Part shown: in pieces, positions 1 to 64,000 of the stretch
Layout of the letters: each line of letters starts with the position of its first letter
Position numbering within the stretch: position 1 is the first letter of the stretch
Origin: Microbacterium sp. BH-3-3-3
Lineage (GTDB): Bacteria; Actinomycetota; Actinomycetes; Actinomycetales; Microbacteriaceae
Direction of reading: 5' to 3'
NCBI RefSeq assembly: GCF_001792815.1
Contig: NZ_CP017674.1
Location: 3,410,001 to 3,474,000 of the forward strand
DNA: 64,000 nucleotides
The notes under the pieces: generated by a model
What the model saw: the letters and a program-made list of their open reading frames with translations, nothing else
The model's database searches: none
Told to the model about the DNA's origin: nothing
Translations under genes and position numbers: made by a program

Positions 1-936
1 GTGCTGAGCGAGCAGGACATCCGCGTGGTGTTCTACGTCAACCAGAACACCCGCAACTTCCAGATGTTCCGCTACGGGCGGCGCTGGCACGTGTTCATCA
101 ACCACGGCGAGTCCGACAAGATGTACATGACCACGAACCAGGTGACGGCGTACGACTACGCCTTCGTCGCCGGAAACGCGGCCCGCGAGCGGCTGTCGCG
201 GGAGCTGTGGGACTACGACCTCGACCGCCGCACGTTCTCGATCGGGCGCCCGCAGGCCGACCACTACGGTGGTGAGCCGCCGTTCCCGCCCGACGAGCGC
301 ACCGTGGTGCTGTACGCCCCCACGTGGGAGGGCGACCGGCCCTCGGCGCGGTACGGCTCGGTCGTCACCCACGGGGAGTCGCTCGTCGCGGCCCTGCTCG
401 CGACGGGACGTCATCGCGTGATCTACCGCCCGCACCCGCGGTCGGGAATCGTCGATCCGGCGTACGGGGCGGCGAACGCCCGCATCGCGGCGGCACTTCA
501 GGCCGCGAACCGCGCCGACCCCGGCGCGGGCCACGTGCACGACACCGGCGCCGAGATGGGCTGGCAGCTCACCACGGCCGACCTCGCGGTGGTCGACATC
601 TCGGCGATGGTCTACGACCGTCTCGCCGTGGGCAAGCCCTTGCTCATCACGCGGCCCGTGGACCCCGCGGCCGTCGTCGACGAGGGCGGCTACCTGTCGG
701 CGTGTGAATGGCTGGATGCCGCGGCATCCGGCGACATCGTCGGACACGCCGAGCGCGTGCTCGACGACCCCGCGTCGGGTGAGCGTCTCGCGCACTGGGT
801 GCGGCACTACTTCGGCGACACCACGCCGGGATCGGCCACCGTCCGGTTCGAGGCGGCGGTGGCCGAGCTCATGACGCGCTGGGACACCTGGCACGCGCGC
901 GAAGAATCGCGCGACGACACCCCGCCCTCGGACTGA
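1..936 (+). CDS. CDP-glycerol glycerophosphotransferase family protein (C-terminal part, cut by window edge)
   Basis: This matches the C-terminal half of the TagF/TagB family, which polymerises glycerol-phosphate or related units onto wall teichoic acid precursors at the cytoplasmic membrane. Visible motifs are the wall-polymer transferase segment APTWEGDRPS, the YRPHPRSG stretch, and TTADLAVVDISAMVYD near the end, the usual nucleotide-glycerol binding part. The frame is open from base 1, so the GTG there is probably internal and the true start lies outside the window. It ends 12 nt from the convergent maltokinase gene. The cytidylyltransferase-like gene at 3483-4175 could supply its activated substrate. 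The family is clear; the exact polymer is not. Confidence 0.75.
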   Translation: MLSEQDIRVVFYVNQNTRNFQMFRYGRRWHVFINHGESDKMYMTTNQVTAYDYAFVAGNAARERLSRELWDYDLDRRTFSIGRPQADHYGGEPPFPPDERTVVLYAPTWEGDRPSARYGSVVTHGESLVAALLATGRHRVIYRPHPRSGIVDPAYGAANARIAAALQAANRADPGAGHVHDTGAEMGWQLTTADLAVVDISAMVYDRLAVGKPLLITRPVDPAAVVDEGGYLSACEWLDAAASGDIVGHAERVLDDPASGERLAHWVRHYFGDTTPGSATVRFEAAVAELMTRWDTWHAREESRDDTPPSD

Positions 937-948
937 GGCTCCGAGCCG

Positions 949-2286
949 TCACTCCAGCGGAGCGAGCCGACCGATCGCGGCGAGGGGGATGCCGACCCAG
1001 TCGGGGCGGTTGCGCGTCTCGTAGATCGCCTCGTAGACGGCTTTGTCGAGTTCGAACGCGGCACGCAGCGTCTCGTCGTCCGTGCTCTGGGGGCCGGCGG
1101 TCTCGGCGTAGCCGTCGAGGAACGCCTGCTGGGCGGCGATGACCCACGCGCGCACCGCGGCGCCGTCGTCGTCGGCCACGGCGCCCGAGACGTAGTCGAA
1201 CGAACGCAGCATGCCGGCGACGTCGCGCACGGCGACGTCGGGCTGCAGCCGTTCCGCGATGGGACGCAGCGGCTCGCCCTCGAAGTCCAGCAGCACCCAG
1301 CCGTTGCGAGGGGTGTCGAGCACCTGACCGAGGTGCAGGTCGCCGTGCACGCGCTGCAGTGCCGGCCAGGGGGCGGTGGCGGCCGCGGCGTACACGGCAC
1401 GGATGCGGTCGGCGTACGGCTCCAGCGCCGGGACCTCGGCGAGGGCGATCGACAGGCGTCGCTCCCACGCACCGACCACGGCCGCGCGGTCCTCGGCGTC
1501 GGGCTCACGCGTGGGGAACGCCCGCGCGAGGGAGACGTGCATGCCGGCGACGCTCGCGCCGAGCGCGTGGGCGCGCGCAGCGAAGTCGTCGTCGGCCGCC
1601 GCGGCGTCGAGGGCGACGCGCCAGGCGTCCTCGACGCCGTCGAAGAACTCCTGCGCGAAGGCGAGCGACCCGCTGACGGGAACGCCCTCGGGCGTCACCC
1701 ATGATCCGCGCACCTCGCCGATCGCGGCGGGCACGAACGCCGCACCGGCGGCAGCGAGAGCCGACTGCAGCTCCACGTCGGGGTTGATGCCCGGATGCAC
1801 CTGCCGGAAGAGCTTGCAGATCACGGGAAGGCCGGCATCGTCGGGCCGGAAGATGAGCGAGGTGTTCGACTGTTCGCCGCTTAGCACGCGGGCGGTGGCG
1901 CGGGGCGCAGGCGCCTCACCGTCCGGCGAGGCGAGGGCGAAGGCGGTGAGGCCGTCGTCGGGGGTTCCCGCTGCTCCGCCGCGAGTGACCCAGGAGTACA
2001 GCAGGTCGGTGAAGGCGGGGTCGGTGGTGGCATCCGCCCACACCTGCCCCTCGTCGGCCGCGCCGATCAGGCTGCCCGGCAGCACGGAACCCTCGGCCCG
2101 CACGACGACAGGTACCTGGTAGAGGATCGCCGGCGCCGCAGCGTCGTCGCGCACGAGAAGCAGTCGCGTGTCGGTCGCGTCGAGTGCCCAGTCGGCCACG
2201 ATGGTCAGCCGCGGATCGCGGCCTTTCGTGCCGTACCAGCGCTGACGCGGCATCCAGACCGCGAGGAGATCGAGGAGGTCGCCCAT
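949..2286 (-). CDS. mak: Maltokinase (Mak/Pep2 type)
   Basis: ATP-dependent phosphorylation of maltose to maltose 1-phosphate, feeding the GlgE route to alpha-glucan from trehalose. The 445-residue length fits the family. The N-terminal cap begins with MPRQRWYGTKG, typical of Mak and TreS-linked kinases. The kinase fold is marked by LSGEQSNTSLIF, by HGDLHLGQVL (catalytic Asp) and by LLDFEGEP (metal-binding Asp). The ATG has no Shine-Dalgarno sequence; TAGCCT ends 6 nt upstream, so the mRNA is probably leaderless. treS, glgE and glgB are not in the window, but trehalose synthesis genes otsA-otsB are at 40.2-42.4 kb. Confidence 0.85.
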   Translation of the reverse strand: MGDLLDLLAVWMPRQRWYGTKGRDPRLTIVADWALDATDTRLLLVRDDAAAPAILYQVPVVVRAEGSVLPGSLIGAADEGQVWADATTDPAFTDLLYSWVTRGGAAGTPDDGLTAFALASPDGEAPAPRATARVLSGEQSNTSLIFRPDDAGLPVICKLFRQVHPGINPDVELQSALAAAGAAFVPAAIGEVRGSWVTPEGVPVSGSLAFAQEFFDGVEDAWRVALDAAAADDDFAARAHALGASVAGMHVSLARAFPTREPDAEDRAAVVGAWERRLSIALAEVPALEPYADRIRAVYAAAATAPWPALQRVHGDLHLGQVLDTPRNGWVLLDFEGEPLRPIAERLQPDVAVRDVAGMLRSFDYVSGAVADDDGAAVRAWVIAAQQAFLDGYAETAGPQSTDDETLRAAFELDKAVYEAIYETRNRPDWVGIPLAAIGRLAPLE

Positions 2287-2292
2287 GCGGCG

Positions 2293-2298
2293 AGGCTA
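2293..2298 (-). promoter_or_regulatory. mak -10 box
   Basis: TAGCCT on the minus strand, 6 nt before the mak ATG; indicates a leaderless transcript. Confidence 0.6.
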
Positions 2299-2356
2299 AC
2301 GCGCCGGGGCGAACGACGCGCGGGACTTGCGCCGGAGGCCGTGTCGGTGAGATGGG

Positions 2357-3325
2357 TCAGGATGCCGCGCCGCGGCCGTCGTCGGCGGTCTCGCCCGTCG
2401 TGTCGTCATCGCGTGCACCCTCCGCACCCGCGCGGCGCCGACGAGGCAGGGCCTTTCGGGCCGCCGAGCCGGTGCGGCGGCCCGCGCCGCCGACGACCTC
2501 GGCGATCGCGCCGCCCACGCGGTGGATACCGCCCAGGGTCGCGCGTTCCATCGTCTCGGCACCGGGCCTCGGCTCGAGGTCGGCGGGGAGCTGGAGCGGG
2601 GCAGACCCGAAGGCCCGTCGCGCGTTGACGAGAACGCGCCGGCCGAGGAGGTGGTTCCCGGCACCTCCGACGACGGCCCCGACGCCGAAGGGGAGGGCCT
2701 TCCCGAGCCACGACGCTCCGCCGCGCGTGGCGAACTGGCGCACGAACATCGTCTTGAGGCGGTCGACGAGGGGACCGACCGCGGCGCGCGGCAGCGTCTT
2801 GGTCACCATCTCGCCCCAGTAGCTCGCGCGGGTGCCGCCGCGACCGGCGGCCTGCGAGGCGAGCTGCGACACGAGGTCGACGCCTTCTTTGCCGAGCAGT
2901 AGCGCGAGAACCAGCGCCCGACCTCGATCGGGGTCCTGCACGACGAGCCCGTGCACCTCGGCGACCGACTGCGCGTACAGCGCGGTGGCCTCGAGGAAAC
3001 CGACGGTCTCGACCCCGCTCAGCGCGAGGGTCACACCGGTGCCGATACCGGGGACCACCGCGGTCGCCCCCACGGCCGCGCCTCCGGTGGTGACGGCGGC
3101 GAGGTAGCGGCGCTCGAGGATCCGCAGGATCTCGTCGGGAGCGGCATCCGGATGCCGCAGCCGGATGCTGCGGAGATGCGCGAGCACCGCGGGGCGCTGC
3201 ACGGCGAGCACGCGGTCGAGCATGCGGACGGTTCGGGGGTGTTCCTCCGACCCTGCCGGGGGGAGCCCGCCCTTCCAGGGCGCGTCGTCGGGGAGGGAGT
3301 GGATGCGGTGCACCTTCTCGGACAT
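2357..3325 (-). CDS. EcsC-like membrane-associated protein
   Basis: A 322-residue protein of uncertain function. The central stretch (PGIGTGVTLALSGVETVGFL, then a hydrophobic ALVLALLLG segment and SQLASQAAG) resembles the EcsC family, glycine-rich membrane-associated proteins whose role is poorly known. The C-terminus is basic and then acidic, and probably disordered. The frame is open well upstream, but the ATG at 3325 is preceded by AAGGATG about 6 nt away and upstream residues look non-coding, so this start is chosen. It follows the cytidylyltransferase gene after 157 nt in which I see no gene. No enzymatic motif is visible. Confidence 0.6.
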   Translation of the reverse strand: MSEKVHRIHSLPDDAPWKGGLPPAGSEEHPRTVRMLDRVLAVQRPAVLAHLRSIRLRHPDAAPDEILRILERRYLAAVTTGGAAVGATAVVPGIGTGVTLALSGVETVGFLEATALYAQSVAEVHGLVVQDPDRGRALVLALLLGKEGVDLVSQLASQAAGRGGTRASYWGEMVTKTLPRAAVGPLVDRLKTMFVRQFATRGGASWLGKALPFGVGAVVGGAGNHLLGRRVLVNARRAFGSAPLQLPADLEPRPGAETMERATLGGIHRVGGAIAEVVGGAGRRTGSAARKALPRRRRAGAEGARDDDTTGETADDGRGAAS

Positions 3326-3482
3326 TGAACCATCCTTGCTCGTCGCGCGCCGGGGCGAGGGCGACTTGACGACGACGTGTCGGCGCGTGCGGGGGAGAGG
3401 TCCTGGGCCCTGCCGAAGGACGGTCGGGTGAGGCCTTCGCCGCGCAGTGCCGCCGGAGGACCCCGACGGCTGACCGCGACGG

Positions 3483-4175
3483 TCAGACGAAGAGGTTCGC
3501 CCGCTCGAGGTCTTCGGCGAAGTCGACCTCGACCGCGTAGAGATCGGAGATGTCGAGCGGTTCGACGCGCATGCCGTCCTCGGCGATCGCGAGCTCGATG
3601 CCCCGTTCGAAGTAGTCCTGGTCGTCGACGCGCTGCAGCTGACGTTGCAGGGCCTTCTTGTCGCGCGCCGAGACGTAGTTGATGCCCACGGCTTCGCCGA
3701 TGCCGCCGACGACGACCTTCGACAGCTCGGCGATGAAGCCCTCGGCATCCACCGTGTACTTCACCTCTTCGTCGCTGACATTGGCCGTGTCGACGGTCAC
3801 GAAGGAACGGTCCGCGTCGATGAGTTCGACTGCGCGACCGAGGACGCGGGGGTCGAAGACCACGTCGCCGTTCATCCACAGCACTCCGCCTCGACCGCTC
3901 TTGGACAGCGCGCGCAGGAGGCTCTTCGAGGTGTTGGTCTGGTCGTACCGGTCGTTGTAGACGTAGTCGACGTGCGGGAACGTGTCGACGATGGTCTCGG
4001 CGCGGTAGCCGACGACGCTGGTGATGCGGGCCGTGCGGCCGAAGGCGGCGCGGATGTTGTCGTGCTGCTGCTGCATGATGCTGCGGCCGTCGGCGAGCAC
4101 GGTGAGCGGTTTCGGCAGGCTGCGGCCGAGGCGCGAGCCCATGCCCGCGGCGAGGATCACGATCTGAACAGTCAA
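3483..4175 (-). CDS. Nucleotidyltransferase of the sugar/choline/glycerol-phosphate type
   Basis: A single-domain NTP transferase of 230 residues. The N-terminal LAAGMGSRLG and LPKPL carry the nucleotide-binding GxGxR and the PK motif, and the WMNGDVVFDP region carries the metal-binding aspartate. Such enzymes couple CTP or another NTP to a phosphorylated small molecule such as phosphocholine, glycerol phosphate or a sugar phosphate. A teichoic-acid role is inferred from the polymerase at 1-936. The start is an unusual TTG, supported by AGGAG 6 nt upstream (4182-4186) and by the first strand of the fold beginning at once. The exact substrate cannot be read from sequence. Confidence 0.7.
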   Translation of the reverse strand: MTVQIVILAAGMGSRLGRSLPKPLTVLADGRSIMQQQHDNIRAAFGRTARITSVVGYRAETIVDTFPHVDYVYNDRYDQTNTSKSLLRALSKSGRGGVLWMNGDVVFDPRVLGRAVELIDADRSFVTVDTANVSDEEVKYTVDAEGFIAELSKVVVGGIGEAVGINYVSARDKKALQRQLQRVDDQDYFERGIELAIAEDGMRVEPLDISDLYAVEVDFAEDLERANLFV

Positions 4176-4360
4176 GGCTGGCTCCTGGGGGGATGAGTCG
4201 TCATGTCCGGTTCACCGGAATGTCACGCCTTCGTGTTCGATCGATGCTAGCGAAAAGGCCCTGTGAGGTGGCATGATTCGCGCCGGTCGTTGTGGTTTCG
4301 TGATGCCGTCCTGGGGTTGCGTCCCGCGACCCGACGTCGGGCGATGTCGGAGGTGCTTGC

Positions 4361-4366
4361 TAGTTT
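4361..4366 (+). promoter_or_regulatory. -10 box of ABC exporter operon
   Basis: TAGTTT, 6 nt before the ATG at 4373 and only 3 nt before the in-frame GTG at 4370; favours a leaderless start at the ATG. Confidence 0.55.
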
Positions 4367-4372
4367 GGGGTG

Positions 4373-6541
4373 ATGACAGCGTCGCTGCCGCAGCCCCCCG
4401 AAAATTCCTCGTCCGACACCGAGGCCGCCGCGGCGAGCGCCGAATCCTCCGAGTCTCCGCAGCCGGCCGCGAAACCGCGTGCGCCACGCGCTCCGCGTAC
4501 CACCGCACCCCGCGCTCCCCGTCGTACTACCGCTCGTCCGAAGGCGACGGTCGAGGCGGCAGACGCCGCGATCGACGCGTCCGCGGACCCGTCCGAGGCC
4601 GTCGACACGCCGAAGCCCGCGCCGAAGCCGCGAACTCCCCGCACGACCGCCAGCCGCGCCGCGTCCACGGGCGTGGCGCCGCGCACCCCCGCTAAGAAGC
4701 CGGCCGCACCGCGTACCTCCGCAGCGTCCGCATCCACGTCATCCACCCCGCGTACGACGGCCGCGAGAAAGCCCGCAGCCAAGCGCCCCACGGCGAAGAA
4801 GCCGGCGACGCCCCGCGCGTCGGCGGTGACCGAGACGAGCGTCGACACCGCCACGGGGCCCGACGCGGCGGCTCTGTCGCCCGACCTCGTGATCCCCCCG
4901 CGCCCTCCGCTCCCGGTGCGCACGACGGATTCCGGCGCCTCCGCAGACGCGATCTCCCCCGACGCCGCGCCCGCGGATCCCGCGACCACGGACGCTGTGG
5001 CGGAGAACGCTGTGCAGGCGGACGCTGTGCCCGCTGACGCTGTGCCCGTTGACGCTGTGCTCGCGGATCCCGCGACCGCCGATGCTGTGCCCGCCGATCC
5101 CACCCCCGCCGACGTCGCTGTCGAGGAGCCCGTCGTCTCCGAGGCCGCCCCCGGTGGCTCCGGTGCCGACGCCGCGAGCGTCACAGCCGAGGACGAGACC
5201 GCGATCGACGCGCCGGCCGACCAGGCATCGCCGATCTCTGCCGCTCACCCCGGCGTGGTGGTCGATACGCCCCTCGCCGACAGCGAGACGGGCCCCGCCG
5301 ACGCGCTCACCCCTTCGGTGGCCGACGACGCCTCGGGGGAGTCCGCGTCGGGGGAGTCCGAGTCGGCTCAGCCCGAAACGACCGAGCCCGAGGCGACCGA
5401 GCCCGAGGCCACCACCGAGCCCGCGCCGACAGAGCTCGAGGCAACGGAACCCGAATCTGCGGAGCCCCCCTCCGACCCGACGCGTCCCGATGTCCGGGTC
5501 GCTGACGAGAACGATGTCGTCCTTTCGGACGAGATAGACCCCGCGTCCGAGGCCGGGGCGACGCGCGAGTCCCCCCTCGCGTCCGAGGCCGGGCCGGCGG
5601 GCGAGACGGAGTCCTCGCCCGAGAACGACGCCCAGATCGTGCTCGACGAGCCCGAGCGGGCAGCCGATCCGGAGCCCGAGATCGCACCCCTCACCACCCC
5701 GCACTCCGGCTCCGCGTCAGCCGACACCGCCGATGCCGCCACGGCGGACGCCGACCGTGCCGACCAGCACACCGCCGACGCCGTCCCGGCGCTCACGCTG
5801 CGCGGCGTCACCAAGACGTTCGGCGAGCTGCGGGCCGTCGACGCGATCGACCTCACCGTGCCGGCGGGTTCGTTCTACGGCCTCGTCGGGCCGAACGGGG
5901 CGGGCAAGACGACCACGCTGTCGATCATCGCCGGCCTGCTGCGCGCCGACGGCGGCACCGTGCAGATCAACGGTGTCGACGCCGCCCGCCGCTCACGCGA
6001 GGCGAAGAAGCTCATCGGCGTGCTGCCCGACCGTCTGCGCACCTTCGACCGGCTCACGGGTCGGCAGCTGCTGTCGTACTACGGTGCGCTGCGCAGCCTT
6101 CCCGCGCCCCTGGTCGAGAGTCGCATCGCCGACCTGGCGCGCGCGTTCGATCTCGTCGACGCCCTCGCACGGCCGGTCTCGGACTACTCCGCCGGTATGA
6201 CGAAGAAGGTCATGCTCGCCGGCGCGATGATCCACTCGCCGCGACTGCTCGTCCTCGATGAGCCGTTCGAGGCCGTCGATCCCGTCTCGAGCGCGGTCAT
6301 CCTCGACATCCTGGGCACGTACGTCGACCACGGCGGCACCGTCATCCTCTCCAGCCACGGCATGGAGCTCGTCGAACGCGTCTGCTCGCGCGTGGCGGTC
6401 ATCGTGTCGGGCCAGGTGCTCGCCGAGGGCACCGTCGACGAAGTACGCGGCGAGGCGACGCTGGAACAGCGCTTCCTCGAGCTCGCGGGTGGTCTGGGCG
6501 ACGTGGAGGGCCTGGAGTGGTTGCACACGTTCTCCGCCTGA
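4373..6541 (+). CDS. ABC transporter ATP-binding protein with long disordered N-terminal tail
   Basis: The last ~250 residues are a normal ABC-2 exporter ATPase: Walker A GPNGAGKTTT at about residue 506, signature YSAGMTKK, Walker B LLVLDEPFEAVDP and the switch histidine in ILSSHGME. The preceding ~470 residues are low complexity. Residues ~25-155 are rich in Lys, Arg, Pro, Ala and Thr, like a histone H1 tail (KPRAPRAPR, AAKRPTAKKPA). Residues ~165-470 are strongly acidic, with repeats such as ADAVPADAVP and EPEATEPEATTEP. No internal start with a ribosome site is apparent before the ATPase domain, so it appears to be one protein. It overlaps the permease gene by 25 nt. Confidence 0.75.
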   Translation: MTASLPQPPENSSSDTEAAAASAESSESPQPAAKPRAPRAPRTTAPRAPRRTTARPKATVEAADAAIDASADPSEAVDTPKPAPKPRTPRTTASRAASTGVAPRTPAKKPAAPRTSAASASTSSTPRTTAARKPAAKRPTAKKPATPRASAVTETSVDTATGPDAAALSPDLVIPPRPPLPVRTTDSGASADAISPDAAPADPATTDAVAENAVQADAVPADAVPVDAVLADPATADAVPADPTPADVAVEEPVVSEAAPGGSGADAASVTAEDETAIDAPADQASPISAAHPGVVVDTPLADSETGPADALTPSVADDASGESASGESESAQPETTEPEATEPEATTEPAPTELEATEPESAEPPSDPTRPDVRVADENDVVLSDEIDPASEAGATRESPLASEAGPAGETESSPENDAQIVLDEPERAADPEPEIAPLTTPHSGSASADTADAATADADRADQHTADAVPALTLRGVTKTFGELRAVDAIDLTVPAGSFYGLVGPNGAGKTTTLSIIAGLLRADGGTVQINGVDAARRSREAKKLIGVLPDRLRTFDRLTGRQLLSYYGALRSLPAPLVESRIADLARAFDLVDALARPVSDYSAGMTKKVMLAGAMIHSPRLLVLDEPFEAVDPVSSAVILDILGTYVDHGGTVILSSHGMELVERVCSRVAVIVSGQVLAEGTVDEVRGEATLEQRFLELAGGLGDVEGLEWLHTFSA

Positions 6542-8079
6542 GACTGGCGATGATGTGGGGCGCCCTGCGGGGCGACCCCCGCGAGGTCGTCCGGCGCGTC
6601 ATCGGTGTGGTCCTCCTCGTCGCTGCGGCGGCGGTCGCGGCCGTGAGTGCCGCGGGTCTCGCGGATGCCGATCGGCTGACCACCGCCGTGGTCACCGTGC
6701 TCGCGGGGTCGGCGGTCACGCTCGGCTTTGCGGTCGGTCCTCCCGTCACCGCCTCGATCGACCCGCTCGACCCCCGACGGTTCGCGGTGGTCGGGCCTGA
6801 GCCGCGGCCGCTCGCCGGCGCACTCCTGCTCGCCGGGTTCCTCAGCGTCCCGGTTCTCGTCGTTCTGGTGCTCGGGGTGAGCCTCGCCGTCGCGTGGGGC
6901 GCCCACGGGGCCGCGGCGCTCGCGAGCGTGGCCTCGGTCGTGCTCGGTCTTGCCACCTGCGTGCTGTTCGCCCGCGTCAGCATGGCGCTCGGCGCGCTCG
7001 TGCAGCGCCCGCGGCAATCGCGGGAGCTCATGGGCGTGTACCTCGTGGCCGTGCTCGTCGTCGTCGTGCCGGTGGGGGTGTTCCTCGGCTCGCTCGAATG
7101 GCGCGGGGCCGTTCCCTCTCAGCTCGCCTCGGCAGCCGAGATCCTGGCGTGGACGCCGATCGGCGCCGCCTGGGGGATCGCGTTGGCACCGTCGGCGGGG
7201 GCCGCCGTCGGCAGCCTGATCGTCGCCCTCGCCACGGTCGGTGTGCTGGCCGTCACGTGGTTCGTCCTGGTCGACCGCCTGCTCACCACCACCCGTCGTC
7301 CCGTCGCCGCCCGCGAGCGCGGGGGAATGGGATGGTTCGCGATCCTCCCCGGCACGCCCGGGGGAGCGGTCGCCGCCCGCAGCCTGTCGTACTGGCTGCG
7401 CGACCGCCGCTACATCGTGAACGTCATCATCGTGCCCGTCGCCGCCGTCGTGTCGACCGTGCCGCTGCTGGTCGCGGGTGTGCCCTTCGAGATCGCGGTG
7501 CTGCTGCCCGTGCCGATCATGGCCTTGTTCTTCGGATGGCTCCCGCACAACGACCTCGCCTACGACTCCACCGCGTTGTGGATGCACATCGCCTCGGGCG
7601 TGCGCGGTGCGCCGGATCGCATCGGCCGTCTCGTTCCGGTGCTGCTGATCGGCCTGCCGGTCCTCGCGCTCACCCTTCCCCTCGCGGTGGTGGCCCACGG
7701 CCGCTGGGCCGTCTTCCCCGCCCTGGTCGGAGTGTGTGCGGCCCTGTTCCTGGCGGGGCTCGGCCTCTCGAGCATCTCGTCGGTCGTGGCGCCTTACGCG
7801 GTATCGCGGCCTGGCGACAGCCCATTCCAGCAGCCTCAGCGGTCGGGCTCGGGGGGCGTCATGGCGCAGGGCCTCGTGATGGTGGGAGCGCTGCTGGCCG
7901 CGGCCCCCGCGATCTGGCTCACCTGGCGCGCCGTGGCGGGCGACTCCATCGACGCGATGTTCGCGCTGGCGGTCGGCGTCGGCGCGGGTCTCGTCGTGCT
8001 GGTCGCGGGTGTGGCGATCGGGGCGGCCCTGTTCGAGCGCCGCGGAACCCGCTTGATGGAGTTCGCCGAAGCGACCTGA
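6517..8079 (+). CDS. ABC exporter permease (ABC-2-like integral membrane protein)
   Basis: A 520-residue integral membrane protein with roughly ten or more hydrophobic segments, for example VIGVVLLVAAAAVAAVSAAG near the N-terminus and GVGAGLVVLVAGVAIGAALF near the end. It is the likely membrane partner of the ATPase encoded just upstream. The GTG start at 6517 lies inside the end of the ATPase gene; it is favoured because GGAGGG (6505-6510) sits 6 nt before it, which also implies translational coupling. Later ATG codons at about 6550 are possible but lack such a site. The substrate is unknown. Confidence 0.7.
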   Translation: MVAHVLRLRLAMMWGALRGDPREVVRRVIGVVLLVAAAAVAAVSAAGLADADRLTTAVVTVLAGSAVTLGFAVGPPVTASIDPLDPRRFAVVGPEPRPLAGALLLAGFLSVPVLVVLVLGVSLAVAWGAHGAAALASVASVVLGLATCVLFARVSMALGALVQRPRQSRELMGVYLVAVLVVVVPVGVFLGSLEWRGAVPSQLASAAEILAWTPIGAAWGIALAPSAGAAVGSLIVALATVGVLAVTWFVLVDRLLTTTRRPVAARERGGMGWFAILPGTPGGAVAARSLSYWLRDRRYIVNVIIVPVAAVVSTVPLLVAGVPFEIAVLLPVPIMALFFGWLPHNDLAYDSTALWMHIASGVRGAPDRIGRLVPVLLIGLPVLALTLPLAVVAHGRWAVFPALVGVCAALFLAGLGLSSISSVVAPYAVSRPGDSPFQQPQRSGSGGVMAQGLVMVGALLAAAPAIWLTWRAVAGDSIDAMFALAVGVGAGLVVLVAGVAIGAALFERRGTRLMEFAEAT

Positions 8080-8115
8080 CGTGGGGTCCACCGTCCCCTC
8101 GGCGCGGTCCGCGGC

Positions 8116-8121
8116 TACACT
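8116..8121 (+). promoter_or_regulatory. -10 box of DUF3039 gene
   Basis: TACACT, 8 nt before the ATG at 8130; leaderless arrangement. Confidence 0.55.
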
Positions 8122-8129
8122 GGCTGACC

Positions 8130-8396
8130 ATGAGCACGCCTCTCGACAGTCCTGACAGCGGGGGTCTCGCGACCCTGGATCGAGAGCTCGAAGAGCTCAT
8201 CCGCGAAGAGAACATCGAGCCCGGTGACCACGAGCGTTTCTCGCATTACGTCAAGAAAGACAAGATCCTCGAGTCGGCCCTCACCGGCAAGCCGGTGCGG
8301 GCACTGTGCGGCAAGAAGTGGACGCCGGGCCGCGATCCCGAGAAGTTCCCCGTGTGCCCGCAGTGCAAAGAGATCTACGAGTCGCTCATCAAGTGA
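8130..8396 (+). CDS. DUF3039 domain protein
   Basis: A small conserved actinobacterial protein of 88 residues. The C-terminal half has one upstream Cys (VRALCGKKWTPGRDPEKF) and a CPQC pair, a spacing that suggests a small metal-binding or zinc-ribbon-like site. The N-terminal half is acidic and helical. Function is not known. It has its own leaderless-type promoter and sits between the ABC exporter and the convergent pncB gene. Confidence 0.8.
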   Translation: MSTPLDSPDSGGLATLDRELEELIREENIEPGDHERFSHYVKKDKILESALTGKPVRALCGKKWTPGRDPEKFPVCPQCKEIYESLIK

Positions 8397-8532
8397 GCGT
8401 CAGCCCACCTCGACGGTCGTCGTCGCCGAGGTGGTTCCGTCGGAGCCGTACAGCGCCAGCGTGAAGCGAGAGGTCCCCACGGGCAACGGGTGGACCCCGT
8501 CGCGTGCGGAGGTACGGATTTCTGTTCTCCGG

Positions 8533-9858
8533 TCAGCCCGCCTCGCGGTACTCCGTCGGCAGGGCGGGCTCCGACCCGCTGAGTGCGAGCGCCCGCACCG
8601 GCAACTCCTGCCGCACGCGGGCGTGGTGCGCGCGTGCGGCCTCGACACCCGCGTGGCCGAGGATCGCGGCATCCGCCTCGCCGTCGACCATGAGCGTGGC
8701 CTGGAGGGGACGGGCATCGGGATGCTCGGCGGCGGTGGACAGTTCCTCGAACCCGTCGCTGACCATGATGAGCTCCGAGGTGGCGGTCCCCCCATCGAGG
8801 GTGCGGAACGCCGCCTTGCGGCCCCCGTGCGAGGCCTTCTGCGCCGATGCCTTCGCGACACCCACCCATGAGCCGTCGGCGGATTCGCGCGCGACGAGCT
8901 TGAACACCAGACCCGCGGTCGGAACGCCGGAGCCGGTCGCGACCGACGTGCCGACGCCGTATGAGTCGACCGGAGAGGCCGCGAGCGCGGCGAGCGCGTA
9001 CTCGTCGAGGTCGCTCGTGACGGTGATGCGCGTGCCCGTGGCGCCGAGCTCGTCGAGCAGCGCCCGCACCTCGCCCGCGACGATCGGCAGGTCGCCCGAG
9101 TCGATGCGCACACCGCCGAGCTGCGGACCGGCGACGCGCACGGCAGTTCGCACGCCCTCGGCGATGTCGTAGGTGTCGACGAGCAGGGTGGTCCCGCTGC
9201 CCAGCGCGTCGACCTGCGAACGGAAGGCGTCTTCTTCGCTGTCGTGCAGCAGGGTCCACGCGTGGGCGGCGGTGCCCATCGTCGGCACGCCCCAGCGGCG
9301 CCCCGCCTCGAGATTGCTGGTGGCCGAGAATCCGACGATGTAGGCGGCACGCGCGGCGGCGACCGCTGCCTCTTCGCTCGCGCGACGCGAGCCCATCTCG
9401 GCGAGCGGTCGGTCGCCGGCGGCGATACTCATGCGTGCTGCCGCCGTGGCGACGGCGGAGTCGTAGTTCAGGATGCTGAGCGCGAGCGTCTCGAGCAGCA
9501 CCGCCTCGGCGAAGGTTCCCTCCACGGTCAGCAGGGGGGAGCCGGGGAAGTACAGCTCACCCTCGCGGTAGCCGGTCACCGATCCCGTGAAGCGGTAATC
9601 GGCCAGGAAGTCGAGGGTCGTGGCATCCACCACTCTCGCGTCCCGCAGGTAGCGCAGTTCGTCGTCGCCGAAGCGGAAGTCGCGGATCGCCTCGAGCAGC
9701 CGACCGGTGCCCGCGACGACACCGAAGCGGCGTCCGCCCGAGAGGCGCCGCCCGAACACCTCGAACACGCAGCGTCGCGAGGCCGTGCCGTCGCGGAGGG
9801 CCGCGTCGAGCATGGTCAGTTCGTAGCGGTCGGTGTGCAGGGCGGTGCTGCGGCTCAT
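8533..9858 (-). CDS. pncB: Nicotinate phosphoribosyltransferase
   Basis: Converts nicotinate and PRPP to nicotinate mononucleotide in the NAD salvage (Preiss-Handler) pathway, in the cytoplasm. The 441-residue protein starts DRYELTMLDAALRDG, the family's N-terminal signature, and has EMGSRRASEEAAV, GFSATSNLEAG and MGTAAHAWTLLH, the expected active-site and phosphate-binding stretches, and later VDTYDIAEG and RIDSGDLPI. The ATG has TAGGCT 6 nt upstream and no ribosome site. Between its stop and 8396 a ~130-nt minus-strand reading frame remains that is not part of this protein. Confidence 0.9.
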   Translation of the reverse strand: MSRSTALHTDRYELTMLDAALRDGTASRRCVFEVFGRRLSGGRRFGVVAGTGRLLEAIRDFRFGDDELRYLRDARVVDATTLDFLADYRFTGSVTGYREGELYFPGSPLLTVEGTFAEAVLLETLALSILNYDSAVATAAARMSIAAGDRPLAEMGSRRASEEAAVAAARAAYIVGFSATSNLEAGRRWGVPTMGTAAHAWTLLHDSEEDAFRSQVDALGSGTTLLVDTYDIAEGVRTAVRVAGPQLGGVRIDSGDLPIVAGEVRALLDELGATGTRITVTSDLDEYALAALAASPVDSYGVGTSVATGSGVPTAGLVFKLVARESADGSWVGVAKASAQKASHGGRKAAFRTLDGGTATSELIMVSDGFEELSTAAEHPDARPLQATLMVDGEADAAILGHAGVEAARAHHARVRQELPVRALALSGSEPALPTEYREAG

Positions 9859-9864
9859 CGCGCC

Positions 9865-9870
9865 AGCCTA
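9865..9870 (-). promoter_or_regulatory. pncB -10 box
   Basis: TAGGCT on the minus strand, 6 nt before the pncB ATG. Confidence 0.6.
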
Positions 9871-9887
9871 TTCCGGCGTCGTGGGCA

Positions 9888-9905
9888 GCTCGGGAGTTTG
9901 TGCGC
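9888..9905 (+). repeat. Degenerate half of the interspersed inverted-repeat element
   Basis: The sequence GCTCGGGAGTTTGTGCGC resembles the left arm of the copy at 16983 (shared GAGTTT and GTGCGCG). The matching right arm is not found, so it is probably a decayed copy. Confidence 0.4.
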
Positions 9906-9926
9906 GTATTGGTACGGCCTTGCGCT

Positions 9927-10012
9927 GTGCCAAATTCCTGAGTTCTGCTCCCGCGAACACCCCTGAGGGCTGGATCGGCTTCGGCGCGCGCAAGTTCTCA
10001 GGAGTTCGGCAC
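9927..10012. repeat. Interspersed inverted-repeat element, copy A
   Basis: An 86-nt imperfect palindrome. The left arm GTGCCAAATTCCTGAGTT and the right arm AACTCC-type complement (read as CTCAGGAGTTCGGCAC) are inverted copies of each other, separated by a ~40-nt GC-rich centre. Copies B and C share the arms and the arm-to-arm distance. Confidence 0.75.
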
Positions 10013-10077
10013 GCGCCGCCGCCGGCGCCCTGCGACCTGCGCGCGGGCGGTCTCCGCGCGTGACGCGGCTGCCGGCC

Positions 10078-10163
10078 GTGCCGAACTCCTGACTTTTGCG
10101 TTCGCTGACGGCCCTGGGCGCCCTCCGAGGCCGCAGCGCGCCCGAAACTCAGGAGTTTGGCAC
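10078..10163. repeat. Interspersed inverted-repeat element, copy B
   Basis: 86 nt, exactly the length of copy A. Left arm GTGCCGAACTCCTGACTTTT, right arm AACTCAGGAGTTTGGCAC. The two copies lie 65 nt apart in the same intergenic region. Confidence 0.75.
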
Positions 10164-10240
10164 ACGCCCCGCCCCGCCCCGCACCGCCCCGCCCCGCCCG
10201 GCCCCCGAGCCCCGCACCGCCCCCGCGCCCCCGCCGCAGG
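10164..10240. repeat. C-rich simple-sequence tract
   Basis: Repeats of CCCCG and CCCCGCA units with almost no A or T, immediately upstream of the murI promoter. Such a tract is prone to length variation. Confidence 0.6.
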
Positions 10241-10286
10241 CGTGCGGCCCCCGCGCCCCGCTCCGATCCGTGTCGGCCCCGCCCGG

Positions 10287-10292
10287 TAGGCT
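10287..10292 (+). promoter_or_regulatory. murI -10 box
   Basis: TAGGCT, 8 nt before the ATG at 10301; leaderless arrangement. Confidence 0.6.
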
Positions 10293-10300
10293 GGGCACCT

Positions 10301-11155
10301 ATGGACAACGCGCCGATCGGGATCTTCGACTCGGGAGTCGGCGGTCTCACCGTCGCCCGGGCCGTGTCGGCGCAGCTGCCGCGCGAGTCGATCCTCTACA
10401 TCGGCGACACCGCCCGCTCTCCCTACGGCCCGAAGCCCATCGCCGACGTGCGCAAATACGCGCTCGAGGTGCTCGACACCCTCGTCGAGCAGGGCGTGAA
10501 GATGCTCGTCATCGCCTGCAACACCGCGTCGGCGGCGATGCTCCGCGACGCGCGCGAGCGCTATGACGTGCCCGTGGTCGAGGTGATCGGCCCCGCCGTG
10601 CGCACCGCCATGTCGACGACCCGCAACGGTCGCATCGGCGTGATCGGCACGGCCGGGACGATCGGCTCGCGGGCGTACCAGGACATGCTCGAGGTCAACG
10701 AGAACCTCACGGTGTTCGCCGAGGCGTGCCCGCGATTCGTCGAGTTCGTCGAGGCCGGCGTCACCGACTCGCCCGAGGTGCTCGCCACCGCCGAGCAGTA
10801 CCTCGCGCCGCTGCGGCACGCCGGGGTCGACACGCTCGTGCTCGGCTGCACGCACTACCCGTTCCTCGAGGGCGCCATCAGCTACGTGATGGGTCCCGAG
10901 GTCAGCCTGGTGTCGAGCGACAGCGAGACGGCGAAAGACGTCTATCGCCAGCTCGTCTCACGCGACCTCCTGGCGAGCCCGGATGCCGTTCCGACGCACC
11001 GCTACGAAGCCACCGGGTCGTCGGCCGACGACTTCCTGCGCCTGGCGCACCGCCTCATGGGCCGCGAGGTGCGCGAGGTGCAGCTCGTGCAGACCGGCGC
11101 CATCGACCTGCCGCGCCGAGGCACGGCATCCCTTTCGTCCGAGGAGGACACATGA
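10301..11155 (+). CDS. murI: Glutamate racemase
   Basis: Interconverts L- and D-glutamate for peptidoglycan synthesis. The 284-residue protein has [12 protein letters not shown] at the N-terminus, the first catalytic cysteine at residue 73 in IACNTASA and the second at residue 183 in LGCTHYPF. The start is ATG 10301, because TAGGCT lies just upstream and an earlier in-frame ATG would add a C-rich-tract-encoded Pro/Arg tail. The stop overlaps the rph start in ATGA, so the two are translationally coupled, and the cluster continues with rph, the XTP pyrophosphatase gene and a glycosyltransferase. Confidence 0.92.
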
Positions 11156-11877
11156 CCCGTAAAGACGGCCGCACCGCCGATCAGCTCCGCCCCGTCACCA
11201 TCGAACGCGGCTGGTCGGCACACGCCGAGGGTTCGGCCCTCGTCACCTTCGGCGGCACCAAGGTGCTGTGCACGGCGTCGTTCACCAACGGCGTTCCCCG
11301 CTGGCTCACCGGCAAGGGCAAGGGGTGGGTCACGGCCGAGTACGCCATGCTGCCGCGCGCGACGAACAGCCGCAACGACCGCGAGAGCATCAAGGGCAAG
11401 GTCGGCGGCCGCACCCACGAGATCTCGCGTTTGATCGGCCGGGCGCTGCGCGCCGTCGTCGACACCAAGGCTCTGGGTGAGAACACGATCGTCATCGACT
11501 GCGACGTGCTGCAGGCCGACGGCGGCACCCGCACCGCGGCCATCACGGGCGCGTACGTCGCCCTGGCGGATGCCATCGCCTGGGGCCGCGAGAAGAAGTT
11601 CATCGCGCAGCGCTCCGAGGTCCTGCGCGACTCGGTCGCGGCGGTATCGGTCGGCATCGTCGACGGCGAACCGCTGCTCGACCTGGCCTACGTCGAAGAC
11701 GTGCGCGCCGAGACCGACATGAACGTCGTCGTCACCGGTCGCGGTCTGTTCGTCGAGGTGCAGGGCACCGCCGAGGGAGCTCCGTTCGACAAGGCTGAGC
11801 TCGACCGCCTGCTCGAGCTGGGCGTGAACGGCTGCGCCGAGCTGCGCGGCATCCAGATCGCGACGCTCGAAGGCTGA
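11152..11877 (+). CDS. rph: Ribonuclease PH
   Basis: Phosphorolytic 3'-5' exoribonuclease that trims tRNA 3' ends. At 241 residues it is of normal length and contains the family hallmarks: RPVTIERGW at the start, [39 protein letters not shown], and [11 protein letters not shown] near the end. GAGGAGG lies just before the ATG, which overlaps the murI stop by 4 nt. This murI-rph-rdgB order is common in actinobacteria. Confidence 0.93.
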
Positions 11878-11879
11878 CC

Positions 11880-12476
11880 ATGCCGCGCATCGTGCTGGCC
11901 ACGCACAACCCGCATAAGGTCGAGGAGTTCCAGGCGATCGTCGCCGAGGTGCGCCCCGATCTCGACGTCGTCGCCTACGACGGTCCCGAACCGGTCGAGG
12001 ACGGCGTCACGTTCGCGGCGAACGCGCTGATCAAGGCCCGCGCGGCCGCGGCCTACACGGGGCTGCCCGCGCTGGCCGACGATTCCGGGATCGCCGTCGA
12101 CGTGCTGGGCGGGTCGCCGGGGGTGTTCTCGGCCTACTGGGCGGGGCACAAGAAAGACTCCACGGCCAACCTCGAGCTGTTGCTCGATCAGTTGTCCGAC
12201 GTCGCCGATCCGCACCGCACGGCGCAGTTCGTGTCGGTGATCGCGCTCGTGCGCTCCGACGGCACCGAAGAGACGATCGAGGGACGCTGGCCGGGCCGCC
12301 TGGCGATGCAGCCGGCCGGACCGGGTGGGTTCGGGTACGACCCGATCTTCGTGCCCGACGGCCAGCCCGCCGATGCCGAGCGGACGGTCGGCGAGTGGAG
12401 CGCGGCCGAGAAGAACGCGTCATCGCACAGGTCCCGCGCCTTCGTCGCCCTCGCGCCGCTGCTCGAGTCCCTCTGA
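11880..12476 (+). CDS. rdgB: XTP/dITP pyrophosphatase (Ham1/RdgB family)
   Basis: Hydrolyses non-canonical purine triphosphates (XTP, dITP) to monophosphates, keeping them out of DNA. 198 residues, with the Ham1 signatures THNPHKVEEF at the N-terminus, FAANALIKA, LADDSGIAVDVLGG-type active-site residues and GPGGFGYDPIF. It starts 2 nt after the rph stop, so it is in the same operon. Confidence 0.92.
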   Translation: MPRIVLATHNPHKVEEFQAIVAEVRPDLDVVAYDGPEPVEDGVTFAANALIKARAAAAYTGLPALADDSGIAVDVLGGSPGVFSAYWAGHKKDSTANLELLLDQLSDVADPHRTAQFVSVIALVRSDGTEETIEGRWPGRLAMQPAGPGGFGYDPIFVPDGQPADAERTVGEWSAAEKNASSHRSRAFVALAPLLESL

Positions 12477-12492
12477 GCGTGGAGGCGGACCG

Positions 12493-13311
12493 ATGAGTCC
12501 TCTTCCGTCGGTGTCGATCATCGTCCCCGCCTACAACGAAGAGGCGGTCATCGAGCAGTGCCTGAACGCCATCGTGCGTCAGACGCTCCCCGCCGCCGAG
12601 GTGCTCGTCGTCGACAACCGCTCGACCGACGGCACGCGCGCGGTGGTCGAGCGCGTGCGCGCGCGGCATCCCGACGCCGGCATCCGTCTGCTGCGCCAGG
12701 ACGACCGTCAGGGCCTGGTGCCCACCCGCAATCTGGGGATGGATGCCGCCACCGGCGACGTGCTCGCGCGGATCGACGCCGACACCGCCCTGAAACCCGA
12801 ATGGGTGGCGCGGGTCTCGCACATCTTCGCGTCGACAGACGTGGATGCCGCGTCGGGACCCGTCGAGTACTACGACCTGCCTCTGCGTGCGGTCGGACAC
12901 CAGATCGACGATGCCTTCCGGCGCCTGCAGGTGAAGCTCGCCGGCGACTTCGTGTTCCTGTTCGGCAGCAACATGGCCGTGCGGCGGGAGGCGTGGCACG
13001 ACGTGCGGGAGTTCCTGTGCGACGACGAGGCCGATGTGATGCACGAAGACCTCGACATCGCCATCCACCTCGCCCTCGGGGGGCGTCGGATCGGCTACTT
13101 CTCGCGGATGGTCGCGGGCATCGGCGCGCGGCGCCTCGACGACCGCCCTCGGGACTTCCGGCGTTACATCGACCGTTTCGAGAACACGTACGCCGCGCAC
13201 GGCATCCGCGACGTGCGACTCCGGGCTCCGATGGCGGTGTTCCTCGGCGTGTACCCGGCGCTGCACGCGCATCGGCGGATCCAGGCGCAGCTGAACGCAC
13301 GTCGGCGCTGA
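12493..13311 (+). CDS. Glycosyltransferase family 2 protein
   Basis: A 272-residue GT-A fold transferase, soluble or peripheral, with no obvious membrane anchor. Motifs: SIIVPAYNEEAVIEQCL for nucleotide-sugar binding, DNRSTDGT, IDADTAL (the DxD metal site) and MHEDLDIAIHL (the ED acceptor/catalytic pair). The ATG is preceded by GGAGG 7-8 nt away and lies 16 nt after rdgB, so it belongs to the murI operon. Its sugar donor and acceptor are not readable; a cell-surface glycan role is likely from the family. Confidence 0.8.
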   Translation: MSPLPSVSIIVPAYNEEAVIEQCLNAIVRQTLPAAEVLVVDNRSTDGTRAVVERVRARHPDAGIRLLRQDDRQGLVPTRNLGMDAATGDVLARIDADTALKPEWVARVSHIFASTDVDAASGPVEYYDLPLRAVGHQIDDAFRRLQVKLAGDFVFLFGSNMAVRREAWHDVREFLCDDEADVMHEDLDIAIHLALGGRRIGYFSRMVAGIGARRLDDRPRDFRRYIDRFENTYAAHGIRDVRLRAPMAVFLGVYPALHAHRRIQAQLNARRR

Positions 13312-13437
13312 CCTACAGCGCGGTCGGGCGACCGGGTCGAGCCGGGGCAGCCCAGTCGGGTCCCGCGGGGGAGCCCACCGACACCGGTTCTCATTCCCGA
13401 CTACCGCGATATCACGCGGCGCCCGCGGTGCGCGGCC

Positions 13438-13443
13438 TAGCCT
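13438..13443 (+). promoter_or_regulatory. -10 box of CDF transporter gene
   Basis: TAGCCT, 6 nt before the ATG at 13450; leaderless arrangement. Confidence 0.6.
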
Positions 13444-13449
13444 GAAGTC

Positions 13450-14367
13450 ATGCACGATCACGCGCCTGCCGGCGGCATCCGCGATGCCGGCAACAGACGT
13501 CTGCTCACCATCGCTCTCACCCTGACCGCATCGGTCATGGTCGTGCAGATCGTGGGCGCGATCCTGTCGGGCTCGCTCGCCCTGCTGGCCGACGCGGCGC
13601 ACATGTTCACCGACGCGGCCGCGCTCGTGGTGGCGCTGATCGCCACGGCGATCGCCGCCCGCCCGGCCGATGATCGCCGCACGTTCGGATACCAGCGTGC
13701 CGAAGTGCTCGGCGCGCTCGCGAACGGCGTCATCCTCATCGCGCTGTGCGCCTGGGTGGGCGTCGAGGCCGTGCAGCGGCTGCTCGCCCCGGCCGACGCC
13801 GAGGTGCAGGGCGGGCTCATGCTCGTCGTCGCGACGGTCGGCATGATCGCCAACGCCGTGTCGATGTGGGTACTCGGTCGCGCGCAGAAGCGCAGCATCA
13901 ACGTGCGCGGCGCGTATCTCGAGGTGCTGGGCGACCTGGTCGGGTCGATCGCGGTCATCATCGCGGCGATCGTGATCGTGACGACCGGATTCGCGCAGGC
14001 GGATGCCATCGCCTCACTGCTCATCGCGGTGCTCATCGTGCCGCGTGCCATCGGCCTGCTGCGCGAGGTCGTCGTCGTGCTCACCGAGTCGGCGCCCGTC
14101 GGCGTGCACGTGGCCGAGATCCGGCAGCACCTGCGCGAGGCCGACGGGGTGGTCGACGTGCACGACGTGCACGTCTGGCAGCTCACGCGGGGCGCGCCGG
14201 TGTTCAGCGCGCACGTGATCGTCGACGACGCGGCGCTGTCGGACGGTCGCGCCGCCGCGATCCTCGCGACGCTGCAGGGCTGCCTCGCCGAGCACTTCGA
14301 CGTGGAGCACTCGACCTTCCAGCTCGAGCCCGCGGGGCACGTCGAGCACGACTCGCGGCACGCGTAG
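13450..14367 (+). CDS. Cation diffusion facilitator (CzcD/ZntA-like metal/H+ antiporter)
   Basis: A 305-residue inner membrane protein that exports divalent metal ions such as zinc. Six transmembrane helices are visible. Helix 2 carries the metal site Asp48, His51 and Asp55 (DAAHMFTD); helix 5 carries the second pair in EVLGDLVGSI. The cytoplasmic C-terminal domain includes GVVDVHDVHVWQL, the conserved dimerisation fold. The N-terminus MHDHAPAGG has two histidines. It has its own leaderless promoter. The metal is inferred from the family. Confidence 0.85.
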   Translation: MHDHAPAGGIRDAGNRRLLTIALTLTASVMVVQIVGAILSGSLALLADAAHMFTDAAALVVALIATAIAARPADDRRTFGYQRAEVLGALANGVILIALCAWVGVEAVQRLLAPADAEVQGGLMLVVATVGMIANAVSMWVLGRAQKRSINVRGAYLEVLGDLVGSIAVIIAAIVIVTTGFAQADAIASLLIAVLIVPRAIGLLREVVVVLTESAPVGVHVAEIRQHLREADGVVDVHDVHVWQLTRGAPVFSAHVIVDDAALSDGRAAAILATLQGCLAEHFDVEHSTFQLEPAGHVEHDSRHA

Positions 14368-14446
14368 CGCCGGGGATTCCGCCGGGCTCGGTCCGGGCGG
14401 GCGAGGGCGTCGACACGCCCGGGCATCCCGCTCAGCCAGCCCGCGC

Positions 14447-16942
14447 TCAGACCTCCCGCACCACCTCGCCCGGATCCTTGTCGGGCCGCAGGCCCCGCCA
14501 GCGTGCCTGGCGCAGGATGCCGCCGGGGGTGAACTCCGCGAACTCCACCTCGGCGACGAGTTCGGGCCGCACCCACAGCGCGTCGCGGGCATCGGCGGCG
14601 GGCACCCCCACGAACGGGTCGGTGTCGCTTCCCAGCGCGGCGAGCATCTCGCCGAGTCTGGCCAAGGTCTGGTCACCGAAACCCGAGCCGACGCGGCCGG
14701 CGTACTGCAGGCCGTCCGGTCCGGGGACACCGACCAGGAGCGACCCGATCGTGCCCGCGCGGTTGCCCTTGCCCGGGCGGACGCCGCCGATCACGACCTC
14801 CTGCGTACGCGAGTGCTTCACCTTGAGCCACTGTTCCGAACGCTCGCCGCGGCGGTATACCGAACCGGGGTCCTTGACCACGACGCCCTCGAGCCCGAAC
14901 CGGCCGCTCGTCGCGACGGCGGCGTCGACGTCGTCGAACACGGGCGGCACGACGACGGGGGCCCCGGCATCCTGCGCCAGTGCCTCCAGGATGCCGCGCC
15001 GCTCGGTCAGCGGCAGGGCGGCGACGTCGCGCTCGCCCACCGAAAGTACGTCGAACAGGTACAGCTGCACCGGTGTGCGCCGGGCTTCGCGCTCGATCTC
15101 GCGGGGCTGCGCGAGGTTCATCCGTCTTTGCAGCAGGGGGAAGCTCGGGCGTCCCTGCGCGTCGAGCGCGACGATCTCGCCGTCGACGACCGCGGGCTCC
15201 GGGCCGAGCCCGAGGTCGACGGTCGTGAGTTCGGGGTAGGCGGCGGTGAGGTCGTTGCCGTTGCGCGATCGAAGGCGCAGCCGCTCGCCGTCCCAGAGGC
15301 CGATTCCGCGGATGCCGTCCCACTTCATCTCGACCCACGGCTCGCCCCAGCGGTCGGCGGCGGCCCGGGCGATCCCGGCGGTGGCGGCGGTGGACAGCAT
15401 GGGGCGCAGCTGCGCGGGACTCGGGGGAGCCGGCGGCGTCGAGGTGCCGGGCGCCGGCTCGGGCGCGGGCTCCGGCTCGGGCGCCTCGTCGCTCTCCGTC
15501 GCAGTCACCGTCACCGCGACCCGATCCGCGCGGCCGTGATCGAGGGCCACCACCGGGTCGCCATCACTCTGCGGCCGACCCTCGGCATCCGTCTTCATCC
15601 GGTGCAGCAGCCACTGCGACTTCTCGCCCGCGCCCTCGGTGCGGATGAGGGCCAGACGCACTCGGCCGAGCGGCCCGTCGGGCCCGCCCTCGAGGGTGGC
15701 GATGACCTCGTCGTCGCGCCATTTCTCGAGCTCGTAGGTGCCCGTGTCCCACACCGTCATGATGCCGGCGCCGTACTCGCCGCGGGGGATCTCGCCGGCG
15801 AAGTCGAGGTACTGCATGGGGTGGTCTTCGGTCATGACCGCGAGGCTGTTCTTCGCCGTCGTCGGGGGGACTCCCTTCGGGACGGCCCAGCTGACCAGCA
15901 CCCCATCGTGTTCGAGTCGTACGTCCCAGTGCAGGCGGGTGGCGTGGTGCTCTTGGATGACGAAGCGGGGAAGACCGTCGGGTGCGGCGTCGGCGTGCGG
16001 GGCATCGGGCACGGGCTCGGGGGTCGCACCCGCGGTGCGCTTGGAGATGTACGCACGAAGGGGTCCCGCGTCGCGCTCGACCGGCGCGAGCGGATCGCCG
16101 GGGCGATCCAGCACCTCGGTGAACAGCAGGTGACGTAGGCCCGGGTCGTCGAGCTCCTCCCACGTGCGCGGGGCGGCGACGGTGGGGTGCGATCGTCCCC
16201 GCAGCGAGTACGGCGCGATCGTGGTCTTCGAGCCGTTGTTCTGGCTCCAGTCGATGAAGACCTTGCCGGGGCGCGCGGACTTCGACATCTGGCTGACCAC
16301 CAGGTCGGGGTGGTCGGCTTCGATCGCCCGGGCGAGTTCTTTCGCGATCGCGCTGGCGGCATCACTCGATTGGCGGCCGTCGAGGTGCGCGTAGAGGTGG
16401 ATGCCCTTGCTTCCGCTCGTCACCGGCAGGGGGTCGAGACCGATGTCCTGCAGGATGACGCGTGCCCACCGGGCCACCTCGGCGCACTCGGCCAGGCCGA
16501 CGCCGGGTCCGGGGTCGAGGTCGAGCACCAATCGGTCGGGGTGGAGCCTCTCGCCGTCGGCAGAGAACCGCCACTGGGGCACGTGCAGCTCGAGGCTCGC
16601 GACCTGCGCCAGGTAGACGACGGTGGGCAGATCGTCGACGAGGGGGTAGTCCTTGGCGCCCGAGGAGTGGTCGATCGGCAGGCGCCGCACCCAGGCCGGC
16701 GCTCCGGGTTCGAGGGCCTTGGCGAAGAAGGGCTCGCCCGGGTCGGCGTCGGTGCCGACCCCGTCGGGCCAGCGCTTGCGCGTGACAGGACGATCTCGCA
16801 CGTGGGGGAGCAGGCGCGGGGCGATGCGGGAGTAGTAGTCGATCACCTCGCCCTTGGTGGTCCCGGTCTCGGGGTACAGCACCTTGTCGAGGTTCGACAG
16901 ACGCAGGCGGCGTCCGCCGATGCGCACCGTCTGCTCCGTCAT
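14447..16942 (-). CDS. ligD: ATP-dependent DNA ligase/polymerase LigD (NHEJ)
   Basis: Multifunctional non-homologous end-joining enzyme of 831 residues. The order is polymerase/primase (about 1-290, RLSNLDKVLYPETG to LDLDPGPG), 3'-phosphoesterase (about 320-480, EHHATRLHWDVRLEHDG with catalytic His and Asp) and ATP-dependent ligase (about 535-830, with the adenylated lysine in EMKWDGIRG). This Pol-PE-Lig order matches mycobacterial LigD. ATG 16942 is chosen because TACGCT lies 6 nt upstream and because residues before it are out of family. It is divergent from ku across a region holding a repeat element. Confidence 0.92.
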   Translation of the reverse strand: MTEQTVRIGGRRLRLSNLDKVLYPETGTTKGEVIDYYSRIAPRLLPHVRDRPVTRKRWPDGVGTDADPGEPFFAKALEPGAPAWVRRLPIDHSSGAKDYPLVDDLPTVVYLAQVASLELHVPQWRFSADGERLHPDRLVLDLDPGPGVGLAECAEVARWARVILQDIGLDPLPVTSGSKGIHLYAHLDGRQSSDAASAIAKELARAIEADHPDLVVSQMSKSARPGKVFIDWSQNNGSKTTIAPYSLRGRSHPTVAAPRTWEELDDPGLRHLLFTEVLDRPGDPLAPVERDAGPLRAYISKRTAGATPEPVPDAPHADAAPDGLPRFVIQEHHATRLHWDVRLEHDGVLVSWAVPKGVPPTTAKNSLAVMTEDHPMQYLDFAGEIPRGEYGAGIMTVWDTGTYELEKWRDDEVIATLEGGPDGPLGRVRLALIRTEGAGEKSQWLLHRMKTDAEGRPQSDGDPVVALDHGRADRVAVTVTATESDEAPEPEPAPEPAPGTSTPPAPPSPAQLRPMLSTAATAGIARAAADRWGEPWVEMKWDGIRGIGLWDGERLRLRSRNGNDLTAAYPELTTVDLGLGPEPAVVDGEIVALDAQGRPSFPLLQRRMNLAQPREIEREARRTPVQLYLFDVLSVGERDVAALPLTERRGILEALAQDAGAPVVVPPVFDDVDAAVATSGRFGLEGVVVKDPGSVYRRGERSEQWLKVKHSRTQEVVIGGVRPGKGNRAGTIGSLLVGVPGPDGLQYAGRVGSGFGDQTLARLGEMLAALGSDTDPFVGVPAADARDALWVRPELVAEVEFAEFTPGGILRQARWRGLRPDKDPGEVVREV

Positions 16943-16948
16943 CGCCCC

Positions 16949-16954
16949 AGCGTA
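16949..16954 (-). promoter_or_regulatory. ligD -10 box
   Basis: TACGCT on the minus strand, 6 nt before the ligD ATG. Confidence 0.55.
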
Positions 16955-16982
16955 GAGCGGGGGCGATGACCGGGGTACCGCG

Positions 16983-17067
16983 GAGCCGAACTCCTGAGTT
17001 TCGTGCGCGAACCGGCCGGTGTGCCCACGCTCTACGCTTCGCGGCGAGTTTCTCAGGAGTTTCGCCC
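16983..17067. repeat. Interspersed inverted-repeat element, copy C
   Basis: 85 nt between the ligD and ku promoters. Left arm GAGCCGAACTCCTGAGTTT, right arm CTCAGGAGTTTCGCCC. It shares with copy A the inner GCGAAC near the left arm and a CTTCG motif near the right arm. Confidence 0.7.
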
Positions 17068-17156
17068 GGGATCGCGGCGGGAACCGACCGCGACGCCGAG
17101 TCCCTCGCGCGGCAACCCCCTCGGCATCCGCCCCTCTTTCGGTGTTCACTGTTCCC

Positions 17157-18017
17157 ATGCGATCGATCTGGAAGGGCGCCCTGACCTTCGGCCTCGTCAA
17201 CGTGCCCGTGAAGGTGTACTCGGCCACCGAAGACCACGACGTCTCTCTGCACCAGGTGCACAACAAGGACGGCGGGCGCATCCGGTACCAGCGCATTTGC
17301 GAGGTCGACGGCGAGGTGGTGCCCTACGCCGACATCGATCGCGCGTACGACGACGGCGAGCAGACGGTCGTGCTGACCAAAGACGACCTCGCGTCGCTGC
17401 CGAGCGAACGCAGTCGCGAGATCGAGGTGGTCGAGTTCGTTCCCAGCGATCAGGTCGATCTGCTGACCCTCGACAAGGCGTACTACCTCGAGCCCGACTC
17501 CTCGTCGCCGAAGGCGTACGTGCTGTTGCGCAAGACGCTCGAGCAGACCGACCGCACCGCGATCGTGCGCTTCTCGCTGCGTCAGAAGACGCGGCTCGCG
17601 GCCCTGCGCGTGCGCGACGACGTGCTCGTGCTGCAGACGCTGCTCTGGGCCGACGAGGTGCGTGAGGCGGCGTTCCCCGCGCTGGACGAGAGCGTGCGCA
17701 TCTCGGCGAAGGAGCTCGAGATGTCGGCCTCTCTGGTCGAGAGCTTCTCGAAGGATTTCGACCCCGAGGAGTTCACCGACGAGTACCAGGCCGAGCTGCG
17801 CACCCTGATCGACGCGAAGCTCGAGCAGGGCGACGCCATCGACACCGCGGCGACCTTCGGCGAGCAGGAGAGCGACGACGACGGCGGCGAGGTCATCGAC
17901 CTCATGGAGGCCCTGCGCGCGAGCGTCGAGCGCAGTCGCGCGGCCCGCACCGAGAAGGCCGACGACGCGCCGGCCAAGAAGGCGCCGGCGAAGAAGAAGA
18001 GCTCGAAGGCGTCCTGA
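17157..18017 (+). CDS. ku: Ku protein (NHEJ DNA end binding)
   Basis: Homodimeric ring that binds double-strand DNA ends and recruits LigD. 286 residues: MRSIWKGALTFGLVNVPV is the invariant bacterial Ku start, followed by YATEDHDV-type beta-barrel sequence and the conserved RFSLRQKTRLAALR. The C-terminus ends in a lysine-rich tail (KKAPAKKKSSKAS), seen in many actinobacterial Ku proteins and thought to help DNA threading. TTCACT lies 6 nt before the ATG, so it may also be leaderless. Its stop abuts the stop of the convergent DedA gene (TGA then TCA). Confidence 0.93.
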   Translation: MRSIWKGALTFGLVNVPVKVYSATEDHDVSLHQVHNKDGGRIRYQRICEVDGEVVPYADIDRAYDDGEQTVVLTKDDLASLPSERSREIEVVEFVPSDQVDLLTLDKAYYLEPDSSSPKAYVLLRKTLEQTDRTAIVRFSLRQKTRLAALRVRDDVLVLQTLLWADEVREAAFPALDESVRISAKELEMSASLVESFSKDFDPEEFTDEYQAELRTLIDAKLEQGDAIDTAATFGEQESDDDGGEVIDLMEALRASVERSRAARTEKADDAPAKKAPAKKKSSKAS

Positions 18018-18782
18018 TCAGCGCGCGGGCTGGTCGCCGTCTTCGAGCGTCTTCGGGTCGAGCGTGAGGGCCTCGGCCTCGGCGTGCGTCACGACTCCGT
18101 GGCCCGCGGCGGCGTCGCGCTTGGCGGCGGCGCGTTCGCGGAAGTAGTGGATGCCGATGAACACGACCGTGCCCGCGACGGCGGCGAGCAGGATGACGTC
18201 GATGTACTCCGTCACGATGTCGCGGATGAACGGGATGTATCCCACGACGTAGCCGAGCATGGTGAGGCCGATGCCCCAGATGATGGCGCCGATGAGGTTG
18301 TAGAGCGTGTACTTGCGCCACGGCATGTGGCCGACGCCGGCGGCGATGGGGGCGAACGTGCGCACGACGGGCACGAAGCGGGCGAGGATGACGGTGAGAC
18401 CGCCGAACCGCTCGAAGAACGCGTTCGTGCGCTCGACGTTCTTCCTGCTGAAGATGCCGGATTCTTTGCGCTCGAAGATCGAGGGTCCGGCCTTGTGCCC
18501 GATGTAGTACCCGACCTCACCGCCGATGAAGGCGGCCACACCGATGGCGAGCGCCACCCACCAGGCGTTGAGTCCGAACACGCCGTTGGGTGCCTGCGGG
18601 GTGGAGTGCGAGAGCAACCCGGCCATGATCAGCAGGGTGTCGCCGGGCAGCAGGAAGCCGATGAGCAGACCGGTCTCGGCGAAGATGATGAAGCACACGA
18701 CCAGCAGCGCCCAGGGCTGCGAGTTGGTGATGATCGTCGCGGGGTCGAGCCACGGGAGCAGCGCGCTGGTGGTGTGGATCAC
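18018..18782 (-). CDS. DedA family membrane protein
   Basis: A 254-residue polytopic protein of the DedA/SNARE-associated family, members of which act in membrane homeostasis and lipid-carrier recycling. Visible signatures: ETGLLIGFLLPGDTLLI, the glycine-rich GGEVGYYIGHKAG, and FVPVVRTFAPIAAGVGHM with the conserved FxRxxP-type motif, then paired C-terminal helices. The GTG at 18782 is chosen, since earlier in-frame starts would run into tRNA-Leu. Its stop codon is immediately adjacent to that of ku. Confidence 0.82.
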   Translation of the reverse strand: MIHTTSALLPWLDPATIITNSQPWALLVVCFIIFAETGLLIGFLLPGDTLLIMAGLLSHSTPQAPNGVFGLNAWWVALAIGVAAFIGGEVGYYIGHKAGPSIFERKESGIFSRKNVERTNAFFERFGGLTVILARFVPVVRTFAPIAAGVGHMPWRKYTLYNLIGAIIWGIGLTMLGYVVGYIPFIRDIVTEYIDVILLAAVAGTVVFIGIHYFRERAAAKRDAAAGHGVVTHAEAEALTLDPKTLEDGDQPAR

Positions 18783-18831
18783 ATCGGTCCCGTCGGGTCG
18801 GAGTATCGGTGCGGGGAGCAGCGAGAATCGT

Positions 18832-18912
18832 GCGGAAGGGGGGACTTGAACCCCCACGCCCGAAGGCACAGGAACCTAAATCCTGCGTGTCTACCGATTC
18901 CACCACTCCCGC
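18832..18912 (-). tRNA. tRNA-Leu (anticodon UAG)
   Basis: Minus-strand cloverleaf with acceptor GCGGGAG pairing CTTCCGC, anticodon loop TTTAGGT (UAG) on a 5-bp CAGGA/TCCTG stem, a long variable arm typical of class II tRNAs, and the T arm GGGGGTTCAAGTCCCCC. The 3' CCA is not encoded. Confidence 0.92.
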
Positions 18913-19049
18913 GAATGGGTTCATTCTAGGTCCGCGTGAGCGGCGCTACGTGTGAAGCGGCCCTCAACTGCCGCGACCTCACCCGCGGGTGGTGCGCGGG
19001 GGCGACACGCCGGGGGAATGCGGGCGTCGACCGCGTGCTTGTCTTCCGC

Positions 19050-20075
19050 ATGAAGGCGATCACGTACTCCCAGCCCGGTGACTCCTCCGTTCTCTCGCTC
19101 GCGGAGCGCCCGCTTCCCGAACCCGGTGCGGGCGAAGTGCGCGTGCGCATCGTCGTATCGGGGGTGAACCCCACCGACTGGAAGGCCCGGGCCAACACCG
19201 ACCGGCCGCTCGCGTTCGACGAGGTCACGCCCAACCAGGACGGGGCGGGAATCGTGGATGCCGTCGGCGACGGCGTCGAGGGTCTCTCGGTGGGCCAGCG
19301 GGTGTGGGTGTACCTCGCCGCGCACCAGCGTCCGACCGGAACCGCGGCCGAGTACTCGGTGCTCCCCGCCGAGCGCGCCGTCCCGCTGGCCGACGCGGCG
19401 TCGTTCGAGCTCGGCGCCAGCCTCGGCGTTCCCGCGATGACGGCCCACCGCGCCCTCACCGTGCACGAAGACGGCCCGTCGCGCCTCGCCCCGGGTGCCC
19501 TGTCCGGGCGCACCGTGCTCGTGCAGGGCGGGGCCGGAGCGGTCGGACACGCGGCCATCCAGCTCGCCGTCTGGGCCGGCGCCACCGTCATCGCCACCGT
19601 CAGCAGCGACGCGAAAGAGGCGCTCGCGCGCGCGGCCGGCGCCCACCACGTTCTGCGCTATCCGAACGAGGCGCTCGCCGACGGCATCCGCGAGCTCGCC
19701 CCGAACGGCGTAGAGCACATCGTCGAGGTCGCGATCGCCGACAACGCCGGTCTCGACGTCGAGGTGATCGCGAACCACGGCACCATCGGGTACTACGCCG
19801 ACAACGGGGGCGATGCCTTCACCGCGGCCGTTCGCGTGAGCTTCGCCAAGAACGTCCGCTGGCAGGGCCTGCTGCTGTACACGGTGGGCGAGCGTGCGCT
19901 CGCCGCGGCCGCCGAAGACGTCTCGGCCGCGGTGGCGGCCGGAGCGCTGCCGGTGGGCGAGGAGGCCGGACTGCCCCTCAGCGGGTTCCCCCTCGATGAG
20001 ACCGCCGCCGCGCACGACGCCGTCGAGGCGGGCGTCACCGGCAAGGTCCTGATCCGCGTGGCCGACGAGGACTGA
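19050..20075 (+). CDS. NADPH:quinone reductase-like zinc-independent alcohol dehydrogenase family protein
   Basis: A 341-residue member of the medium-chain dehydrogenase/reductase superfamily, quinone oxidoreductase branch. The GroES-like N-terminal half (GAGEVRVRIVVSGVNPTDWK) lacks the catalytic zinc ligands. The Rossmann half has VLVQGGAGAVGHAAIQLAVW (NADP-binding AxxGxxG) and ATVSSDAKEALARAAGA. The N-terminal MKAITYSQPG is typical, which fixes the ATG at 19050; no clear ribosome site is present. Substrate is unknown; quinones or enones are likely from the family. Confidence 0.8.
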   Translation: MKAITYSQPGDSSVLSLAERPLPEPGAGEVRVRIVVSGVNPTDWKARANTDRPLAFDEVTPNQDGAGIVDAVGDGVEGLSVGQRVWVYLAAHQRPTGTAAEYSVLPAERAVPLADAASFELGASLGVPAMTAHRALTVHEDGPSRLAPGALSGRTVLVQGGAGAVGHAAIQLAVWAGATVIATVSSDAKEALARAAGAHHVLRYPNEALADGIRELAPNGVEHIVEVAIADNAGLDVEVIANHGTIGYYADNGGDAFTAAVRVSFAKNVRWQGLLLYTVGERALAAAAEDVSAAVAAGALPVGEEAGLPLSGFPLDETAAAHDAVEAGVTGKVLIRVADED

Positions 20076-20129
20076 GCCGCAACCGAAGCTCAGAGCAGCG
20101 GGACGGATCGTCCCGCCTCGAACGAGAAC

Positions 20130-20174
20130 GTCCCGCCGGGACCACGCACCTCACGGTGCGGATCCCGGCGGGAC
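20130..20174. terminator. Hairpin between convergent genes (1)
   Basis: A 12-bp stem, GTCCCGCCGGGA with TCCCGGCGGGAC, with a smaller hairpin (GCACC/GGTGC) in the loop. No T-run. Likely stops readthrough from both sides. Confidence 0.6.
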
Positions 20175-20181
20175 GGTCGTT

Positions 20182-20210
20182 CCGGGGCCGCGCGTCTCAC
20201 GCGGCCCCGG
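20182..20210. terminator. Hairpin between convergent genes (2)
   Basis: An 11-bp perfect stem, CCGGGGCCGCG with CGCGGCCCCGG, loop of 7. It lies just past the M28 peptidase stop. Confidence 0.6.
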
Positions 20211-20216
20211 TCTTCG

Positions 20217-22013
20217 TCACTGCTGCGGACGTCGGCGGACGACGGCGGTGCCGGCGGCCACGATGACTCCGAGGGCGAGCATGCCGATGCCGATGGCGGG
20301 CAGCGGCGACCCCGCGACGTCGGAACCGGTGCGCGGCAGGTTGCCGCCGGGGCCGTTCGCACCGGGACCCGTCGTCGCCGTGGGCACCGGGCTCGGGGTG
20401 GCCGTCGGCTCGCCGGTGGGCTCACCCGTCGGCTCCGGGGTCGGCTCGGTGGTGGGCTCGGGCGAGGGCTCGCCGGGCGTGGGCTCGGGAGTGGGCTCCG
20501 GATCGACGGCGGCGTCCCACGCCAGGGCGAAGGCCGCGTGGCCGATCGCGGGCGAGAAGATGTCGATCGAGTCGCGGTTCACGTTCGCGAGGGTGTCGTC
20601 GACCGTGTGGTAGTTGCGGTCCATGAAGACACCGGGGGTGCCGCCGAAGAGCTCGGCCTGCTCGTCGGTCTTGATGTCGTCGCCACCCGAGAACAGTCCT
20701 CCCGAGGGGATGTCGTTGTCGATGAACGCCTGGTAGTCCGAGCGACCCGAGTACTCGGAGTCGATCCACGGCTGCTCGATCGAGTCGAAGTAGTCGGTGT
20801 AGATCTTCTCGATCTCGACCGAACCGTCGGGGATGGTCACGTCGTCGGCGGGGAACGTCGAGCGATCGGCGTCGTAGACGCCCACCGTGAAGTTCTCGGA
20901 GCCGATCATGTCGTAGTTGAGGTAGGCCGAGATGCGGTCGAGCTCGGCGGGGTCGTTCTGCACGAGGTCGTCGACGTAGGCGGTCGAGCCGAGCAGGCCG
21001 ATCTCTTCGGCGCCCCAGAGCGCCAGACGGATGCGCTTGTCGTTGGGAACCTCGGATGCCGCGACCTTCTCGGCCAGGGCGAGCACGGCGGCCGAGCCCG
21101 AGGCGTTGTCGTTCACGCCCGGACCTTCGGCCACGCCGTCGAGGTGCGCGCCGATGACGACGGTGTCCTCGGGGTCGCCGGCGATGCTGTCGGCGATGAC
21201 GTTGAAGGTCTGTGCGACGAGGAACTGCTTCTCGATGACGGCGGTGCCCTCGACGGGGGCGTCGGCGGCAGCGGTCTCGACGAGAGCGGCGAGCGTGTCG
21301 CCGGCGGACTGGGGAAGGGTCGCCGCGGGGGAGTCCTCTTCGTTGCGGGGACCCGAGCCGACGTTGGTCAGCTGGTCGTCGGGAGAGACGCCCTCTTCGG
21401 CCGGCCGTTCATTGTTGTAGACGAAGACGCTGCCCGCTCCGGCGGCCGAGGCGAAGTCGATCTTCTCCTCGAAGGTGCAGACGCCGCGCTGGATCAGCAC
21501 GATGGCGCCGGCGGGGACGGTGGCGTAGTCGGTCGCGGCGCAGCCGATGTGCGTGCCCTCGGCGTCGAGGGGCAGCGCCAGAGCCGCGGTGTACGGCTCG
21601 TCGGTGCCTTCGCTGTTGTCGAAGTGCGAGCCGGTGTAGGTGGTGCCGTCGACGGTCAGCGAGGCTTCGCCCAGCTCGGAGTAGGGCACGTCGAAGGTCT
21701 GTCGCGAGACGGTGAACGCCCCGGTGCCCTCGAGGACCTGCTCGGCGTACTGCGCCGCGGCCTCGTAGCCCGGACCGTTCCAGGTGCGGTAGCCCTGATC
21801 GGCGAACGACCCGGTGATGTCGGCCAGCTCGGTCAGGTGGGTCATGACGTCGGCGCCGGTGAGGCCGAGGTCGTCGGGGGTCTCGCCGGGGGCGGGGGCG
21901 GCGAACGCCGCCGGGGCGATCATCAGGGCGCCGCCGACGAGAGCGCTCGTCGCCAGCACGGCCGACGCGCGTCGAGCGCGTGAGGCAGTGGGGTGCAGGG
22001 TGTTCCGGGGCAC
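20217..22013 (-). CDS. Sortase-anchored M28 family aminopeptidase with PA domain
   Basis: A 598-residue secreted zinc exopeptidase. A signal peptide (hydrophobic core to AAFA near residue 38) is followed by a PA insert (IVLIQRGVCTFEEKIDFA) and an M28 catalytic domain: GAHLDG (Zn His), GVNDNASGSAA (bridging Asp), GAEEIGLLGS (Glu pair), NYDMIGS (Zn Asp). The last ~110 residues form a Pro/Thr/Glu stalk, then the sorting signal LPRTG, a membrane helix and RRRPQQ. It would be covalently anchored by a sortase not in this window. Start GTG at 22013, with GAGAGG about 10 nt upstream. Likely role: trimming extracellular peptides. Confidence 0.88.
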   Translation of the reverse strand: MPRNTLHPTASRARRASAVLATSALVGGALMIAPAAFAAPAPGETPDDLGLTGADVMTHLTELADITGSFADQGYRTWNGPGYEAAAQYAEQVLEGTGAFTVSRQTFDVPYSELGEASLTVDGTTYTGSHFDNSEGTDEPYTAALALPLDAEGTHIGCAATDYATVPAGAIVLIQRGVCTFEEKIDFASAAGAGSVFVYNNERPAEEGVSPDDQLTNVGSGPRNEEDSPAATLPQSAGDTLAALVETAAADAPVEGTAVIEKQFLVAQTFNVIADSIAGDPEDTVVIGAHLDGVAEGPGVNDNASGSAAVLALAEKVAASEVPNDKRIRLALWGAEEIGLLGSTAYVDDLVQNDPAELDRISAYLNYDMIGSENFTVGVYDADRSTFPADDVTIPDGSVEIEKIYTDYFDSIEQPWIDSEYSGRSDYQAFIDNDIPSGGLFSGGDDIKTDEQAELFGGTPGVFMDRNYHTVDDTLANVNRDSIDIFSPAIGHAAFALAWDAAVDPEPTPEPTPGEPSPEPTTEPTPEPTGEPTGEPTATPSPVPTATTGPGANGPGGNLPRTGSDVAGSPLPAIGIGMLALGVIVAAGTAVVRRRPQQ

Positions 22014-22214
22014 GATGGGGAAACCTCTCCGCGGGCACCATCGCCCGCTTCATCCAGGGGGAATGACACGTCGCCGTGAAAATGGCGATCGCGTGACCGA
22101 TTCTCATCGGAAATTCATCAGATGGCCAGAGTTCGCCGGATTTTTTACCGTCCCGAAACACGTCCCCGAGGTCGTCGGGTATCGGACGGCGGCCGTTCCG
22201 GCGTGCTCCGCGCG

Positions 22215-23531
22215 TCAGGGGCGGCTTCGAGGGACGTACCGCGGCACCCACCGCACGAACCCGATCGCGCCCAGCAGGGCGATGAATCCCATGGCCCCCA
22301 CGCCGACCGACAGGGAGACCAGCGCGGTCAGAGCCGACACCAGCAGCGGGGCGATCGCGCCCCCGGCGTCGGTGAGCGTGCGCCACGAACCGAGGAACGC
22401 GGCCGGCTCCGTCGGCGGGGCGATGTCGGCCCCGAGGGTGAGCAGGATGCCGCTCGACAGCCCGTTGCCGACGCCGAGCACCGCGGCGAACAGGGCGAAC
22501 CACATCTCCGCGCTGCCGAGGTCGTGGGTGAACGAGAGCGCGAGGAAGCCCGCCCCCATCAGCGCCATCGCGGGCAACGCCGCCCACAGGCGTCCGAAGC
22601 GGTCCATGACCTGGCCGCTGGCGTAGAACAGCGCGAAATCGATGGCGCCCGAGACTCCGACGACCACGGCGATGGTCCCGGCATCCAATCCCAGCGACAC
22701 ACCCCAGAGCGGCAGCACCACCTGACGCGCCGAGCGGACGGCAGACAGCGAGGCCGCCGCGAGACCCAGGCGCGCGAGCACACCGCGGAAGCGCCACATC
22801 GTGCGGAACACCCCCACCCGCTCGACGACGGGAATGGCTCCGGTCACCGGCTCACCGGTGTCTTCGGCATCGTGGGAGTCGGCCTCGCGGGAGTCGGGGT
22901 CGCGGGAGTCGCCCTCGTTGCGTCGGCTCACGGAGCCGGCGCCCACCGGCACGGCCTTCTCGGGATCGGGGCCGAAGAATACGAGCAGGATCGTCGCGAC
23001 CTGGCACACGGCGAAGAAGACGATGGATGCCGTCTCGTCGCCGAAGATCCCCAGCAGCGCCGCCGAGATGAACGGCCCGACGAACATCCCGAGGCGGAAG
23101 GTCCCGCCCAGCAGCGACAGCGCGCGAGCGCGGAAGTGCAGGGGCAACCGGGTGGTCATGAAGGAATGGCGCGCGAGGGCGAACGCCGCGGCGCAGAATC
23201 CGATGAGGAACACGGCCGCGGCGAACAACAGCAGGGAGTTCGCGAAGACCACCCCGGTCAGACCGCCCAGGATCACGATGCCGGCGACCCCCATCGTCAG
23301 GCGCTCGCCGAATCGCGCGACCGCCCATCCGGCGGGGATGTTTCCGCAGAGCTGGCCCACGACGAGGGCCGCCGCCACGAGCGCGGCCACGGCGACGTCG
23401 GCCCCCAGGCGGTCGGCGATCACCGGGATGAGGGGGATGACGGCCCCCTCGCCGAGGGCGAACAGCAGGGTGGGGCCGTAGATCATCGGCGCGAAGCGCA
23501 CCAGCACGTTCCGGGGCGAGTCGGCTGTCAC
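22215..23531 (-). CDS. MFS transporter
   Basis: A 438-residue, roughly 12-helix major facilitator protein. The loop between halves is long and charged (about residues 205-245, RRNEGDSRDPDSREADSHDAE). Signatures include VARFGERLTMG after helix 2 and the mirrored DRFGRLWAALPAM in the second half. It probably exports a drug-like compound or a sugar, but the substrate is not evident. GTG 23531 is chosen because TATCGT lies 7 nt upstream. Its promoter overlaps the prfB promoter. Confidence 0.75.
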   Translation of the reverse strand: MTADSPRNVLVRFAPMIYGPTLLFALGEGAVIPLIPVIADRLGADVAVAALVAAALVVGQLCGNIPAGWAVARFGERLTMGVAGIVILGGLTGVVFANSLLLFAAAVFLIGFCAAAFALARHSFMTTRLPLHFRARALSLLGGTFRLGMFVGPFISAALLGIFGDETASIVFFAVCQVATILLVFFGPDPEKAVPVGAGSVSRRNEGDSRDPDSREADSHDAEDTGEPVTGAIPVVERVGVFRTMWRFRGVLARLGLAAASLSAVRSARQVVLPLWGVSLGLDAGTIAVVVGVSGAIDFALFYASGQVMDRFGRLWAALPAMALMGAGFLALSFTHDLGSAEMWFALFAAVLGVGNGLSSGILLTLGADIAPPTEPAAFLGSWRTLTDAGGAIAPLLVSALTALVSLSVGVGAMGFIALLGAIGFVRWVPRYVPRSRP

Positions 23532-23538
23532 CGTCTCC

Positions 23539-23548
23539 ACGATAGGCT
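23539..23548. promoter_or_regulatory. Overlapping divergent -10 boxes (MFS gene and prfB)
   Basis: On the plus strand TAGGCT (23543-23548) ends 8 nt before the prfB ATG. On the minus strand TATCGT (23544-23539) ends 7 nt before the MFS GTG. The two boxes share the central TA pair. Confidence 0.6.
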
Positions 23549-23556
23549 GAATCCAA

Positions 23557-24666
23557 ATGCTCGAACTCGATCTGACCGCCGACATCCAGGCACTTCGCTC
23601 GACCTTCGCCGATATCCAGGCCGTGGTCGACGTCGATGCACTCACCGCCGACATCGCTCGCCTCAGCGAAGAGGCCGGCGCGCCCAACCTCTGGGACGAC
23701 GTCGACAACGCTCAGAAGATCACCAGCCGTCTCAGCCACCGCCAGTCCGAACTCAAGCGTGTGACCGAGATCGAGCAGCGCCTCGACGACCTCGAGGTGC
23801 TCGTCGGTCTCGCGATCGAGATGGACGACGACGAATCCGCCGACGAGGCGCGGCGCGAGCTCGCTTCGCTCAAGGACGTGATCGGTCAGCTCGAGGTGCA
23901 GACCCTCCTCGACGGCGAGTACGACCCGCGTTCGGCGGTCGTCACGATCCGCTCCGGCGCCGGGGGCGACGACGCCACCGACTTCGCCGAGATGCTGCTG
24001 CGCATGTACCTGCGCTGGTGCGAGCGTCACAAGTACCCCGTGAAGGTCATGGACACGTCCTTCGCCGAGGGCGCGGGCATCAAGTCGGCCACCTTCGAGG
24101 TCGACGTCCCCTACGCCTACGGCACCCTGTCGGTCGAGGCCGGCACGCATCGCCTGGCGCGCATCAGCCCGTTCGGCGGCGCCGACAAGCGCCAGACGAG
24201 CTTCGCCGCGGTCGAGGTCATCCCCGTGATGGAAGAAGCCGTCGAGGTCGAGGTCCCCGAGGGTGACATCCGCGTCGACGTCTTCCGTTCGTCGGGCCCC
24301 GGCGGACAGTCGGTCAACACGACCGACTCCGCCGTGCGCATCACGCACCTCCCGACCGGCCTCGTCGTGTCGATGCAGAACGAGAAGTCGCAGATCCAGA
24401 ACCGTGCGGCCGCCATGCGCGTGCTGCAGACGCGACTGCTGCTGCTCAAGCGCGAAGAAGAGGCCGCGAAGAAGAAAGAGCTCGCCGGCACGATCACCGC
24501 GAGCTGGGGCGATCAGATGCGCTCCTACTTCCTCTACGGCCAGCAGCTCGTGAAAGACCTCCGCACCGGGTACGAGGTCGGCAACCCCGCGGTCGTCTTC
24601 GACGGCGACCTCGACGGGCTCATCGCCGCCGGCATCCGGTGGCGCAAGCGCAAGGACGACGACTGA
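23557..24666 (+). CDS. prfB: Peptide chain release factor 2
   Basis: Recognises UGA and UAA stop codons and triggers peptide release. 369 residues, full length: the stop-codon recognition tripeptide SPF at 204-206 and the catalytic GGQ at 249-251 (SSGPGGQSVN). The frame is continuous, with no internal UGA, so the autoregulatory programmed frameshift found in many bacteria is absent here. TAGGCT 8 nt upstream suggests a leaderless mRNA. A long hairpin (24686-24729) follows and separates it from ftsE. Confidence 0.95.
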   Translation: MLELDLTADIQALRSTFADIQAVVDVDALTADIARLSEEAGAPNLWDDVDNAQKITSRLSHRQSELKRVTEIEQRLDDLEVLVGLAIEMDDDESADEARRELASLKDVIGQLEVQTLLDGEYDPRSAVVTIRSGAGGDDATDFAEMLLRMYLRWCERHKYPVKVMDTSFAEGAGIKSATFEVDVPYAYGTLSVEAGTHRLARISPFGGADKRQTSFAAVEVIPVMEEAVEVEVPEGDIRVDVFRSSGPGGQSVNTTDSAVRITHLPTGLVVSMQNEKSQIQNRAAAMRVLQTRLLLLKREEEAAKKKELAGTITASWGDQMRSYFLYGQQLVKDLRTGYEVGNPAVVFDGDLDGLIAAGIRWRKRKDDD

Positions 24667-24685
24667 TCCGCGACCCCCGCGGTCC

Positions 24686-24729
24686 GAGAGTCCTATGGAT
24701 GCCGTCACCCCGGCATCCATAGGACTCTC
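24686..24729 (+). terminator. prfB terminator hairpin
   Basis: A 19-bp perfect stem, GAGAGTCCTATGGATGCCG with its complement, and a 6-nt loop. The stem contains GGATGCC and GGCATCC. Only a short T-rich tail (TCGGTTT) follows. Confidence 0.8.
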
Positions 24730-24778
24730 TCGGTTTGCGGACACGGCGCGTCCTGTCGAGGTCGTCGGGGCACCCGCT

Positions 24779-24784
24779 TAGGCT
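24779..24784 (+). promoter_or_regulatory. ftsE -10 box
   Basis: TAGGCT, 9 nt before the ftsE ATG. Confidence 0.55.
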
Positions 24785-24793
24785 CATCGAGCC

Positions 24794-25825
24794 ATGATCC
24801 GGTTCGAGAACGTCACCAAGCGGTATCGCGGCACCGCGAAGCCCGCCCTGAACGCCGTCGACTTCGAGGTGCAGCGCGGGGAGTTTGTCTTCCTCGTCGG
24901 TGCCTCGGGTTCCGGCAAATCGTCGTGCCTGCAGTTGATCCTGCGCGCCGAGACCCCCAGCGACGGTCGTGTCGTGGTGCTCGGTCGCGACCTGCGCACG
25001 CTGTCGAACCGCAAGGTTCCCTACTTCCGTCGCCACATCGGCTCGGTCTTCCAGGACTTCCGCCTGCTGCCGAACAAGACCGTGCATCAGAACGTGGCTT
25101 TCACCCTGCAGGTCACGGGCGCTTCGCGCGGGTTCATCCAGCAGGCCGTTCCCGAGGTGCTCGCGCTCGTCGGTCTCGACGGCAAAGAGAAGCGCCTTCC
25201 CCACGAGCTGTCGGGCGGTGAGCAGCAGCGCGTCGCGATCGCCCGCGCGCTGGTCAACCGTCCCCAGGTGCTGCTCGCCGACGAGCCGACCGGAAACCTC
25301 GACCCCGGCACGTCGATCGACATCATGCGTCTGCTGGCCCGCATCAACGCCGGTGGCACGACGGTGGTCATGGCGACCCACGAGGCCGGTTTCGTCGACC
25401 AGATGCAGCGTCGCGTGATCGAGCTGAGCGGGGGCGAGATGGTGCGCGACGAGCGCCACGGCGGCTACGGCGACACGTCGAGCCTGCCCCGCCTGGCCCC
25501 CGAGGTCGAGAAGGGTGCGGCCGCGGTCGCCGCCCTCACGGCCGTGCTCGAGGTGCAGCGCGAAGTGACCCACATCTCCGGCCCCGTCGAGCCCCTGCGC
25601 GGCCCCGAGGGCGCGCCGGCTCCGGCCCCGTCCGCCGAGCCCGCGGCGGCCCCGGGCGCCACGCCCGCCGTGACCACGCCGTCCGCCGACGCCCCGCGCG
25701 AACCGGGCACGAACACGCGCTCCATCCCGGTCACTACGCCGGACGTCGACGCCCTGGGCCTCGCCGACCGGCTGGGACTGGGCGAGAAGAAAGACCGCAA
25801 CGACGAAGTGGGACCCACGTCATGA
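24794..25825 (+). CDS. ftsE: Cell division ATP-binding protein FtsE with C-terminal extension
   Basis: Cytoplasmic ATPase of the FtsEX complex, which activates cell-wall hydrolases at the septum. Residues 1-230 are canonical: Walker [10 protein letters not shown] at 36-44, [17 protein letters not shown] (the FtsE-specific Q-loop region), signature [15 protein letters not shown] and Walker [12 protein letters not shown]. The protein is 343 residues against about 229 in most species. The extra ~110 residues are Ala/Pro-rich and end in a predicted amphipathic stretch ([16 protein letters not shown]). It overlaps ftsX by ATGA. Confidence 0.92.
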
Positions 25826-26739
25826 GGTTCGGGCTCATCCTCTCGGAGGCCTTCACCGGCCTGCGTCGCAACGCGTCCATGGTGATCTCGGTCATCCTGG
25901 TCACCTTCGTGTCGCTGACCTTCGTCGGCGCCGCGATGCTCATGCAGATGCAGATCGGCAAGATGCAGTCGTACTGGGCCGATCGTGCCCAGGTGGCGGT
26001 GTTCATGTGCGCGGCGGTGTCCGACGTCGACACCTGCACCCCGGGGCAAGCCGCGACGCAGGAGCAGATCGACGCCGTCAAGGCGACGCTCGACGGCGAG
26101 GCGCTCGCCCCGCTCATCCGCGACTACACCTACTCGACGAGCGACGAGGTGTTCGAGAACGCGAAGAGCCTGCTGTCCGACGACATCGCCGACGTGGTGA
26201 CGGCCGACCAGTTCAATGCGACCTTCAGCATCAACCTCGTGGACCAGAATCAGGCCGACGTCATCTCGGAAGCCTTCGGCGGCCAGACCGGCGTCGAAGA
26301 GGTGAAGGACCAGATGCAGTACCTCGAGCCGCTGTTCCAGGCGCTGACGGTCGCGACCTACGTCGCCGTCGGCATCGCCGGTCTCATGCTCATCGCCGCG
26401 GTACTGCTGATCGCGACGACCATTCGACTGTCGGCGTTCGCCCGACGGCGAGAGCTCGGCATCATGCGCCTGGTCGGCGCCTCCAACCGCTTCATCCAGA
26501 CGCCGTTCATCGTCGAGGGCGTGTTGGCGGCCCTCATCGGGTCGGCTCTGGCGAGCGTGGCCGTCTGGGCGATCGTGGGGGTCGGGGTCAACCAGTACCT
26601 GCGCGACCGCATCGGCTTCATCACGTCGTGGGTGGGGCTGTCCGACGTCGCCTTCGTGATCCCGGTGATCGTGGTGATCGGCGTGATCCTCGCGGCGCTC
26701 AGCGCGAGCTTCGCGATCCGTCGCTGGCTGCGCGCATAA
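25822..26739 (+). CDS. ftsX: Cell division permease FtsX
   Basis: Membrane partner of FtsE; transmits ATP hydrolysis to extracellular peptidoglycan hydrolases. 305 residues: one N-terminal helix ([20 protein letters not shown]), a ~140-residue extracellular loop with a Cys pair ([15 protein letters not shown]), then three helices. The FtsX signature [23 protein letters not shown] sequence lies between helices 2 and 3. The start overlaps the ftsE stop in ATGA, so the two are coupled. Confidence 0.93.
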
Positions 26740-26767
26740 ACCCCTGCGTCGTTCGACGTCGGATCCC

Positions 26768-26790
26768 GGATGCCGGTGACCCCGGCATCC
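26768..26790. terminator. Hairpin between ftsX and smpB
   Basis: A 9-bp stem, GGATGCCGG with CCGGCATCC, loop of 5, no T-run. It may end ftsEX transcription. It sits just upstream of the smpB -10 box. Confidence 0.5.
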
Positions 26791-26792
26791 TG

Positions 26793-26798
26793 TACGCT
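26793..26798 (+). promoter_or_regulatory. smpB -10 box
   Basis: TACGCT about 40 nt before the ATG. Unlike most genes here, smpB would have a leader with a ribosome site (GAGGAGG). Confidence 0.5.
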
Positions 26799-26838
26799 GG
26801 AGGGCTCTGTGTGCCCATGATCATGAGGAGGTGGCACC

Positions 26839-27315
26839 ATGCCTCGTGAGCAGGGTGGAAAACTGATCGCGTCGAACAAGAAGGCGCGCCACGACTACGC
26901 CATCGAGAAGACCTACGAAGCCGGTCTCGTGCTGACCGGAACCGAGGTCAAGTCGCTGCGGCAGGGCCGCGCGAACCTCACCGACGGGTACGCCTACATC
27001 GACGGCGGGCAGGCGTATCTCGACGCCGTGCACATCCCCGAGTACTCGCAGGGTCACTGGACGAACCATTCGGCCAAGCGCACCCGCAAGCTCCTGCTAC
27101 ACCGCGAAGAGATCGTGAAGCTCTCGCACGCGGTGTCGGCCGGTGGGTACACGCTCGTCCCGCTGCGGTTGTACTTCCTCGACGGTCGCGCGAAGGTCGA
27201 GATCGCGGTGGCCAAGGGCAAGCGCGAGTTCGAGAAGCGCCAGACGATCCGCGAACGCGAAGACAAGCGCGAAGCCGAGCGCGCCATGCGCACGAAGAAC
27301 CGGCTGGGCGACTGA
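26839..27315 (+). CDS. smpB: SsrA-binding protein SmpB
   Basis: Binds tmRNA and brings it to stalled ribosomes. 158 residues with IASNKKARHDYAIEKTYEAG and LTGTEVKSLRQGRANL from the beta-barrel RNA-binding core and the basic C-terminal tail (KREFEKRQTIREREDKREAE). GAGGAGG 8 nt before the ATG fixes the start. ssrA itself is encoded 1 kb downstream on the same strand, with an opposite-strand gene in between. Confidence 0.95.
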   Translation: MPREQGGKLIASNKKARHDYAIEKTYEAGLVLTGTEVKSLRQGRANLTDGYAYIDGGQAYLDAVHIPEYSQGHWTNHSAKRTRKLLLHREEIVKLSHAVSAGGYTLVPLRLYFLDGRAKVEIAVAKGKREFEKRQTIREREDKREAERAMRTKNRLGD

Positions 27316-27407
27316 GGTCGGATTCGTGGCGGTGACCTGCGTTGCCGTGACGCTCGTTGCGGTGACCTACGTGCGCGGTCAGCGCGCTGGGTTGCCGCGG
27401 GACGCGG

Positions 27408-28064
27408 TCATTCCGCGCGGAAGCGCCCCTCGACCACCGATCTCACGACGATCTCGGGTGGCTGCAGGCTGAACGACGGGCCGCTCGAGTCCGAGGCCGC
27501 GGCGAAGCGCGCCGACAGGGGTGCCGTCGGTTCCGGCCGTGCCCCGAGCAGGCCGGCGTCGGCGATCTCGACCGGTGACACGGAGGCCAAGCCCAGAGCG
27601 CTTGCGTACGCGCCCGCGCGCTCGACGGCGACGTGTACCGCGGCGGCGGCCACGTCGCTCTCGACGCGCACGCGTGTGGCGGGGGAGAGGCGCCATTCCA
27701 CGGCGATGACCTGCACGTCGTCGGACTCGGTGACGTCGCCGAGCCACCACGACAGGGCCCCGGCGTCGGTGAACGTCGCCGACAGCTCGACGCTGGCGTG
27801 GTGCACGAGCGGCAGCTGCGCGCCGTCGCTGTTCCACGGTCGGTCCGACCAGACCGACACCCGAGCACTCGACCATTCCGACACCTCGCCGGAGCGAAGG
27901 TGCGCCACCAGGCCGTCCTGCACCGACGAGGCTCGTACCTGGGCGCCCTCGATCACAGGTCCGCGGGACGGCCCGTCGGTCGACACCGTCACCCGGACGG
28001 CGGCCTCTTCGGCGCGCACGCGTGCTTCGCTCTCTCCTCGGACGGTGACCACGACCTCGCTCAT
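27408..28064 (-). CDS. SIMPL domain (DUF541) protein
   Basis: A 218-residue protein of the SIMPL/DUF541 family, which starts VVTVRGESEARVRAEEAAV; the fold is known from IRAK1-binding and BP26-type proteins. In bacteria most members are periplasmic or exported, but this one shows no signal peptide, so it is probably cytoplasmic. Function is unknown. TAGGCT lies 6 nt before the ATG. The stop is 92 nt from the convergent smpB, in a stretch with no clear terminator. Confidence 0.75.
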   Translation of the reverse strand: MSEVVVTVRGESEARVRAEEAAVRVTVSTDGPSRGPVIEGAQVRASSVQDGLVAHLRSGEVSEWSSARVSVWSDRPWNSDGAQLPLVHHASVELSATFTDAGALSWWLGDVTESDDVQVIAVEWRLSPATRVRVESDVAAAAVHVAVERAGAYASALGLASVSPVEIADAGLLGARPEPTAPLSARFAAASDSSGPSFSLQPPEIVVRSVVEGRFRAE

Positions 28065-28070
28065 GCGGTG

Positions 28071-28076
28071 AGCCTA
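28071..28076 (-). promoter_or_regulatory. -10 box of SIMPL gene
   Basis: TAGGCT on the minus strand, 6 nt before the ATG. Confidence 0.6.
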
Positions 28077-28227
28077 CGCGAGGGGAATCGCTGTTCTGCG
28101 GAGGAGATCGAGGGGGCGGGGTACGGGGCCGCGCGTCGTGCCGACCGCCGCGGGGTCGCGTCGAGTTCCCGGCACCAGCTCGCCACCGCTGCGGGCCACG
28201 CGGAATGCGCCGGGTGTCGGAGCGTTG

Positions 28228-28233
28228 TAGACT
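28228..28233 (+). promoter_or_regulatory. Possible ssrA -10 box
   Basis: TAGACT about 75 nt before the mature tmRNA 5' end, which would leave a precursor leader to be trimmed. No clear -35 is seen. Confidence 0.35.
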
Positions 28234-28307
28234 GTGAGGCTCCGGTGCTTCGGCATCCGGATTGGTAATTCAACAGCGTGACAGTGGCCGCTCCACACGG
28301 AGTTCAC

Positions 28308-28674
28308 GGGGCTGATCGGTTTCGACAGCGTCTGCGAACCCGCGAGAAAGCGGGCCGAGGATGTGGGGTTATCTCGTAAACGCTCCCTGCAAAACAATAA
28401 GTGCCGATGCTAAGCGCACTGACTTCGCCCTCGCTGCGTAAGCGAGCCCGATAGTCCGTCAGACCGTGTGCGACCCCGCCACGGATCCTGGCGTCATTTA
28501 GGGGTCTTGCTGTGTGATGGCGTCTGGACGTCACACGGGACTTTCCCAGGCTGGGCTTGTCGACTTAGGTGTCTGTGACAAAGGTCGGAGCCGAGTAGAA
28601 CGTCTGCACAGACTGCGCCCGGAGAAAACGCGGAGACCCAGCGTTGGACGGGGGTTCGATTCCCCCCAGCTCCA
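28308..28674 (+). ncRNA. ssrA: Transfer-messenger RNA (tmRNA)
   Basis: One-piece tmRNA of about 367 nt. The 5' end GGGGCTGATCGGTTTCGAC and the 3' end GGTTCGATTCC...CAGCTCCA form the tRNA-like acceptor with the G3-U70 pair needed for alanine charging and a T arm. The tag frame is most likely 28403-28441, giving ADAKRTDFALAA then TAA. The resume codon is GCC, preceded by AATAAGT. The 3' CCA is not encoded. It works with SmpB to rescue stalled ribosomes. A strong terminator follows. Confidence 0.95.
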
Positions 28675-28692
28675 CGAGTCACTGTCACGTGA

Positions 28693-28737
28693 GAAAGCCC
28701 TCGTTCCCGCCCGTTTCGGCGGGGACGAGGGCTTTCT
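28693..28737 (+). terminator. ssrA terminator
   Basis: A long stem, GAAAGCCCTCG with CGAGGGCTTTC and further GC pairing towards a CGTTTC loop, followed by TTGG. Confidence 0.85.
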
Positions 28738-28774
28738 TGGTTTCGGGATCGAACCGAGCGCTTGGTGTGGGCGC

Positions 28775-29314
28775 TCAGGCGGCCGTGCGGGTGTGCACGT
28801 CGCTCTCGCCCGACACGTCGTTGAGTTCGAGGTAGACACGCCCCTCGGTGCGGGTGAGGGTGGCCGTGTTGCGCCGCTCGATGCCTTCGGAGACGCGCTC
28901 GACGAAGCCGGGCTCGAAGCTGTGCAGAAGCAGGTCCTCGGCGCGGTGGATGCGCTTGCCCGCCCACGCGGCGGCGACCTTCTCGGGGTCGCGGTGCGTG
29001 TAGACGACGGTGCGCTCGGCCTTCATGCTGCCGGTGTGCAGGCGGGCGGCATCGGGGGCGCCCACCTCGACCCAGGCGACGATCGAGCCGGTCAGGTCGC
29101 GCACCATCACGGCGGGCTCGTCGGTGGCGGCGACGCCCTCGCTGAACGTGATGCCCTCTTCGTACTCGAGGCAGTACGCGAGCACGCGAGTCAGCATGTA
29201 CGGGGCGGTCTCGGAGGGATGCCGCGCGACGCGCAGGGCCAGCTCCTCGTAGACGCCGCGGTCCACGTCGGACAGTTGCACGGTGAACGTGTGAATGGTC
29301 GCGCCGATAGCCAC
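28775..29314 (-). CDS. YaeQ family protein
   Basis: A 179-residue protein beginning ATIHTFTVQLSDVDRGVYEE, the family signature; the YaeQ fold is related to PD-(D/E)XK nucleases, and function is not established. Conserved parts include RHPSETAPYMLTRVLAYCLE and LWVEVG-type strand sequence (SIVAWVEVGAP). GTG 29314 is chosen because TAGGCT lies 8 nt upstream and the protein then has the normal family length. Confidence 0.85.
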   Translation of the reverse strand: MAIGATIHTFTVQLSDVDRGVYEELALRVARHPSETAPYMLTRVLAYCLEYEEGITFSEGVAATDEPAVMVRDLTGSIVAWVEVGAPDAARLHTGSMKAERTVVYTHRDPEKVAAAWAGKRIHRAEDLLLHSFEPGFVERVSEGIERRNTATLTRTEGRVYLELNDVSGESDVHTRTAA

Positions 29315-29322
29315 GAGGCTCG

Positions 29323-29328
29323 AGCCTA
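29323..29328 (-). promoter_or_regulatory. -10 box of YaeQ gene
   Basis: TAGGCT on the minus strand, 8 nt before the GTG. Confidence 0.55.
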
Positions 29329-29390
29329 CGTCAGGACGGGGTGGGGAAGAGGCTCGCGCGAAGCGGGGCGGTCCGCCCCGGTGGTCGGTC

Positions 29391-29419
29391 GGTTGCGGGA
29401 CGGTTGCGGGACGGTTGCC
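29391..29419. repeat. 11-nt tandem repeat
   Basis: GGTTGCGGGAC repeated about 2.6 times just upstream of the small-protein gene at 29451. It could be a protein-binding site. Confidence 0.45.
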
Positions 29420-29438
29420 GCGCGTGCCACCCCGACCG

Positions 29439-29444
29439 TAGCGT
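29439..29444 (+). promoter_or_regulatory. -10 box of small-protein gene
   Basis: TAGCGT, 6 nt before the ATG at 29451. Confidence 0.5.
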
Positions 29445-29450
29445 CGAGGG

Positions 29451-29819
29451 ATGCCAGACCCCCGCGCCGCACGGATCGACGTCGGTCCGTTCCACCTCGC
29501 TCCCACCCCGAACGCCGGAACCTGGACCGCCCTCGCGCGCCGTGGCACGGGGACCGGTTCCGGGCAGAGCGGGGGTGCGCCGGCATCCGGGATCACCGCT
29601 GCCGATGACGACGGGGAACCGGGTTCGGGTTCGCACGCTCCGCAGCAGTCGGGGGACTCGGCATCCGGGATCACCGCCTCGTGGGCGGACTGGGTCGCGT
29701 TCGCGCACCGCGTCGTGCAGGCGGACGCACTGTGGCGCGAGGTCGAGGCGCGTGGCGACGCTTGGGACGAGGGGTTCGGGGCCGCGCGCGATGCGGCTGC
29801 GGTCAACCCGTACCGGTGA
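29451..29819 (+). CDS. Hypothetical protein, 122 residues
   Basis: I do not recognise a named family. The N-terminal ~35 residues look folded (IDVGPFHLAPTPNAGTWTAL), the middle is Gly/Ser/Ala-rich, and the C-terminus is conserved-looking (WDEGFGAARDAAAVNPYR). That WDEG...NPYR ending recalls small actinobacteriophage-type proteins. A 19-nt perfect direct repeat (29581-29599 and 29659-29677, 78 nt apart and in frame) encodes SGITA twice, a sign of internal duplication. It has a leaderless-type promoter. Confidence 0.6.
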   Translation: MPDPRAARIDVGPFHLAPTPNAGTWTALARRGTGTGSGQSGGAPASGITAADDDGEPGSGSHAPQQSGDSASGITASWADWVAFAHRVVQADALWREVEARGDAWDEGFGAARDAAAVNPYR

Positions 29820-29865
29820 CCGTCCGAGTGGACGCCCTCGACCGGTGTACCGAGGCGGGGGTGCG

Positions 29866-30444
29866 TTACTGGGGACCCTCGACGAGCACCAGGCTCTGCC
29901 GGGTGTCGGCGAGCTTCACCCAGCCGTCACCGAACAGGTAGGTGATGCCGTACCCGTCGCCGTCCGTGCTGATCGCCCACGAGGGGTCCTCGGTGATGTA
30001 GGTGCCCGCGTCGCCGACCTCGCGACGCCAGCCCGAGGCGACGAGCTCCTTCTCGGCCGCCGTGGCATCGGCATCGTCGATGCGTGCCCAGCCGAACATC
30101 TGCACACGATCGGTCGTGATCTTCTGATCGCCCCACTTGCACTGGATGCCCTCGTCGAGCTCGATGCTTCCGATGCGGAACGGCTCGGACTGCGCACTCC
30201 ACCCCAGGCTGACGAAGTCGTCGGCCGTCGCTTGGGGAATGATGTTCTGGCAGGTCGGGTCTTCTGCGACGGCGTCGGTGGTCGGTGTGACCTCGGGTGC
30301 TGCGGAGGCCGACGGCGTCGAGGTAACTGCTCCCGCCGGTACCTCCCGAGGCGCTGCCGGTCCCGAACACCCCGCGAGGACCATGAGGGCGACGGCGGTC
30401 AACGTCGTCGTCGAGAGCGCGAGGGCGAGGGGACGGCGCCTCAC
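29866..30444 (-). CDS. Predicted lipoprotein
   Basis: A 192-residue secreted lipoprotein. After the basic start (VRRRPLALAL) comes a hydrophobic signal and the lipobox LAGC, then a Ser/Pro/Thr-rich linker and a globular domain containing two cysteines (CQNIIP and CKWG). No named family is apparent; it resembles small actinobacterial lipoproteins of unknown role. The GTG start overlaps the hisN-like stop codon (GTGA) and has GAGGA about 9 nt upstream, so translation is coupled. Confidence 0.7.
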   Translation of the reverse strand: MRRRPLALALSTTTLTAVALMVLAGCSGPAAPREVPAGAVTSTPSASAAPEVTPTTDAVAEDPTCQNIIPQATADDFVSLGWSAQSEPFRIGSIELDEGIQCKWGDQKITTDRVQMFGWARIDDADATAAEKELVASGWRREVGDAGTYITEDPSWAISTDGDGYGITYLFGDGWVKLADTRQSLVLVEGPQ

Positions 30445-31262
30445 GAGGCGTCCTCGTGCAGCAGGGCGAAAAACGCGTCGTGCAGCAGGCCGTTGGTCGC
30501 GAACGACGACTCGGCGTCGAGACGGTCGGAGCCGTCGAACGCCGTGAAACGTCCGCCGGCTTCGCGCACGATGGGGGCGATGGCGGCGATGTCGTACTCC
30601 TTGACTCCGAATTCGGCGACGAGTTCCAGCCGACCCTCGGCGAGCCACATGTAGGGCAATGCGTCACCGTAGGCACGATCACGCCACACCGCTCGCGTGA
30701 GACGCTCCAGTGCGGGAAGGTGATCGACGTCATCCCACTGCTCGATGCTCTGGAAGCTGATGCTCGCAGCCGACACCTGGTCGACGCCCGAGACGTGGAT
30801 GCGGCGCTCGTCGCCGGTGGCGGTGGTCGTCCACGCGCCCTGCCCGGTGGCGGCCCACCAGCGTCGACCGATCGCCGGCTGACTGACGACGCCGATCTGA
30901 GGTACGCCGTCGACGGTGAGGGCGATCAGCGTCGCCCACACCGGGATGCCGCGCATGTAGTTGTGGGTGCCGTCGATCGGGTCGATGACCCACCGGCGCG
31001 CGGTGTCGCCCGAGGTGCCGAACTCCTCGCCGAGGATGGCGTCGTCGGGCCGCTCGGCATCGAGGATCGCGCGGATCGCGCGCTCGGTGGCGAGGTCGGC
31101 TTCGGTGACGTGGGTGCGGTCGGGTTTGGTGTCGATGCGGAGGTCGGCCGCGTCGAAGCGTTCCATGGCGACCGCGTCGGCGGCGTCGGCCAGCCGCAGC
31201 GCGAGGGCGAGGTCGTCGGTCAGATCCGTCGAGGTCGCGGAGGGGGCAGCAGTGGAGGACAC
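30441..31262 (-). CDS. hisN: Inositol-phosphatase family protein, probable histidinol-phosphatase
   Basis: A 273-residue Mg-dependent phosphatase of the inositol monophosphatase superfamily. Metal-site motifs are LGEEFG and VIDPIDGTHNY, with a second DVAAIAPIV-type segment (YDIAAIAPIVREAGG) near the C-terminus. Sequence style (RADAADAVAMERF, KPDRTHVTEADLATER) matches actinobacterial HisN, which dephosphorylates histidinol phosphate, but inositol or fructose phosphates are possible. GTG start with TATCCT 6 nt upstream. It is the first gene of a two-gene unit with the lipoprotein. Confidence 0.8.
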   Translation of the reverse strand: MSSTAAPSATSTDLTDDLALALRLADAADAVAMERFDAADLRIDTKPDRTHVTEADLATERAIRAILDAERPDDAILGEEFGTSGDTARRWVIDPIDGTHNYMRGIPVWATLIALTVDGVPQIGVVSQPAIGRRWWAATGQGAWTTTATGDERRIHVSGVDQVSAASISFQSIEQWDDVDHLPALERLTRAVWRDRAYGDALPYMWLAEGRLELVAEFGVKEYDIAAIAPIVREAGGRFTAFDGSDRLDAESSFATNGLLHDAFFALLHEDAS

Positions 31263-31268
31263 CGCACC

Positions 31269-31274
31269 AGGATA
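31269..31274 (-). promoter_or_regulatory. -10 box of hisN-like gene
   Basis: TATCCT on the minus strand, 6 nt before the GTG. Confidence 0.55.
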
Positions 31275-31364
31275 ACCGGCGCCCCTGGCACGATTTGGTG
31301 TCGCCGCGTCATGCCTGGTAACGTAATCCCTCGGTTCGAGACGCCGATTTCGAACTGTGAAGAC

Positions 31365-31440
31365 GCACCTCTAGCTCAATCGGCAGAGCAATTGACTCTT
31401 AATCAATGGGTTCTCGGTTCGAGTCCGAGGGGGTGCACCA
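31365..31440 (+). tRNA. tRNA-Lys (anticodon CUU)
   Basis: Acceptor GCACCTC pairs GGGGTGC. The anticodon loop CTCTTAA (CUU) lies on an ATTGA/TCAAT stem, and the T arm is CTCGGTTCGAGTCCGAG. The 3' CCA is encoded, unlike the other tRNAs in the window. Confidence 0.94.
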
Positions 31441-31451
31441 CCTCCGAAATT

Positions 31452-31485
31452 CCCCTCTCGCCTCACCAGGGCGAGGGGGGATTTT
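31452..31485 (+). terminator. tRNA-Lys terminator
   Basis: Stem CCCCTCTCGCC with GGGCGAGGGGG, loop of about 6, followed by ATTTT. Confidence 0.85.
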
Positions 31486-31581
31486 CGCATTTTCGGGGCG
31501 ATTCTCCGGGTGCCGGTCGGTTGTCCCGCGGCAAGATGGAGGAGCCCGCGCGTGCTCGTCGCGGCGCAGACGGGGGATGCC

Positions 31582-32121
31582 ATGGCCGACGACGAACTGT
31601 GGGACGTGACCGATGTGCAGGGTACTCCGACGGGTGGGCTGCACCGCCGGGGGGACGGACCGGTGCCGGAGGGCTCGTTCCACATCGTGGCCTCGGTGTG
31701 CGTCGTCGCCCCGAGCGGTCGGGTGCTGATGAGCCGACGCGCCGCGGGGAAGGACTACCCGCTCGCGTGGGAGTTCCCCGCGGGCAGTGCCCTTCGAGGA
31801 GAGTCGAGCCGCGGCGGGGCGGTCCGCGAACTGGAGGAGGAGACCGGTATCGCCGTGGCCCCGGACGACCTCGTCCTCGTGGGCCGTGTCGTGGAGCCGC
31901 GCGCCCTCTTCGACCTCTGGGTCGCGCGGGTGGCGAGCGAAGTGACTCCGATCCCCGACCCGGAAGAGGTCCTGGATGCCGAGTGGGTCACACTCGACGT
32001 CGTGCACGAGCGGTGGAAGGACGGTGTCTTCGCCACCCCGTGGAACATGCGGTTCGATCAGCTCTGGGACGTGCTGGGGGAGCGGGTGCGTGAGGGCGAT
32101 GCCGAGGTGACGGGGGCGTAG
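31582..32121 (+). CDS. Nudix hydrolase
   Basis: A 179-residue Nudix protein with a complete box at residues 68-90 (G-x5-E-x7-REL-x-EE-x-GI; visible as AVRELEEETGI). Such enzymes hydrolyse nucleoside diphosphates linked to another group. The SRRAAGKDYPLAWEFPAG segment resembles the isopentenyl-diphosphate isomerase-like branch of Nudix proteins. The substrate cannot be assigned. ATG 31582 follows a purine-rich CGGGGG. Its last codons are the start of a 95-nt tandem repeat that runs into the convergent HNH gene. Confidence 0.8.
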   Translation: MADDELWDVTDVQGTPTGGLHRRGDGPVPEGSFHIVASVCVVAPSGRVLMSRRAAGKDYPLAWEFPAGSALRGESSRGGAVRELEEETGIAVAPDDLVLVGRVVEPRALFDLWVARVASEVTPIPDPEEVLDAEWVTLDVVHERWKDGVFATPWNMRFDQLWDVLGERVREGDAEVTGA

Positions 32122-32383
32122 GGCTCCCTCCCGCTTTGCGGTCAGAACGGTGGCGGGTCTGTCTGGACCTCGTGGCCGCGCGGGGAGGTCCACGCCGAGA
32201 TGGCGGGGGTGTAGGGCTCCGTCGCGCTTCGCTCGGTCAGAACGGTGGCGGGTCTGTGTCGACTTCGCGGCCGCGCGGGGCGGTTCACGCCGAGGTGGCG
32301 GGGGTGTAGGGCTCCGTCGCGCTTCGCTCGGTCAGAACGGTGGCGGGTCTGTGTCGACCTCGTGGCCGCGCGGGGAGGTCCAT
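32101..32383. repeat. 95-nt tandem repeat, three copies, across a convergent gene junction
   Basis: Copies begin at 32101, 32194 and 32289 (GCCGAG...). GTCAGAACGG recurs at 32141, 32236 and 32331, exactly 95 nt apart; copy 1 has a 2-nt deletion. Each unit joins the 3' end of the Nudix gene (ending GTAGGG) to the 3' end of the HNH gene. Only copy 1 holds the Nudix stop and only copy 3 the HNH stop in use. Confidence 0.85.
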
Positions 32384-33990
32384 CGCACATCGCCGGTGTC
32401 GGGATCGCGCGAGGGACTCCAGCGCGACTCGTGCCGCAGTCGGTGATGATGTCGGCACTCGGGTTCGAGATTGTCGGCGTCTGTCGTGCCTCCCTCGGCC
32501 CATGCCGTGAGGTGGTCGATGTCGCAGTCCCGCGCGCTGCGCGCACAGCCGGGGAATACGCACGTCGGTGAGGTGACGCCCAACCACCGGCGCAGCGCGG
32601 CCGTCACGCGATACGACGTGCGATCGAGCGCCAACGGGGCCCCGCTGAGCGGGTGCGTGAGCAGACGGGTCCAGCTCGTGGCGCCACCCGCGAGGCGACG
32701 GGCGGTGTCGAGGTCGATCGGACCGTACCCGTCGAGGGTCGCCGGTCCGTCGCCGCCGCCGAGGAGCGTCAGCGCGGGAACGGTCACGACGATGGAGCCG
32801 CGTGAGGGGGCGGGGCGCGCGCGAGCCGTGGGGGTGTGTGGGGTGGCCAGGCCGGGGGATGGGGCGGTGGCCGGTGCGGAGCCTGGGCGCGCGCCGTCGA
32901 CCGTGTCGGCTCCGTCCAGCAGGTCGGCCAGCGTGTCGGCGCGCAGCTGCGCCAGTGTCCGTTCTTCGTCGGGGGTCGCGCGCAGGTGTCGGGCGAACCG
33001 GTCTACGCGCGCCATCGCCGCGTGGGCACGATCCGCGGGCAGCAGCGCGCTCAGTGTCGCCATGCCGTCGAGTTCCGCCGTCACCCATACGCCGCGGTCG
33101 CGAGCGGCTCGCGCGTGTCGCTGCTCGAGGGAGTCGGCGTGGACGCGTTCGCGAAGCGCGCGCGCAGCCACGACGAACTTTGCGGGCGTCAAGGTGCGCG
33201 CGCGTTCCGAGGCGCCGTCGTCGAAGGCCGCCCACGTCTCGGGGCTGTCGGGCAGGCTGTCCGCGAGACGAGCGGTCTCGACGGCGTGCCGCTCCGACGT
33301 GCGCCCCTCGGCGAAGTCGTTCCAGGTGCGCGGGCAGCGTTCTTGCATGCTCTCTGCCTGCGAGCCGCGGAGGCGAACCGTCTGCTCGGAGAGGCGCAGG
33401 CGCACGGCGATCTCGGCGACGGCCGCGCGCTGAGCCAGGTCGCACCGGTCGCGCGCGATGGCCGCGGCCCCACGGCGTCGCGGGTCGCTCCCCACGCCGT
33501 CGAGCGTGGGGTCGGGGCCGACCCAGGGTTCGGGATCGATGCTCGCGCGGCTCACGAGAAGCGCGATGAGTCGGTACCCCTCGGCGGTGGCGCGGCGCTG
33601 CGTCACCGCTGCGACCTCGAGCGCGCGTAGCAGATCGTCGACGTCGGCCTCGCCGTCGAGGATCGGCGCGCTCGCGACCTCGCCAGTGTCTGCGGTGGGG
33701 GTCGAGCCGTCCTGCGATGCGCTGGTTAAGCCGTCGTGCGCGGTGGGCGCTGGGTCGTCGCCGCCGGGGTCGTCGTCAGAGTCGACGATGTCGGTCGACC
33801 TGTCTATCTCGGTCCAGGAGAACTCGCCGGAGGGAAGGCCGCCGGCATTCTCCTCACCGTCGAGGAGTCCGAGCTCTCTCGCCCAGAGCGTGTCGGCTTC
33901 GAGCTGCAGATCTCGGGCGCTCGGAGGCGGCACATCGCGCCACCATTCGACGGCCCGGCGGCTGCCGTTCACGGGGGCGGAGAGGCTCAT
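32332..33990 (-). CDS. DUF222 domain HNH endonuclease-like protein (13E12 repeat family)
   Basis: A 552-residue member of the actinobacterial DUF222/HNH family, typically present in many copies per genome. The N-terminal ~100 residues are acidic. The DUF222 helical region spans about 100-450 (TPAKFVVAARALRERVHADS). The C-terminal HNH domain holds FPGCARSARDCDIDHLTAW and ECRHHHRLRH with the Cys and His metal and catalytic residues. The biochemical role is unknown, but sequence-independent or homing-type DNA cleavage has been proposed. Leaderless-type start with TACCGT 6 nt upstream. Its 3' end has been copied into the neighbouring tandem repeat. Confidence 0.85.
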   Translation of the reverse strand: MSLSAPVNGSRRAVEWWRDVPPPSARDLQLEADTLWARELGLLDGEENAGGLPSGEFSWTEIDRSTDIVDSDDDPGGDDPAPTAHDGLTSASQDGSTPTADTGEVASAPILDGEADVDDLLRALEVAAVTQRRATAEGYRLIALLVSRASIDPEPWVGPDPTLDGVGSDPRRRGAAAIARDRCDLAQRAAVAEIAVRLRLSEQTVRLRGSQAESMQERCPRTWNDFAEGRTSERHAVETARLADSLPDSPETWAAFDDGASERARTLTPAKFVVAARALRERVHADSLEQRHARAARDRGVWVTAELDGMATLSALLPADRAHAAMARVDRFARHLRATPDEERTLAQLRADTLADLLDGADTVDGARPGSAPATAPSPGLATPHTPTARARPAPSRGSIVVTVPALTLLGGGDGPATLDGYGPIDLDTARRLAGGATSWTRLLTHPLSGAPLALDRTSYRVTAALRRWLGVTSPTCVFPGCARSARDCDIDHLTAWAEGGTTDADNLEPECRHHHRLRHESRWSPSRDPDTGDVRWTSPRGHEVDTDPPPF

Positions 33991-33996
33991 GTCCAG

Positions 33997-34002
33997 ACGG
34001 TA
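33997..34002 (-). promoter_or_regulatory. -10 box of HNH gene
   Basis: TACCGT on the minus strand, 6 nt before the ATG. Confidence 0.5.
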
Positions 34003-34212
34003 TCGGCAACCTCCGACATCGGCGGAACGGTCGTCGACGGGGACACTCGAAGGTCGAACCGCGTCCCCCGCCGAACGCTCGCGACTCCGCCGAACGCCCG
34101 CACCCCCGCCCGATCACGCCCCCGGAACGCCCCCGCCCCGAAGACCCTTCACACCGACGAAGGGCCCCGCCCCGCGACTCACGCCGCAGACCGAGGCCCT
34201 TCACGCCGCCCC

Positions 34213-35436
34213 TCAGGCGGCGTCGCCGATCAGCACCGCAGCGCCTTCGTCCGCGGCATCCGCGTGTGCTCCGTCGATGTGGGCCAGCAGGCGGCGTCCG
34301 AACAGGATGCACGCGCTCGCGATCACGACCGACACCGCGGCCATGACGTAGGGCACTCCGGCGCCGTAGGCGTGCCAGAGCAGCGCGGCCAGCGGGGGAG
34401 CCACGGCCCCGCCGAGGAACCGCACGGCGGAGTACGCCGATGACGCGACCGAGCGCGGAAGGTCGGTGGCCTCCATGACCGCTTCCGTCAGCGCGGTGTT
34501 CACCACGCCGAGCACGAGACCTCCGACGACGATGCACGCCACCAGTGCCGTGGCCGACGACACCACGAAGGCGGCGACCAGCAGATCGACGGCCAGGAGC
34601 GGCAGGGCGATCAGCAGCACGGTCGTCAAGCGCAGGTGCCGCAGCAGCAGCGGGGCGACCCACACGCTCGTGACGGCGAGCCCCAGGCCCCAGCCGAAGA
34701 ACGTCAGGCCGATCCCCATGGCCCCGAACCCCAGCGGGAACGGTGAGAAGGCGAGCAGGGTGAAGAAGCCGATGTTGTAGAACAGCGCGGTCGCCGCGAG
34801 GATCGCCAGCGCGGGACGACCGAGAGCACGGAACGGCGCGCTGAACGCGATCGGCCGCCGCTCGGGCGTCGGTCCGCGCAGCAGCAGGGTGACCGCGACG
34901 AACGCGATCGCCATGAGCACGACCACACCGAAGAACGGTCCGCGCCAGCTCGCCTCGCCCAGGATGCCGCCGAGCAGCGGCCCGATGGCGATGCCGAGGC
35001 CGAGTGCCGCCTCGTACAGGATGATGGCCGCCGAGCTGCCGCCGGATGCGGCTCCGACGATGGTGGCCAACGCGGTCGAGATGAACAGGGCATTGCCGAG
35101 ACCCCAGCCGGCGCGGAAGCCGATCACGGCATCCACGCTGCCGCTCAGAGCGCACAGCAGCGAGAAGACCACGATGAGTCCGAGGCCGACCAGCAGGGTC
35201 GCCTTCGCGCCGATGCGGCTCGAGATCCAGCTGGTGACGAGCATCGCGAGTCCCGTGACCACGAGGTAGCTCGTGAAGAGCAGCTCGGTCTCGACGGGGC
35301 TCGCCTGCAGGGCGTCGGCGATGGCCGGCAGGATCGGATCCACCAGACCGATACCCATGAAGGCGACGACGCAGGCGAACGCCACCGCCCACACCTGTGC
35401 GGGCTGCTTCCAGACGCTGGGAGTGGTGCCGCTCAT
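34213..35436 (-). CDS. MFS transporter in a marR operon
   Basis: A 407-residue, 12-helix major facilitator of the drug-efflux type: GIGLVDPILPAIADAL in helix 1, TSWISSRIGAKATLLVG (motif A) after helix 2 and GFRAGWGLGNALFISTALA in helix 4. It is cotranscribed with marR, whose stop overlaps its ATG (ATGA). MarR control suggests export of an aromatic compound, weak acid or antibiotic that also acts as inducer. Upstream of the HNH gene there is a 222-nt stretch in which I see no gene. Confidence 0.8.
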   Translation of the reverse strand: MSGTTPSVWKQPAQVWAVAFACVVAFMGIGLVDPILPAIADALQASPVETELLFTSYLVVTGLAMLVTSWISSRIGAKATLLVGLGLIVVFSLLCALSGSVDAVIGFRAGWGLGNALFISTALATIVGAASGGSSAAIILYEAALGLGIAIGPLLGGILGEASWRGPFFGVVVLMAIAFVAVTLLLRGPTPERRPIAFSAPFRALGRPALAILAATALFYNIGFFTLLAFSPFPLGFGAMGIGLTFFGWGLGLAVTSVWVAPLLLRHLRLTTVLLIALPLLAVDLLVAAFVVSSATALVACIVVGGLVLGVVNTALTEAVMEATDLPRSVASSAYSAVRFLGGAVAPPLAALLWHAYGAGVPYVMAAVSVVIASACILFGRRLLAHIDGAHADAADEGAAVLIGDAA

Positions 35437-35888
35437 CGACCGGCTCCGATCGTCTCGGGCGCGGGGGTGGGCTGCAGGCCCACGCGGGCCGACAGGGCGC
35501 CGGCGGCGACGCGCACGGCGTCCCATTCGGCATCCGTCAGATCCGCCACCTGCGGGGCCAGGGCTGTGCGCAGCGACTCGAACCAGCGGGTGAGCGCCTC
35601 GATCCCGGCGTCGGTCGCGGCGATCACGCTGACCCGCGAGTCGGCGGGGTCGGCCTGTCGGGCCACGAGCCCCGCGGCGTCCATCTGGTGGACGAGGCGG
35701 GTCATGCCGGGCTGGGTCACCCGGCTGAGGGTGGCCAGGTCGCCGAGGCGCTGGGGGCCGTGGTCGCGCAGCAGCGTCAAGGTGCGCCACTGCGCGCCGG
35801 GGGCGTCGTTCTGGGTGTCGATGGCCGCGATGCGCGTGAGGGCGTGCACCGCGAGCAGGAGTTTCTGCAGGTCGTCGTCGCGGGTCAT
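35433..35888 (-). CDS. MarR family transcriptional regulator
   Basis: A 151-residue winged-helix repressor. The DNA-binding part is RLGDLATLSRVTQPGMTRLVHQM-like (helix-turn-helix), followed by the wing RQADPADSRVSVIAATDAG with the conserved D-R pair. It is the first gene of a marR-MFS unit. Two abutting 13-nt palindromes lie immediately upstream (35898-35923) and overlap its promoter, so autorepression is expected. ATG 35888, TATGCT 6 nt upstream, so leaderless. Confidence 0.87.
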   Translation of the reverse strand: MTRDDDLQKLLLAVHALTRIAAIDTQNDAPGAQWRTLTLLRDHGPQRLGDLATLSRVTQPGMTRLVHQMDAAGLVARQADPADSRVSVIAATDAGIEALTRWFESLRTALAPQVADLTDAEWDAVRVAAGALSARVGLQPTPAPETIGAGR

Positions 35889-35894
35889 ACCAAA

Positions 35895-35900
35895 AGCATA
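35895..35900 (-). promoter_or_regulatory. marR -10 box
   Basis: TATGCT on the minus strand, 6 nt before the ATG, overlapping the first palindrome by 3 nt. Confidence 0.55.
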
Positions 35901-35923
35901 CCGCAGGTATATACCGGGGGTAT
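35898..35923. promoter_or_regulatory. Tandem MarR operators
   Basis: ATACCGCAGGTAT (35898-35910) and ATACCGGGGGTAT (35911-35923) are each perfect inverted repeats ATACC-N3-GGTAT, directly abutting and covering the promoter of the marR-MFS operon. Confidence 0.75.
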
Positions 35924-36769
35924 CTAACGCGAGCCGAGGCGCGTCGACAGCTGGTGCGCGTGCGAGAGCAGGATGCGCCCGAGCTCCGCCAGCCGTTCGC
36001 CGCCGAAGCGGAACTCCACGCCCGTGAGGCTCAGCGCCCACTGCGGGTCGCCGTCGCGGGTGAACACGGCCGCGCCGATGCCCCAGCTGCCCTCCACGAT
36101 GAGCCCCGGGTTCACCGCATAGCCGCGCGCCTTCGTATCGCCGATCCGCGTGCGCAACCGCGCGGGCGAGTGCGAGGCGCCCCACTTCTCGACGAGTTCC
36201 GGATGCCGCTCGAGATACGCGTCCACGTCCTGGGGCGGTAGGAACGCGAGGATCGCCAGGCCGGCCGACGCGACGCCCAGCGGGAACCGCACGCCCTCCG
36301 AGAGCACGAACGAACGAATGGGGAAGCTGCCGTCCTCGCGGACGAGGCAGACGGTCTCGTCCCCGCGACGCACCGAGAGGAAGGCGCTCTCCTCGGTGCG
36401 GACGGCGAGCGAGCGCACGATGTCGCGCGCCGTCGCGGTGATGTCGAAGCGGGATGCCGCGACGCTCCCCATCAGGTACAGCTCCGGACCCGGAAGCCAG
36501 TGCCCGCTGTGCTCGTCACGGTCGACGAGGCCCTCGGCGCGAAGGGCCGTGAGCAGCCGGTGCGTGGTCGGGCGGGTGAGGTCGGCGTCGCGGGCGAGGT
36601 CGCCGACGGTCGCGCCGCGTGCGCCCGCCGCCGTCACGAGGCGCAGCAGGTGCGCGGCCCGGGCGATCGCCTGAGCGCCGGGCACCCCGCGCCCGCCCGC
36701 GGACGGGGTGGGCGATCCGCCGCGTCGACCCGCGCCGTCGTCGGGGTCGATTCCGGATGCCGTGTCCAT
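35924..36769 (-). CDS. IclR family transcriptional regulator
   Basis: A 281-residue regulator: a flexible Gly/Arg-rich N-terminus (1-35), a winged helix (LVTAAGARGATVGDLARDAD then LTRPTTHRLLTALRAEG) and an effector-binding GAF-like domain (about 100-275, SVRRGDETVCLVREDG, GSWGIGAAVF). It is divergent from the CoA-transferase/thiolase genes, which it very likely controls, as IclR proteins do for acetate, acetoacetate or aromatic-acid genes. ATG 36769 with TAGCGT 7 nt upstream; the -10 overlaps an inverted repeat. Confidence 0.85.
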   Translation of the reverse strand: MDTASGIDPDDGAGRRGGSPTPSAGGRGVPGAQAIARAAHLLRLVTAAGARGATVGDLARDADLTRPTTHRLLTALRAEGLVDRDEHSGHWLPGPELYLMGSVAASRFDITATARDIVRSLAVRTEESAFLSVRRGDETVCLVREDGSFPIRSFVLSEGVRFPLGVASAGLAILAFLPPQDVDAYLERHPELVEKWGASHSPARLRTRIGDTKARGYAVNPGLIVEGSWGIGAAVFTRDGDPQWALSLTGVEFRFGGERLAELGRILLSHAHQLSTRLGSR

Positions 36770-36770
36770 G

Positions 36771-36801
36771 ATGTGGACGCTACGCCCCGACTCATCCACA
36801 T
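36771..36801. promoter_or_regulatory. Candidate IclR operator
   Basis: ATGTGGA and TCCACAT form a perfect 7-nt inverted repeat with a 17-nt spacer, overlapping the iclR -10 box (TAGCGT, 36782-36777). Confidence 0.5.
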
Positions 36802-36872
36802 GGCAAGAACCCGCTGCCGGTCCCGGCGCTCGCCGGAGCAGCATTTGACGACGCAGACACGAAGGAGTTCGC

Positions 36873-37642
36873 GTGATCGACAAGACCTGGAGCTCGGCCG
36901 CCGAGGCCGTCGCCGACATCCCTGACGGGGCGTCCCTGGCCGTGGGCGGGTTCGGCCTGTCGGGCAACGCCATCGCCCTCATCGAAGCGGTGCTCGCCCA
37001 GGGCACCCGCGACCTCTCGGTCGTCTCGAACAACTGCGGCGTCGACGACTGGGGACTCGGCATCCTGTTGGGGGCCGGACGCATCCGCAAGATGACCTCG
37101 TCGTACGTCGGCGAGAACAAGGAGTTCGAGCGGCAGTTCCTCTCGGGCGAACTCGAGCTGGAACTCACGCCCCAGGGAACGCTCGCCGAGAAGCTGCGTG
37201 CGGGGGGCGCCGGTATCGCCGCCTTCTTCACCCAGACCGGCGTGGGCACGCAGGTGGCCGAGGGGGGTCTGCCCCGCCGCTACGACGGATCCGGGGGCAT
37301 CGCGGTGGCCTCGCCCCCAAGGACGTGCGCACGTTCGACGTGAACGGCCAGCCCCGGGAGTTCGTGCTCGAAGAGGCGATCACGACCGACTTCGCCCTCG
37401 TGCACGCCTGGAAGGGCGACCGCCACGGCAACCTGGTGTTCCGAAAGGCGGCGCGGAGCTTCAACCCCCTCGCGGCGATGGCCGGGCGCACGTGCATCGT
37501 GCAGGTCGAGACCCTCGTCGAACCGGGCGAGATCGAGCCCGACGCCGTGCACCTGCCCGGGGTGTTCGTGCACCGCATCGTCGAGGTGGGCGAGGTCGAG
37601 AAGCGCATCGAGAAGCGCACGGTGAGCGGGAGCGCCCGATGA
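36873..37642 (+). pseudogene. CoA-transferase subunit A, interrupted by a frameshift
   Basis: Alpha subunit of a succinyl-CoA:3-oxoacid CoA-transferase (3-oxoacid or 3-oxoadipate). It begins GTG with GAAGGAG 5 nt upstream and reads normally through [19 protein letters not shown] and [13 protein letters not shown]. At a run of five C (37314-37318) the frame breaks; the rest ([19 protein letters not shown] to KRTVSGSAR) is in the +1-shifted frame. One extra C would restore a ~256-residue protein of normal size. This could be a real mutation or a base-calling error in the homopolymer. Without the repair the enzyme could not form its alpha-beta dimer. Confidence 0.8.
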
Positions 37643-37726
37643 GGTGCCGCGCGTGCCGGCGTCCGTCGCCGCCCCGGCCGCCGATCGCCTCCGCCCCGTC
37701 CGCCCCGTCCGAGAAGAGGATCTGAC

Positions 37727-38380
37727 ATGCCCCTGACCCGCATCGAGATGGCCGCGCGTGCCGCCCTCGAACTCGCCGACGGCGCCTACGTCAACCTCGG
37801 CATCGGCCTGCCCACCCTCGTGCCCAACCACGTGCCCGACGGCGTGACCGTCGTGCTGCAGTCCGAGAACGGCATCCTGGGCGTCGGTCCCTATCCGACC
37901 GACGACGCCGTCGACGCCGACCTGATCAACGCCGGCAAAGAGACGGTGACCATCCTCCCGGGAGCCGCGTTCTTCGACTCCGCGCTGAGCTTCGGCATGA
38001 TCCGCGGGGGGAAGATCGACGCCGCCATCCTCGGGGCGATGCAGGTGTCGGCATCCGGCGACCTCGCGAACTGGATGATCCCGGGCAAGATGGTGAAGGG
38101 CCCCGGCGGCGCGATGGACCTCGTGCACGGAGCGGCCCGGGTGATCGTGCTCATGGAACACGTCGCCAAAGACGGAACGCCCAAGATCGTCGACACCTGC
38201 TCGCTGCCGCTGACCGGCCGGGGCGTCGTCGACCGCATCATCACCGACCTGGCCGTCATCGACGTGACCGACGAGGGGCTCGTGCTCACCGAGCTCGCCC
38301 CCGGTGTCACCATCGAAGAGGTGCAGGATGCCACCGAGCCCGCCCTGATCGTCGCCCCCGGCGTCTCCGCACGGCCCTGA
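37727..38380 (+). CDS. CoA-transferase subunit B
   Basis: Beta subunit of a 3-oxoacid (or 3-oxoadipate) CoA-transferase, 217 residues. The catalytic glutamate is Glu47 in QSENGILG, which forms the CoA thioester intermediate. Also [10 protein letters not shown] and [15 protein letters not shown] are typical. It lies 84 nt after the frameshifted A subunit, with GAGGAT before the ATG, and 39 nt before the thiolase gene, so the three form an operon. Paired with acetyl-CoA acetyltransferase, acetoacetate use is the most likely pathway. Confidence 0.88.
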
Positions 38381-38419
38381 CGGCCCCGCTCCACCGTCTC
38401 CCGACCGGAAGGACACCCC

Positions 38420-39640
38420 ATGTCACTCGACACCGCCATGTCACACGACACCGACGTCGTCATCGTCGCCGCCGCCCGCACGCCCCAGGGACGGCTGAAG
38501 GGGCAGCTCGCCCCGCTCACCGCCGTCGAGCTCGGGGCCGCGGCGATCCGCGGGGCGCTCGAACGCGGCGGGATCCCGGCCGCGTCGGTCGACGCGGTGC
38601 TCGTGGGCCAGGTGCTGCAGGCCGGAGTCGGGCAGAACGCCGCGCGCCAGGCGGCCCTCGCCGCCGGCATCGGGTGGGACGTGCACGCCGCGACGGTCAA
38701 CAAGGTGTGTCTGTCGGGCCTCACCGCGATCATCGACGCCGCGCGCATGCTGCGCCTCGGTGACGCCACGGTCGTCGTCGCCGCCGGTATGGAGTCCATG
38801 ACCCGCGCGCCGCACCTGCTGATGAACTCGCGCGAGGGCTACGCCTACGGCTCGGTCGAGGTGCTCGACCACCTCGCCCACGACGGGCTGACCGACGCGT
38901 ACGACCACGAGAGCATGGGCGCGTCGACCGAGCGGGCGAACACGCGGTACGAGGTGTCGCGCCAGGATCAGGATGCCGTGGCCGCCCGCTCGCACCAGCG
39001 GGCCGCCGCCGCGCAGGCGGCCGGGGTCTTCGACGCCGAGATCGTGCCCGTGACCATCCCGCAGCGCAAGGGAGAGCCGCTCGTCGTGCGCGCCGACGAA
39101 GGGATCCGCGCCGACACCACGGTCGAGACCCTGGCGAAGCTGCGCCCCGCCTTCGCGGAGGGCGGGTCGATCACCGCCGGCAACGCCTCGCAGATCTCCG
39201 ACGGCGCCTCGGCCGTGGTCGTCACCACCCGTCGCACCGCGGCCGACCACGGCTGGGACGTTCTCGCCGTGGTGGGCGCCGCCGGCCAGGTCGCCGGCCC
39301 CGACAACTCGCTGCACGCCCAGCCGGCACGCGCGATCGCCCTTGCCCTGGACGCGCAGGGGCTGAGCGCGGGCGACCTCGACCTCGTCGAGATCAACGAG
39401 GCCTTCGGCGCGGTCGTCGCCCGCTCCCAGGCCGAGCTCGGCCTGTCCGACGACGTGGTCAACCCGCACGGCGGCGGCATCGCGATCGGTCACCCCATCG
39501 GGGTCTCGGGCAACCGCCTCGTCGTGCACGCCGTGCACGAGCTGGTCAAGCGGGGCGGTGGCACGGCGGCGGTGGCGCTCTGCGGCGGCGGCGGCCAGGG
39601 AGACGCGCTGATCCTCACCCGCGAGAACGTCGCCGACTGA
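38420..39640 (+). CDS. Acetyl-CoA C-acetyltransferase (thiolase)
   Basis: A 406-residue thiolase II. The nucleophilic cysteine is Cys97 in KVCLSGLTA; the catalytic His is in HPIG of GIAIGHPIGVSG and the second Cys in ALCGGGGQGDA. It splits acetoacetyl-CoA into two acetyl-CoA (or, if the CoA-transferase acts on 3-oxoadipate, the corresponding beta-ketoadipyl-CoA). Sequence KVCLSGL-NAI style favours the acetyl-CoA branch. GGAAGGA lies 8 nt before the ATG. A 14-bp hairpin (39647-39684) follows. Confidence 0.88.
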   Translation: MSLDTAMSHDTDVVIVAAARTPQGRLKGQLAPLTAVELGAAAIRGALERGGIPAASVDAVLVGQVLQAGVGQNAARQAALAAGIGWDVHAATVNKVCLSGLTAIIDAARMLRLGDATVVVAAGMESMTRAPHLLMNSREGYAYGSVEVLDHLAHDGLTDAYDHESMGASTERANTRYEVSRQDQDAVAARSHQRAAAAQAAGVFDAEIVPVTIPQRKGEPLVVRADEGIRADTTVETLAKLRPAFAEGGSITAGNASQISDGASAVVVTTRRTAADHGWDVLAVVGAAGQVAGPDNSLHAQPARAIALALDAQGLSAGDLDLVEINEAFGAVVARSQAELGLSDDVVNPHGGGIAIGHPIGVSGNRLVVHAVHELVKRGGGTAAVALCGGGGQGDALILTRENVAD

Positions 39641-39646
39641 AACACG

Positions 39647-39684
39647 GAACGGATGCCGCGACCTCGAGGCCGCGGCATCCGTTC
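39647..39684. terminator. Thiolase terminator hairpin
   Basis: A 14-bp perfect stem, GAACGGATGCCGCG with CGCGGCATCCGTTC, loop of 10. The stem contains GGATGCC/GGCATCC. A run of ten G (39692-39701) follows. Confidence 0.75.
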
Positions 39685-39701
39685 GCCGTCAGGGGGGGGG
39701 G

Positions 39702-39956
39702 TCAGCGCGCGAGGCGCTTCTTCAGGAGCTTCTGCTGCTTCTTCGACACGGGGGAGTCGCCCGCGATGACCTTGCCGCGGCGTGCGCGACGGGTGTCGAC
39801 GACCGACCCGATGGCCAGGGCCAGGGTGATGCCCCAGCTGAGCCACGCGAGCGCGACGCGCCACGTGAACGGCTCGTCGTTGCGCAGGGCGCGCAAGAGC
39901 GTGACGCCGCCGGTGATGGCGCTGAGAAGACCGGTTCCGAAGATGTACTGGCGCAT
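39702..39956 (-). CDS. Small membrane protein, 84 residues
   Basis: Two hydrophobic helices (YIFGTGLLSAITGGVTLL and RVALAWLSWGITLALAIG) followed by a basic cytoplasmic tail ending SKKQQKLLKKRLAR. I do not recognise a family. ATG 39956 with TAGGTT 6 nt upstream. Its stop lies next to the ten-G run. Confidence 0.65.
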   Translation of the reverse strand: MRQYIFGTGLLSAITGGVTLLRALRNDEPFTWRVALAWLSWGITLALAIGSVVDTRRARRGKVIAGDSPVSKKQQKLLKKRLAR

Positions 39957-39962
39957 GCGCCC

Positions 39963-39968
39963 AACCTA
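39963..39968 (-). promoter_or_regulatory. -10 box of small membrane protein gene
   Basis: TAGGTT on the minus strand, 6 nt before the ATG. Confidence 0.5.
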
Positions 39969-40126
39969 CCCAGGGTGGGGGAACGCACGACGCGCCTTGA
40001 CACGGTGACGCGCCGACGCGTCGATCGACCGAGCTCGGACGCCGCGTCGACCGCGGGCGCGCGCCACGGTCCGTCGACGCTCGTGTCGCATCCCGTCCAG
40101 CCCCCTGCGCGTTTCCGCACCGCTGT

Positions 40127-40132
40127 TAGCCT
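40127..40132 (+). promoter_or_regulatory. otsA -10 box
   Basis: TAGCCT about 24 nt before the GTG, giving a short leader with GAGGAGG. Confidence 0.5.
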
Positions 40133-40156
40133 GAGAGCAATCCCCGAGGAGGACCT

Positions 40157-41614
40157 GTGACCCAGGCCGAGTTCGTCGTCGTCGCCAATCGTCTGCCCGT
40201 CGATCGCACCCCCGACGGCGAGGGATGGCGGCGATCCCCGGGAGGGCTGGTCACCGCCCTCGAGCCCGTCATGCGCAGCGCCGAGGGCGCCTGGGTCGGC
40301 TGGGCGGGTCAAGCCGACGTCGAGGTCGAGCCCTTCGAGTTCGACGGCACGCTGCTGGTGCCGGTCACCCTGTCGGTCGCCGACGTGCAGCTGTACTACG
40401 AGGGCTTCTCCAACGACACGATCTGGCCGCTCTACCACGACGTGATCTCCCCGCCCACGTACAAGCGCGCCTGGTGGGAGGCCTACGTCCGCGTGAACCA
40501 GCGCTTCGCCCGGGCCGCTGCCGACGCCACCGCCGAGAACGGCACCGTGTGGGTGCAGGACTACCAGCTGCAGCTCGTACCCAAGATGGTGCGCGAGCTG
40601 CGCCCCGACGTCACGATCGGGTACTTCCACCACATCCCCTTCCCCGCGTACGGCCTGTACTCGCAGCTGCCGTGGCGCAAGCAGGTGCTCGAGGGGCTCC
40701 TCGGCGCCGACGTCATCGGCTTCCAGCGCGTGGCCGACGCCGGTAACTTCGCCCGTGCCGTGCGGCGTCAGCTGCGCTACGAGACCAAGGCCAGCGGCAT
40801 CCTGGTGCCCGACGGCGAGGGCGGCACGCGCGTCGCGCTCGCGAAGGCGTTCCCCATCTCGATCGACGCCGAGTCGTATATCGAGCTCGCGCAGCGCCCC
40901 GACATCCAGCAGCGCGCCCGCGAGATCCGCGAGGGTCTCGGCAATCCGCGCAAGATCCTGCTCGGTGTCGACCGCCTCGACTACACCAAAGGCATCCGCC
41001 ACCGCCTCAAGGCGTGGGGCGAAGTGCTCGAAGACGGACGCGCCACGGTCGAAGACGCCACCCTCGTGCAGGTCGCGAGTCCCAGCCGGGAGCGCGTCGA
41101 CGCCTACATGCAGTTGCGCGACGAGATCGAGATGACCGTCGGGCGCATCAACGGCGACTACGACACGACCACGCACACCGCCATCCGCTACCTGCACCAG
41201 TCCTACCCGCGCGAAGAGATGGTGGCGCTGTTCCTCGCCGCCGACGTCATGCTCGTCACGGCGCTGCGCGACGGGATGAACCTCGTGGCCAAGGAGTACG
41301 TCGCCAGCCGCATCGACAACCGCGGAGTCCTCGTGCTGAGCGAGTTCGCGGGTGCCGCCGACGAGATGGGCAGTGCGCTGAGGATCAACCCGCACGACAT
41401 CGACGGGCTCAAGGATGCCGTGATCCGCGCGATCGACATGCCCGCGGCCGAGCAGGGACGACGCATGCGCACTCTGCGCAGGCGCGTGCGCGAGCACGAC
41501 GTCGAGGCCTGGTCGCGCGGCTTCCTCGAAGCACTCTCGGCCTTCCACGACAAGACCAGCGCGACCGCCGCGGTCGAGGTCGAGGCGGGCACCGAGGGCG
41601 AGGACGCCCGATGA
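40157..41614 (+). CDS. otsA: Trehalose-6-phosphate synthase
   Basis: Makes trehalose 6-phosphate from UDP-glucose (or GDP/ADP-glucose) and glucose 6-phosphate. 485 residues, GT20 family: VANRLPVDR at the N-terminus, WVQDYQLQLVP for acceptor binding, YFHHIPFP, LGVDRLDYTKGI and the nucleotide-sugar site ALRDGMNLVAKEYVA. Starts at GTG with GAGGAGG 5 nt upstream; overlaps otsB by 4 nt (ATGA). It is stress-linked trehalose synthesis, a complement to the maltokinase at 1-2.3 kb. Confidence 0.94.
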   Translation: MTQAEFVVVANRLPVDRTPDGEGWRRSPGGLVTALEPVMRSAEGAWVGWAGQADVEVEPFEFDGTLLVPVTLSVADVQLYYEGFSNDTIWPLYHDVISPPTYKRAWWEAYVRVNQRFARAAADATAENGTVWVQDYQLQLVPKMVRELRPDVTIGYFHHIPFPAYGLYSQLPWRKQVLEGLLGADVIGFQRVADAGNFARAVRRQLRYETKASGILVPDGEGGTRVALAKAFPISIDAESYIELAQRPDIQQRAREIREGLGNPRKILLGVDRLDYTKGIRHRLKAWGEVLEDGRATVEDATLVQVASPSRERVDAYMQLRDEIEMTVGRINGDYDTTTHTAIRYLHQSYPREEMVALFLAADVMLVTALRDGMNLVAKEYVASRIDNRGVLVLSEFAGAADEMGSALRINPHDIDGLKDAVIRAIDMPAAEQGRRMRTLRRRVREHDVEAWSRGFLEALSAFHDKTSATAAVEVEAGTEGEDAR

Positions 41615-42426
41615 CCGCGCCCGACGCGGCCATCGAGGCCGTCGCCACCACCGAGACCCTGCTCGTCGCCCTCGACTTCGACGGCACATTGTCGCCTCTC
41701 GTCGACGAACCACTCACGGCCCGCATGACCGCGGGTGCGCGCGCGGTGGTCGACGAGCTCGCCGCGCTTCCCCGCACGACCGTGGCCCTCGTCTCGGGCC
41801 GGACCCTCGCCGATCTGCGCGTCATCGCGGAGCACGGCGACGACTCGCCCATCTGGTTGGCGGGTTCGCACGGCGCAGAATTCCGGATGCCGGGGGAGCA
41901 GACGACGGTCTCGTCCGACGCTCCGGTCGGCACCGCCGACGGGACCCCGGCCGACGCCGCCGATGAGACCGCGCTGCGCGACCGCCTCACGGCCGAGATC
42001 TCGCGCGCCGTCGCCGAGATCCCGGGCGTGCGCATCGAACCGAAGCAGTACGGCCTCGGCGTGCACACCCGCACGGCGGACGCCGGGGGAGCCGAGGCCG
42101 CGCGCGCGACGGCCGATCGACTGGTGCAGGCGCAGGCGCCGACCTGGCGTCGGCGCACGGGCCACGACATCCTCGAGTACTCCTTCCGTCACGAGGGCAA
42201 GGACTCCGCGGTGCGACACCTGCGCGAACGCCTCGGCGCCACCGGCGTGCTGTTCGCCGGAGACGACGTCACCGACGAAGACGCCCTCGCCTCGCTCGAG
42301 CCGGGCGACCTCGGGGTGCGCGTGGGCGGGGGAGAGACCGTCGCCGCCCTGACGGTCTCCGACATCGACGGGTTCGTCGAGGTGCTCGAGACGGTGGCGC
42401 GGCTGCGCGCCGCGCACACCGGCTGA
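41611..42426 (+). CDS. otsB: Trehalose-6-phosphate phosphatase
   Basis: Dephosphorylates trehalose 6-phosphate to trehalose. 271 residues of the HAD superfamily: nucleophile motif DFDGTLSPL, then SGRTLADL, and GDDVTDEDALASL near the end supplying the metal-binding aspartates. It is coupled to otsA by an ATGA overlap. Confidence 0.93.
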   Translation: MTAPDAAIEAVATTETLLVALDFDGTLSPLVDEPLTARMTAGARAVVDELAALPRTTVALVSGRTLADLRVIAEHGDDSPIWLAGSHGAEFRMPGEQTTVSSDAPVGTADGTPADAADETALRDRLTAEISRAVAEIPGVRIEPKQYGLGVHTRTADAGGAEAARATADRLVQAQAPTWRRRTGHDILEYSFRHEGKDSAVRHLRERLGATGVLFAGDDVTDEDALASLEPGDLGVRVGGGETVAALTVSDIDGFVEVLETVARLRAAHTG

Positions 42427-42512
42427 GAGCGCATCCCGTCAGCGCATATCCGACCGTGACCGGTAATCGAAGGATCGCGCGTCGACGGGCGTGGCAGGGT
42501 CGGCACGCGCAA

Positions 42513-42518
42513 TAGACT
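42513..42518 (+). promoter_or_regulatory. ilvD -10 box
   Basis: TAGACT, 6 nt before the ilvD ATG. Confidence 0.55.
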
Positions 42519-42524
42519 TCAGCA

Positions 42525-44243
42525 ATGCCCGCACCGCAGAATCCGAACAACGGCGAGTTCGACATCAAGCCCCGCAGTCGCGTCGTCACCGACGGCATCG
42601 AAGCCACCACGTCGCGCGGAATGCTCCGCGCGGTCGGCATGGGTGACGAGGACTGGGACAAGCCCCAGATCGGCATCGCGTCGAGCTGGAACGAGATCAC
42701 GCCCTGCAACCTCAGCCTCGACCGCCTCGCTCAGGGTGCGAAAGAGGGCGTGCACTCCGGCGGCGGATACCCGCTGCAGTTCGGCACCATCTCCGTCTCC
42801 GACGGCATCTCGATGGGCCACGAGGGCATGCACTTCTCGCTCGTGTCGCGCGAGGTCATCGCCGACAGCGTCGAGACCGTCATGATGGCCGAGCGCCTCG
42901 ACGGGTCGGTCCTGCTCGCCGGTTGCGACAAGTCGATCCCGGGAATGCTCATGGCATCCGCCCGTCTCGACCTCTCGAGCGTCTTCCTGTACGCCGGCTC
43001 CATCGCCCCCGGCTGGGTCAAGCTCAGCGACGGCACCGAGAAGGACGTCACGATCATCGACTCCTTCGAAGCCGTCGGTGCGTGCCTCGCGGGCAAGATG
43101 AGCGAAGCCGACCTCAAGCGCATCGAGTGCGCGATCGCCCCGGGCGAGGGCGCGTGCGGCGGCATGTACACCGCCAACACCATGGCCTCCGTCGCCGAGG
43201 CCCTGGGCCTCAGCCTCCCCGGCTCCGCCGCACCGCCGTCGGCCGACCGTCGCCGCGACTACTTCGCCCACCGTTCGGGCGAGGCCGTGGTCAACCTGCT
43301 GCGCCAGGGCATCACCACGCGCGACATCCTCACCAAAGAGGCGTTCGAGAACGCCATCGCCCTCGCCATGGCGCTCGGCGGCTCCACCAACGTCGTCCTG
43401 CACCTGCTCGCGATCGCCAACGAGGCCGAGGTCGACCTCGACCTGCACGACTTCAACCGCATCGGCGACAAGACGCCGCACGTCGCCGACATGAAGCCGT
43501 TCGGTCAGTACGTCATGAACGACGTCGACCGCCACGGCGGCATCCCGGTCATCATGAAGGCCATGCTCGACGAGGGCCTCCTGCACGGCGACGCGCTCAC
43601 CGTCACGGGCAAGACGCTCGCCGAGAACCTCGCCGACCTCAACCCCGACCCCGTCGACGGCAAGGTCATCCACTCGTTCGACAACCCGATCCACGCCACC
43701 GGCGGCATCACGATCCTGCACGGGTCGATGGCGCCCCAGGGTGCGGTCGTGAAGTCGGCCGGCTTCGACGGCAACGTCTTCGAGGGCCCCGCGCGCGTGT
43801 TCGAACGCGAGCGCGCCGCCATGGACGCCCTCGAGGCGGGGCAGATCGCCGCCGGCGACGTCGTCGTCATCCGGTACGAGGGCCCCAAGGGCGGCCCCGG
43901 TATGCGCGAGATGCTCGCCATCACCGCCGCCATCAAGGGCGCGGGTCTCGGAAAAGATGTACTACTCTTGACGGACGGTCGATTCTCAGGCGGCACAACC
44001 GGACTCTGCATCGGCCACATAGCTCCCGAAGCGGTGGACGCAGGTCCTATCGCCTTCGTGCGCGATGGTGATCTGATACGGGTCGATATCGCCGCTCGCA
44101 CCCTCGACTTGATCGTCGATGAGGCCGAGCTGAGTTCCCGCCGTGAGGGCTGGGAACCGCTCCCCCCGCGCTATACCCGTGGCGTTCTGGCCAAGTACTC
44201 CAAGCTCGTGCACTCCGCCGCGGAGGGCGCGGTCACGGGCTGA
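42525..44243 (+). CDS. ilvD: Dihydroxy-acid dehydratase
   Basis: Dehydrates 2,3-dihydroxy-isovalerate and -methylvalerate in valine/isoleucine synthesis, using an Fe-S cluster. 572 residues; cluster cysteines appear in [17 protein letters not shown] and [27 protein letters not shown] is the IlvD/Edd signature. The promoter is leaderless. It lies 43 nt upstream of ilvB. The last ~250 nt carry a few A/T-rich codons (GATGTACTACTC and TCAGGCGGCACA) unlike the rest of the gene. Confidence 0.95.
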
Positions 44244-44286
44244 CGGCCGTCCCCTTCTCACCTTCTCTGGTTCTCGAGGTACCACC

Positions 44287-46092
44287 ATGTCCGTCGATTC
44301 CACCACGGCCATTCCCCGGCCGCCCGCACGCACCGCACCGGCACCCGTGCTCACGGGTGCGCAGGCGGTCGTCCGATCGCTCGATCTTCTCGGGGTGACC
44401 GACGTGTTCGGTCTTCCGGGCGGGGCGATCATGCCCGTCTACGACCCCCTCATGGACGACGAGAACGTCCGCCACATCCTCGTGCGCCACGAGCAGGGCG
44501 CCGGCCACGCGGCCGAGGGCTACGCGGCCGCATCGGGTCGCGTCGGCGTGGCGATCGCCACGTCGGGCCCCGGTGCGACCAACCTCGTCACCGCCATCGC
44601 CGACGCCTACATGGACTCGGTTCCGCTGGTGTGCATCACCGGTCAGGTGTTCTCGACCCTCATGGGCACCGACGCCTTCCAAGAGGCCGACATCGTCGGC
44701 ATCACCATGCCGATCACGAAGCACTCCTTCCTGGTCAAGGCCGCCGACGAGATCCCCGGTGCCATCGCCGCGGCCTTCGAGATCGCCTCGACCGGCCGCC
44801 CCGGCCCCGTGCTCGTCGACATCACGAAGGACGCGCAGCAGGCCGAGGCGCCCTTCGTCTGGCCGCCCAAGATCGACCTGCCCGGCTACCGCCCGGTGAC
44901 CAAGGCGCACGGCAAGCAGATCCAGGCCGCCGCGCAGCTGCTGGCCACCGCCAAGAAGCCCGTGCTGTACGTGGGCGGCGGCGCGATCCGTTCGAATGCC
45001 TCGGCCGAGCTCAAGGTGCTCGCCGAAGCGACAGGCGCCCCCGTGGTGACGACGCTCATGGCGCGCGGCGCGTTCCCCGACTCGCACGACCAGCACCTCG
45101 GCATGCCGGGCATGCACGGCACGGTGCCCGCCGTGCTCGCGCTGCAAGAGAGCGACCTCATCGTCTCGCTCGGCGCGCGCTTCGACGACCGCGTCACGGG
45201 CAAGGCGGCGCTGTTCGCCCCCCACGCCCAGGTGGTGCACGTCGACATCGACCCCGCCGAGATCTCGAAGATCCGATTCGCCGACGTGCCGATCGTGGGC
45301 GACCTGCGCGAGGTTCTCATCGACCTCGAGGCCGCCTTCCGCGCCGCAGACGCCGAGCAGCCGCACGACTACACCGAGTGGTGGACGTACCTGAACGGAC
45401 TCCGCGAGGAGTTCCCGCTCGGATACGCCAAGACCACCGACGGTCTGCTGTCGCCGCAGCAGGTGATCCAGCGCATCGGTGAGATGACCGGACCCGAGGG
45501 CGTGTACGCCTCGGGCGTCGGACAGCACCAGATGTGGGCCGCGCAGTTCATCAAGTACGAGCGTCCCAACGCGTGGCTCAACTCCGGCGGTGCCGGCACG
45601 ATGGGCTACGCCGTTCCCGCGGCCATGGGCGCCAAGGTGGCCCAGCCCGAGCGCGCGGTGTGGGCGATCGACGGCGACGGATGCTTCCAGATGACCAACC
45701 AGGAGCTCGCGACCTGCGTCATCAACGACATCCCGATCAAGGTCGCGATCATCAACAACTCCTCGCTCGGCATGGTGCGCCAGTGGCAGACGTTGTTCTT
45801 CGACGGACGCCACTCCAACACCGACCTCAACACCGGGCACGGCACGCGCCGCATCCCCGACTTCGTGAAGCTGGCCGAGGCGTACGGCTGCCTCGGCATC
45901 CGGGTCGAGAGCGAAGACGAGATCGACGCCGCCATCCAGCTCGCGCTCGACACGAACGACCGCCCCGTGGTGATCGACTTCGTCGTGAGTGCCGATGCCA
46001 TGGTGTGGCCGATGGTGCCGCAGGGCGTCAGCAACAGCTACGTCCAGTACGCCCGCGACCACTCGCCCACGTTCAGCGAGCAGGAGGACTGA
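44287..46092 (+). CDS. ilvB: Acetolactate synthase large subunit
   Basis: First committed step of branched-chain amino acid synthesis; joins two pyruvates (or pyruvate and 2-oxobutyrate) with ThDP and FAD. 601 residues: [12 protein letters not shown] near the start, the ThDP-activating glutamate in [14 protein letters not shown], and the GDG...NN ThDP motif ([10 protein letters not shown] to [10 protein letters not shown]). ATG 44287. The leader before it is only 43 nt, so no attenuator peptide is present. Coupled with ilvN, 1 nt after its stop. Confidence 0.95.
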
Positions 46093-46093
46093 C

Positions 46094-46603
46094 ATGTCGA
46101 GGCACGTGCTGAGCCTCCTGGTGGAGGACAAACCGGGTCTGCTGACCCGCGTCGCCGGGCTCTTCGCCCGTCGCGGCTTCAACATCGAATCCCTCGCCGT
46201 GGGCGTGACCGAGGTGCCGGGCCTGTCCCGCATCACCGTCGTCGTCGACGTCGAGGGGCTGCCGCTCGAGCAGGTGACGAAGCAGCTGAACAAGCTGATC
46301 AACGTCATCAAGATCGTCGAGCTCGACCCCGCGGCATCCGTGCAGCGCGAGCACGTGCTCGTGAAGGTGCGCGCCGACAACTCGACGCGGGCCAACGTGC
46401 TCGAGGTCGTGAACCTCTTCCGCGCCTCGGTCGTCGACTACGCGTCCGACGCCATCGTGATCGAGATCACCGGCGACAAGGGCAAGGTCGAAGCGTTCTT
46501 GAAGGCCATCGAGCCCTTCGGCGTGAAGGAGCTCGCGCAATCGGGGCTGCTCGCGGTCGGTCGCGGCGGCAAGAGCATCACCGAGCGCGTCCTGCGCGGC
46601 TGA
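46094..46603 (+). CDS. ilvN: Acetolactate synthase regulatory subunit
   Basis: Valine-sensing small subunit of 169 residues. The N-terminal ACT domain begins SLLVEDKPGLLTRVAGLFARR and NIESLAVGVTE; the C-terminal ACT-like domain ends SGLLAVGRGG. It activates IlvB and gives valine feedback. CAGGAGG sits close before the ATG. Confidence 0.95.
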   Translation: MSRHVLSLLVEDKPGLLTRVAGLFARRGFNIESLAVGVTEVPGLSRITVVVDVEGLPLEQVTKQLNKLINVIKIVELDPAASVQREHVLVKVRADNSTRANVLEVVNLFRASVVDYASDAIVIEITGDKGKVEAFLKAIEPFGVKELAQSGLLAVGRGGKSITERVLRG

Positions 46604-47692
<1,089 letters not shown>

Positions 47693-47703
47693 GTCTGGCC
47701 ACT

Positions 47704-47743
47704 CGAACGCCCCGGAACCTTGCGGTTCCGGGGCGTTCGGTGT
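47704..47743 (+). terminator. ilvC terminator
   Basis: A 16-bp perfect stem, CGAACGCCCCGGAACC with its complement, TTGC loop, followed by GTGTTT. Confidence 0.85.
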
Positions 47744-47839
47744 TTCCCGAGGGGGCGACGGTCATCGGATGCCGCGTGCTCGGCCGTCGCACGAGTTCCC
47801 CGTCCGGCGGGGCGCGAGCGGCGGGCGGGGGAGCGACGC

Positions 47840-47845
47840 TACCGT
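47840..47845 (+). promoter_or_regulatory. -10 box of two-gene membrane unit
   Basis: TACCGT, 6 nt before the GTG at 47852. Confidence 0.5.
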
Positions 47846-47851
47846 GGACGC

Positions 47852-48412
47852 GTGAGTACTCCGCGCGATGACGACGCCCTCTCGTGGGGCGGTGACGACG
47901 ATCCGACGCTCGACGTCGGAGACAAGCGTGCCGCCGAGCATCCGAGCGGTACCGGGCCCGACCCGCTCGTCCCCGAGCCGCGGCCCGAACCTCTCGTGCC
48001 CGAGCCGGTCCACCGTCCCGAGGCGGACGCGCCCGCCGCTGACGCCCCCGTGCACGAGACCGCCGCGGACGCGCCGGTCGAACCGGCTCCCGACGACACC
48101 GCGGCCGCGCGGAGCGCGGCGCCGCTCGGCAACGCGGGTCTCGTCGGCATCGGCATGGTGGCCGCGACCTTCCTGCTCTTCGCCGTCGGCTGGTTGCTCG
48201 CCGGTCGGCAGCTGCAGGGACTCGGGATCCCGATCCCCGAGGTCACCGTCGTCGCGATGACGATCGGCGCCACTCTCGCCCCGATCGTGTGGTTCGTCGC
48301 CGTGCTCGTGCTGACGCGCGGGTGGCGCACCTGGCAGCGGTTCCTGCTGCTGATCCTGGGCATCGTCCTGCTCGTTCCCTGGCCCTTCCTGTCGATGGGA
48401 TCCCTCGCATGA
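47852..48412 (+). CDS. Hypothetical membrane protein, 186 residues
   Basis: Unrecognised. The first ~85 residues are acidic and Pro/Ala-rich with repeats of LVPEP (DPLVPEPRPEPLVPEPVH); three helices follow (GLVGIGMVAATFLLFAVGWLL, VTVVAMTIGATLAPIVWFVA and FLLLILGIVLLVPWPFL). Starts at GTG with a leaderless promoter; the stop overlaps the next gene by ATGA. Confidence 0.65.
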   Translation: MSTPRDDDALSWGGDDDPTLDVGDKRAAEHPSGTGPDPLVPEPRPEPLVPEPVHRPEADAPAADAPVHETAADAPVEPAPDDTAAARSAAPLGNAGLVGIGMVAATFLLFAVGWLLAGRQLQGLGIPIPEVTVVAMTIGATLAPIVWFVAVLVLTRGWRTWQRFLLLILGIVLLVPWPFLSMGSLA

Positions 48413-48747
48413 GCGCGCCCGCCCGCCCGCGTCACCTGCCTACCGGCCTCGTCGTGACCATCGCCGGTCTGTTCGGCCTCTTCTACGCCTACGTCGTGTG
48501 GAGCGCGGTCGCGCTGCTGATCCTCCAGGCCACCGGCCCCCTCGGGTTGAACGGCCTCGGATGGGTCGTCTACATCCTCCCCATCGTGTTCCCCCTGCTC
48601 GCGTTCGGCGCCGCCTTCGCGATCGGCCAGCGGCGCAAGGCGGGGGAGTTCGCCATCGTCCTCCTCGCGGGTCTGACGCTGTCGGCCGCGTTCTGGTTGG
48701 CCATCGTCGGGTACGGGACGACCTCGTACGGGCTCTACGGCGGGTGA
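48409..48747 (+). CDS. Hypothetical membrane protein, 112 residues
   Basis: Unrecognised. Three hydrophobic helices (LVVTIAGLFGLFYAYVVWSA, WVVYILPIVFPLLAFGAAFA and FAIVLLAGLTLSAAFWLAIV) with short loops, ending YGTTSYGLYGG. Coupled to the preceding membrane protein gene, with which it may form a complex. Confidence 0.65.
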   Translation: MSAPARPRHLPTGLVVTIAGLFGLFYAYVVWSAVALLILQATGPLGLNGLGWVVYILPIVFPLLAFGAAFAIGQRRKAGEFAIVLLAGLTLSAAFWLAIVGYGTTSYGLYGG

Positions 48748-48855
48748 GCTGAGCCGCTGACGTCACCGCGCGATTCGCGGCGTCCGCTGTCGGCGCCCGG
48801 TTCCCGGCATCCGGAACTCTCCGTCACACGGTCGGGGGCGTCCTCGGCTCCGCGC

Positions 48856-48861
48856 TAGGCT
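48856..48861 (+). promoter_or_regulatory. serA -10 box
   Basis: TAGGCT about 95 nt before the serA GTG. The leader contains a hairpin, GGTGCG...CGCACC, but no recognisable riboswitch. Confidence 0.45.
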
Positions 48862-48955
48862 GGCAGACGGCCCGCACGCTTCGCGCTTCCGGTTCGCGCC
48901 GGACAGGCACAGGGGTGCGCGCCGGTCCCCACGCACCGTTTCGAAGGACGCATCC

Positions 48956-50560
48956 GTGACGAAGCCCGTCGTGCTCATCGCCGAAGAACTCTCTCCCGCC
49001 ACGATCGACGCGCTCGGCCCCGACTTCGACGTGCGCAACGTCGATGGGACCGACCGCCCCGCGCTGCTCTCGGCTCTCGCCGATGCGCACGCGGTGCTCG
49101 TGCGCTCGGCCACCAAGATCGACGCCGAGGCCCTGGCCGCGGCGCCCTCGCTGAAGGTCGTCGCCCGCGCCGGTGTCGGTCTCGACAACGTCGACATCAA
49201 GTCGGCCACCGCGGCCGGCGTCATGGTGGTCAACGCGCCGACGTCGAACATCATCTCGGCCGCCGAACTCACCGTCGGCCACGTGCTGAGCCTCGCGCGC
49301 CACATCCCGGCGGCGCACGCCTCGCTCGCGCAGGGCCTGTGGAAGCGCAGCTCGTTCACCGGCACCGAGCTGTTCGAGAAGACCATCGGCATCATCGGTC
49401 TGGGTCGCATCGGCGCCCTGATCGCCGCCCGCCTGCAGGGCTTCGACATGCGGGTCATCGCCTACGACCCCTACGTCACCGCCACCCGCGCCCAGCAGCT
49501 GGGTGTGCAGTTGGTCTCGCTCGACGAACTGCTCGAGCAGAGCGATTTCGTCACCATCCACATGCCGAAGACGCCCGAGACGACCGGCATGATCGGCGCC
49601 GAGCAGCTCCGTCGCATGAAGAAGTCCGCCTTCGTCATCAACGTCGCCCGCGGTGGCCTCATCGACGAGAACGCGCTGTACGAGGCCCTCACCACGGGCG
49701 AGATCGCCGGTGCCGGACTCGACGTGTTCTCGACCGAACCCCCCGCAGAAGACGGGCCGGCGCGTCGCCTGCTCGACCTGCCGAACGTCGTCGTCACCCC
49801 GCACCTCGGTGCGAGCACCGACGAGGCGCAAGAGAAGGCCGGCGTCTCGGTCGCCCGCTCGGTGAAGCTCGCCCTCGAGGGCGACCTGGTCCCGGATGCC
49901 GTGAACGTCGCCGGTGGAGCGATCGACCCGTTCGTGCGCCCCGGCATCGCGCTCGTCGAGATGCTCGGTCAGTTCTTCAGCGGACTCGCCGACAGCGCGC
50001 TGACCAGCCTCGACATCGAGGTACGTGGCGAGCTGGCGCAGTACGACGTGAGCGTGTACCGCCTCGCCGCCCTCAAGGGGATCTTCAGCCAGATCGTCAG
50101 CGAGACCGTCTCGTACGTCAACGCCCCGCTCTTCGCCGAGCAGCGCGGCGTCGAGGCGCGACTGGTCGTCGAGGCCGAGAGCCCGCTGTACCGCAACATC
50201 ACCATCCTGCGGGGAACGCTGTCCGACGGCTCGACGCTGACCGTGGCGGGTACCCTCGCCGGCACCCGCATGGTGCCCAAGGTCGTCTCGATCAACGGCT
50301 ACGACATCGAGGTGCCGATCGAGCAGCACCACCTCGTCATGCGGTACGCCGACCGCCCCGGCATCGTCGCGATCTACGGCCAGAAGCTGGGCGAAGCGGG
50401 CATCAACATCGCCGGGCTCCAGGTCGCGCGGCCCGACGCCACTGGACGCGCCCTCTCGGTGCTCACCGTCGACTCGCCCGTTCCCGACGACATCCTCAGC
50501 GCCATGCGCGAGGCCGTGAACGCCGACCTGTTCCGCCAGATCGAGATCGTCGAGGGCTGA
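48956..50560 (+). CDS. serA: D-3-phosphoglycerate dehydrogenase (long form)
   Basis: First enzyme of serine synthesis, NAD-dependent. 534 residues, type I with three parts: catalytic/NAD domain (GIIGLGRIGALIAARL, ARGGLIDENAL, HLGASTDEAQEKAG), an intervening allosteric substrate-binding domain, and a C-terminal ACT domain (VMRYADRPGIVAIYGQKLGE) for serine feedback. GTG start, GAAGGA 8-9 nt upstream. Confidence 0.95.
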   Translation: MTKPVVLIAEELSPATIDALGPDFDVRNVDGTDRPALLSALADAHAVLVRSATKIDAEALAAAPSLKVVARAGVGLDNVDIKSATAAGVMVVNAPTSNIISAAELTVGHVLSLARHIPAAHASLAQGLWKRSSFTGTELFEKTIGIIGLGRIGALIAARLQGFDMRVIAYDPYVTATRAQQLGVQLVSLDELLEQSDFVTIHMPKTPETTGMIGAEQLRRMKKSAFVINVARGGLIDENALYEALTTGEIAGAGLDVFSTEPPAEDGPARRLLDLPNVVVTPHLGASTDEAQEKAGVSVARSVKLALEGDLVPDAVNVAGGAIDPFVRPGIALVEMLGQFFSGLADSALTSLDIEVRGELAQYDVSVYRLAALKGIFSQIVSETVSYVNAPLFAEQRGVEARLVVEAESPLYRNITILRGTLSDGSTLTVAGTLAGTRMVPKVVSINGYDIEVPIEQHHLVMRYADRPGIVAIYGQKLGEAGINIAGLQVARPDATGRALSVLTVDSPVPDDILSAMREAVNADLFRQIEIVEG

Positions 50561-50867
50561 GACCCGCACGGCATCGGGGGAGGGGGTCGCGGGTGCGGCC
50601 CCCTTCGTCGTGTGTCCGGCCCCCACGGCATCCGTGCTCAGAGGGTGCAGGACGGGGCGCCGGGCGGTCATGTCACGCGGTCTTGGGATGTACCTCACTC
50701 GAAGAAGGAAACCGCGTCGTCGGGATGAACGCCTCGGGGCTGCGGGCGAAGAGAGAGGTGATTTTTTTGCCTCAGGTTCCGATAGCCCTCCTCTCTGCCC
50801 AGTGATTTCGGGCTTCTCAGACTGTCCCCCGAACGGCGGACAAGCGATGTGGTGAGAACGTTCCGGC
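50561..50867. other. serA-islet intergenic region
   Basis: 307 nt without a clear gene. A GC-rich hairpin-forming stretch follows serA (50566-50610). At 50761-50767 there is a run of seven T after a purine-rich AGAGAGGTGA, with CCTCTCT downstream, which may be a terminator or part of a small RNA. I see no reliable coding frame. Confidence 0.4.
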
Positions 50868-51314
50868 ATGAAAAGTCTCAGTTCCCACACCCTCGACACC
50901 GGCATCGCCCCGGAACCGTCCATCTCGCAACGCGTAAGACGGTCGCGGGGTCTCAGATCTGTGGCCGTCGTGGGAGCAATTCTGATGAGCACGCTTGCTC
51001 CCACGGCGTCGGCCCATGCGCAGTGGGGAGCTCCTCCCCCTCAGCAGTACTGCTCTTCATCAGTAGGGTGTTACATCAACCCCTCGACGGGTCGCCCGGT
51101 TTACACGACTGTTGGTCCGGACCTGTCTGCGAGAGAACGAGCTCTCCTTGGTCAATGTCAATTGCGGCTCGCGGGGAGCGGCTTCGCCGCCGCTGGAGGC
51201 ATACTGGGGCGCAACTGGCTCGCCATTCTCGGCGCGGCCTCCAACGGCGGAGCCGCGCTGATTGGTCCCTGCAAAGATTTGTGGAATTCGACGTCTCGTT
51301 TCAGGAGGGGATGA
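50868..51314 (+). CDS. Secreted four-cysteine, glycine-rich protein of unknown function
   Basis: A 148-residue protein with a long N-terminal region, a hydrophobic signal and a likely cleavage after ASAHA (residues ~46-50). The mature part has Cys in QYCSSSVGCY, GQCQL and GPCKDL, enough for two disulfides, and a Gly/Ala-rich hydrophobic run (FAAAGGILGRN then WLAILGAASNGG). Codon use (AGA, CGA, CAA, TTG, TGT) differs from neighbours, pointing to acquisition. The pattern is reminiscent of small bacteriocin-like secreted proteins, but no family is recognised. The stop overlaps the next start in ATGA. Confidence 0.6.
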   Translation: MKSLSSHTLDTGIAPEPSISQRVRRSRGLRSVAVVGAILMSTLAPTASAHAQWGAPPPQQYCSSSVGCYINPSTGRPVYTTVGPDLSARERALLGQCQLRLAGSGFAAAGGILGRNWLAILGAASNGGAALIGPCKDLWNSTSRFRRG

Positions 51315-51502
51315 GAATGAGGAGCTTGATCATGCTCAACGCGATGCTCATCGCGATCGGGGTCGCGTTCATCGCTGTCGGGGTTCTCACCATTCGGGCC
51401 GACGCAGTCGTCGGTTATCTCGGAGCAGCCGGTGGTGTCCTGCTTGTCTCAGGTGGCGTCGTAGCACTGGTGAAGACTCGAAAGTCATCGCCGAAGCCAT
51501 GA
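51311..51502 (+). CDS. Small two-helix membrane protein
   Basis: 63 residues with two hydrophobic segments (MLNAMLIAIGVAFIAVGVL and GYLGAAGGVLLVSGGVVALV) and a short basic tail (KTRKSSPKP). Excellent ribosome site (AGGAGGGG) directly before the ATG, which overlaps the upstream stop by 4 nt. The tight coupling to a secreted protein gene fits an immunity or export-partner role, but this is inference. Confidence 0.6.
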   Translation: MRMRSLIMLNAMLIAIGVAFIAVGVLTIRADAVVGYLGAAGGVLLVSGGVVALVKTRKSSPKP

Positions 51503-51553
51503 GCGGCATCCGGACGGCGTGCGATGAGGACGCGTATCCGCCCTAGAGACGTC

Positions 51554-52096
51554 TTAGGTGGTCGCCGAGACGACGGCCTCGATCAGCTTGTCGAGGTCGG
51601 CGCACTCGAGCGCGGGGCCGGGGACGGCGTTGAGGTCGAGTACGGCGTTGAAGTACAGCCCGTCGCTTACCAGCAGCACCATCTGCAGGGCGGTCTCGTC
51701 GCGCGTGTGCGCGCGCAGGCTCTCTTCCCACAGCTCCCGCACGCGGCGGAGAGACGCGGATGCCGTGTCGTTGCCGTTCTGCGCCAGTCTCGACACCGCG
51801 AGGATCGTGACGTCCAGTGCCGAGCCGGTGTTCTGCGAGGAGCGCAGATGCGCGGCGACGACGCCCTCGGTGGAGTTCTCGATCTCGGCGACGTCTTCGC
51901 GGGCGAGGTGCTCGAGGCGCTCGACCAGGGCGGCCTCGAGGGCGCTCTTGGAGTTGAAGTGGTAGAGCAGGCCGCCTTTCGACACCCCCGCGGCGCGGGC
52001 CGTCGCATCCATGGTCGCCGCGCGTTCACCGTCATCGACCAGGATGCGGGTGAACGCATCGAGGACGGCGTCGCGGGCGAGTGGGGGGCGGCTCAT
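51554..52096 (-). CDS. TetR family transcriptional regulator
   Basis: A 180-residue repressor. Helix-turn-helix: ATMDATARAAGVSKGGLLYHF, the usual TetR recognition helix; the C-terminal ligand domain follows. Divergent from the MFS exporter gene, whose promoter holds a matching palindrome (52140-52159). TACGAT lies 9 nt before the ATG with GAGGAG in between. Confidence 0.87.
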   Translation of the reverse strand: MSRPPLARDAVLDAFTRILVDDGERAATMDATARAAGVSKGGLLYHFNSKSALEAALVERLEHLAREDVAEIENSTEGVVAAHLRSSQNTGSALDVTILAVSRLAQNGNDTASASLRRVRELWEESLRAHTRDETALQMVLLVSDGLYFNAVLDLNAVPGPALECADLDKLIEAVVSATT

Positions 52097-52136
52097 GGCT
52101 CCTCGATCGTACTGGCGGATGGGGCTGACACTCTGT

Positions 52137-52142
52137 TACTAT
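52137..52142 (+). promoter_or_regulatory. -10 box of MFS exporter gene
   Basis: TACTAT overlapping the TetR palindrome; 33 nt of leader to the ATG. Confidence 0.4.
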
Positions 52143-52159
52143 ACCGGCTGGACGGTTTA
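52140..52159. promoter_or_regulatory. TetR operator
   Basis: TATACCG-N6-CGGTTTA, one mismatch from a perfect 7-6-7 inverted repeat, between the divergent tetR and MFS genes. Confidence 0.7.
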
Positions 52160-52175
52160 GAAACGGAATCCGAAA

Positions 52176-53714
52176 ATGCTCACCTCGTCGTTGCCCACCC
52201 ATGAGATCACCGTGACCCGCGCGGGGTGGCGGGGATGGTTCGCGCTGGCGGTGCTCATGCTGCCCGTGCTGCTCGTCTCGGTCGACAACACGGTGCTGAG
52301 CTTCGCGCTGCCCGAGATCTCGCTGGCGCTGCAGCCGTCGAGCATCGAGCAGCTGTGGATCATCGACGTCTACCCGCTCGTGCTGGCCGGGCTGCTCGTC
52401 ACCATGGGCACCCTCGGCGACCGCTTCGGTCGCCGCCGCATGCTTCTCATCGGGGCCATCGGCTTCGCCGCCGTGTCCGCTCTGTCGGCGTTCGCGCCCA
52501 CCGCGGCCCTGCTGATCACCGGTCGCGCCCTCATGGGCGTCTTCGGTGCCATGCTCATGCCGTCGACGCTGTCGCTGCTGCGCACCATCTTCCGCGACCG
52601 CGACCAGCGTCGCATCGCCATCGCCGTGTGGGCCTCGGGCTTCTCGGCCGGTGCCGCTCTCGGCCCGATCGTCGGCGGCTTCCTGCTCGAGCACTTCTCG
52701 TGGGGCTCGGTGTTCCTCATGGCCGTGCCCGTGCTGGTGCCGCTGCTGATCCTCGCCCCCTTCTTCGTCCCCGAGAGCCGCGATCCCGCCCCGGGTCGTT
52801 TCGACCCCCTCAGCGTGGTGCTCTCCCTCGCCACCATGGTGCCGATCGTCTACGGCATCAAGAAGCTGGCCGTCGAGGGACCGATCTCGCTCGCACCCGT
52901 GCTCTTCGTCGTGGGCGTCGCCTTCGGCTGGCTCTTCGTCCGTCGTCAGCGTCGCCTCCCCTCGCCCATGCTCGACATGACCCTGTTCCGCCAGGGCACC
53001 TTCTCGGGCGCCATCCTCGTCAACCTGCTCAGCGTGGTCGGCCTGGTCGGCTTCCTCTACTTCGTGGCTCAGCACCTTCAGCTGGTGGTCGGGCTGTCGC
53101 CGATGGTCGCGGGCTTCGCCCTGCTCCCCGGACTCGTGTTGATGATCATCTCGGGTCTGGCCGTCGTGGCCGTGGCGAAACGTTTCTCGCCCCGCATCGT
53201 CGTGCCCGTCGCGCTGTCGTTCTCGGTGGTGGCGTACGTGATGGTCGCGATCTCCACGGCCGACCTCGCCCTGCTGATCATCGCCTTCGCGCTGCTGGGC
53301 ATCGGCATCGGCGCCGCCGAGACCGTGTCGAACGAGCTCATCCTCTCCAGCGCGCCGTCCGCGAAGGCGGGCGCGGCCAGCGCGGTCTCCGAGACCGCGT
53401 ACGAGGTGGGCGCCGTGCTCGGCACGGCGGTGCTCGGTGGCATCCTCGCCGCGTTCTATCGGGCGCGGCTCGTGCTGCCGGCGGGGCTGCCCGAAGAAGC
53501 AGCGCACGCCGCGCGAGAGACTCTGGCCGGAGCAGTGGCGGTGTCGAACACGCTCTCCGACCCCTCTCTCGCCGAGTCGCTGCGTCTCGCGGCGGCGCAC
53601 GCCTTCGACTCGGGTGTCGTGATCACCGCGCTCATCGGTGCGGGGCTGATCGTCGTCGCCGCCGTGATCGCTGCCACTACCCTGGGAGGATCCCGCAGCA
53701 CGTCGAAGAAGTGA
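52176..53714 (+). CDS. MFS multidrug exporter, DHA2 (14-helix) family
   Basis: A 512-residue drug:proton antiporter of the EmrB/QacA type. Motif C-like [13 protein letters not shown] in helix 1, motif [14 protein letters not shown] between helices 2 and 3, and [20 protein letters not shown]. It is controlled by the divergent TetR. Its stop is only 25 nt from leuB, and no terminator lies between, so leuB-ilvE transcription may start here too. Confidence 0.85.
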
Positions 53715-53739
53715 CGTGCCCCGAGCTCTGAGGAGAGCG

Positions 53740-54789
53740 ATGTCGCGTGTCGTGAAGCTGGCCGTCATTCCCGGTGATGGCATCGGTCCCGAGGTGGTCG
53801 CCGAGGCCGTCAAGGTTCTCGACGCCGTCACCGCCGCATCCGACGTCACGTTCGAGAAGACCCCGTTCTCGCTCGGCGCGGGTCGCTACCTCGACACCGG
53901 CGACACGCTCACCGACGACGACCTCGCCGCCATCGCCGCACACGACGCGATCCTGCTCGGCGCGGTCGGGGGAGTACCCGGCGACCCGCGCCTGAAGAAC
54001 GCGAACATCGAACGCGGGCTGCTGCTGAAGCTGCGTTTCGCGCTCGACCACTACGTCAACCTGCGTCCGTCGAAGCTGTACCCCGGAGCTTCCGGCCCGC
54101 TCGCCGACCCGGGCGAGATCGATTTCGTCGTCGTGCGCGAGGGCACCGAGGGGCCCTACGTGGGCAACGGCGGCTCCATCCGACAGGGCACCCCGCACGA
54201 GATCGCGAACGAGACCTCGGTCAACACGGCCTTCGGTATCGAGCGCGTCGTCCGCTACGCCTTCGCCCTCGCCGAACGTCGCCGCCAGACGCTCACCCTC
54301 GTGCACAAGACCAACGTGCTCGTGCACGCGGGCGGCATGTGGAAGCGCATCGTCGACGCGGTGGCATCCGAGTTCCCGGGGGTCGCCGTAGACTACCTGC
54401 ACGTCGACGCGGCAACCATCTTCCTGGTCACGAACCCGGGCCGCTTCGACGTGATCGTCACCGACAACCTCTTCGGAGACATCCTGACCGACCTGGCCGG
54501 CGCCGTCACCGGTGGCATCGGCCTCGCCGCATCGGGCAACATCAACCCCGACGGCGCGTTCCCCTCGATGTTCGAGCCCGTCCACGGATCGGCGCCCGAC
54601 ATCGCGGGCACCCAGAAGGCCGATCCCACGGCCGCGATCCTCTCCGTCGCCCTGCTGCTCGACCACCTCGGGCTCACCGACGAATCCGCCCGCATCACCC
54701 GCGCGGTCGAGAGCGACATCGCGAGCCGCACCGGCGCCCGCACCACCGCCCAGATCGGCGACGCCATCGCCGCCGGCGTCCAGGCGTAA
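53740..54789 (+). CDS. leuB: 3-isopropylmalate dehydrogenase
   Basis: Third step of leucine synthesis, NAD- and Mg-dependent oxidative decarboxylation. 349 residues: [18 protein letters not shown] at the start, [19 protein letters not shown], the catalytic Tyr/Lys region and the signature [24 protein letters not shown] 53740 has GAGGAGAG 6 nt upstream. No -10 box of the leaderless type is seen between it and the MFS gene. Confidence 0.95.
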
Positions 54790-54844
54790 CCTGGACCGAT
54801 CGGCCCGCATCGCCTCCGCGCAATCGACAGATTTTGGATCACTG

Positions 54845-55951
54845 ATGACGACCATCGACACCGACCCCGACACCGGACTCGACCCGCTCGAGTTCTCGGT
54901 CACCCGTAACCTCGCGGCCAAGAACGCGGCCGATCGCGACGCGATCCTGGCCGCTCCCGGCTTCGGGCAGAGCTTCACCGACCACATGGTCGACATCTGC
55001 TGGTCGGTCCGCGGCGGCTGGCACCGCCCGCGCGTCTCGCCGTACGGCCCGATCTCGCTCGACCCGGCCGCGGCCGTCCTGCACTACGGCCAAGAGATCT
55101 TCGAGGGCATCAAGGCGTACCGCCACGCCGACGGATCGGTGCACACGTTCCGTCCCGACCAGAACGGCCGCCGTCTGCAGCGCTCCGCGCGGCGCCTGGC
55201 GCTGCCCGAGCTGCCCGTGCCCTACTTCCTGCAGTCGCTGCGCGAGCTCATCGCCGTCGACGGCGCCTGGGTGCCCTCCGGCGAAGACCAGAGCCTGTAC
55301 CTGCGCCCGTTCATGTTCGCGAAAGAGGCGTTCCTGGGCGTGCGTCCCGCGCACAAGGTCGCCTACTACCTCATCGCGAGCCCGGCCGGCGCCTACTTCA
55401 AGGGCGGCGTGAAACCGGTCTCGATCTGGCTGAGCGAGGACTACTCGCGCGCCGGCAAGGGCGGCACGGGAGCGGCGAAGACCGGCGGCAACTACGCCGC
55501 GAGCCTGCTGCCGCAGTCCGAGGCCTACGAGAACGAGTGCGACCAGGTCGTCTTCCTCGACCAGGACCGCAACGTCGAAGAACTCGGCGGCATGAACGTG
55601 GTGTTCGTCTACAAAGACGGCACGATCGTCACCCCGCAGTCCGACTCGATCCTCGAGGGCATCACGCGCGACTCGCTGCTGCAGCTGGCCCGTGACCGCG
55701 GTCACCACGTCGTGGGGCGCAACGTCTCGCTCGACGAATGGCGCCAGGGTGTGGCATCCGGAGACATCGTCGAGGTGTTCGCCTGCGGCACCGCCGCCGT
55801 CGTCACCCCGATCGGTCTGCTCAAGGGTCGCGACTTCATCGACGAGCAGCCCACGGGCACCCTGGCTCTCGAGCTGCGCCAGGAGCTCACCGACATCCAG
55901 TACGGTCGCGCCGAAGACAAGCACGGCTGGCTCTACCGCCTCGACGCCTGA
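54845..55951 (+). CDS. ilvE: Branched-chain amino acid aminotransferase
   Basis: PLP-dependent final step for Val, Leu and Ile. 368 residues, class IV; the PLP lysine is in GTGAAKTGGNYAASLL, and the substrate/cofactor loop is EIFEGIKAYRH with the QSDSILEGITRDSLLQLARD segment. It follows leuB after 55 nt; a strong terminator follows it at 55966. Confidence 0.95.
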   Translation: MTTIDTDPDTGLDPLEFSVTRNLAAKNAADRDAILAAPGFGQSFTDHMVDICWSVRGGWHRPRVSPYGPISLDPAAAVLHYGQEIFEGIKAYRHADGSVHTFRPDQNGRRLQRSARRLALPELPVPYFLQSLRELIAVDGAWVPSGEDQSLYLRPFMFAKEAFLGVRPAHKVAYYLIASPAGAYFKGGVKPVSIWLSEDYSRAGKGGTGAAKTGGNYAASLLPQSEAYENECDQVVFLDQDRNVEELGGMNVVFVYKDGTIVTPQSDSILEGITRDSLLQLARDRGHHVVGRNVSLDEWRQGVASGDIVEVFACGTAAVVTPIGLLKGRDFIDEQPTGTLALELRQELTDIQYGRAEDKHGWLYRLDA

Positions 55952-56234
55952 ATCGTGGCGACGGACGGAGGGACTCCCGGGCGACCGGGGGTCGCTCCGT
56001 TTTGCATCGAGGGCGGCCTCACCCGCGCCCGATGACCACGGTCCTTCCCGAGACACTATGCGCCGCGGCGTGTGTCGCGAGGATCGGCGTTCATCGCGGG
56101 GGAGCGGTCTGCGCGGGCCTGGCCCGTCGTTGCACAGGTGCAGGGCGGGCCGGAGACAAGGCGTGCGCCTGGGGCCGGGCCGCTCGTCGGGCCGGCGCCC
56201 GGACGGCCGAGATGGGCGTGTCGGAGCCCGCCGA
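55952..56234. other. ilvE-FAH intergenic region
   Basis: About 280 nt with no gene; it contains the ilvE terminator at its left end and otherwise GC-rich sequence without a recognisable RNA or repeat. Confidence 0.5.
55966..56003 (+). terminator. ilvE terminator
   Basis: Outer stem CGGAG/CTCCG and inner GACTCCCGG/CCGGGGGTC separated by one G.G mismatch, followed by TTTT. Confidence 0.8.
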
Positions 56235-56240
56235 TAGGCT
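56235..56240 (+). promoter_or_regulatory. -10 box of FAH-family gene
   Basis: TAGGCT, 6 nt before the GTG at 56247. Confidence 0.6.
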
Positions 56241-56246
56241 GGAGCG

Positions 56247-57014
56247 GTGAAGATCGCTCGATTCAGCTACCAGGAGTCCATCCGCTACGGCATCGTCGAC
56301 GACGGTGAACTCGTGGTGCTCGCCGGCGACCCGATGTTCGCCGGGTTCGAGACGACGGGGGAGCGCGTTCCGCTGGGCGAGGTCGCCCTGCTCGCGCCGG
56401 TCATCCCGCGCTCGAAGGTCGTCTGCATCGGCAAGAATTACCACGATCACGCGGCCGAGATGGGCGGCGAAGCCCCCGCTGAGCCCCTGATGTTCCTCAA
56501 GCCGAACACCTCGGTCATCGGTACGGGCGACGTGATCGTGCGCCCCACGAGCCTGACCTCGCACACCGACTACGAGGGCGAGCTCGCCGTCGTCATCGGC
56601 CGCATCGCCAAGAACGTCCCCGCCGAGCGGGCGAGCGAGTACATCTTCGGTTACACCGTCGCCAATGACGTCACGGCGCGCGACCTGCAGCGTTCCGACG
56701 GGCAGTGGTCGCGGGCGAAGGGCTTCGACACGTTCTGCCCCGTCGGCCCCGTCATCGAGACCGACCTCGATCTCGACGCCGCCGCGATCACCACGCGCGT
56801 CAACGGCGAGGTGCGTCAGCAGGGGCCGGTCTCCGACATGATCCACGGCATCGGTGCACTCGTCGCGTACGCCTCGGCGGTGTTCACCCTGCTCCCGGGA
56901 GACCTGATCCTCACCGGCACCCCGGCGGGCGTCGGTCCCTTCGACGCCGGCGACACGATCGAGATCGAGGTCAGCGGCATCGGGGTGCTGCGCAACACCG
57001 CGCGCGATGCCTGA
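56247..57014 (+). CDS. Fumarylacetoacetate hydrolase family protein
   Basis: A 255-residue hydrolase/decarboxylase of the FAH superfamily. Typical motifs: VVCIGKNYHDHAAEMG, LKPNTSVIGTGD, TDYEGELAVVIGR (metal-binding Glu pair), GYTVANDVTARDLQR, and GDLILTGTPAGVG. Members cleave or decarboxylate acyl-pyruvates, acyl-oxaloacetates or catechol meta-cleavage products; the specific substrate is not determinable. Position before gltX is common in actinobacteria. It overlaps the downstream MFS gene by 8 nt. Confidence 0.85.
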   Translation: MKIARFSYQESIRYGIVDDGELVVLAGDPMFAGFETTGERVPLGEVALLAPVIPRSKVVCIGKNYHDHAAEMGGEAPAEPLMFLKPNTSVIGTGDVIVRPTSLTSHTDYEGELAVVIGRIAKNVPAERASEYIFGYTVANDVTARDLQRSDGQWSRAKGFDTFCPVGPVIETDLDLDAAAITTRVNGEVRQQGPVSDMIHGIGALVAYASAVFTLLPGDLILTGTPAGVGPFDAGDTIEIEVSGIGVLRNTARDA

Positions 57015-58257
57015 CCTCGCCGCGCCGGCGGGTATCGACCTCGCCGCCGCTCAGCGCCGCACGGTGCGGGTGCTGGCGGCGGGACAGGTGCTCACCGGCG
57101 TGGCGTTCGGCGCGACGCTGTCGCTCGGCGCTCTTCTGGCCGCCGATCTCTCGGGGCAAGAGGCGCTGTCGGGCTTCGCCACGGCGGCGGTCACGCTCGG
57201 TGCGGCGTTGACGGCGATCCCGCTCGCGCGCCTGGCGGGGCGCCGCGGTCGGCGGGTCGCCCTCACCACGGGGAACGTCGCGGCCCTGATCGGAATCGTC
57301 GTCGTCATTGCGGCGGCGGGTCTTCGGCTCTTCCCCCTGCTGCTCGTGGGGATCGCGCTCATCGGTGCCGGCAACGCCGCGACGCTGCAGTCGCGCTTCG
57401 CCGCCACCGACCTCTCGAGCACCGCCCGCCGCGGCCGCGACCTGGCGACGGTGGTGTGGGCGACCACCGTCGGCGGGGTCGTGGGGCCCCTGCTCCTCGC
57501 GCCGGGGGAGCTGATCGGGGCGAGCGTCGGCATGCCGCGCCTGACCGGCGCCTACCTGTTCTCGTTCGCCGCCCAGGTCTGCGCGTTCGCGCTGTACGTG
57601 CTGGTCCTGCGCCCCGACCCGCTGCTGCTCGCTCAACGTCTCGACCGCGAGAAGACGGCATCCGCCTCCGCGCCCGCTCCGCAGGCCGACCGCCCCGGCC
57701 TCGCCCGCTTCGCCATGCTGGCCGTCGCCGCCTCGCACGTGACCATGGCGTCGGTGATGGCGATGACGCCGGTGCATCTGTCGCACATCGTGGCTCCGGA
57801 TGCCGTGACCCTCGCCGTCGGTGTCACGATCGCCGCGCACGTGTTCGGCATGTACGGGCTGTCGCCGGTGTTCGGCGCCCTCGCCGATCGGTTCGGCCGC
57901 ATCCGCGTCATCGTGCTCGGGCAGGTGCTGCTGGCGGCTTCGCTCGCCGTCGCCGCCACGATGCCGGATTCGCAGGCGGGGGTGTTGGTCGCGCTCGTGC
58001 TGCTGGGGCTGGGCTGGAGCGCGGCAACGGTGTCGGGCGCGGCGCTGCTCACCGAGGCGACCCCGCTCGCGCTCCGTCCGCGCCGCCAGGGGCGCAGTGA
58101 CACCCTCATGACGGCGTGCGCGGCGGTGGGATCGGTGCTCGCCGGCCTGATCCTCGGGGCGGTGGGCTACGACGGCCTGGCGCTCTGGGCTCTGGTCCCG
58201 GTGTCGGCGGTCTGCCTGAGCGCGGCCCTGCTGCGCCGAACCCGAACCCCCGCGTGA
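57007..58257 (+). CDS. MFS transporter
   Basis: A 416-residue, 12-helix major facilitator. Motif A-like ARLAGRRGRRVALTTGN follows helix 2 and again FGALADRFGRIRVIVLGQ in the second half. The ATG lies 8 nt inside the FAH-family gene, so it is cotranscribed. Substrate unknown. Confidence 0.78.
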   Translation: MPDLAAPAGIDLAAAQRRTVRVLAAGQVLTGVAFGATLSLGALLAADLSGQEALSGFATAAVTLGAALTAIPLARLAGRRGRRVALTTGNVAALIGIVVVIAAAGLRLFPLLLVGIALIGAGNAATLQSRFAATDLSSTARRGRDLATVVWATTVGGVVGPLLLAPGELIGASVGMPRLTGAYLFSFAAQVCAFALYVLVLRPDPLLLAQRLDREKTASASAPAPQADRPGLARFAMLAVAASHVTMASVMAMTPVHLSHIVAPDAVTLAVGVTIAAHVFGMYGLSPVFGALADRFGRIRVIVLGQVLLAASLAVAATMPDSQAGVLVALVLLGLGWSAATVSGAALLTEATPLALRPRRQGRSDTLMTACAAVGSVLAGLILGAVGYDGLALWALVPVSAVCLSAALLRRTRTPA

Positions 58258-58316
58258 GTCGCCGGAATCCGTCGCCTCGGAGAGCCCCGTAGCGACGATC
58301 CTTGGCGACTCACGCG
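58251..58316. terminator. Long imperfect hairpin between convergent genes
   Basis: CGCGTGAGTCGCC pairs with GGCGACTCACGCG (13 bp) around a 40-nt loop that itself contains a second pairing, ATCCGTCGC/GCGACGAT. It begins within the last codons of the MFS gene. It may be a bidirectional terminator or another inverted-repeat element. Confidence 0.5.
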
Positions 58317-58342
58317 CGACCCGCGGGAGCGCCGGGGCGCGG

Positions 58343-59431
58343 TCAGATCGCGTAGACCAGGCCGTCGAACGGGGACAGGTCGGAGGCATTGCGCACGCCG
58401 AGGGCGTGCAGGGCGCGGTCGACGTCGAGCTCGTCGTTGAACACGTGGAACGCCACCCGGGCGCGGCCCGCGCGTCCCGACGCCGTGATGCCGTGGGCGG
58501 TGAGCTGGGCGAGGGCCTCGCCCGTGGCGTCCGGCCACGTCACGATCGCCGAGGGGCGGGCGGGGTGAGCCAGGCCGAGACCGTCGCGGAAGCGCGCCGC
58601 GAGGCCGGTGGCGTGGGCGTAGATGGCGGTGATGTCGGCGTCGGCGAAGAGAGCGAGAGCGGGGGCTGCACCGACGAACGCCTGCCAGGCGGGTGACACG
58701 TCGAAGCGTCGGGCGTCGGACGCCAGCGTGCCGCCGGTGCCGTAGCACGACGACCACGGGTCGTCGCCCGAGTACCAGCCGGCCTGCACCGGACGGATCT
58801 CGCGCGCGAAGTCGGGATCGATCGTGAGGAATGCCACCCCGCGGGGGCAGCACAGCCACTTGTAGGTGTGGCACACCGTCGCGTCGAACATCGTCGCGTC
58901 GATCGGAAGCCACCCCGCGGCCTGAGTGAGGTCGCAGAGGGTGCGGGCGCCCGCTCGCGCCGCGGCGGCGGCGATGCCGGCGGCATCCGCCACCTCGCCC
59001 GTCGCCGACTGCACCAGCGAGAACGCCACGAGCCACGTGTCGGGCGAGACCGCGTCGGCGAGCTCGTGCAGGGGAGCGGTGCGCAAGCGAATGCCGCGGC
59101 CCGCGTGGACGAAGGGCGCCACGAGCGACGAGAAGTCGCCCTCGGCGCAGAGCACCTCGGCACCGTCGGGCACCGACGCGGCGATGAGCGAGACCAGCAC
59201 CGAGGTCTGCGAGCCGATGGCCACGTCGCCGACGGGCGCGCACACCAAGCGGGCGAACGACGATCGGGCCTGCTCGACGGCCAGCGACGCCGCGACGACG
59301 TCGGGACGACCGGATGCCGCGGACTCGAGGTCGGCGCGGACGGCGGCGACCGTCGCTCGCGGCGGGAGGCCGAGGGTGCAGGCGGCGAGGTAGTCGCGGC
59401 CACCGGCGAAGTGCGAGGTGAGGCTGCTCAT
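58343..59431 (-). CDS. Class V aminotransferase-like PLP enzyme
   Basis: A 362-residue PLP-dependent protein of the aminotransferase V/kynureninase/isopenicillin-epimerase group. The PLP-binding lysine is in VCHTYKWLCCPRGVAF; the carboxylate site is TLCDLTQAAGWLPID. It is shorter than kynureninase. Divergent from a lysR gene that probably controls it. ATG 59431 with a weak GGAA. An earlier in-frame ATG would overlap the lysR promoter. Function (desulfurase, epimerase or transaminase) is open. Confidence 0.75.
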   Translation of the reverse strand: MSSLTSHFAGGRDYLAACTLGLPPRATVAAVRADLESAASGRPDVVAASLAVEQARSSFARLVCAPVGDVAIGSQTSVLVSLIAASVPDGAEVLCAEGDFSSLVAPFVHAGRGIRLRTAPLHELADAVSPDTWLVAFSLVQSATGEVADAAGIAAAAARAGARTLCDLTQAAGWLPIDATMFDATVCHTYKWLCCPRGVAFLTIDPDFAREIRPVQAGWYSGDDPWSSCYGTGGTLASDARRFDVSPAWQAFVGAAPALALFADADITAIYAHATGLAARFRDGLGLAHPARPSAIVTWPDATGEALAQLTAHGITASGRAGRARVAFHVFNDELDVDRALHALGVRNASDLSPFDGLVYAI

Positions 59432-59512
59432 GTGTTCCAGGTTCCCGCCGAACGGGTTATTGCACCAGGGCAGGTGTTGCATGAGAAGCATCAAGAATGC
59501 TTATGTATGGGG

Positions 59513-60475
59513 ATGAGCGAGACAGACGACGTCCTCGATGCGAACGCCCTCCGCGTCGTCAAGGCGATCGCCGACACGGGGTCGATCACCGCCGCCGCCC
59601 GCGCGCTCGGCTACAGCCAGCCCGCCGTGAGCCAGCAGCTGCGCCGGCTCGAGCGGCGCGCCGGGTTGCCGATCGTCGAGCGGGTCGGACGCGGCATCCG
59701 GCTCACCGAGGCCGGCCTGGTGCTCGCGCGGCACGCAGCGACCGTCACCACCGCGCTCGACGCGGCCGCCGGCGATCTCGCCGAGCTGCGGGGGCTTCGC
59801 GCGGGGCGAGTGCGCATCGCGGCGTTCCCCTCTGCCTCGTCGACGGTCGTGCCGCGCGTGATCGCCGCGGTCACCGCCCGGCGTCCGGGAGTCTCGATCA
59901 GCTTCATCGAGGCCGAGCCGCCCGAAGCCATCTCCGCCGTGCGCGAGAACCGCGCCGACATCGCCCTCATCTACAGCTACCCGGGTGATCGGCGCGAACA
60001 CCTGGAGTCCGCGGCATCCGGACTCTCGGCGCGGGTGATCGGCGACGACGACACCGTCGTGGTCGTGCCCATCGGGCACCCCGCCGCCGCCCACGACCCG
60101 ATCGATCTGTCGCGGCTCGCGGGGGAGCGCTGGATCGCGGGCTGCCCGCAGTGCCGCGGACACCTGCTCGAGGCCTGCGGGCGGGCCGGATTCACGCCGG
60201 ACATCGCGTTCGAGACCGACAACTTCATCGCGGTCGAAGCCCTCGTCGCCCAGGGGGTCGGCATGGCGATCCTGCCGCGCATGGCCGTGGTGTCATTGCC
60301 CCTGCTCGCCGGAATCGCCGCTCCCCGTCTGCCCGCCGCCGAGGCGCGCACCCTGCACGTGGTCACCGCGCGGGGAGCGGAGCACGTTCCCGCCGTGGGG
60401 GCGGCTCTCGAGGTGATGACCGACGTGCTCGCCGATCACCTCCGTCTCTCGGGAACCGGCACCGCCCGCCGGTAG
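59513..60475 (+). CDS. LysR family transcriptional regulator
   Basis: A 320-residue regulator with an N-terminal winged HTH ([26 protein letters not shown]) and the two-lobed effector domain. Two cysteines in GCPQCRGH are unusual and could sense a metal or redox. It is divergent from the class V aminotransferase gene (82 nt apart). ATG 59513 is chosen (an alternative ATG is 6 nt upstream). Its stop TAG forms the first bases of the gltX -10 box. Confidence 0.85.
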
Positions 60476-60478
60476 GAT
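60473..60478 (+). promoter_or_regulatory. gltX -10 box
   Basis: TAGGAT, 7 nt before the ATG, overlapping the lysR stop codon. Confidence 0.55.
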
Positions 60479-60485
60479 CGAGGCG

Positions 60486-62000
60486 ATGTCTGCCACGCCT
60501 GATCCCCGCACCACGACCGCCTCCGGCGCCGACGTTCGCGTCCGCTTCTGCCCGTCTCCGACGGGTCTGCCGCACGTAGGTCTCATCCGCACCGTCCTGT
60601 TCAACTGGGCCTACGCCCGGCACAACGGCGGCAAACTCGTCTTCCGCATCGAAGACACCGACGCCGCGCGCGACAGCGAAGAGAGCTACCAGCAGCTGCT
60701 CGAGGCGCTGCGGTGGATGAACATCGACTGGGACGAGGGCGTCGAGGTGGGCGGCCCGCACGCGCCGTACCGGCAGTCCCAGCGTCACGACATCTACCGC
60801 GAGGTGCTCGACAAGCTCATCGCGGCCGGGGCCGTGTACGAGAGCTACTCCACCGCCGACGAGATCGACGCGCGCAACGCGGCCAACGGTCGGGCGAAGC
60901 AGCTCGGCTACGACAACTACGATCGCGACCTCACCGACGAGCAGAAGGCCGCCTTCCGCGCCGAGGGGCGCGAGCCCGCCTGGCGCGTGCGCGTGCCCGA
61001 CGAAGACCTCACCTACCTCGACCTCATTCGCGGAGAGGTCACGTTCCCGGCCGGATCGTTCCCCGACTTCGTGGTCGTCCGCGCCGGCGGCATCCCGCTG
61101 TACACGTTCGTGAACCCCGTCGACGACGCCCTCATGGGCATCACCCACGTCATCCGCGGCGAAGACCTCATGCCCTCCACCGCTCGCCAGCTCGCGCTCT
61201 ACCGCGCGCTGCTCGACGCCGGCGTCACCGACTACGTTCCGCGCTTCGGACACATGCCGCTCGTGCTGGGCGAGACCGGCAACAAGAAGCTCTCCAAGCG
61301 CGACCCGCAGGCCGACCTGTTCCTGCAGCGCGAGAAGGGATTCATCCACGAGGGTCTGCTCAACTACCTGTCGCTGCTCGGATGGTCGCTCGCGAGCGAC
61401 CGCGACGTGTTCTCGCTCGACGAGATGATCGCCGCGTTCGACATCGCCGACGTCAACCCCAACCCGGCGCGCTTCGACCAGAAGAAGGCCGAGGCGATCA
61501 ACGGCGACCACATCCGCCTGCTGGATGCCGATGACTTCGCGTCGCGGATCGTCCCCTACCTCGCGGGTGCGGGTCTCATCGCGGAGCAGCCGAGCGAGGA
61601 GCACCGCGCGATCATCGCGTCGGCAGCTCCCCTCGTGCAGGAGCGCGTGCAGCTGCTGGGCGAGGTGCCGGGGATGCTCGGCTTCTTGTTCGTCCCCGAC
61701 GTGGAGTACGCCGAGGACGCCCTGAAGGGCCTTCCGGCCAACGCGGGCGAGGTGCTGGTCGCCTCGGTCGCCGCCCTCGAGCTCGTGCCCGAGTCCGCCT
61801 TCACCACCGAGGCCGTGCAGGCGGCGTTGTCGAGCGCTCTGGTCGACGAGCTGGGGCTCAAGCCCCGCGTCGCCTACGGCCCCCCGCGCGTCGCCCTCAC
61901 GGGCCGCCGGGTGTCGCCGCCGCTGTTCGAGTCGATGGAACTGCTCGGCAAGGCCGACACCCTCCGCCGCCTCGGCGCCCTGGTGCAGCACCTGGGCTGA
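60486..62000 (+). CDS. gltX: Glutamyl-tRNA synthetase
   Basis: Class I aminoacyl-tRNA synthetase, charging tRNA-Glu (and possibly tRNA-Gln for the transamidation route). 504 residues: [13 protein letters not shown] contains the HIGH-equivalent motif, FRIEDTD follows, and [10 protein letters not shown] is the KMSKS equivalent; the anticodon-binding helical domain is at the C-terminus. Leaderless promoter. A tRNA-Gln gene lies 100 nt downstream. Confidence 0.95.
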
Positions 62001-62007
62001 GCGGAGC

Positions 62008-62042
62008 GGCCCGCGCGACGCGCGCGGGCCGGCCCCGTTTTG
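62008..62042 (+). terminator. gltX terminator
   Basis: Stem GGCCCGCGCG/CGCGCGGGCC with an ACG loop, then GGCCCCG and TTTT. Confidence 0.75.
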
Positions 62043-62100
62043 GCACTCGGGCCGACGTCGCGTAAGCTTGTCCCTCGGCACGAGTTACGGCTCACCGCCT

Positions 62101-62172
62101 TGGGGTATGGTGTAATTGGCAACACGGCGGTTTCTGGTTCCGTTGTTCTTGGTTCGAGTCCAGGTACCCCAG
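62101..62172 (+). tRNA. tRNA-Gln (anticodon CUG)
   Basis: Acceptor TGGGGTA/TACCCCA, D arm GTGT/ACAC, anticodon loop TTCTGGT (CUG) and T arm CTTGGTTCGAGTCCAGG. The last anticodon-stem pair is a U-U mismatch. CCA is not encoded. Confidence 0.9.
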
Positions 62173-62179
62173 CAAGACG

Positions 62180-62224
62180 AAAAGCCCCGGTCATCGCGTA
62201 TGTTGCGAGAAGCCGGGGCTTTTG
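62180..62224 (+). terminator. tRNA-Gln terminator
   Basis: Stem AAAAGCCCCGG with CCGGGGCTTTT around a ~21-nt loop, followed by GCTTTCTT. Confidence 0.8.
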
Positions 62225-62273
62225 CTTTCTTCCCGCCCCGACGTGATGCCGCACTCGCGAAGGGGCACGCCGC

Positions 62274-62978
62274 ATGACCCGAACCACACCGCCGCCCCCG
62301 CGGCCTCGGTCGGCGCAGCCTCGGTCGGCGCAGCAGCGGCGCCGTCGCAGGGAGCAGCTCGCGACGTGGATCACCCTGTCGGTGGTCGTCGTCATCTGCG
62401 CGGCCGTCGGCGTCGGCGCGTACGCGATGGCGAACTCCTGGTGGGTCGTCGAGGATCCCGCGCCGTCGGCCGACCAAGAGCTGTCGGACGGACAATCCCG
62501 ATTCGACCGCGCCGGGACCGACTTCTTCAACCGGCAGCGCGCCGTCGTCATCGATCTGACGACCTCGGCGTCGGCCAGCGACCTGGGCCTTCCCGCCGAC
62601 GCGGACACGCCGGTGGAGACCCTCGTGCCGCTCACGGTGACGGTGCGGGCCGACGGGGAGTCCCGGGATTTCTCGGGCGTGACGTGGTTCGCGCTCGCGA
62701 CGGGCGGCGATCGCCTGTCGGCGGTGAGCGTGCAGCCGGCCTCGAGCACGACGTGGGTCAGCATCCGCGCCGACCTCGAGCAACGGGCGGCTCAGTGGGG
62801 ATGGTCCGAGGCCGACGTCGCCACCCTCGCGCAACAGGTCGGCGACGCGGCCCGCGCCGAGGGCCAGGCGACCACGGCGAGCCTGCCGCCCACGCCCCTC
62901 GGCAGCATCACGGTCTCGGCCCACGTCGCGGTCGACGCCGACGGGCGACTCTCGTTGCAGTACGTCTTCGCCCGCTGA
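62274..62978 (+). CDS. Hypothetical membrane-anchored extracytoplasmic protein
   Basis: A 234-residue protein: a Pro/Arg/Gln-rich cytoplasmic N-terminus with the duplicated PRSAQ-PRSAQ, one helix (WITLSVVVVICAAVGVGAYA, ~31-52), then an extracellular domain with no cysteines. I do not recognise the fold. GAAGGGG precedes the ATG by about 9 nt. Independent of gltX by the tRNA and its terminator. Confidence 0.65.
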   Translation: MTRTTPPPPRPRSAQPRSAQQRRRRREQLATWITLSVVVVICAAVGVGAYAMANSWWVVEDPAPSADQELSDGQSRFDRAGTDFFNRQRAVVIDLTTSASASDLGLPADADTPVETLVPLTVTVRADGESRDFSGVTWFALATGGDRLSAVSVQPASSTTWVSIRADLEQRAAQWGWSEADVATLAQQVGDAARAEGQATTASLPPTPLGSITVSAHVAVDADGRLSLQYVFAR

Positions 62979-63104
62979 TCGGGCGAGGGTCGCGTGCGGC
63001 GCGAGGAACGGCATCCGGTTTGGCGTGGGGGAGATCGGCGCCCGCCGGGCCGTGGTCGTCCGAGAGGCGATGCGCGACCGGTCGTGACGAGCGAGAATGG
63101 TGCC

Positions 63105-63317
63105 ATGGGTCTTTTCGTGCAGCGTCCCGAAGAACCGAGCGAGTGGGCGGGCCTTCCCGGCGAGCCCCAGCGGCCGCGCAGTCGCGCCGAGGTCCTGCCC
63201 GACGACGCTCCACTCGACGTCGCGTCGCCCGCTCTGCTCGGGCTCGGTGAGACGTCGATCTCGTCGATCGAGATCCCGGTGACCGCCGTCGACGACAGCA
63301 CGTCGCCGGAGGAGTAG
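63105..63317 (+). CDS. Small hypothetical protein, 70 residues
   Basis: MGLFVQRPEEPSEWAGLPGEP at the start, an acidic C-terminus (DDSTSPEE). Compact, Pro/Glu-rich, no membrane segment. Resembles small conserved actinobacterial proteins of unknown function. Start by similarity of style and a GAGAAT box 6 nt upstream. Confidence 0.5.
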   Translation: MGLFVQRPEEPSEWAGLPGEPQRPRSRAEVLPDDAPLDVASPALLGLGETSISSIEIPVTAVDDSTSPEE

Positions 63318-63351
63318 GGGGCGCGTTCGTCGGGGGTGAGCATGGCTTCGC

Positions 63352-63357
63352 TACGAT
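63352..63357 (+). promoter_or_regulatory. -10 box of lipoprotein gene
   Basis: TACGAT, 47 nt before the GTG at 63405. Confidence 0.4.
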
Positions 63358-63404
63358 CCCCTCAGCGCCCGCGTCGACGGGCCCGAGCCGGAAGCAGGTC
63401 ACCC

Positions 63405-63818
63405 GTGAAGCGTTGGTCCCTCGTCGTCGCTGTCGTCGCCCTCCCGCTGCTGGTCGCGGGATGCACTCCCTCCGCGTCGGGCGACACGCCGGTGACGGGT
63501 TCGGGCGCGAGCCCCGCGGCGTCCATTGGCTCGCAGGCGCTTCCGCCGACCGTCGTCTCGCCCGGAGAACTCGACACTCGCGACGCGACGGTCGTCGTGG
63601 CGACCGCCCTCGTGCTCGCGGTGCCCGACGGCACCGAAGCCGAGTGGAGCGGGACGACGGCCGATCCCACGATCGCGGAGTTCTCGGCCGGCGGAGCGTC
63701 GGAGGGCGCCGTCTTCCGTCCGGGGTTCGAGGCGCGCAAGGTGGGCACCACGACGGCGACGCTCACCGGCCCCGACGGCCAGCAGATCGCGTTCACGATC
63801 TCGGTCGTCGCTCCCTGA
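63405..63818 (+). CDS. Predicted lipoprotein, 137 residues
   Basis: Signal VKRWSLVVAVVALPLLVAGC with lipobox LVAGC, then a Ser/Gly/Pro linker and a beta-rich ~80-residue domain (RKVGTTTATLTGPDGQQIAF) resembling an Ig-like or inhibitor-type fold found in small actinobacterial lipoproteins. GTG 63405 is chosen over upstream ATGs because it gives a proper signal peptide and has GGAAGCAGG upstream. Confidence 0.7.
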   Translation: MKRWSLVVAVVALPLLVAGCTPSASGDTPVTGSGASPAASIGSQALPPTVVSPGELDTRDATVVVATALVLAVPDGTEAEWSGTTADPTIAEFSAGGASEGAVFRPGFEARKVGTTTATLTGPDGQQIAFTISVVAP

Positions 63819-63833
63819 CGGGAAAGCACGCGC

Positions 63834-63873
63834 GAGGACTCCGTCCGGGTACGTGCCTCACCGCGGGGTCCTC
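63834..63873. terminator. Possible hairpin between convergent genes
   Basis: GAGGACTCCG pairs CGGGGTCCTC (one G-T pair) with a 20-nt loop; it overlaps the stop of the next gene. Confidence 0.35.
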
Positions 63874-64000
63874 AGCGGGTGTTCGTGAGCCGCGCGGCCA
63901 TTCCCTCGAGCAGAAGGTCGATGCTCATCTGCAGCTGCGTGTCGTCGAAATCGACGAGGTCGGCTCGAGCGAAGCGTCGAAGGGCCGGGAGGTGTGCGCT
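63872..64000 (-). CDS. C-terminal end of a TetR-like regulator (cut by window edge)
   Basis: An open minus-strand frame reads ALRRFARADLVDFDDTQLQM and then SIDLLLEGMAARLTNTR and a TGA stop. The LVDFDDTQLQMSIDLLLEG pattern matches the last helix of TetR_C-type effector domains. The start lies beyond base 64000. Confidence 0.65.
   Translation of the reverse strand, partial: SAHLPALRRFARADLVDFDDTQLQMSIDLLLEGMAARLTNTR

Follow-up and report, generated by a model that had tools for sequence, protein, structure and literature searches.

Microbacterium genomes carry scattered pairs of inverted arms whose set spacings differ by about one turn of DNA. We regard these pairs as REPIN-like twin-arm elements that are probably served by an AbiEi fusion resembling homing endonucleases, whose binding, cutting and copying of the repeats we infer. 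This family of nuclease fusions is a well-supported partner of the repeats. We document here the arms, their quantised lengths, their dialects, the bracketing of nuclease genes, the match between dialect and protein clade, and a predicted nuclease fold.

The window, the whole 64-kb stretch of DNA that was analysed, holds three elements, each made of two inverted arms of ~23 bp that flank a spacer without conserved sequence (Table 1). Arm-like matches in the window number 9 against 1.09 expected, and as many occurred in 0 of 100 shuffles. The three copies are members of the population that we call the A dialect. The original prediction placed them within 1-2 bases of the profile-scan coordinates and described structured units with equally spaced arms and centres that vary, as we find. 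It also named the neighbours pncB/murI and ligD/ku, which Pfam confirms; all three copies lie between divergent genes. A "decayed half" proposed at 9888 has two mismatches, falls under the profile cut of 9 and was not retained. An Rfam scan of 9500-17500 returned three matches, all far under their gathering scores and none on an element.

Table 1. Elements, arms and context genes in the window (window positions unless a contig is given; full lengths from the profile scan; classes measured from arm position 1 to arm position 1).
Feature	Position	Strand	Evidence or score
Element 1, 88 bp, class 76, between pncB (-) and murI (+)	9926..10013	.	arm profile scores 24.8, 32.6
Element 1, pattern match	G000:C1:3419936-3420006		pair-pattern scan
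Element 1, left arm (single weakened base: AATTCC)	9926..9948	+	arm profile
Element 1, right arm	9991..10013	-	arm profile
Element 2, 88 bp, class 76, also in the pncB-murI gap; spacer unlike that of element 1	10077..10164	.	arm scores 28.2, 33.3
Element 2, left arm	10077..10099	+	arm profile
Element 2, right arm	10142..10164	-	arm profile
Element 3, 87 bp, class 75, between ligD (-) and ku (+)	16982..17068	.	arm scores 26.5, 33.0
Element 3, left arm	16982..17004	+	arm profile
Element 3, right arm	17046..17068	-	arm profile
pncB, nicotinate phosphoribosyltransferase (context gene)	8533..9858	-	NAPRTase, PF17767
murI, glutamate racemase (context gene)	10301..11155	+	Asp/Glu racemase, PF01177
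ligD (context gene)	14447..16942	-	PF21686, PF13298, PF01068, PF04679
ku (context gene)	17157..18017	+	PF02735

Scans of the whole genome and of relatives yielded further copies, with arms that agree beyond chance, and so bore out the suggestion of a REP-like population. The 10-mer CTCAGGAGTT occurs 51 times in this genome, compared to once for its reversed control, and 36 of these 51 copies sit in 18 exact pairs. A looser pair pattern gave 51 rows genome-wide and none for the reversed control; because a perfect pair scores on both strands, the rows reduce to 29 distinct places, one of which (384562) is doubtful since the arm profile does not see it. Among 295 Microbacterium genomes, sampled evenly out of a larger group, 26 contain exact pairs (reversed control, 0/295). 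In public species genomes the scan found 82 stretches: 68 from named Microbacterium, 11 from MAGs assigned to Microbacteriaceae, Actinomycetes or Actinomycetota, and three that we set aside. The latter, from Caldimicrobium, Woesearchaeota and a contig-end palindrome of Subtercola, are by coordinates outliers of 95, 90 and 73 bp.

The arm consensus is CGKGCSRAACTCCTGAGWWWYCGG, about 23 bp. Just inside the arms lie A/T tracts that match each other as inverted repeats more rarely than expected, and spacers from unrelated loci show no sequence conservation. Lengths are quantised. Of 144 A-dialect elements, 113 measure 75-77 bp and 31 measure 86-88 bp, with none outside both classes, in a scan that allowed 49-117 bp. 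The patterns used to retrieve many of these loci were restricted to about 65-98 bp; a single-arm listing and loci fetched by their flanks yield the same lengths. Thinning the set for similar spacers left lengths of 75 (12), 76 (56), 77 (10), 87 (14) and 88 (10), together with three outliers that match the three public stretches set aside. The longer class has a weak central palindrome near CCGCGGAATTCCGCGG, as do some 88-bp units of the B dialect, and one locus may hold either class across homologues. Apart from the A/T tracts, a model of whole-element polarity fitted by EM recovered no consensus in the interior; we dropped this model, since its null, which was poorly constructed, reached scores as good as those of the data.

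Other dialects use different arms. The B dialect (ACACAACGCAGGAGATCC; 19 of 295 genomes, control 0) measures 65/66 bp in 4 of 22 elements, 73-77 in 13 and 87/88 in 5, with the 73/74 lengths (4/22) off the ladder; a looser B core adds one 81-bp pair and one 111-bp pair. Elements of the E dialect (ACAACTCCTGCA) are 65-66 bp long in 11 of 13 cases and 75-76 bp in two. By arithmetic, the distances between CTCCTG cores form rungs of ~52, 62 and 74 bp, approximately 5, 6 and 7 turns of 10.5 bp. The geometry of double-stranded DNA is the simplest explanation for this ladder in the A, B and E dialects. The S dialect measures 78-79 bp in its assigned register, or 76-77 bp if aligned on CTCC. Further dialects beside nuclease genes span 56, 68, 78-83 and 94-98 bp; their register is not fixed, which leaves them off the A/B/E ladder.

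We examined gene orientation around 130 elements from this and related genomes, using a codon-based gene finder and counting orthologous copies and the doubtful place 384562. In this set, 57 elements are convergent, 44 tandem and 13 divergent, while eight lie inside an open reading frame and eight at a locus edge. Relative to element-free gaps of 90-800 bp, convergent gaps are enriched (57/114 vs 25/189, p 6e-12) and divergent gaps depleted (13/114 vs 67/189, p 2e-6). Divergent promoter regions, the setting originally proposed, thus describe the three window copies but not the family, and we rejected a role as promoter elements. Elements lie a median of 48 bp from 138 gene 3' ends. At least 10 of these 3' ends have their stop codon inside an arm, and for some neighbouring genes the stop is the arm's own TGA (distance -10). 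The adjacent genes are a mixed set of housekeeping functions, and a shared regulon was discarded.

Homologous copies reveal how the elements change. Conservation is 0.81 in arms, a figure subject to partial ascertainment, as arms served to find the copies, and 0.65 in both spacers and flanks. Spacer identity above 72% occurs only between orthologous or tandem copies and in one dispersed pair, L023 and L036 of this genome, which lie ~1.15 Mb apart. These two have the whole unit in common, with spacers 94% identical, and little likeness past roughly 15 bp of flank. Together with the tandem copies and the patchy presence of elements, this pair suggests that the elements are mobile. Across 30 pncB-murI loci, including our own, the gap holds A arms, other arms or none; among alignable loci, ligD-ku and one convergent locus show similar turnover. 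We considered general switching from A to B arms at shared sites and abandoned it, as it was not seen outside pncB-murI, itself hand-picked. Elsewhere, B loci have at most one short neighbour in common with A loci (L107 with L076) and some 50% paralogues. At locus L184, TTGACA and TAGGCT are separated by 12 bp.

Two A elements enclose a gene of ~283 codons in several genomes, and in three loci (L051, L145 and L157) the downstream arm provides the final codons of this gene together with the stop. Its product matches PF18741 (REase_MTES_1575) and AbiEi domains, mostly under curated cut-offs; a domain test found both the AbiEi-like wHTH and the second AbiEi-like domain, and a Vsr-like PD-(D/E)XK nuclease fold is predicted for the protein. 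MTES_1575 is treated in an excerpt of PMC3710099. Within the nuclease region, E179, E183, D210, E220, D222, D236 and D240 are invariant in 56 close homologues, which suggests a working nuclease. The 1158 relatives scored at E 0.001 or better carry annotations such as "very-short-patch-repair endonuclease", "DUF559" and "AbiEi antitoxin domain protein".

Bracketing by inverted pairs is a feature of these genes. In a first scan, 17 of 29 nuclease genes had pairs on both sides that share a 9-mer, compared to 2 of 382 other genes. A larger scan covered 67 loci, namely 72 fetched minus five in which the gene was not located, and 65 distinct genes, as L350 and L351 repeat L281 and L278. Strict bracketing was found at 24 of these loci and relaxed bracketing at 34, with controls of 2/382 and 2/260; at the remaining 33, shared bracketing is absent even at the relaxed cut. 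Both control positives are one gene of contig G016:C154, present in two loci, and the controls may include the nuclease gene of L066. The 67 loci occupy only 16 chromosomal positions, and 41 of the 65 distinct genes sit at two of these, so that a Fisher p overstates independence. Counted by position, bracketing is seen at 5 of 16 (strict) or 9 of 16 (relaxed). Elsewhere in the order, beyond this family, bracketing was seen at 1 of 28 loci, many of them helicase fusions.

The two main loci have neighbours that, from reading their sequences, resemble add and a hydrolase or trpS and a GNAT protein; with names read in the same way, 25 loci (23 distinct) adjoin add and 18 adjoin a trpS-like gene. 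At one position, species differ in dialect, and where both flanks carry pairs, the flanks agree. The add position hosts A, CGCGCTCCGG and AACTCCTCCAATC; the trpS position hosts E, B, ACAACGTCGGCA and ATTCAGTC. Arm dialect follows protein clade. Mapped onto a tree of 32 proteins, the nine dialect labels, which were assigned by hand from one or both flanks, require eight changes, the fewest possible. This tree, the second of two, leaves out L276 and L289, whose frames had been misread. Three genomes (G088, G175 and G250) have two nuclease genes each, with dialects that differ on one or both sides. Descent alone would not alter the dialect of both flanks together, and the simplest account is a process linked to the protein.

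Elements and enzyme also coincide in part by genome. A elements occur in every one of the 10 genomes with a close A-type gene, and that gene is missing from all 36 of the A-negative genomes chosen. Sixteen of the 26 A-positive genomes, this one among them, are without it. The best matches in this genome to the A-type protein, of which MTES_0615 of the plant endophyte Microbacterium testaceum StLB037 is an example, have about 35% identity, and the A population of this genome may therefore be orphaned. A arms bracket none of the five non-helicase family members examined here. Two of these loci with weak PF18741 matches (L331 and L348) are bracketed by their own pairs with a 56-bp span, L298 and L347 are bracketed at the relaxed cut, and L297 lacks bracketing.

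We propose that the two inverted 23-bp arms of an element form a twin binding site on double-stranded DNA. They would place the CTCCTG cores on about one helix face, roughly 5, 6 or 7 turns apart, and leave the spacer between them to evolve freely. The cognate protein would be the ~280-residue fusion of an AbiEi-type DNA-binding region with a nuclease domain of the Vsr/homing-endonuclease kind (PF18741/DUF559 relatives). The gene for this fusion lies mostly at fixed chromosomal places and is often bracketed by elements of one dialect. One protomer would bind each arm through the AbiEi part, and the two would meet across a bent or looped spacer, which could account for the phasing of the arms. 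The nuclease would act at this complex, and elements would be copied or converted by homing-like break and repair; tolerance of elements near 3' ends would produce the convergent bias. Our fullest version is a RAYT-free counterpart of REPINs, in which phase-locked elements are copied and kept by AbiEi-homing-endonuclease fusions via a looped double-stranded complex, dialect and enzyme co-diversifying at fixed loci genus-wide. We advance it tentatively, as close to an even call.

A host function is an unlikely alternative to this homing-like system. The elements could be twin operators, or protein roadblocks that end or insulate transcription between convergent genes; the nuclease-like protein would then serve as a DNA-binding regulator only. 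Such a role would fit the convergent enrichment, the closeness to stop codons, the better preservation of arms than of spacers and the position of elements beside the nuclease gene, a situation comparable to AbiEi autoregulation as it appears in an excerpt of PMC7319586. It fits poorly with patchy presence in close relatives, where sites are empty or hold different families, and with the invariant acidic residues of the nuclease. A classical MITE, in which a DDE transposase would act in trans on the arms as terminal repeats, is quite improbable; the original suggestion had included a MITE-like element. Inverted ends, patchy presence at homologous loci and the near-identical dispersed pair without common flanks speak for it. 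However, with 20 boundary offsets and seven lengths (2 to 9 bp) tried, no target-site duplication proved consistent in 141 A and 22 B copies, the largest excess being a 2-mer twelve bases outside (25 vs 14.2). Furthermore, length is exact though most spacers are unrelated, and no full-length parent with A arms was seen among the loci fetched.

Recognition and movement of single-stranded hairpins by a Y1 (HUH) transposase, as in RAYT-type REPINs, is very improbable. The architecture invites it: paired inverted arms, variable spacers of fixed length, extragenic placement, several dialects and tandem copies. REPIN spacings in P. fluorescens are 71 and 110 bp according to an excerpt of PMC3116915. 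Hairpin folding is better in the window copies than in shuffled sequences (z -2.8 to -6.3), spacers alone fold slightly better than shuffles (mean z -0.39, s.e. 0.13; 12 of 99 below -2), and arm position -3 covaries within genomes (z 3.7). Yet this spacer effect is small, complementarity at the arm-adjacent bases 12-15 is rarer than expected (z -1.3 to -3.5), and within genomes no covariation is seen at positions 0-1; inside the arms, at symmetric positions only, complementarity is at or below expectation. A hairpin would not predict a length ladder of ~11 bp. Most tellingly, Y1_Tnp (PF01797, RAYT/IS200-type) was found in 0 of 59 genomes, including this one, while 5 of 14 control genomes were positive in the same search, which largely refutes the model. 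Of the earlier suggestion that a transposase elsewhere mobilises the elements, a dedicated enzyme remains probable and a RAYT does not. We also rejected an RNA hairpin or riboregulator, as interior folding is weak and Rfam gave no match.

Short dispersed repeats in bacteria are mostly linked to HUH transposases or dying DDE transposons. Among the matches listed in searches of the open-access literature, we found no description of such repeats in Microbacterium, and no open-access paper searched brought DUF559 together with "inverted repeat". The homing-like reading would give an enzyme class of many unexplained genes a likely DNA partner with a readable code, the arm dialect, and a built-in ruler, the steps of about one helical turn. 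Many of these genes would become testable, and at least nine labelled dialects would offer a natural experiment in protein-DNA co-evolution.

By analogy, the twin-arm system appears to resemble known selfish repeats while being built from unrelated parts. With the REPIN/RAYT system (REPtron) of Pseudomonas and enterobacteria it shares short, paired, inverted and conserved arms, a spacer kept mainly in length, extragenic populations, lineage dialects and a nuclease gene that occupies fixed loci and has its own repeats at its flanks. However, the enzyme is an AbiEi-Vsr/homing-endonuclease fusion rather than a Y1 HUH transposase, the spacer shows little sign of hairpin selection, lengths change in steps of about one DNA turn, and no GTAG tag occurs in the arm consensus. 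MITEs are likewise small, non-coding and intergenic, with inverted ends and a patchy distribution; the elements described here differ in lacking a consistent target duplication and in their mostly non-homologous interiors and stepped lengths. In contrast to AbiEi antitoxins and their operators (S. agalactiae AbiE; Rv2827c), the AbiEi part is fused to a nuclease, and the sites are scattered over the genome, their arms separated by 32, 42 or 54 bp. Unlike Vsr and the EDxHD/Vsr-like homing endonucleases such as I-Bth0305I, the protein is encoded by a free-standing chromosomal gene, in which we noticed no intron or intein, carries an AbiEi-like front end and is tied to short paired repeats.

Upstream of murI, a TTGACA hexamer and a TAGGCT directly 5' of the gene, a possible promoter, are retained in many of the relatives at pncB-murI. 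In many carriers the elements are situated between these two hexamers. In L184, a locus without an element, the hexamers are 12 bp apart.

Regions of the window discussed here, with the corresponding loci
Feature	Window position	Corresponding loci
murI upstream region	9859-10300	L158-L187
ligD-ku intergenic region	16943-17156	L207-L233
Tandem direct repeats	32139-32423	

Around the ku-ligD region, the majority of the relatives shown share a conserved inverted repeat, GGATGCCGAGGGGGTTGCG ... CGCAAGGGTCTCGGCATCC, which is possibly an operator for the NHEJ genes. Its right half alone is recognisable in the ligD-ku gap of the window. In other species the intergenic site at the ku locus holds repeats of another family, in which CCGGTGGCTTCGACAGGCTCAGCCACC is paired with GGTCCCTGAGCCTGTCGAAGGGACC, in some cases as multiple copies (L208, L214, L218, L220, L223, L224, L226 and L230). 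Elsewhere in the window, a 95-bp direct repeat occurs three times in tandem; the first copy shares 93% and 68% identity with the other two.

Two additional DUF559-type genes in the same genome, at approximately 2703.8 kb (L331) and 784.4 kb (L348), each have short inverted pairs of their own on both sides. These pairs, GAGTGTCCANGACACG and GTGTCCCACTTCGT, span 56 bp and may represent another length class of the same arrangement. Outside the genus, one of 28 loci is bracketed, compared to a cross-paired expectation of 0.035. This locus, L339, belongs to a different family of the order, and its PF18741 gene has matching inverted pairs (TAGAAATATGG) on both sides, hinting that the arrangement ranges more widely than the genus.
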